Origin: a virus
Virus record (IMG/VR): IMGVR_UViG_3300030382_002306
Coordinates: 2,199-25,182 of that record
Length of the DNA stretch: 22,984 bases
Strand: one strand, 5' to 3'
This document shows, in pieces, positions 1-22,984 of the stretch; position 1 is the stretch's first letter; each line of letters begins with the position of its first letter. The position numbers were made by a program, and so were the translations under genes. The notes under the pieces were generated by a model. That model made no database searches. It was not told where the DNA came from and was given only the letters and a program-made list of their open reading frames with translations.

Positions 1-1
1 A

Positions 2-67
2 AGCCGCACTGAGCTGAATATTCTGGCGGCAAGATTGGCCGCGATGATGGGAGGCGGGAAGAAGTGA
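2..67 (+). CDS. C-terminal end of an unidentified phage gene (partial)
   Basis: An open frame entering from the left edge ends in TGA at 65-67 and encodes about 21 residues finishing in MMGGGKK. Its stop overlaps the GTG start of the next gene (64-66) in a GTGA arrangement, the usual sign of translational coupling between consecutive phage genes. The fragment is too short to identify. Its orientation places it in the same operon as the excisionase and integrase, where small early genes are common. Confidence 0.45.
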   Translation, partial: SRTELNILAARLAAMMGGGKK

Positions 68-252
68 GCCAACAACCAAAATGGGTGCTTGAGAAGCGCC
101 TCCGAGAACTGACCGGCCTGAGCCATGAGCAAGTGCGCCTGCGCCGGGGGCAATGGGTCGAGGGCCGCCAATGGAAATATGGCCCGGACAAAACCATCTG
201 GTACAACCTGGAGGAAATCGAACGGTGGGTCGAAAACGGAATCGCGGCCTAA
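64..252 (+). CDS. xis: Excisionase-like DNA-binding protein (Xis)
   Basis: This 62-residue protein begins at GTG 64, with GGGAGG at 49-54 nine bases upstream. The N-terminal WVLEKRLRELTGLS helix, the arginine-rich stretch (VRLRRGQW), the WKYGPDKTIWYN turn and the final helix ending IERWVENG match the P22/lambda-type excisionase layout (DUF1233-like winged helix). Such proteins bend attachment-site DNA and turn the integrase towards excision. Its last 28 bases overlap the integrase start, so the two are probably made from one transcript, as in P22-like phages. The family call rests on remembered sequence pattern, not a search. Confidence 0.8.
   Translation: MSQQPKWVLEKRLRELTGLSHEQVRLRRGQWVEGRQWKYGPDKTIWYNLEEIERWVENGIAA
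210..216 (+). promoter_or_regulatory. Ribosome binding site that fixes the integrase start
   Basis: GGAGGAA lies inside the excisionase gene, eight bases before GTG 225. The first ATG of the longer open frame (153) has no such site, and its extra 24 residues are simply the overlapped excisionase sequence read in another frame. GTG 225 is therefore preferred. Confidence 0.7.
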
Positions 253-1505
253 GCCCCGAGGAAGAACGGGAGGCCATCGAGCAGTTGGTGGCCAATTCCC
301 CGGGCATTGAACTGCGCGGCGAGGCCATCCGGATTGATTTCATGTACCAGGGCAAGCGGTGCCGGGAGACGCTGAAAATCCCGCTGACGTTCGCCAACGT
401 GGAATATGCGGTCAACAAGCGGAAGTCGATTCAGCTGGAAATCCGCCAGGGAGTGTTCGACTACGCGGTGCATTTCCCGGAATCGGCCAGGGCCCGGAAT
501 ACCAAAGCCAGCCGGTCAATCGATCTTGAGTCGCTGTATCGGCGCTATCTGCCGGTCATGGCCATGGACATTACGACCGAGACCGAACGGCGGTACAAGG
601 TGGCTCTGGACGTGTGCTGCGAGATTGTCGGGCGGTCCGTGCCGGTGGACACACTCATGCCTGAAGATGTGGACAGGTTGCGCTCCGGCCTCATTGCCAC
701 GCGCAAACCGTCCACAGCGAATCACTATGTCAGCGTCTGGAACGGAATGCTGAACTGGGCCAAGGCCAATGAATACACCTCGCGTGATCTGAGCGCGTCA
801 AAGTTCAAGGGTGTGGCCGATGATCCGGACCCGCTGACTTTGGATGAGTACAAGGAAGTGATCGAGAAGGGTTGCCTGCACCCCCAGGACAAGGCGCTGG
901 TCACGCTTGCAGTTTACACCGGGCTTCGGCCTGGCGAGCTGTGCGCCCTGGCCAGAGAGGATATTGAGGGCAACCTGATACACGTTCGGCGATCAGTGAC
1001 AGCAGCCAAGGTGCTGAAGGTGCCAAAGACCGAGAACGCGAGAAAGGTTTGGCTGGCACCGCCAGCACAGGAAGCGGTCAGGGCGCTGCTGGAAATGACC
1101 AAGGACGCCAAGCCGGTCGAGGAAACCGTGGAGATCAGCCGGCACCAGTCGCGCAAAGAAACGATCACGCCATTGGTGACGCCATTGCAGGCGAGGAACA
1201 AAACCATTTCCACCAACCGAATGCAGGTTGGCTCATGGGCGACGAAGTGGGAGAAGTTGCTGTCCCGGGCAAAGGTCCGGCGCCGGGTTGCCTATCAAAC
1301 TCGTCACACTTATGCCTGCTGGTCACTGACGGCACATGGTAACATTGCGTTCATTGCCAAACAGATGGGCCACAAAGACTATTCCATGCTGGTTAAAGTC
1401 TATGGCCGGTGGATGGATTCGGAGTCTGAGAACGAGGCGGAATTCATCTGGCAGGAATTGCAGAAAAGCGGTGCATTTTGCCCCACGATTGCCCCAAGCG
1501 AATGA
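225..1505 (+). CDS. int: Tyrosine recombinase, phage integrase
   Basis: The gene encodes a 426-residue site-specific recombinase that inserts and (with Xis) excises the phage genome. The N-terminal arm-binding domain resembles the DUF3596 type (IRIDFMYQGKRCRETL, then FDYAVHFPES). A central SAM-like core-binding domain follows. The catalytic domain shows Arg235 in TGLRPGEL, Arg360 in YQTRHTYA (Tyr in place of the more usual His of the HxxR box, as in close relatives), His383 in MGHK and the nucleophile Tyr393 in VYGRW. All key residues are present, so it should be active. The GTG start is chosen by the GGAGGAA at 210-216. The last codons overlap a repeat that is probably the enzyme's own arm site. 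Confidence 0.95.
   Translation: MGRKRNRGLSPEEEREAIEQLVANSPGIELRGEAIRIDFMYQGKRCRETLKIPLTFANVEYAVNKRKSIQLEIRQGVFDYAVHFPESARARNTKASRSIDLESLYRRYLPVMAMDITTETERRYKVALDVCCEIVGRSVPVDTLMPEDVDRLRSGLIATRKPSTANHYVSVWNGMLNWAKANEYTSRDLSASKFKGVADDPDPLTLDEYKEVIEKGCLHPQDKALVTLAVYTGLRPGELCALAREDIEGNLIHVRRSVTAAKVLKVPKTENARKVWLAPPAQEAVRALLEMTKDAKPVEETVEISRHQSRKETITPLVTPLQARNKTISTNRMQVGSWATKWEKLLSRAKVRRRVAYQTRHTYACWSLTAHGNIAFIAKQMGHKDYSMLVKVYGRWMDSESENEAEFIWQELQKSGAFCPTIAPSE
1476..1498 (+). repeat. Integrase arm-site candidate, copy 1
   Basis: This 23-bp segment at the 3' end of int contains TTGCCCCA twice (1478-1485 and 1489-1496), starts 11 bp apart. It matches 1686-1708 at 21 of 23 positions in the same orientation. 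Paired direct octamers one helical turn apart are typical of arm-type sites bound by the integrase N-terminal domain. The function is inferred; the repeat is directly visible. Confidence 0.55.
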
Positions 1506-1654
1506 GGAAGTATGCCGGAAGTTAGAGATGACAGGGCTCACAGCGATTTATCCAAGCACACCCCGATGATGCGGTGATAATGTACGGATATACAGCGGAA
1601 AGCCTTGCAGGGCGCGTGGTTGAGCAATCGAGACTCAGCGGGGCTTTGTCTCAA

Positions 1655-1684
1655 AACACGTATAAACACGGTATAACACGGGCA
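1655..1684 (+). repeat. Three tandem 10-bp repeats (AACACG + TAT-rich)
   Basis: AACACG occurs at 1655-1660, 1665-1670 and 1675-1680, exactly 10 bp apart. The first two are followed by TATA and GTAT. A 10-bp period puts all three on one face of the helix, as expected of a binding array (Xis, a second integrase arm or a repressor). It lies directly before the second TTGCCCCA pair. Confidence 0.5.
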
Positions 1685-1685
1685 C

Positions 1686-1708
1686 TTTTGCCCCAAAATT
1701 GCCCCAAG
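1686..1708 (+). repeat. Integrase arm-site candidate, copy 2
   Basis: This is the second copy of the repeat at 1476-1498, starting 210 bp later. It carries TTGCCCCA at 1688-1695 and 1699-1706, again 11 bp apart. Its 3' end runs into the ribosome binding site (AAGAGG, 1706-1711) of the next gene, so integrase bound here might also affect that gene. Confidence 0.55.
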
Positions 1709-1719
1709 AGGTTAACGGT

Positions 1720-2046
1720 ATGAGCGATGACATTTATCCCACGCTGCTCGATACAGAAACCGGCGAAACCCGAGAGGCCAGCGAGTTCAAAGGCTGGTTC
1801 TGGTGGGCTGAAGGCAACGGCTCCTGTGACTGTAACCGAGCCATTGTCTTCGATAAAGAGGATGAAATGGAAGAACGGTTTGCCGATGAGGGCTTGCCGG
1901 ATGGTTGCGGCGCTTGCTTTGGGGCTACGCGTTTCATTGCCATTGATGTACACGGTGACCTGGGGCATAACACCAAGGCGCAAATCCTGGAAGACTTCAA
2001 CCGGGATTATCCGGAGGAATTGGTGCGAAGGCATGTTCAGCTATGA
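1720..2046 (+). CDS. Small Cys-containing phage protein of unknown function
   Basis: I do not recognise this 108-residue acidic protein. It starts at ATG 1720 with AAGAGG eight bases upstream; a longer frame from TTG 1699 would run through the repeat and is not supported. Visible features are an aromatic stretch (GWFWWAEGNG), a CDC motif and a CGAC motif that could bind a metal, and a C-terminal helix (ILEDFNRDYPEELVRRHVQL). Its stop overlaps the next start by four bases. The position between attP and the late operon suggests an accessory gene, but nothing in the sequence shows its job. Confidence 0.7.
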   Translation: MSDDIYPTLLDTETGETREASEFKGWFWWAEGNGSCDCNRAIVFDKEDEMEERFADEGLPDGCGACFGATRFIAIDVHGDLGHNTKAQILEDFNRDYPEELVRRHVQL

Positions 2047-2216
2047 ACAACAAGCGCATAGACTTCTTTTTCCGCTCGTTCAATCTCAGCATTGACGATC
2101 TGTGGACGCTGGCCCGTAATCCGAGCGCCGTGTTTGGTATTCGTCCGGGCGGTGCCAAAATCTATTTTGTGCAGGTGCCAAGCGTTTCATCTCTGCATGC
2201 CTTAATGCAAGCGTAG
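2043..2216 (+). CDS. Small phage protein of unknown function (57 aa)
   Basis: It begins with ATG overlapping the stop of the previous gene (ATGA at 2043-2046) and ends at TAG 2214-2216. The 57 residues begin MNNKRIDFFFRS and contain the segment AVFGIRPGGAKIYFVQVP, a beta-hairpin-like pattern. The tight coupling and coherent hydrophobic pattern support a real gene despite its size. No family recognised. Confidence 0.6.
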   Translation: MNNKRIDFFFRSFNLSIDDLWTLARNPSAVFGIRPGGAKIYFVQVPSVSSLHALMQA

Positions 2217-2220
2217 CCTA

Positions 2221-2475
2221 ATGAGAATCACCACCGCCATGCTCCAGGAGTTGGAGCAATCCATTGCCCCTGACGCCAAAGCAGAAATCCGAATCTATGC
2301 CGGCGGGTGTGATATCCGTGTTCGGTGGGATAAAGGCATGAAGGAAGTGAACCAGAATCTGGGCGCGGTGCAGTTGGCTCAGATCGAGGAATACAGGGAT
2401 GCAAAGATGCGGCGGGTTTGGGATAGGCTGATTGCGAAGATGCAGGGGTTGCGGGATCAAGCCGCACAGAAGTGA
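2221..2475 (+). CDS. Small helical phage protein of unknown function (84 aa)
   Basis: The ATG lies four bases after the stop of the previous gene, so it is probably translated by reinitiation; no clear ribosome binding site is visible. The protein has a short N-terminal helix (MLQELEQSIAP), a beta segment (AEIRIYAGGCDIRVRWDKG) and a long amphipathic helix rich in Arg/Lys (IEEYRDAKMRRVWDRLIAKM). It is the last gene of a three-gene coupled cluster before a hairpin and a possible new promoter. Function unknown. Confidence 0.65.
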   Translation: MRITTAMLQELEQSIAPDAKAEIRIYAGGCDIRVRWDKGMKEVNQNLGAVQLAQIEEYRDAKMRRVWDRLIAKMQGLRDQAAQK

Positions 2476-2480
2476 TGCGC

Positions 2481-2498
2481 ATCCCCCTTTCCGGGGAT
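2481..2498 (+). terminator. Weak hairpin after the small-gene cluster
   Basis: ATCCCC (2481-2486) pairs with GGGGAT (2493-2498) around a six-base loop, a few bases after the stop at 2475. There is no T tract, so it is at best an imperfect or Rho-assisted terminator, or just an mRNA 3' end stabiliser. Confidence 0.25.
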
Positions 2499-2516
2499 TC
2501 ATGCCGAGTCAGCCGC

Positions 2517-2525
2517 TGCTATACT
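2517..2525 (+). promoter_or_regulatory. Possible extended -10 promoter for the membrane protein gene
   Basis: TGCTATACT fits the extended -10 pattern TGnTATAAT with one mismatch. The region 16-17 bp upstream is a poor -35 (TTCATG), which extended -10 promoters tolerate. It lies 31 bases before ATG 2557 and just after the hairpin, so the membrane protein could be transcribed independently, like a moron gene. Confidence 0.35.
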
Positions 2526-2556
2526 CAAGAGTCCATTAAGCAAATCGGCTGCGCCT

Positions 2557-2865
2557 ATGTGGCTTGGCAATCCTGATTTATGGCTGTCTCTCGGCCTAAC
2601 TACCGTCATCGCCCTGGCGGCCGTCTACCGCATTCGGCGGTACCGACCTGACGAATATCCCCAGATGAACTGGCTGGACTGGTGCGGACACTTCGCCCTG
2701 GTCGGCATTTTCACCATCCTGATTTCTGCGGTTATCGGAATGCGCACGCTGGCCATGGCAGGGCTGTTTCTGCTGGTTCCGCTGTACCCGATTGCCATCC
2801 TTGGCTTGCTGGGAAAAGTGGACGATATGCGCGTCAGCTTCCTGCGGGCCTGGCGAAAACGTTAA
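2557..2865 (+). CDS. Small membrane protein with three predicted helices
   Basis: This 102-residue protein has hydrophobic segments at about residues 7-25 (LWLSLGLTTVIALAAVY), 44-63 (CGHFALVGIFTILISAVIGM) and 66-85 (LAMAGLFLLVPLYPIAILGL), and a basic C-terminus (FLRAWRKR). It should sit in the inner membrane. No ribosome binding site is evident before the ATG. Its stop overlaps the stop of the convergent giant gene by four bases (TTAA, 2862-2865). A small membrane protein with its own possible promoter beside attP fits a lysogenic-conversion gene, for example superinfection exclusion, but no specific family is recognised. Confidence 0.65.
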   Translation: MWLGNPDLWLSLGLTTVIALAAVYRIRRYRPDEYPQMNWLDWCGHFALVGIFTILISAVIGMRTLAMAGLFLLVPLYPIAILGLLGKVDDMRVSFLRAWRKR

Positions 2866-5800
2866 TCCTCGCTCTCGTTATATCGCTTGTTGAACTGATC
2901 AATCACACGCTTCATCTGTTTTTCGATATGCTGCAGGCGTTTGTCTGTTTCCGCTGCGGACAGGTTCATGCTTTCCACCCGGTCGCGCTGCTCGCGGAGT
3001 GTCTTCAGTCGCTTCTCTACCGAATCAATGACGCCGTGCAGGCGCAGCTTGTCGCGGTACTCTTTGACAAACTCCACCCGCTCACGCCCGCGCAGATTAT
3101 CGCGCTCATCCACCAGTTGGTTGATCTCGTCCCGGCGGTCGTAGAACTTCGACTGATCGTCATAGGGCAGCACTTTCCCGTGCAGCTTCCGGTAGAACGG
3201 AATTTCCCGATCCTCGAGCTCAACCCCTTGCGCCCATTTCACCGCGGCGTTCGGTGCCCTGCTGGTGAAGAAGTTGTAAGCGCCGCCGCCGTAGTACCCA
3301 ATCAGGAACTGCATCACATCCGGGCTCAGGTCCACCGCACCGCTGCGGAACTCGCTACCGCCGGTCGCCTCATTCAACCCCTTCGCCAGCGCCTTGAACA
3401 TTTCCGGCGTGCTGCGGAAGTACAGCGCACTGTCGGGCTTCGGCGTGCCGAACGGCGTGTTTTCCTTGAAGATGGGGCCGCCCATGAAGTTCTCGTTCAG
3501 GGAAATGCTGGCCACCGGGCGAAGAATCGTCGGCATGATATTCTTGGCAACCAGTCCGTACAATTCCTCGGATTGCTCGAAACCAATTGGTGAGAAGCTG
3601 CCCAGGCCTGCCAATACAATATTGCTGGCGATGTCGCCCGCCGGCTTATCGCTGGCCAGCATATGCTCCATGCCAGTACCGATCACCGGGAAAATGTTGT
3701 ACCCGTATGGCAACGGGATCGTCCAGTATTCCCCGGGCTTGCCGCCCACCAGGGATTTCATAATGACGATGTTCCGCTCTTTGACGTAATCGGGCACCTT
3801 GTCCCACCAGTTCACGCCATCGTCATCATCACCGGCCACCAGGCGGTTCAGGGCTGACAGCATGAAGCCGCCCACCGCCATTCCGGCAGCAATCCTCTGA
3901 GCGGTGTTGAGACGACGCCAGACCGGGTCACCCTTCACACCGTTCAAGCGCCCCAGAGTGCGCACGAAGTTGGCCGTGCCCTGCACCGATGCGTTGGCGA
4001 ACATATACAGGGCGTTCATGGTGGTGCCCAGCTCACCCTTACGGTTGAAGTTTACGGTCATGTTCTTGGCGAGGGATGCTGCCTTGGCCCGGGGAATGCC
4101 GGCCTCGATCGCATTGACGTATGCCGACAGGCGCACGCCGTTTTCAATGGCAGAGTTGGTGTTTTCAACCCAATCGGTCACCGAGCGGAACGCGCGACGC
4201 GCCGCATTGGTGGCGCCGCCGCTGGCCATGGAGATCATGGTTTCGAGATCTTCCATCTGGCCGTCTACATCCTTCATATCGAACCAGCCGGTTTTCGCCC
4301 CATCGGCCCGGAACTGGTCGAAATGCTTTTGCCACTCGCCAGCTTTACCGTCCAGGGTCTTCCCTTTCAGGCTGGCGTTAATGGCCCGGATGGCCACCGG
4401 TACCGCTTTCAATGTCTTGGCGGCAATCTTCTTGCCTCGCGCCCTGCCATCGTCAGCAGACTGCTCGGAGGTCAGGTTGAGCAGCGCGGTCTGGATATCC
4501 CGCGAGAAGTTGGAAATCACGAACTCGGGGTTATAGCTGGTATTGAGTGAGGACATCAGCCGGGTAACCATGCTCAGCGAGCGCACCAACAGGCCGTTAT
4601 TCTCAGGGCCGATGTTACGCATGGCATTCATCAACCGCTGATCCTGCAGTTTGATATAGTAGGTTTCGCCGTTCACCTTCGTGGTGAAATACCGATCACT
4701 CATCATGGCCATGGGCACGGTTTGTTCTTCCACGCGCACCACGGTTTTCCCGGTCGCCGGATCCACCCGCTTGACCGCCTTGCGTTCTACCTCGGGATTG
4801 TCGGCCGTATAGACGCGCCAGTATCCATCGTTCGGATACGACTGCACCAGGCTCAGGAAGGCGCTGCCCACTTCGTTCTTGCGCTGACGCAGCACCGCCT
4901 CGGACAGATCGCTGATCGCGTTGGCGACGGGGGATGATGCCTTGCTCTTTCGGCCACCAGCCATCTGGGACTCTTTGCCGGCGATGGCGAAGCCCTTACC
5001 GATCTTCGGCATGGCCTCCTGCTTTTCGTCGGCAGCCCAGCCTTTGAGTGGCACGTAATGGCGATAGGATGCTTCCCAGGCGCCCAGCGTTTCTTCGTCC
5101 AGCAGACCGGCGTCCTTCAGGATTTTCCGGCGACGCTCGAGCATTTGATAGACGGAATCCGCCAACTCCTGGAACTGGTCCAGCTTGCCAGACTTCTCAA
5201 CCTGGTCGATAACCGCAGCTGCCTCGGCATTTGTCATGCCTGAGCCGCCATCCGGGAACTGATCGTTGCGCTGGGCAATAACCCGGTTCCGCTCAGGGGC
5301 GTGCTTGGCGTATAGGAACTCGTCGAGCTGAGCCAGGGAAACGTCATATTCCGACATCTTCTCGGCCAGCGGCTGAATCATGTTTTCCTGAATCAGCCGA
5401 ATATCGTTCTCCACTTTCCCGTGGAACAATTCTTCAGCCAGATAGGCATCGGCATCTTCTTCGATTTCGCCGAACCGGTCGGTGATGTTTTGCTGAACGC
5501 CCTTGAGAACAGTGAACTTGTCGGCAATCTTGCTGATCATCTTGCGCAGCAGCGTATCGCTGGGCGCGCCGAATGGTTCAGGGTCAAGATCAGGGACATC
5601 GGCGCGACTAAACCGAATATCCGCATTGTCGGGGTCGAAGGTGCCGGTGTTGCCGGTGGCGGATTTGATTTGCTCAGGGTTGAACACCACGGCCTCGCTA
5701 ATGTATCTGCTTCCAACTATTCCTCCGTCAACGATAACGCCATCATAACCCTGAGAGATAAGCCCATCTGTTAGCTCTTGTTTTGTTTTTGCGCCTGGAA

Positions 5801-8800
5801 CTTTCTTCCATAGGTCGCCGGTTCCGAATGATTTTTTAACAATCAGCGGGTTTTCCATTTTCAGGTAGACTGGCATTACATTTGCGCCACCAGATTTGCC
5901 TGATTTATGACCTGCAATGAAGTCTGCAGAATCTGCGTAACCACTTGCTACCTTGGGGTCTTGCGTAAAGTAGAAGCCTATTCCGTAATCGCCAGTGAAG
6001 TTGGTTCCGTATTCCTTCATTGAAAATTCGGAAAAATCACCGACAGTTCCGTGATACACCACCAACGGCTCGCCATTCTCATCCACCACCTTGCTGTCAC
6101 CGAACCATTTGGAAAATGCCTCTGTCTGTGTTTGGTCGGTGCGGCTGAAATAAGCCTCTGCCTGTGCAATCTCATCGTTGACGGCTTGGACGGACACAAC
6201 TGATTCATCCCAGATGACGTAGTTATGGGTGCCTTCACCCTGCCCACGGCTGGTGTTGTCGAGGTAGCGGAGGCCTGGGATGCCGACATCATTCAACTCC
6301 TGACTCGCATCTTTGGCACCGTCAGCCTTTGATGAACTGAATATGCTGTCGCGACTGTCCCGAGAAAAATATTCCTGAAGGCGATTATAGATCAGCGAGC
6401 CAGTCGGCTCATTGCCGCCTACATCTTTAGCTGTAATCTTTCTATAAGTCTCTCCAGGCAATTTTCTAAGCGCTTGCTGAACTTTTTCGGGCTGCTCACT
6501 CAATAGCGCATCTCTATCCAAGAGGTCGCTGTCGTCAGGAATCTCAACTTCGTACAAGTTTCCGCGCTCTTGCGCTGGCAGTTCTTTTATTGCCTCAGAA
6601 TAGGCCACGCTAAACGGATTCCGCTTGTCATAAAAACCCATCCCCGAAAGCGCTTTTTCAACTTCAGCCTCGCTCCAGTTCGGGTTCTTCTTTTTAACTG
6701 CGGACTCGGCAGACTCAATCTCTTGCTCGATCTCTTCGTGATTTTTCTCATAATACTTAGCATCAAGGTCGCCGATCTCGTTCTGATAGTTGTAAAGGTT
6801 TATTAGATTTCCACCCCAGCTCACGCGGCCTTGCTTTCCGGTCGCGTAGGCCCCCAAAACTCTATTAAAGGTCTGCTCTGCCTTGTTGACTGCATCTCGC
6901 TCTTGACGACTTGGCGCTTGCGAAAGCGGTCGCGCTCGCGGCACGTTTAGTCCGCGGCCAGATGAAAGCACTCGCTGATAATATTCCGCAATGCTCCGGT
7001 TCCCTGCAAAATAAAGACCCCAACCAAATGCCTGGGCCCCCTCGCCTGTGCCAATCGCTTCCAGCGAGAACTTATCAAACCGGTGCGGCGTGCCGTGATA
7101 GGCGCGGCGGAAATAGGTATCCGCCTCACTCGGCCTTGAGAATCCACCCTGCTCCACGGTTCGCTGCGCCCCTTCCAGAATCTTGAGCAGATCATTCTCG
7201 CTCATGCTGATCGTAAACCCAAGGCGACGAAGGGCGTCACGAACAGCGGTGACAATCTTCTGCCAGAGGGTTCGGTGACGTTGCTTGCCGGATTCGGCCA
7301 GGTGGGCCAGCAGTTCTTCAGCCACCACCAATCGATGCTCGCGCTTGCTGGCGTCGAAGGTGTTGCCTGGGTAGTAGGTGCGCTTGATCTCGGTGGCCTT
7401 GTCAGTTCTGGCCATATCTATGTAGACGCGATTGAGCAGCGGGATCAGCTCTTTGCCCACCATCTTACGCAGACCGTAGTGGCCAACCACTTCATGCAGG
7501 ATGACTTCTTCCAGTGCCTGGGTGTTAGGGATGCGCGGCGCCAGAACGTAGACTTCCTGATTCCAGAATACGGCACGCATATCGCCCTCGGCCTGGGCCT
7601 TGCGAATCGCTGCACGAAGATCCTGCGGGAACTCGCTGATCGAATCGGCCACAACGACACGCGGGCGATCTTTCCAGTCTCGCATGAGGTTGTTGGCGTA
7701 GGTGCGGGCCTGTTGGGCAGTGAGGGTTTCTGTTTCAGAGTCCGGGTTACGGCGGTACTCGCCATTTTTGGAAAACAGCAAGTCCTCTTGCTTGGCTATT
7801 TCGGCTCGCCGAGCATCTGGGTCGTTCGGGTCGTAACGCTTAACCTTCAGCCCTTTAGCTCTCAGTGCGTCAACAGCTTCTTTTGATGTGCCTTTGGGAA
7901 CTAGCGCCACCGAAAACTCGGACAGATCAACTGCCCGGCCAACCTTGGATTCAAAGTAAGCTGTCGGCAGGTTCCGCAGATAATCCACAAATTCTGTAAT
8001 GATGGCTCGGCTGTCGGCATCCAGGTTAAATGCCTCGTTCCAGCCTTTTCTACCCTCAGCGATCGCAGAGCTGGCGTCATCCGTGTACCCCCAGCCGTCA
8101 GCATCAAATTTGTAATAGGGCTTGAGCGCTTCCAGAGTGTCCTGCAGGCGCTTGTTGCTTTCTTCCTTGATGGCTTCCATCTGGCTGGGTGACACGATTC
8201 TGTCTCGGTTCGCCTGCACCTGCGATATGCGGCGCATTTCGGCGGCGTATGCGGAGCGCACGGAACCAGCGCCATAATTGAAGCCCTCGCCACCATGAAC
8301 CTTACGGGTCATTTCCTTGACGACATTCTCCAGATTATAGGGGCGATACTTCTTGTTTCCGGAAGGCGTGAAGCCTGCAAACATGCGCTGGCTTTTTACG
8401 ACTTCATTGAACTGATCTTTAATCCACCGCTCATATTGGCGAGCAACTGCTTTGGCGCGCAGCTTTTTGTTCAGATCCGCCTTCATCTGGCCAACATCGT
8501 AGCCGTCAGACTCTTGGTATCTTGCCGCTTTATAGGTCAACTGTGACAGGTGGCCATGACTTACACTGCCATCCTCATCAAAATAGATGTTCGCCCTGGG
8601 AGCATCTTCGCCTAGCGCCTCACGAACCTGCTTTTGCACATCTCGGTAATAGTCCTTCGCCAGCTTCATCACTCGCGGGTCGGTCTGCATGGCAAAGCGG
8701 TCAAGGCCCAACTTGGCAATCTTGCGCACAACCGGATCAACCTTCTGGCGTTTCGCCTTCGGTGCCTTGTTGCGGGACTTCAGCCAAGCGTATTGATAGG

Positions 8801-11800
8801 CCGGACTGCGAGCCATCGCCTCCATGCCGTCGCGCTCAAGGTCATCCAGGGCCGGGGTTGCAAGATCGTATTCGTTATCAAGCTTGCCCACCTGCTTCGC
8901 GTAAGCTTCCCGGTTGATTTCATACTCTGCCCGCGGGTGTCGAGGCGTGTATACATCGGCGTCAAAAGTGCGGGCTTTTGGCGATTCCAGCATGGACGCG
9001 GGGGCAAGCAAGGTGATCTCACCAAAGTCAGCAAAGCCCTGATCTGTGCGACCAACTGCCAACGATGGCGCCGCCAGGCCGCCCAACTCCAGCACATGCT
9101 CAAGGTTGGATTCGGACAGGTTGTGCGCAACGAACAGATTGCGGGGGCCGGTTCGAGAGAACCTGATATCTGGCGTGTCAGGATCAAAAGTGCCAGCGTT
9201 GTCTGTCGCTGATTTGATTTGCTCGGGGCGAAAGGCAACAACCTCCAAAAACTCGCCGGACCCTATTGATCCTCCGGCGCCATGAACAACAACGCCGTCG
9301 TAACCTTCCCCTCGCAAAAACTCTGATGCCTTTTCTGGGCTCTGTGATCGCAAGATCCTCTTGAACCTGCGATAGACATTCCCTTGCTGGCCGTCGTTGT
9401 TATTTTGACCATCGAAAATCACAAGCGGATTCTGAATAGACAAATAGGCTGCGGTTTTTGTTTTGCCAAACCTGTCGGTGTACCCAGAGTCTGCAGAGAA
9501 ATAGAAGCCCCCGCCGTAATCTCCAGCTTGACCGTGTTTCTCTCCAATCCGATCACGATGGAATGAAGTGATTGCCTCCTGCGAACCGTGGTAAACAACC
9601 AAAGGGTTGCCGCTCTCGTCTACAATCTTGCTATCACCAAACCAGCGTTTGAAAGCATCTGTTTCAGTTTGGCGAACTCCGGAGCGAGAAAACATAGGCC
9701 GGGACTCATCATCAAATGATTCCAGCTTGCGAGCCTTTTCCAAATACTGTGCGTGCGTCAGATCGCCTCGATTGACCTGCGCAATCAGGCTGGCCAGCTC
9801 GTTACCTTTGGCGAACGCTTCGGTGCTTGCCAGTTCTTCCAGCTTGCCCTTGGCTTCCGACCGGAAACCATCGGTCCACGCCTCGTCAAGCGCGGCCTTG
9901 TAGGTATCGCGGGTGGTGTGACCGTAGAAGCCACGATCATCGAAGTAACTGACACGGAACCGGCCTGGCTCGGAAGCGTCGGGCAGGAACACGGCAAACT
10001 GATTGCCGGCACCGTTCTGCAGTTGCACGCCCATCAGGTCGCCATCGGTGCGAGTCAGCAATGACTCTTTAAAGTCCTCACCACTGCGCGTGCGCATTAC
10101 CTGTTCGGCCAGGTTGGCCAGCTGCGCATTGTCCGATTCGGTGTAGAACCCGGCCAGATCATCAAACAACTCATTGACGGTGCGACGGGCGGCGGGGCTG
10201 TTACGACGGCCAAACTTGAGGACGGCCAGCACTTCGCGGTCGTCAGCAGCGCGCTCAAACGCCTTGGCGGCATCAGCCTCTTTGGATAGGTCGAGCCCTT
10301 CGGTAAGGCGGGCGCCAATGGCGTCGATAGATTCGGCGTCCCGCTTAGTCTGCTCGGCGGAGACGGGCCGGCCCTCCTGGCTTGCGTCCGCCTTCCGGCT
10401 GGCTGGAGTGGATACGAACATATCATCCTGGCCCGCAGCCATAGCTACATCGGCAGCGCGATCAGATCCGGTCAAGGTGAAGTTGTCTACCTGTTCATCG
10501 GCGGCGGCGCGCTGTTCTTCCTCGCGCTTTTGTCGGGCTTCGGCTTGCTGGACTTCTTCGCGGGCGCGGGCCTGCTCGGCCAGCTGTTCTTCGGTTTGGG
10601 ATTCGAGGTCGAGAGAAGGGGTTACTTCGTCTTGCTGGCTCTCAGGTTGTCTTCCTTGATCTGCTCCAGCGGTGTCTGGCTCAGATACTGGTTCACTTGC
10701 TCCGGGCTCTTGCCCTGGTTCAGAAGCCGGTTCGCGGCTCTGTGGTGCGCCAGTCGGTCGGCTGACGGCTGCATCTGCTCCCGCTTCATAATTCATCAAC
10801 TCCTGCTTGAGTTCGGCCACCACTTTCGAGCGGATTTCACCATCATACACCCGGCGTGCCGCTCGGTTCACCATTTCATTCAGCGCCGGCGTGGTGGTCA
10901 CACGACTGATCAAGTCCAGCGTGCGGGCGCTTTGCTGAGTGATGGTTTCGTTGGCTTCGGTGGCAATCTGGTTGCCGGCACTGGTGGCGCGGTCGGCGTT
11001 GTCGTTCAAGCTCTTAAACAGACGCTTGTCCGAGTTCAGGCGCTGGCGTAGTGAATCCAGAACCTTCAGTCGATCCTGCATCAGTGAGACTTCTTGCGGG
11101 TCATCGCCAAACAAACCACCCTGCTCTCCCTGAGCCTCAGCAAATTCAGCCGCCCGGATTTCGTTAATCAGCAGTTGTCGCTGGTATTCCGTGTCCGGCT
11201 GAACCTTCTGGAAGGCATCGGCGGCAGCTTCCTGCTGCCCTTGCTCGGCGAATGCGCCACCAATGGCAGCGCCATCTTTTTCATTCAACTGACCTGCGGT
11301 GACCATGCCAAACACATTGTCTGACAATTTCGAAAGTGATTCGCCGTCACGCACCACCTGGTTATTGGGCAGATTGAATGTGTCGCGCACCTCGCTGGTG
11401 GGTACTTCGCTATCCCGGAACACCTTGGCGACGTCAATCGGCTCGGCCTTATTGTCCGCGATGTTGTTCATAGCGGCGTCTACGCGGGCCGCGCTTACGT
11501 CCACGCCATCAGCTTCATCAATGATTTGGGCGTTGATCTCCGGTTGGCCCAGGCGCTTGGCCAGGTCTACCCGGTGATGGCCATCCGCCACGTACAGACT
11601 GCCATCCTTGCGACGATGCAGCAGAACCGAACCGGCTCGGCGATCATCCCACTTCTTGACGCCAGACAGGCGCTGATCCACGCCCTTTTCATTTACCCGG
11701 GTGCGGAACTGGTATTGCTCTGGATCCACCTTGATCTGATCAACGGGTACGCGGAACACGCCAGTACCGCTTTCTGACAGGAATTCCTCGGCGCTTGGCT

Positions 11801-13004
11801 TGGGTGTGGGCCGTGGCTGCTCTGGCTGCGTGAATGCGTCCACCGGCTCGCCTGAAACCGTGGTCTCCAGGCGCGCGCCATCCCTGAAGATATTGGTCTG
11901 ATCATTGGCCCACTCAGGGCGCCCCGGGTAATCGGCCGAGGGGGCGTTGTCGTCAGATGGCAGTGCTTCACCTTCTGGCTCAGCTGCTGCAACTGGTTCG
12001 TCTACCACCTCGTCATTGATGATGGGCGGCGCCACTTCATCCTCAACGGCCTCACTTTGGCGACGGTTGCGGATCTCGTTCACGGCTGCACCGGCAGTGC
12101 CGGCGGTTGTGCCGTATACACCACCAGCCACGGCGCCAGCAGCGCCACGGTCCAGCGCTTCCCATACCGACATAGCGGCATCGGTGCCCAGCTTTTCGCC
12201 CAGATATTCAATGATGCCTTCTTGCAGAAATTCGGTGCCAGCCTCTTTCGCCCCAGCCTTCGCGCCCTCTTTGGCCATTTTACCAATGCCGGCTTTGAGC
12301 GCTTCCTTGCCCAGCGTTTCGGCGCCGGCCTGAGTAATCCCAGATGCACCCATTCGCTCCAGAATGGCAGAACCCAGCGCGAACGGAGCAGCCTCGGCCA
12401 CATCCACCAGCTCGGCGCCTTCCTTGCCCTTATTGCGGGCGCGTTCCTCGCCGATCTCCCCGGACCGGGCCATGACATACCCGGGCAGGTTCGCCATGGC
12501 GGCAAACATATCCGGGATGGACTTCACGCCCTGTTCGGCGCCATATGCCAGAACCTCGCCCCACGCACTACCGCTGAGCGCGCCACCTTCGCCGAACTCC
12601 TGCTTGACGCTTTCCCAGGTGTGTTCGGGCACGTACCCGGCGTCGAAGTTAGCCCAGTAATCGGCAGCGGCTTTCAGGGGCTCGTCGCCACCTTGCTCGG
12701 CTCGCCACCGCTGGTATTCCTTGGGGTTCTTGTAATCCGGGATCAAGCCATCTTCCCAGACCAGACCACCCAACGGGTATTCCTGTTCCGCCTGCTCTGC
12801 CATGGCATTACCGGCTGTGAACAACCCGCCCAGCAGCTGGCCACCACGCTCAACCGCACCGCGCCCCATGTTCATGGATGGTGCAGGCTCTGTGGATGTG
12901 GTGGCAGGCTCAGGGTCTGACGCCGTCAAAAAGGCCTCGGCAGATCCGAGCTTTTGCACCGGCTCGTTATCCGTGGATTCTTCCAGGAAGGCTTCTGCGC
13001 GCAT
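2862..13004 (-). CDS. Giant polyvalent protein (3380 aa) with ParB-like, three ART-like and metallopeptidase-like domains
   Basis: This matches the 'polyvalent proteins' described by Aravind's group: very long phage polypeptides thought to be ejected with DNA, carrying many effector domains. Layout by residue: 1-313 Ala/Gly-rich ejection-type region; 416-540 ParB-like (DGHHR 474-478); about 545-755 helical; 755-840 Pro/Glu-rich linker; FTLTGSDRAADV from 842; 866-1104 unknown module; 1108-1281 ART 1; 1285-1743 unknown helical module opening FVAHNLSESNLEHVLELGG nearby; 1747-1954 metallopeptidase (HEVVGH 1837-1842); 1958-2285 ART 2; 2289-2464 ART 3; 2468-3380 LPD38-like with a final coiled coil. 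F-S-[R/K] occurs at each seam from ART 1 onward. The start overlaps the previous stop (TAATG), so translation is coupled. The frame is intact. Individual activities are inferred from motifs. Confidence 0.93.
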   Translation of the reverse strand: MRAEAFLEESTDNEPVQKLGSAEAFLTASDPEPATTSTEPAPSMNMGRGAVERGGQLLGGLFTAGNAMAEQAEQEYPLGGLVWEDGLIPDYKNPKEYQRWRAEQGGDEPLKAAADYWANFDAGYVPEHTWESVKQEFGEGGALSGSAWGEVLAYGAEQGVKSIPDMFAAMANLPGYVMARSGEIGEERARNKGKEGAELVDVAEAAPFALGSAILERMGASGITQAGAETLGKEALKAGIGKMAKEGAKAGAKEAGTEFLQEGIIEYLGEKLGTDAAMSVWEALDRGAAGAVAGGVYGTTAGTAGAAVNEIRNRRQSEAVEDEVAPPIINDEVVDEPVAAAEPEGEALPSDDNAPSADYPGRPEWANDQTNIFRDGARLETTVSGEPVDAFTQPEQPRPTPKPSAEEFLSESGTGVFRVPVDQIKVDPEQYQFRTRVNEKGVDQRLSGVKKWDDRRAGSVLLHRRKDGSLYVADGHHRVDLAKRLGQPEINAQIIDEADGVDVSAARVDAAMNNIADNKAEPIDVAKVFRDSEVPTSEVRDTFNLPNNQVVRDGESLSKLSDNVFGMVTAGQLNEKDGAAIGGAFAEQGQQEAAADAFQKVQPDTEYQRQLLINEIRAAEFAEAQGEQGGLFGDDPQEVSLMQDRLKVLDSLRQRLNSDKRLFKSLNDNADRATSAGNQIATEANETITQQSARTLDLISRVTTTPALNEMVNRAARRVYDGEIRSKVVAELKQELMNYEAGADAAVSRPTGAPQSREPASEPGQEPGASEPVSEPDTAGADQGRQPESQQDEVTPSLDLESQTEEQLAEQARAREEVQQAEARQKREEEQRAAADEQVDNFTLTGSDRAADVAMAAGQDDMFVSTPASRKADASQEGRPVSAEQTKRDAESIDAIGARLTEGLDLSKEADAAKAFERAADDREVLAVLKFGRRNSPAARRTVNELFDDLAGFYTESDNAQLANLAEQVMRTRSGEDFKESLLTRTDGDLMGVQLQNGAGNQFAVFLPDASEPGRFRVSYFDDRGFYGHTTRDTYKAALDEAWTDGFRSEAKGKLEELASTEAFAKGNELASLIAQVNRGDLTHAQYLEKARKLESFDDESRPMFSRSGVRQTETDAFKRWFGDSKIVDESGNPLVVYHGSQEAITSFHRDRIGEKHGQAGDYGGGFYFSADSGYTDRFGKTKTAAYLSIQNPLVIFDGQNNNDGQQGNVYRRFKRILRSQSPEKASEFLRGEGYDGVVVHGAGGSIGSGEFLEVVAFRPEQIKSATDNAGTFDPDTPDIRFSRTGPRNLFVAHNLSESNLEHVLELGGLAAPSLAVGRTDQGFADFGEITLLAPASMLESPKARTFDADVYTPRHPRAEYEINREAYAKQVGKLDNEYDLATPALDDLERDGMEAMARSPAYQYAWLKSRNKAPKAKRQKVDPVVRKIAKLGLDRFAMQTDPRVMKLAKDYYRDVQKQVREALGEDAPRANIYFDEDGSVSHGHLSQLTYKAARYQESDGYDVGQMKADLNKKLRAKAVARQYERWIKDQFNEVVKSQRMFAGFTPSGNKKYRPYNLENVVKEMTRKVHGGEGFNYGAGSVRSAYAAEMRRISQVQANRDRIVSPSQMEAIKEESNKRLQDTLEALKPYYKFDADGWGYTDDASSAIAEGRKGWNEAFNLDADSRAIITEFVDYLRNLPTAYFESKVGRAVDLSEFSVALVPKGTSKEAVDALRAKGLKVKRYDPNDPDARRAEIAKQEDLLFSKNGEYRRNPDSETETLTAQQARTYANNLMRDWKDRPRVVVADSISEFPQDLRAAIRKAQAEGDMRAVFWNQEVYVLAPRIPNTQALEEVILHEVVGHYGLRKMVGKELIPLLNRVYIDMARTDKATEIKRTYYPGNTFDASKREHRLVVAEELLAHLAESGKQRHRTLWQKIVTAVRDALRRLGFTISMSENDLLKILEGAQRTVEQGGFSRPSEADTYFRRAYHGTPHRFDKFSLEAIGTGEGAQAFGWGLYFAGNRSIAEYYQRVLSSGRGLNVPRARPLSQAPSRQERDAVNKAEQTFNRVLGAYATGKQGRVSWGGNLINLYNYQNEIGDLDAKYYEKNHEEIEQEIESAESAVKKKNPNWSEAEVEKALSGMGFYDKRNPFSVAYSEAIKELPAQERGNLYEVEIPDDSDLLDRDALLSEQPEKVQQALRKLPGETYRKITAKDVGGNEPTGSLIYNRLQEYFSRDSRDSIFSSSKADGAKDASQELNDVGIPGLRYLDNTSRGQGEGTHNYVIWDESVVSVQAVNDEIAQAEAYFSRTDQTQTEAFSKWFGDSKVVDENGEPLVVYHGTVGDFSEFSMKEYGTNFTGDYGIGFYFTQDPKVASGYADSADFIAGHKSGKSGGANVMPVYLKMENPLIVKKSFGTGDLWKKVPGAKTKQELTDGLISQGYDGVIVDGGIVGSRYISEAVVFNPEQIKSATGNTGTFDPDNADIRFSRADVPDLDPEPFGAPSDTLLRKMISKIADKFTVLKGVQQNITDRFGEIEEDADAYLAEELFHGKVENDIRLIQENMIQPLAEKMSEYDVSLAQLDEFLYAKHAPERNRVIAQRNDQFPDGGSGMTNAEAAAVIDQVEKSGKLDQFQELADSVYQMLERRRKILKDAGLLDEETLGAWEASYRHYVPLKGWAADEKQEAMPKIGKGFAIAGKESQMAGGRKSKASSPVANAISDLSEAVLRQRKNEVGSAFLSLVQSYPNDGYWRVYTADNPEVERKAVKRVDPATGKTVVRVEEQTVPMAMMSDRYFTTKVNGETYYIKLQDQRLMNAMRNIGPENNGLLVRSLSMVTRLMSSLNTSYNPEFVISNFSRDIQTALLNLTSEQSADDGRARGKKIAAKTLKAVPVAIRAINASLKGKTLDGKAGEWQKHFDQFRADGAKTGWFDMKDVDGQMEDLETMISMASGGATNAARRAFRSVTDWVENTNSAIENGVRLSAYVNAIEAGIPRAKAASLAKNMTVNFNRKGELGTTMNALYMFANASVQGTANFVRTLGRLNGVKGDPVWRRLNTAQRIAAGMAVGGFMLSALNRLVAGDDDDGVNWWDKVPDYVKERNIVIMKSLVGGKPGEYWTIPLPYGYNIFPVIGTGMEHMLASDKPAGDIASNIVLAGLGSFSPIGFEQSEELYGLVAKNIMPTILRPVASISLNENFMGGPIFKENTPFGTPKPDSALYFRSTPEMFKALAKGLNEATGGSEFRSGAVDLSPDVMQFLIGYYGGGAYNFFTSRAPNAAVKWAQGVELEDREIPFYRKLHGKVLPYDDQSKFYDRRDEINQLVDERDNLRGRERVEFVKEYRDKLRLHGVIDSVEKRLKTLREQRDRVESMNLSAAETDKRLQHIEKQMKRVIDQFNKRYNESED
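2865..5603 (-). other. LPD38-like C-terminal region of the giant protein
   Basis: Residues 2468-3380 carry NTSYNPEFVISNFSRDIQTA, a hydrophobic helix (RIAAGMAVGGFMLSALNRLV), FPVIGTGMEH, and a charged coiled coil from about 3270 to the end. From memory this matches the large polyvalent-associated domain LPD38 that often closes such proteins. It may be the virion-packaging or ejection part; no enzymatic motif is visible. Confidence 0.55.
5613..6140 (-). other. ART-like domain 3 of the giant protein
   Basis: Residues 2289-2464 repeat the plan of domain 1: FSKWFGDSKVVDENGEPLVV, YHGT (His2318), GIGFYFTQDP (Tyr2345), FNPEQIKSAT (Glu2444) and the tail TFDPDNADIRFSR. All three motif residues are kept. 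Hand-counted GC in 5701-6000 is 135/300 (45%). Confidence 0.7.
6150..7133 (-). other. ART-like domain 2 of the giant protein
   Basis: Residues 1958-2285 show AYHGTPHRFDKF (His1970), FGWGLYFAGN (Tyr1998), LYEVEIP and GTHNYVIWDES (Glu2267), the H-Y-E order of a second, longer ART family with a large helical insert between motifs. It differs clearly from domains 1 and 3, so it was acquired separately. Hand-counted GC in 6421-6780 is 168/360 (47%), below the surrounding gene. Confidence 0.7.
7143..7766 (-). other. Metallopeptidase-like domain of the giant protein
   Basis: Residues 1747-1954 hold VILHEVVGHYGL, a HExxGH zincin motif at 1837-1842, followed by a conserved-looking VVAEELLAHLAES helix that could give the third metal ligand. 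This resembles the MPTase-PolyVal domains. It may cut host proteins or process the giant protein itself; neither is shown. Confidence 0.65.
9162..9683 (-). other. ART-like domain 1 of the giant protein
   Basis: Residues 1108-1281 lie between two F-S-R seams. They contain FKRWFGDSKIVDESGNPLVV, the motif-1 YHGS (His1139), motif-2 GGGFYFS (Tyr1168) and a C-terminal FRPEQIKSAT (Glu1261), a H-Y-E order as in the ADP-ribosyltransferase fold. It ends in TFDPDTPDIRFSR. It is paralogous to domain 3. The host target is unknown. Confidence 0.7.
11385..11759 (-). other. ParB-like domain of the giant protein
   Basis: Residues about 416-540 start FRVPVDQIKVDPEQYQFR and contain VADGHHRVDLAKRLG, the Dx-G-HHR box of ParB/sulfiredoxin-fold domains (the ddrB-like branch common in polyvalent proteins). 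The helical segment after it resembles a ParB helical extension. Boundaries are approximate. Members are linked to antirestriction or DNA processing on entry; the activity here is inferred. Confidence 0.7.
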
Positions 13005-14311
13005 TATTCAAACCCCAGGTTCTGGAGAGCGGAAACGGCTTGTTCCTTGCTGATCTTGCCTGCACGGAAATCAGCCCGGATCTGTTCAGCGTTTTTCGTC
13101 ACCGTTTGCGCCTTGGCCTCGGTCGGCGGCGTACCATCACGGTTCACGCGCCCCGCGTAGCTGCCATCCTCGCGGGCAACAGCGGAGCCATCAGGCGGCA
13201 GCACTTCGGATTCAGCGCCGGTAAGCTCGAGTCCTCGGGCCTGATCTTGTTGTTGCGGCTGATCGCCGGTACCGCGAGTGCGGGCCTTGATCATGGCCAG
13301 GGTGTCGATGGCTTGCTCTCGCAACTGGTCTGGCGAACGGTAGCCCTCATCACCCGGGAAGATGCCCGAGGATTCCTGGAACTTCATTTCTTGCGTCACA
13401 AAATCATTCACGAAGCGGGCCGGGTCGGTCCGGCTCTCGTTTACGCGATTGAATGCAACGTCAAGATTCGGAGCCAGCCCGTTCTCAACCATCCATTCAG
13501 CGGTCTGCACATCGGCAGGCGCTTTTCCTGATCCTCGCCCGCCACGCTGTTCAGGCGTTCGGAAGTCACCCATGGCCTCGCCAGTTTCTGGGTTGACCAA
13601 CTGGCCATTGATGTTGATGCCCTTGGTTTTCGTCGGCGTCTTGCCCGTCAGAGCGGACAATACCTTGGTCGCGGTCGCCTGCGCTTCGGGCGTGCGGAAG
13701 GCATTACGCAGCATCCGGTACCCCTGAACCTGATTTACCAGGGCCTCGACCGGCGTTTGCAGAACCTCGTCGTCACCTTCAACGCCCCGGTTTTTGGTCA
13801 TGGGTGCGTTGTACTTGGTGCCGTCTTCCTTCTCGATTTCCAGATCCAGCGCAACGGTGCCCCGCTCCTGACCGGGATACAGGCCGGCAATGCGCTTACG
13901 GCCGCCCTCACCCCGATTAATGCGGTGACTCCACAACTGGTTCATAGCCTCGATCGCTTCCGGGTCATTCGGCCCCATCGGGCTCTCTGGATCGATCACC
14001 GACTGCGCCACTTCAATGGATTTATCCGTGCGGGGGTCCAGGGCTGGCCAGAACTGCGGGTGCTCTTTCAGCCAGCCGAATTCATCCTCGGTCGGCTCAA
14101 CGCCTTGCGCAATCTTGCCAAGCACGAAGGTGGCTTTCTCTTTTGCCTGTTCTGCGCCATGCCGCTCCTTCTGCATGTCGAAGGCTTCTTCCTGAAGCCC
14201 CAGCTGCTTGTCCGCCCGTTCGTTCTGAGCCTGCCGGTTGTAATAGGTGTCCATGAGGCCGAAGCCCTGCATGGCACCATCCACAAATCCGCGTGTATCC
14301 AGTCCAGCCAT
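13004..14311 (-). CDS. Internal virion (ejection) protein candidate, 435 aa
   Basis: The protein starts MAGLDTRGFVDGAMQGFGLMDTYYNRQAQ, followed by a polar helical stretch rich in Gln, Glu and Lys (ERADKQLGLQEEAFDMQKER), a pattern common to ejection proteins of podoviruses. The middle and C-terminal parts are hydrophilic with Gly/Arg/Gln-rich linkers (RGGRGSGK; DQPQQQDQARG). It has no signal peptide or membrane segment. An AAGGGGG sequence precedes the ATG. Its stop TAA overlaps the giant gene's ATG, so the two products are probably made together and may be packaged together. No exact family is named with confidence. Confidence 0.6.
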   Translation of the reverse strand: MAGLDTRGFVDGAMQGFGLMDTYYNRQAQNERADKQLGLQEEAFDMQKERHGAEQAKEKATFVLGKIAQGVEPTEDEFGWLKEHPQFWPALDPRTDKSIEVAQSVIDPESPMGPNDPEAIEAMNQLWSHRINRGEGGRKRIAGLYPGQERGTVALDLEIEKEDGTKYNAPMTKNRGVEGDDEVLQTPVEALVNQVQGYRMLRNAFRTPEAQATATKVLSALTGKTPTKTKGININGQLVNPETGEAMGDFRTPEQRGGRGSGKAPADVQTAEWMVENGLAPNLDVAFNRVNESRTDPARFVNDFVTQEMKFQESSGIFPGDEGYRSPDQLREQAIDTLAMIKARTRGTGDQPQQQDQARGLELTGAESEVLPPDGSAVAREDGSYAGRVNRDGTPPTEAKAQTVTKNAEQIRADFRAGKISKEQAVSALQNLGFE

Positions 14312-14320
14312 GAGGCCCCC

Positions 14321-14560
14321 TTAAAAAATCTCAGAAAGAACGTAACCGGCACCGGCGCCAATGAATGCGCCCACCGGGCCGCCAGCCATCATGCCGATAC
14401 CTGCCCCGGCACCAATGCCGCTCATGGTCTGCTGACGGTCGGCCTGCTTCATGGCTTCCTCGGCGCGCCTCTGCTGGCGCTGCTGTCCTGCCAGGTCGCC
14501 CAACCCCTGCATAGCCTCGCCTTCCATTTGCTTGCCAAGCTGTAGAAGTCCGTAGCTCAT
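14321..14560 (-). CDS. Small glycine-zipper protein, probable ejection protein
   Basis: The 79 residues have a Gln/Arg-rich N-terminal helix (LAGQQRQQRRAEEAMKQADR) and a C-terminal glycine-zipper segment at about residues 46-76 (SGIGAGAGIGMMAGGPVGAF and following). Such segments insert in membranes; in podovirus late operons they belong to proteins thought to form the DNA-transfer channel. The start overlaps the upstream stop by four bases (ATGA), and nine bases separate its stop from the next ATG. Function inferred from composition and position. Confidence 0.65.
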   Translation of the reverse strand: MSYGLLQLGKQMEGEAMQGLGDLAGQQRQQRRAEEAMKQADRQQTMSGIGAGAGIGMMAGGPVGAFIGAGAGYVLSEIF

Positions 14561-15018
14561 TGGTTCATCACTCTGTCAGGAATATTGGAAAGCCCCATAC
14601 CGCCAGCCAGGATGGCCTGCTGACGATCCAGTGCGGAAATTCGTGCCTCATTACCAGCGCTGACCGTGGCTGCGCTGCGCCCGATCTTCATGGCGCGGTC
14701 CTGGGCTTCAAGTTGCGCGGGTGTTAGAGCCACGCCATACCGCTGCCGGTTCTGGTTGTTGACCGTCTCGGCGGAATCAAAAGCCAGGCCCACCGCATCC
14801 TTTGCTTGGGTGGCGGCATTGAGCGCTGCATTCGGGTCAGTGGCCTCGGCAGCCAGTTGCTCAACGCGCGGGAGATACCGCGCTTTCCAGTCTTCCCATT
14901 GAGCGCGGGAGAGTTGGCCGAGCAGTTCGGAGGCGCCCTGATCGCCCTGAAAGGCTTGATTCGGGTCGATGTATAACGGGTCAAAGGCCGGTTGCGGAGA
15001 GCTATGAGGGTTGTCCAT
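14557..15018 (-). CDS. Internal virion (ejection) protein candidate, 153 aa
   Basis: A Pro-rich N-terminus (PHSSPQPAFDPLYIDPNQAF) leads into alanine/glutamine-rich helices (WKARYLPRVEQLAAEATDPN; NNQNRQRYGVALTPAQ; ISALDRQQAILAGGMGLSNI). The pattern resembles the longer product encoded just upstream, suggesting related virion roles. AGAGG lies six bases before the ATG, which overlaps the previous TGA by one base (TGATG). No enzymatic motif. The ejection role is inferred from composition and neighbours. Confidence 0.55.
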   Translation of the reverse strand: MDNPHSSPQPAFDPLYIDPNQAFQGDQGASELLGQLSRAQWEDWKARYLPRVEQLAAEATDPNAALNAATQAKDAVGLAFDSAETVNNQNRQRYGVALTPAQLEAQDRAMKIGRSAATVSAGNEARISALDRQQAILAGGMGLSNIPDRVMNQ

Positions 15019-15701
15019 CAGAAGCCTCTTGTGTAGTCGTAGAATCCACCGGAGCTGTCATCCAGACCGAAGTTATTGGGTGAGGTATCAAGCCCGGTAG
15101 GCGCCTTATAGCCAGCATCTGCAGCGGGCTTGAACCAGTCATTCTGCATGCCGTAGCGGGTGCCCGCCCCGGCTACCGTGCCGATCAGCTGCAGGTTGGC
15201 TGAGCGACGATTGAATTTCTGTGTCGCCTCGCTGATGGCATCCGAGGCCGATTCTTGCGCGAGACCCGAGAGTCCTGCCTGTGCGCGGCCAGATTGCCCT
15301 TGGCCAATAGCGACCACGTTCTGCAGGCCGAGAATCTTCTGGTTGTCCTGCTCAAACTGAGCCCGGCCCAGCGTCTCGCCGCCACTATCCGCCACATCCA
15401 GCGACAGCCCGGTCATTTCGCCCTGGAAGCGCCCGCTACTGGGATCAATGCCAGCCTTCGCCATGCCCTTGGCATATCCGTCCTGAGCATCCCCAAGCGC
15501 CTGGGTTTGCGCCTGCATGGTGCGCCCACGGATATAGGACATGTTCTGCTCGGAATCCATCTGCTCCACGCTCTGCATGTATTCGTTTTCCAGGGGCGCC
15601 AATTGTTCCTGTGCAAAGTTCCACTTTTCCGCCGCCACCGCCGCCAGCTCGCGCTGCTCCGGGGTGTCTTTTACCTTGTTGTCTCCGCCGCCGCCGCTCA
15701 T
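15018..15701 (-). CDS. Internal virion protein candidate, 227 aa
   Basis: The protein opens MSGGGGDNKVKDTPEQREL, a short Gly patch followed by a charged helix often seen at the start of podovirus internal virion proteins. It continues with long Gln/Ala-rich helices (RGRTMQAQTQALGDAQDGYA, GLQNVVAIGQGQSGRAQAGL) and ends in a flexible tail (SSGGFYDYTRGF). AGGAGG stands five bases before the ATG, which also overlaps the upstream stop (ATGA). It has no membrane helix apart from a weak LQLIGTVAGAG stretch. Likely ejected with DNA or part of the inner core. Confidence 0.6.
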   Translation of the reverse strand: MSGGGGDNKVKDTPEQRELAAVAAEKWNFAQEQLAPLENEYMQSVEQMDSEQNMSYIRGRTMQAQTQALGDAQDGYAKGMAKAGIDPSSGRFQGEMTGLSLDVADSGGETLGRAQFEQDNQKILGLQNVVAIGQGQSGRAQAGLSGLAQESASDAISEATQKFNRRSANLQLIGTVAGAGTRYGMQNDWFKPAADAGYKAPTGLDTSPNNFGLDDSSGGFYDYTRGF

Positions 15702-16102
15702 GTCAGCCTCCTGGTGTATCTGTTTCCGGTGCGTTGCCAGTGTTTTAAGGCCCGGCGGTATCCGGGTCTGGTTGATTCGATTTCTACCGCTTCGGCGCCT
15801 ATGTCTCTGGCCATGACTTCAACCAATGGTATGTACCGGGCAAGTAGGCCACCGCCCACGCCGTAGCCAATCCAGAGGAGCACGACCGGGTGCTGTCGAT
15901 AGATGGGTAGAAGGATAAAAAAGCCCTCCGGCACCAGAAACAGGAATGCTTCGCTGGCCGTGAGTCGTTGGTAAATCAGGTCGAAGTCGTCGGTGCCCGC
16001 CTTTTCCTGCACCACATTCAGGCCGGGCAATATGCGCGGCCACACGTCCGGCACCGCTTCGGCGGGGATCATTGCCACCTTGCTTTTCAGGTCAGCGGGC
16101 AT
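15698..16102 (-). CDS. GNAT-fold-like phage protein, 134 aa
   Basis: The order of segments (PRILPGLNVVQEKAGTDDFD, TASEAFLFLVPEGFFIL, VVLLWIGYGVGGGLLARYIP, MARDIGAEAVEIESTRPGYR) fits the small GNAT-like proteins found among podovirus structural genes: a beta-sheet core, the GxGGG turn in the place of the acetyl-CoA-binding loop, and a final Arg-Pro-Gly-Tyr-Arg segment. Whether it acetylates anything is unknown; many such phage relatives may be structural. AGGAG lies six bases before the ATG. A 74-base gap (16103-16176) separates it from the gene upstream; no clear promoter is seen there. Confidence 0.55.
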   Translation of the reverse strand: MPADLKSKVAMIPAEAVPDVWPRILPGLNVVQEKAGTDDFDLIYQRLTASEAFLFLVPEGFFILLPIYRQHPVVLLWIGYGVGGGLLARYIPLVEVMARDIGAEAVEIESTRPGYRRALKHWQRTGNRYTRRLT

Positions 16103-16176
16103 GGCTGGCTCCTGCTGGTCAATTTCACCAACAGTTTACCAGCTTGTAGTCGATTTGGCTTTTAGCTGTGCGCTTT

Positions 16177-16563
16177 TCAGTCAATCCAGAATGAAAGGCG
16201 CGAGAGTTGGGATGGGGTTGGCCTTGGGTCCTGGTGCCGGAACTGCTCGGCCTTCACATGCAACAGGGCGCCCCGTGCCCCACGTTGAACCTTGACCTCG
16301 GCGTAGACCTGTTGCAGCTCGGCCTTGGTCAATGGGATAAAGCTGTTGTCCGCCCGCTTCCAGGTCAGCTTGCCGGCCTGAACCGTAGGCAGGCTGTCAA
16401 AGACCTCAATGGAGCCGGCCATCCGGGCATCGCTGCGCTCGTCGCAATCGAAGTTGCCAAAGGCGGTATCCACCGGCGCGGTTTCGTGCGTGTCGCGCCA
16501 GTGCTTGATCTGCGCCCACGTTGCCGGACGGTTATCCGGGTTAAGTTGGAATGACCGCTTCAA
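16177..16563 (-). CDS. DUF4376-like tail-fibre-associated protein, 128 aa
   Basis: The segments FGNFDCDERSDARMAGSIEV and LTWKRADNSFIPLTKAELQQ resemble DUF4376 proteins, small products found beside tail fibre genes and often annotated as fibre assembly factors. The start is TTG 16563, chosen because AGGAGGT (16569-16575) sits five bases upstream and no ATG is suitably placed. This makes a 23-base overlap with the preceding gene. GC is normal for the operon, unlike the AT-rich gene before it. Confidence 0.6.
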   Translation of the reverse strand: MKRSFQLNPDNRPATWAQIKHWRDTHETAPVDTAFGNFDCDERSDARMAGSIEVFDSLPTVQAGKLTWKRADNSFIPLTKAELQQVYAEVKVQRGARGALLHVKAEQFRHQDPRPTPSQLSRLSFWID

Positions 16564-16954
16564 TGGTCACCTCCTGGCTGAGATAGGGCACGGCGTCGAA
16601 GGTCAGAGTGTAGGTGCCGGGAAGATCGGTAGACAACTGAACCTCTCCGTCATTGACTACATCCTCCTGGCCGTCGGGCCAGATAACCGTGGTGCCAACT
16701 GGCACGTTGCTGATGGTTAAAACATCCAGCCCATCAGCAATGATTTGTAGTTTATCTTTCTGAAAAGCAAATGATTGTTTTGCAAGAACTTGGCCATTAG
16801 CTACATACAGGTCATCACCAAGATCGTCGCTGTAAGTCAATAGTGCTGCTGTTGTCGAGAAATCTGCAGGATCGACAGATCGTAATTCGCCGCTGCCTTT
16901 CACGATCACATAGCCTGTCGATGGCTCATATACTACATAATTGTAGAGAGTCAT
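16541..16954 (-). CDS. Small beta-rich protein beside the tail fibre, 137 aa
   Basis: I do not recognise a named family. The N-terminal part (MTLYNYVVYEPSTGYVIVKG, then DDLYVANGQVLAKQSFAF) looks like repeated beta hairpins. The C-terminal part (ISNVPVGTTVIWPDGQEDVV, YTLTFDAVPYLSQEVTIEAV) resembles an Ig-like or carboxypeptidase-regulatory-like beta sandwich, as found on phage surfaces. AGGAG is seven bases before the ATG, which overlaps the fibre stop (ATGA). The gene's 5' half is AT-rich together with the fibre's 3' end, so the two probably travel as one cassette. A fibre chaperone or fibre accessory protein is the likeliest role. Confidence 0.6.
   Translation of the reverse strand: MTLYNYVVYEPSTGYVIVKGSGELRSVDPADFSTTAALLTYSDDLGDDLYVANGQVLAKQSFAFQKDKLQIIADGLDVLTISNVPVGTTVIWPDGQEDVVNDGEVQLSTDLPGTYTLTFDAVPYLSQEVTIEAVIPT
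16569..16575 (-). promoter_or_regulatory. Strong ribosome binding site before a TTG start
   Basis: On the minus strand AGGAGGT is followed by five bases and TTG (16563-16561). It lies inside the preceding gene and decides the otherwise ambiguous start of the DUF4376-like gene. Confidence 0.6.
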
Positions 16955-19899
16955 CTTTTTACTCCTAATACGGTTGCAAAAACCTTTCTGCAGGCGGAAC
17001 TGCCGGCATCTCCCTTATATTGCACTTTTATGCTAACCCCTGTATTTGGAAATGACAGTTTGGTAGACGCACCGACAGTACGGTATCTTGTGCCTTGTCT
17101 GGACCCACTTCCGCGAACAACACCGGCGACTACAAGTCGTAAAAAACCGTCGCCATCCGACTCACCAGCAGTTCCGCCTTGCAATTCTCCGCCCCAAGTC
17201 ACTAATGCAGCAATATTGCCAGTAGTTCCGGTATAATAAGTAAAAGATATTACATCTACCCAATTAGTGATACCGCTACGACTGCCGTCAGTTTGCGCCT
17301 GCAGCAGTGTTATCGCATTACCCTTGATCTGGAGCGTATCAACGTAGGCATCGCCGGTGAAAATCTTGTTGCCATCGATCAGGGTGGTGCCGGGCCTAAC
17401 CCAATCCTCCGTAGTCGAGCCGATGCTGGCCGTGTACGGGTCTTCACCGCCCCCGCCCGCGCCGTACAGCTCCCACTCGTACCCATGGTTTCCGGTATTA
17501 ACCGAGTTTCCGTTTATCCACACCCGGACATAACGAGCAAACTTGCCGACAGGAACAATGGTTGGAAACTCGTATCCGGACAGGTAGCCACCTGTCGGAG
17601 AGCGCGACCAAACGAACGCGGTCGCTGGGCCACCATTGGCGGGACCTGATCCCAGAACGTACTCCCAAGTAACGCCGTCCCGGGAGACCGAAACCGCCGT
17701 TCGGTACCTGCGCCCATCCAGAGCGTAAAAGAACATTCGGCTTTCGCTGACAAACGTTTCAAAGCCAATGTCTGCCTGCAGGTATTGCGGGCCAGATCCT
17801 GAGTCGAGCTCCCAATAGTCTCCGGAAATTGATCGAACGCCGTCTGTCAGATAGTTCAGATTGGAGACTGGAGAAGATGCAGAAACGCCAGCGCCGTTTC
17901 GCAGGAAATTGCCTGGGCGAAAGTTGCTGTACTGAGGGACCCCGCCAATCTGGACCTGATCGGAAATGTAGCCCGTTTCCATTTCCACGTGGCCGCGAAC
18001 GGTCACATCGCTGAACTCGGCAGATCCACTCTTGGTGACCCGCCAGCCTCTCTCGCCAGCCAGGTAGTTTGTGGATCGAATGACATCGGCGATGTTCAGT
18101 TCCCAGATATCGGCTATGTCGATCTTGGCACCATTAATGGTGGCATCTTTAATCTTGGCGCCCGTAATGACCGCATTCTTGATCATTGCGTTGGTAATCG
18201 TGGCGTCGGGAATGTACGCCGGCACGTTGATCGCAAACCGCCGCTGGCCTTCCACGGTGGCATAACCAAACACAAACTGCGTATTCCGAAGCGCGGCCAT
18301 GCTGGCGTAATTGGTATCGGGGTTGAACGCGGTAATGGACTGTCCCGGGTCGATGAAATACACCGAATCCGAAGCCACCACAAAACTGGTCACGCCGTTA
18401 TTGTTGGCCAGCCCAATGCCGGCGACGCGGCCATTTACGTCCAGCTTGACGGTGTACTGCGCACTCAGCACCGCCACATCGTTCGCAATGCCCTGCACGG
18501 CAGACACTTCCGCCTTGGTCTGGATGGCGGCAGAGTTGTCGCCAACGCTCACCTGCAGTTGACTGACATCCTGCGCAACCGAAGACAGCGAGCCCTCGGC
18601 GGACGTTACCCGGGTGGTCAGGCTGTTGATGGCGCTGGCGTTGGCAGATGCGGTAGAGGCCAGGTTGTTCAGGTCGCTCTGCAGTTGCGTGACGGCCTGG
18701 CCCTGACTGGTAATCGTTCCCTCGGCACTGCCAACGCGAGAATCCAGAAGGCTCAGGGCCTGACTGTTGGCGGTAATGCCGTTTTCTGCGGTGCTCAGGT
18801 CGTTCTGTAGCTGAGTGATGTCCGAGCTATTGGCGGAAATGCCCTGCTCGGTCTGAGTGACCCGGCTATCCAGGGTATTGATCGCGGTGGAGTTGGCGGT
18901 CGTACCGTTCTCGGTATTGGTCAGGCGCGTCTTAATGCCGGTAATCTCGGTGCCGTAGCTGGTAATCGAGCCCTCGGCAGAAGTCACGCGCACATCAAGA
19001 TCGTCAATGGCCACGGCGTTACCGGCGATGATGTCACCGAACGTGGCGTACTGCCCCACCTGCGTCCAGTTGGCGCCCTCGGTTGGCGTTGGGGCTGGGG
19101 CGGTCATGGCCACCAGCGCGCGCCAGGTAAAGCCGTTGTACGACACCAGATCATCTACAGCGTAATCGGTGCCCGTGTCGTAGGCCGGCACATTCAACAG
19201 GTCAGACAGAGCTGCCTCGGTGGACTGAATGCGCCCGGCATGATCGGCCAGCGTGGTGTTGATGCTCGGAATCTGGTTGATCGGCGTCAGGACATCGTTG
19301 GCCAGTTCGGACTTGCTGATCAGGCCGTTGATCTTATCAATGATGTACTCGGGCGACAGAATGGTAGTCACCGGAGTGCCGGCGGTATCGTTTACCGGCC
19401 CCTCAACATCGCTCGTTGAGGTAAACGAAATCCAGTAGTAATAGGTTTTCTGGCTGGCGTCGGCGCGCACGTTGTCGATGTAGAACATGCCCGGCTCTTG
19501 GCCGATGCGCTCAGCGTTAGCGAAGTTGTCCGACTCTGCCCGGTAGATATTGGTCAGGGCGTGGTTGCTGTAGAGACGTTGTGGCGTTTCCCAGGTCAGG
19601 AACACCTCACCGTCAAAGGCAGCCACTGCCTCAAAGCCCACCGGTTTTGGGGGCGTGGACAGATCGGGTGCGCCGGTACCGGGTTGCAAAGCGCCAGGGT
19701 TTGACGGCGGCAAGCCGTTACGCAAGCGGCCAATGCCGCTGTCCAGAAGATCCCGCAGCGTCAACTTCCGGTCAAGCGGATTACCGCGGACGCCCTCGCC
19801 CGTTTCAATGATCTCAGCAATGGCCGACACCAGCGGGCGCAGTTCGGCCGATACCTTGGGCGAAACCGGCGGCAGAGTGCGGCGGCGCTTTGTCGTCAT
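16951..19899 (-). CDS. Tail fibre / receptor-binding protein, 982 aa
   Basis: This protein should bind the host surface. Domains by residue: basic N-terminus (TTKRRRTLPP) for attachment to the tail; about 85-180 FN3-like (FDGEVFLTWETPQRLYSN); 239-283 a CBM5/12-like module (YAVDDLVSYNGFTWRALVAM then W); 304-450 seven 21-residue coiled-coil repeats; about 480-620 resembling the DUF1983 region of lambda J-type tip proteins, with SVYFIDPG and then ladder-like repeats (ATITNAMIKNAVITGAKI); 658-812 an F5/8 type C (discoidin)-like domain (YLTDG, FARYVRVWINGNS, GYEWELYGAG); about 815-982 a beta-rich tip. It probably forms a trimer. The 3' end is AT-rich relative to the rest. Confidence 0.85.
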   Translation of the reverse strand: MTTKRRRTLPPVSPKVSAELRPLVSAIAEIIETGEGVRGNPLDRKLTLRDLLDSGIGRLRNGLPPSNPGALQPGTGAPDLSTPPKPVGFEAVAAFDGEVFLTWETPQRLYSNHALTNIYRAESDNFANAERIGQEPGMFYIDNVRADASQKTYYYWISFTSTSDVEGPVNDTAGTPVTTILSPEYIIDKINGLISKSELANDVLTPINQIPSINTTLADHAGRIQSTEAALSDLLNVPAYDTGTDYAVDDLVSYNGFTWRALVAMTAPAPTPTEGANWTQVGQYATFGDIIAGNAVAIDDLDVRVTSAEGSITSYGTEITGIKTRLTNTENGTTANSTAINTLDSRVTQTEQGISANSSDITQLQNDLSTAENGITANSQALSLLDSRVGSAEGTITSQGQAVTQLQSDLNNLASTASANASAINSLTTRVTSAEGSLSSVAQDVSQLQVSVGDNSAAIQTKAEVSAVQGIANDVAVLSAQYTVKLDVNGRVAGIGLANNNGVTSFVVASDSVYFIDPGQSITAFNPDTNYASMAALRNTQFVFGYATVEGQRRFAINVPAYIPDATITNAMIKNAVITGAKIKDATINGAKIDIADIWELNIADVIRSTNYLAGERGWRVTKSGSAEFSDVTVRGHVEMETGYISDQVQIGGVPQYSNFRPGNFLRNGAGVSASSPVSNLNYLTDGVRSISGDYWELDSGSGPQYLQADIGFETFVSESRMFFYALDGRRYRTAVSVSRDGVTWEYVLGSGPANGGPATAFVWSRSPTGGYLSGYEFPTIVPVGKFARYVRVWINGNSVNTGNHGYEWELYGAGGGGEDPYTASIGSTTEDWVRPGTTLIDGNKIFTGDAYVDTLQIKGNAITLLQAQTDGSRSGITNWVDVISFTYYTGTTGNIAALVTWGGELQGGTAGESDGDGFLRLVVAGVVRGSGSRQGTRYRTVGASTKLSFPNTGVSIKVQYKGDAGSSACRKVFATVLGVKR
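18550..18990 (-). repeat. Seven tandem 63-bp units (21-residue coiled-coil repeat)
   Basis: Residues 304-450 of the fibre divide without gaps into seven units of 21 residues. Examples: RVTSAEGSITSYG..., RLTNTENGTTANS..., RVTQTEQGISANS..., DLSTAENGITANS..., RVGSAEGTITSQG.... Each unit is three heptads. Divergence between units is high, so the array is old or under selection for length. Confidence 0.8.
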
Positions 19900-21515
19900 T
19901 ACACAAGCTCCACAGGGCTGGTGGCCAGTTGCACAGAACGGATTTCAGCGGTGGCCTGCAATTCGATTTCCCACTCTCGATGCAGCGAGAAACCGGCAGG
20001 CATCCGGAACATGGCAGCGGACGGAATGGCGAAATCCAGCACGGTCTGGCTGTCCGCGTACACCAGCAGGCGCACCGGGTAGCTGTCGGCAATGACCTGT
20101 CCGCACGTAAAGGCAGCAGAGCCCGGCGGCAACTCATGCACGCGAGAGCGCCAGGTGTAGGTCAACGGTGTGCCTTTGTCCCATTGCGCGATATTTGCGC
20201 CCTGAATCAGATACAGGATGTCCTCGGCGATGTCGTAATAGCCGCCATCGGCCTGCACATCGAAGAACTCAATGCCCACGCCCGGCGTGAATCGGAACGA
20301 ACCCCCGCTGTAAAAGCCAAGGTACGCCCCGTCATACCGGTAGCCGTGGATGGTTTCGGGGTTCAGGGCCTGCCACTGATCGCGGGTGAGTGTATTGGCG
20401 GTAATCACCTGAGCCTCGGCGCCACCAATGGCTACCAGGCCGTCATAGCCGGCATAGATGGCGTACCCGCCCATATCCACCATGGAACGCTTGGCAATGC
20501 ACGGCTGGTTAACGTCCAGCTCCATCTGCGCCATCGCCTCCGGGGATGAGCCGGTCACCAGCCAGGGCTGGCCGGTCGTGGTCACCACAAGCCCGCCGCT
20601 CACGGCCGCAATGGCAACAATCGGATCCGCAAACGCCAGCTGGTAACTGACCGGCCATGCATGCGGCAAGTACGGCTCACTGAAGGCGAGTGTGTTGCCA
20701 AAGAAACCGGCGAGGATGCCGCCAGGCAACGCCGTGAGGCCGGTCATGTTCGGGTCCGGGCCATCCCAGAGCGTGCTGGCCAGCGTCAGGCCCAGCGCTT
20801 CAGACAGGACGTTATCGGTGTATGTCGCCGTGGCAGCGGTCAACTCGGCCACCAACTGGTACAGGCCGCCGCTTTCCACGCGATACAGACGTTTCTTGGT
20901 GATGTTGTAATCGCCCGCCGGTACCGAGGGCAGCGTAATATCCAGGTGACCATTCGCGGGTGCGCCACTGACAGCATCCCAGCGCAGCGCGGTACCGGAC
21001 GGATCCGAAGGCGGACCTTCCTCACCGTACTCGGTCACCAAGGTGACCACGTAACTGACTTCCACTGCGGTATCAGGTACCTCGGTTCGGCCAGACGGCA
21101 CGGCGATGACCGGTGAGGATTGCGGTGCCGGCACGCCAAGTTCGTACCAGTCGGACGGATACGGACCTGCCCCACCGGTGGCAATGGCAATCGTGCTCAT
21201 CTTCGGGGAGCCCTGCCCGGTCCAGTACACCCGGGCATAGGCATCGTTGGCGACCGGTGAGCGCACAACGTCAATATCGTACTGACTGCCCCAAGAGAAC
21301 CAGAAGCCGGCACCGGCGTTACCCTGGTCGTATCGCCACAGATTCGCGGGATTGATGGTTGCGGGGAGTTGATCGGCAATCAGGGTGTCGCGCTGGGGGC
21401 GAAGGGTGCCGCGCCGCAAATCCAGATTGCGGGCAATCTGCGCGTTGTTTTCCGGCAATAGCCGGGCATCGAGGATCGGCAGTTCACCTCGGAATGCTGC
21501 GTGCTGGAGCTTCAT
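19899..21515 (-). CDS. Tail hub/nozzle-like structural protein, 538 aa
   Basis: The protein is almost wholly beta-rich with repeated blade-like segments (GGILAGFFGNTLAFSEPYLP; GGYAIYAGYDGLVAIGGAEA; GYRYDGAYLGFYSGGSFRFT), suggesting a beta-propeller like podovirus tail nozzle or hub proteins. An FN3-like insert is visible at about residues 145-235 (VSYVVTLVTEYGEEGPPSDP). The N-terminus (KLQHAAFRGELPILDARLLP) is typical of this late-gene class. It lies between the adaptor genes and the fibre gene, where a nozzle would be expected, and its stop overlaps the fibre ATG by one base. The family name is inferred, not recognised with certainty. Confidence 0.65.
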   Translation of the reverse strand: MKLQHAAFRGELPILDARLLPENNAQIARNLDLRRGTLRPQRDTLIADQLPATINPANLWRYDQGNAGAGFWFSWGSQYDIDVVRSPVANDAYARVYWTGQGSPKMSTIAIATGGAGPYPSDWYELGVPAPQSSPVIAVPSGRTEVPDTAVEVSYVVTLVTEYGEEGPPSDPSGTALRWDAVSGAPANGHLDITLPSVPAGDYNITKKRLYRVESGGLYQLVAELTAATATYTDNVLSEALGLTLASTLWDGPDPNMTGLTALPGGILAGFFGNTLAFSEPYLPHAWPVSYQLAFADPIVAIAAVSGGLVVTTTGQPWLVTGSSPEAMAQMELDVNQPCIAKRSMVDMGGYAIYAGYDGLVAIGGAEAQVITANTLTRDQWQALNPETIHGYRYDGAYLGFYSGGSFRFTPGVGIEFFDVQADGGYYDIAEDILYLIQGANIAQWDKGTPLTYTWRSRVHELPPGSAAFTCGQVIADSYPVRLLVYADSQTVLDFAIPSAAMFRMPAGFSLHREWEIELQATAEIRSVQLATSPVELV

Positions 21516-21527
21516 GCGCGGATCTCG

Positions 21528-22085
21528 TCAGAGAAAGGGGCGGGGTCGAACACGGGCGCCACCACGGGCATGACCGTGACTGGCTGCCTGCTTGGCGTCG
21601 TGAATGCCGGACAGATATTGCGTGTGGTAGTAGGCCGCCATGCCCGGATCTTTCCAGGGCTGCGGCATCATCAGCAGGCGCCAGCGGGCGCCGTCACCGA
21701 TAGGGTCTGCCCAGTTGTTCAGCAGGGCTTCGGCCAGCGGGTCGGTGGTTGTCGGGCGACAGGCCAGCTCCCCGGTCAGGTTATCCCGGTCCGGCTTGCG
21801 CAGCATTTCAATGCGGCCAGGGTCGGGTTGCACGTAATCCACGCCAAGACGCAGCACGCGATCCCCAGCTTTCAGGGAGCGAATGCGCAACGGCTCCGCA
21901 TCCTCCGGCACGATCAGTTGCGGGTATTTGCTCCGGGCAGCCACTACCACATAGCCGCGGTGAATCCAGGCATCTGCCTCCTGGCAGAATTCCCGGGCCA
22001 TGCGCTTGATCTGGTCGCGCGCGGTCGCCCGGGGCGCTTCCGGAATGTCCAGCAGCACCTGGTCAATCAGCTCATCCTGCGTCAT
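21528..22085 (-). CDS. Head-tail connector-like protein, 185 aa
   Basis: The helical N-terminus (MTQDELIDQVLLDIPEAPRA, IKRMAREFCQEADAWIHRGY), a beta middle part and the C-terminal AYYHTQYLSGIHDAKQAA helix fit small connector proteins that follow the adaptor gene in podovirus operons. The C-terminal tail is Arg-rich (GGARVRPRPF). GGGAGG precedes the ATG, which overlaps the upstream TGA (ATGA, 22082-22085). Twelve bases separate its stop from the hub gene. Role inferred from order and general pattern. Confidence 0.6.
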   Translation of the reverse strand: MTQDELIDQVLLDIPEAPRATARDQIKRMAREFCQEADAWIHRGYVVVAARSKYPQLIVPEDAEPLRIRSLKAGDRVLRLGVDYVQPDPGRIEMLRKPDRDNLTGELACRPTTTDPLAEALLNNWADPIGDGARWRLLMMPQPWKDPGMAAYYHTQYLSGIHDAKQAASHGHARGGARVRPRPFL

Positions 22086-22774
22086 GCATTACCTCCCGGG
22101 GGGTTAGCTGAGGCGTCCGGACTGTTGGGCGAGGCCATCTGATCGGATTGCGCCTTGCCGGTGATCTGGGACAGATACTGATTGAGGTGCAGTTGCGCCC
22201 GGTTCAGGTTGGTGCCCGTCTGCGCATCCTTGCTGAACGCTCGGTACAGCATGTAATCCACGGCGGCCGGCACATAGGCCGCATCCAGCCGGAACGGCTC
22301 CTGGCCGAACGTGCTGTAATCCTGCGTGATATCGTGCGGCTCGGGCACCTTGGCGTACAGAATCTCAACCGCTGCGCCCACCGCCGCCGGCGGATACACG
22401 TAGAATTGGCGCGGGTCCAACTCATCGAACACGAAGCGTTCAATCTCTGTGGTCGCTTCATCGCTGTGCCAGGTGCGCCGCACGGTATCCAGTTCCCGTC
22501 GCGTGGCCACGAACACGGGCGGCATCTTGCCAACGGTGTTGCGGATCACATCCAGCAAGCGCTCGCCGCCATCTGGAATGGTCTGTTTCGTGCCGGCAAC
22601 CAGTTGCAGTTCCTCGTTGACCACGGAAACTGAAGGCTTGAGGGCCACCGCTGCCGCGTAAAACTCGTTGAGCCAGTCGCCCAGCTCTGCATTGGTCCAG
22701 CGAATACCCTCTGCGCCAATCTCCTGCAGAATGCGTTTCGCCCGATCAATGGGCGTTGCAACGGTGACAGCCAT
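22082..22774 (-). CDS. Phage adaptor protein (DUF6682-like), 230 aa
   Basis: The sequence IDRAKRILQEIGAEGIRWTN...LGDWLNEFYAAAVALKPSVS followed by DGGERLLDVIRN and FYVYPP matches the DUF6682 adaptor family of podoviruses, which sits between portal and tail. The C-terminal helix (YMLYRAFSKDAQTGTNLNRA, HLNQYLSQITGKAQ) is also typical. It starts three bases after the previous stop. Family assignment is from remembered pattern. Confidence 0.75.
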   Translation of the reverse strand: MAVTVATPIDRAKRILQEIGAEGIRWTNAELGDWLNEFYAAAVALKPSVSVVNEELQLVAGTKQTIPDGGERLLDVIRNTVGKMPPVFVATRRELDTVRRTWHSDEATTEIERFVFDELDPRQFYVYPPAAVGAAVEILYAKVPEPHDITQDYSTFGQEPFRLDAAYVPAAVDYMLYRAFSKDAQTGTNLNRAQLHLNQYLSQITGKAQSDQMASPNSPDASANPPGGNA

Positions 22775-22777
22775 GGC

Positions 22778-22984
22778 TTACCCCACTTCTTCCATGTGGC
22801 TGTATTTCGCCATGTGCGGCGTCCAGGGGAGCAGGCGGCCGGTGCGTTTATTCCGCCCCATCTTGCCCTTGTAACCAGTGGTTTCGGGCTGTTTCACGGG
22901 CTGCGACTCAGGCGCTGGGGCTTGAGGTTCTTGCGGCTCGCTCGCGGGCTCTGGCTGGGTTTCAGTTTCAGTCTCGGCCTGCGG
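22778..22984 (-). CDS. C-terminal part of an unidentified late gene (partial)
   Basis: An open frame enters from the right edge and ends at TAA (22780-22778). The visible 68 residues start with a Pro/Glu/Gln-rich disordered stretch (TETETQPEPASEPQEPQAPA) and end in a basic conserved-looking motif, GYKGKMGRNKRTGRLLPWTP, then HMAKYSHMEEVG. Its position before the adaptor suggests a capsid-associated or other head gene, but it cannot be identified from this end. Confidence 0.6.
   Translation of the reverse strand, partial: PQAETETETQPEPASEPQEPQAPAPESQPVKQPETTGYKGKMGRNKRTGRLLPWTPHMAKYSHMEEVG

Follow-up and report, generated by a model that had tools for sequence, protein, structure and literature searches.

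The window analysed here comprises 22,984 nucleotides of the virus record IMGVR_UViG_3300030382_002306 and carries the gene for P0001, a giant protein whose modules are listed in Table 1. Internal virion proteins are encoded upstream of the P0001 gene, and its neighbours include internal virion and structural genes. P0001 matched the Pfam families ART-PolyVal, LPD38 and PBECR5 as well as PHROGs 616, 14770, 10691 and 10089, and its N-terminal region is ParB-like according to PHROG. With three ART-PolyVal stretches, PBECR5 and LPD38 above the cut-off, the protein fits the polyvalent class. The PBECR5-like region forms the beginning of what a sequence-only reading of the window had called an unknown helical module. 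A near-DNA search among phages returned one match of 59 bases.

Table 1. P0001, its modules and the FS[RK] copies at its seams, with positions in the window.
Feature	Residues	Position	Strand	Basis
P0001, giant polyvalent internal virion/ejection-type protein	3380 aa	2862..13004	minus	ORF, Pfam, PHROG, gene neighbourhood
Seam 1, FSR, precedes ART 1	1105-1107	9684..9692	minus	sequence
ART 1, ART-PolyVal	about 1118-1271	9192..9653	minus	alignment A1
Seam 2, FSR, ART 1 tail	1282-1284	9153..9161	minus	sequence
PBECR5-like region	1288-1377	8874..9143	minus	Pfam PF18814, E 1.6e-15
Seam 3, FSK, precedes MPTase, model pLDDT < 50	1744-1746	7767..7775	minus	sequence and model
Zincin-like metallopeptidase (MPTase)	about 1763-1951	7152..7718	minus	alignment A5 (HEVVGH, conserved Glu); AlphaFold2 model
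HEVVGH (HExxxH) active-site motif	1837-1842	7479..7496	minus	alignment A5
Seam 4, FSR, behind MPTase, low-confidence C-terminal model flank	1955-1957	7134..7142	minus	sequence and model
ART 2, YHGTPHRFDKF type	about 1968-2282	6159..7103	minus	sequence; weak ART-PolyVal match
Seam 5, FSR, ART 2/ART 3 junction, model pLDDT about 57	2286-2288	6141..6149	minus	sequence and model
ART 3, ART-PolyVal	about 2297-2454	5643..6116	minus	Pfam and structure model
Seam 6, FSR, precedes C-terminal region, pLDDT about 55 and below	2465-2467	5604..5612	minus	sequence and model
LPD38 domain, C-terminal virion-associated region	3065-3270	3195..3812	minus	Pfam PF18857

The tripeptide FS[RK] occurs nine times in P0001, compared with 1.0 expected, and none of 5000 shuffles reached nine copies. 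FSR is the most over-represented tripeptide of the protein (7 vs 0.56 expected). Six of the nine copies are found at module seams; every position and codon that the sequence-only reading had listed for these six was correct, and the two FSR copies that it had placed outside the seams, at residues 2213 (inside ART 2) and 2833, are present. It had overlooked one further copy, the FSK at residue 2297, which begins ART 3 itself (FSKWFGD). The FSR at residue 2833 (PEFVISNFSRDIQTALL) is a conserved piece of the C-terminal domain and is retained in the relatives L083-L085. The copies at residues 1282 and 2465 occupy homologous positions, as each lies in the tail (...PDIRFSR) of one of a pair of paralogous ARTs, and the six seam copies therefore do not represent six independent events. 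An FSR-type linker has the sequence ...PDNADIRFSRADVPD...

The Ser codons at the P0001 seams include both TCN and AGY. Codons were compared in 43 pairs of seams, each pair from a single protein and with identical tripeptides. In these pairs, codon identity was slightly higher than for independent draws (1.74 vs 1.23 of 3), as was nucleotide identity (0.79 vs 0.71), and the Ser codon family was unlike in 15/38 pairs. Since the seam codons are near independent draws and the Ser families often differ, the motif is kept mostly at the protein level. The proposal that the motif is conserved in protein and not as one copied DNA seam thus holds in the main, with a minor share left to copying.

In the MPTase alignment A5, H103, E104, H108 and E163 are invariant across 19 sequences; besides HEVVGH, the P0001 domain has a conserved Glu at residue 1897. 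HExxxH lies on a helix and the Glu on a later helix, as in polyvalent-type zincin-like MPTases. The AlphaFold2 model of the domain (mean pLDDT 81) contains the elements H29-40, E48-52, E77-80, E83-87, H94-109 (with HEVVGH) and H154-171 (with E163), that is, the expected N-terminal helix, three-stranded sheet and two C-terminal helices. A Foldseek search of this model against the PDB found no solved fold at E <= 0.001. Four P0001 seams fall at low pLDDT in the models of the MPTase and ART 3, which were predicted as isolated segments. According to these models, these four seams appear accessible in low-confidence linkers flanking the MPTase and ART folds.

Among the relatives, L083 shares 88-89% identity with P0001 at either end, has a different middle and retains the MPTase; it carries FSK just behind its own MPTase, at about the place of seam 4 in P0001. 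At the seam 6 junction FSR is retained in L083 and L084, and L085, which has no HExxH, lacks FSR at this C-terminal junction; L083 and L085 speak for a connection between seam and MPTase. The retention of FSR in L084, which has just an accessory HEWFH-type motif, counts against a connection with the MPTase.

We surveyed 184 non-redundant giant ART-carrying phage proteins, collected with a query without FSR. Every surveyed protein carries a seam motif of its own; types found among phages are FSR/YSK, SxxR, YSLR, xQ and SNR, and in about a quarter of the proteins the seams fall outside every class. FSR as a universal seam was rejected, as it is one among several classes. The claim that FS[RK] marks the seams therefore stands for P0001 and fails for giant proteins generally, others having xQ, SxxR, YSLR or SNR. 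The N- and C-side seams of one ART match each other (z = 13.0, n = 144; z = 10.4 in a smaller set, n = 60), and the match is near zero at control offsets and in windows away from the seams. Single-ART proteins display the same motif at both, non-homologous, ends. In the laboratory Pseudomonas phage F116, the product of gene F116p60 has FSR on either side of its ART, at residues 521 and 683, and the phage has an MPTase of its own. Each of the five classes also shows enrichment of its own motif outside the ARTs (p = 0.012 to 4e-5). The seam enrichment in homologues that the sequence-only reading had suggested looking for was thus recovered in a generalised form, with a protein-specific motif. 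In one protein, L183, regular repeats occur about 190 aa apart. The upstream windows of other HG[ST]-type ARTs, which comprised only 7 proteins, gave no signal.

Across these proteins the motif varies with the MPTase of its own chain and not with the adjoining ART. Seam similarity tracked the MPTase in a partial Mantel test controlled for the ART and the rest of the protein (r = 0.154, z = 8.3), with z = 8.4 once GC and composition were added, whereas the corresponding values for the ART were z = 0.9-1.1. GC and composition do not correlate with the seam. The rest of the protein also correlates independently with the seam, though less strongly (z = 4.4), which counts against a reading based on the MPTase only. 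Even in pairs with little in common but the MPTase (rest < 45 bits), the seams remained alike (7.4 versus 1.8). With the six-class seam labels, which were set after data inspection, seam class showed 33 changes on the MPTase tree (66.1±3.0 when shuffled) and 62 on the ART tree (65.9±3.2 when shuffled); the Mantel and N-/C-seam tests are independent of these labels. Gln seams were present in 20/20 cases within one supported MPTase clade vs 8/90 elsewhere (Fisher 7e-16). Logos drawn by MPTase type are distinct (R[FY]S[RK], LxQ, [KR]SxxR and RYS[LI]R), and the motif specificity of every class has Arg/Lys or Gln at its end. A single MPTase group has FSR seams, and the others use xQ, SxxR, YSLR and SNR.

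In split-gene phages the seams lie on the ART ORF and an MPTase of the matching type is encoded by the next ORF, with SxxR seams in L082, L092 and L198 and Gln seams in L113 and L178. The seam match was independent of the presence of HExxH in the same ORF, and its absence there left the match intact. Split genes account only in part for seams that match without an MPTase on their own ORF. Because the match is found without HExxH in the ORF, some cases need an MPTase in trans; for L008, L059 and L095 the required trans MPTase was not found. These cases, like the seams that fall in no class, count against a role of the MPTase at the seams.

We consider it likely that P0001 is an effector polyprotein and that FS[RK] marks the recognition sites, most probably cleavage sites, of the MPTase in the same chain. 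The MPTase would cut the flexible linkers between modules of its own chain, freeing the ARTs, the PBECR-type nuclease and itself from the C-terminal, virion-associated part. In related giant proteins the processing would be alike but with other specificities, one site per MPTase lineage, and all seams of one phage would share the site of its MPTase and co-evolve with it. Recognition at the seams would then mean cleavage. Judging from the conservation, which lies to the left of the right-most conserved residue and fades to its right, the cut would fall directly behind that residue in FSR, SLR, SxxR and xQ. The MPTase may cut both in cis and in trans, and cutting could precede packaging, occur in the head or follow ejection. 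The sequence-only reading had proposed a linker recognised by something, either a protease or a partner that threads the chain. The protease direction is supported, the likely protease being the MPTase of the same or a neighbouring protein; a threading partner would not predict the dependence on MPTase clade. We lean slightly towards the broader view that many phage lineages deliver effectors as MPTase-processed polyproteins, in cis and in trans, with a phage-level and often-switched code (FS[RK], YSLR, SxxR, SNR, LxQ and others). With such a code, every seam of the arsenal would follow a switch in MPTase specificity, and an incoming module would have to gain the local code for its release.

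The seam could instead be a docking or assembly motif that is bound, uncut, by the MPTase domain or a co-inherited neighbour, for instance during compact folding in the head or threading through the tail. Our data reveal recognition and co-evolution rather than hydrolysis, and the seams are short and adjoin folded modules. Iyer et al. (2017, PMC5512222) describe the virion RNA polymerase of N4, which has an MPTase-like HExxH domain, as being packaged unprocessed; this counts against processing. We nevertheless regard docking as unlikely: the intact HExxxH and Glu of a zincin make a non-catalytic role less economical, and the Arg/Lys or Gln end in each class resembles a P1 rule.

It is less likely still that another protease, of the prohead or the host, cuts the seams and that the MPTase clade is a lineage marker only. 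Such a role has precedents in SPN3US and P1, where prohead proteases cut internal head proteins, and would fit the weaker correlation of the seam with the rest of the protein. A host protease, however, needs no separate site per phage; the seam is unrelated to GC or composition and barely related to the adjacent ART, and pairs sharing little but the MPTase are still alike in their seams. Very improbable, in our judgement, is an origin of the seams as relics of module shuffling, with flanks copied along and likeness due to recent duplication. The slight codon excess within proteins, the repeats of L183 and the paralogous ART tails at seams 2 and 6 would agree with it, but the motif shared by non-homologous ends of single-ART proteins and the often unlike Ser codon families would not, and copying leaves unexplained why the motif depends on the MPTase clade and not on the ART.

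The association between seam and MPTase provides a specific, cheaply testable site for each such phage. The seams also make module borders readable from sequence alone and predict the fragments that act inside the host. If processing by the MPTase of the chain were shown, these domains would form a family of small proteases with differing, sequence-predictable specificities, and DNA phages would possess a co-evolving polyprotein code; to our knowledge, such codes have so far been found mainly in RNA viruses.

Mass spectrometry has placed a giant DarB-like protein of podovirus JC1 in the virion (PMC9144972). Iyer et al. (2017, PMC5512222) independently proposed that MPTases process the polyvalent chain, either ahead of injection or following it, and P0001, with ART-PolyVal, PBECR, LPD38 and MPTase in one chain, belongs to the same class as the polyvalent proteins described there. 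The words FSR, linker and tripeptide were looked for in that paper, and none of them was found. Our literature search found no paper linking a seam motif to polyvalent proteins and no report of a site or code, and a search of the crAss-phage zincin literature yielded nothing useful. What the present analysis adds to the earlier work is the recognition site, which is specific to each protein and co-varies with the MPTase clade.

In picornaviruses and nidoviruses, the 3C and main protease, respectively, are part of the chain and recognise short linear junction sites that are alike within a virus and co-evolve with the protease. The phage LxQ-S class resembles their Gln sites by convergence. Unlike these systems, the polyprotein described here belongs to a DNA phage, its protease is a metallopeptidase and not chymotrypsin-like, its products are injected effectors and not replication proteins, and we infer the cleavage. 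In RHS toxins, too, a built-in protease separates an effector from its carrier, and it does so at a short fixed motif, DPxGL. There, one conserved motif serves a single toxin tip, whereas the phage chains have many seams in many classes that switch with the protease. The prohead proteases T4 gp21, HK97 gp4 and P1 Pro are likewise phage proteases with short sites in internal head proteins, but they are encoded by a separate gene and belong to another family, whereas the seam described here goes with the MPTase that is part of the giant protein.

The sequence-only reading had listed FS[RK] tripeptides at the seams, the borders between modules, of P0001, the giant polyvalent protein of the window. 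On recheck all residue positions and codons were correct, and one further copy was found (FSK 2297) at the start of ART 3, the third of its ADP-ribosyltransferase-type modules. The nine copies observed compare with 1.0 expected, and at least nine occurred in 0 of 5000 shuffles. FSR is the top-ranking tripeptide of the protein (7 vs. 0.56 expected). The C-terminal third of P0001 has PHROG links to giant unknown phage proteins and DarB-like proteins. In the N-terminal third, a weak DUF1015/ParB-like signal (YVADGHHR; residues 431-487, window about 11544-11714, minus strand) resembles the ParB domains of DdrB-like proteins. The virus record comprises 25182 bases, with internal virion, structural and tail protein genes upstream of the P0001 gene on the same strand. 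Since an integrase gene is present, the phage is probably temperate.

Features of P0001 and its neighbourhood
Feature	Location	Strand	Source
P0001 ORF, 3380 aa	window 2862-13004	minus	
ART-PolyVal, three stretches	P0001		Pfam
PBECR5	P0001 residues 1288-1377		Pfam
LPD38	P0001 residues 3065-3270		Pfam
Integrase gene, convergent to the giant-protein gene	window 153-1505	plus	PHROG 1

IMG/VR was queried with the ART cores of P0001 stripped of their FSR tails and then with three more ART seeds; the 237 loci (L-numbers) yielded 184 giant proteins pairwise sharing <30% of 6-mers. Reading of the ART edges showed that both ART ends and other seams of one protein carry the same short motif, which varies between phages: KSADR in L008, YQ in L016 and L052, FHK in L053, [FY][SA]LR in L059, SNR in L027, YSI in L062, NQSPLQ in L019 and FSR in L004 and L012. 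FSR as such is not universal among giant ART proteins; what stood is that each protein repeats its own seam motif. Using BLOSUM62 scores, we compared the four residues past the ART C-end with the 18 that precede the ART N-end in the own or other proteins, excluding tandem ARTs. The own match was higher in 60 proteins (9.59 vs. 5.61, z = 10.4), where off-seam control tetrapeptides gave z of -1.1 to 0.9. The seam enrichment in homologues that the earlier reading had proposed to look for was found, as a protein-specific motif, in 144 proteins (8.68 vs. 5.48, z = 13.0), with signal only at motif-overlapping offsets except for a weak z = 3.2 when the scored stretch was shifted 20 residues upstream. 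Beyond the ARTs, each of the five classes showed enrichment of its own motif compared with proteins of other classes (p = 0.012 to 4e-5). L021 has five FS[RK]R copies outside its ARTs, and L183 (4933 aa) is an extreme seam array, with 14 additional [YF]S[LI][KR] copies outside the ART seam (residues 315-3743, plus frame, e.g. GEKYSLKEVNDRFNE), many spaced about 190 residues. The seam pattern is real and general.

Most giant ART proteins of the sample contain a zincin-like metallopeptidase (MPTase) with HExxH or HExxxH, and seam class tracks MPTase type. In Mantel tests on 128 proteins, seam similarity correlated with MPTase similarity (z = 9.4) but not with that of the adjoining ART (z = 1.3). 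The MPTase correlation persisted with ART and the rest of the protein partialled out (r = 0.154, z = 8.3); the same partial test gave z = 0.9 for ART and 4.4 for the rest. GC and amino-acid composition had no explanatory power for seam similarity, and adding them left the MPTase result unchanged. MPTase-sharing pairs (>60 bits) had seam scores of 7-12 vs. about 2 at every ART-similarity level, and seam scores to the nearest neighbour were 8.5 by MPTase, 6.4 by the rest and 4.1 by ART (background 2.35). Seam class required 33 changes on a 110-row MPTase tree vs. 66.1±3.0 when shuffled (minimum 55), a tree of few columns and many open forks whose single branches should not be over-read and on which the Mantel test does not depend; an ART tree covering these same sequences' proteins required 62 vs. 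65.9±3.2. In one supported MPTase clade (HExGHxxLE type) Gln seams occurred in 20/20 proteins vs. 8/90 elsewhere (Fisher 7e-16). Seam logos read I-R-[FY]-S-[RK] for the MPTase type of the window (HExxxH..GL), I-L-x-Q for the Gln type (Q 96%), I-[RT]-[KR]-S-x-x-R for the GHEhhH type and I-R-Y-S-[LI]-R for the HAL[KR] type, conserved at or left of the final Arg/Lys or Gln and fading rightward. A second HExxH type (GSLAHEWWHALDNYF) was found in L016, L028, L036, L073, L075, L113, L166, L188, L212, L218 and L233; it occurs across different seam classes and is therefore unlikely to be the seam protease.

In L082, L092 and L198, SxxR seams lie on an ART ORF without HExxH, and the matching GHEhhH-type MPTase is on the adjacent ORF; similarly, the Gln seams of L113 and L178 adjoin an ORF carrying a Gln-type MPTase. 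From these split genes, the seam code looks like a phage-level property, and action in trans is possible. L008, L059 and L095 have matching seams, but no MPTase was recognised within the retrieved locus; either it lies elsewhere in the genome or the recogniser differs. Among close relatives, L083 shares 88-89% identity with P0001 in both terminal parts (N and C) and keeps a HEVVGHYGLRKMLG peptidase, directly followed by FSK, with FSR at the C-terminal-region junction. L085 (66% in the C-terminal part) has no HExxH and lacks FSR at this junction, with one FSR elsewhere. L084 keeps the junction FSR with only an HEWFH-type motif, and the set is therefore suggestive only. The accessory HEWFHSLDNYFSRERG peptidase motif of L084 (residues about 1421-1433) includes FSR, probably by chance. 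As L083 and L085 resemble P0001 at both ends and diverge from it chiefly in the middle cassette, effector modules appear to be swapped between conserved ends. Named isolates were checked after the main analysis: F116, USP_25 and USP_18 (FSR seams) and Dolichospermum Dfl-JY45 (FSR/FAR) agree, as do, for their upstream seams, Limnohabitans DC33 (LFNQ) and Caulobacter JessA (SLTQ), each with a Gln-type MPTase. Y7 and Y11 (YSQ seams) fit only partially, and no MPTase was assignable in crAss, Mx1 and Tunturi_5.

AlphaFold2 was run on isolated segments only, P0001 1735-1965 (19 sequences) and the ART 3 segment (40 sequences). The MPTase domain was modelled with a pLDDT of 81, its helices and strands following the order reported for polyvalent MPTases; Foldseek against solved structures (PDB) gave no matching fold at E <= 0.001. 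The pLDDT falls below 50 at local 1-21, including FSK 1744, and 222-231, including most of FSR 1955. In the ART 3 segment model (pLDDT 78), two seams lie within blocks of about 57 and of 55 and below. The models thus place the seams in low-confidence linkers, although in these isolated segments burial in the full chain is possible. Given the shared seam, its co-variation with the MPTase, these linkers and the split-gene match, the most likely reading is that the seams are recognition and cleavage sites of the MPTase, whose cutting frees the modules. Hydrolysis would take place directly behind the final conserved Arg/Lys or Gln, and the enzyme may act both in cis and in trans. As to when cutting would occur, the literature allows each timing, since Iyer 2017 (PMC5512222) has P1 DdrB reportedly processed prior to packaging and N4 virion polymerase packaged unprocessed, and the JC1 giant protein is present in the virion (PMC9144972).

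Processing of polyvalent proteins by the MPTase was proposed in 2017 (Iyer 2017, PMC5512222). In the open-licence papers searched we found no description of the seam motif or its co-variation with the MPTase, and as a code the pattern is new. The case for MPTase cleavage is strong but unproved. Proteins of the P0001 type would work like a viral polyprotein with its co-evolving protease, a class to which, with cleavage putative, they belong only provisionally.
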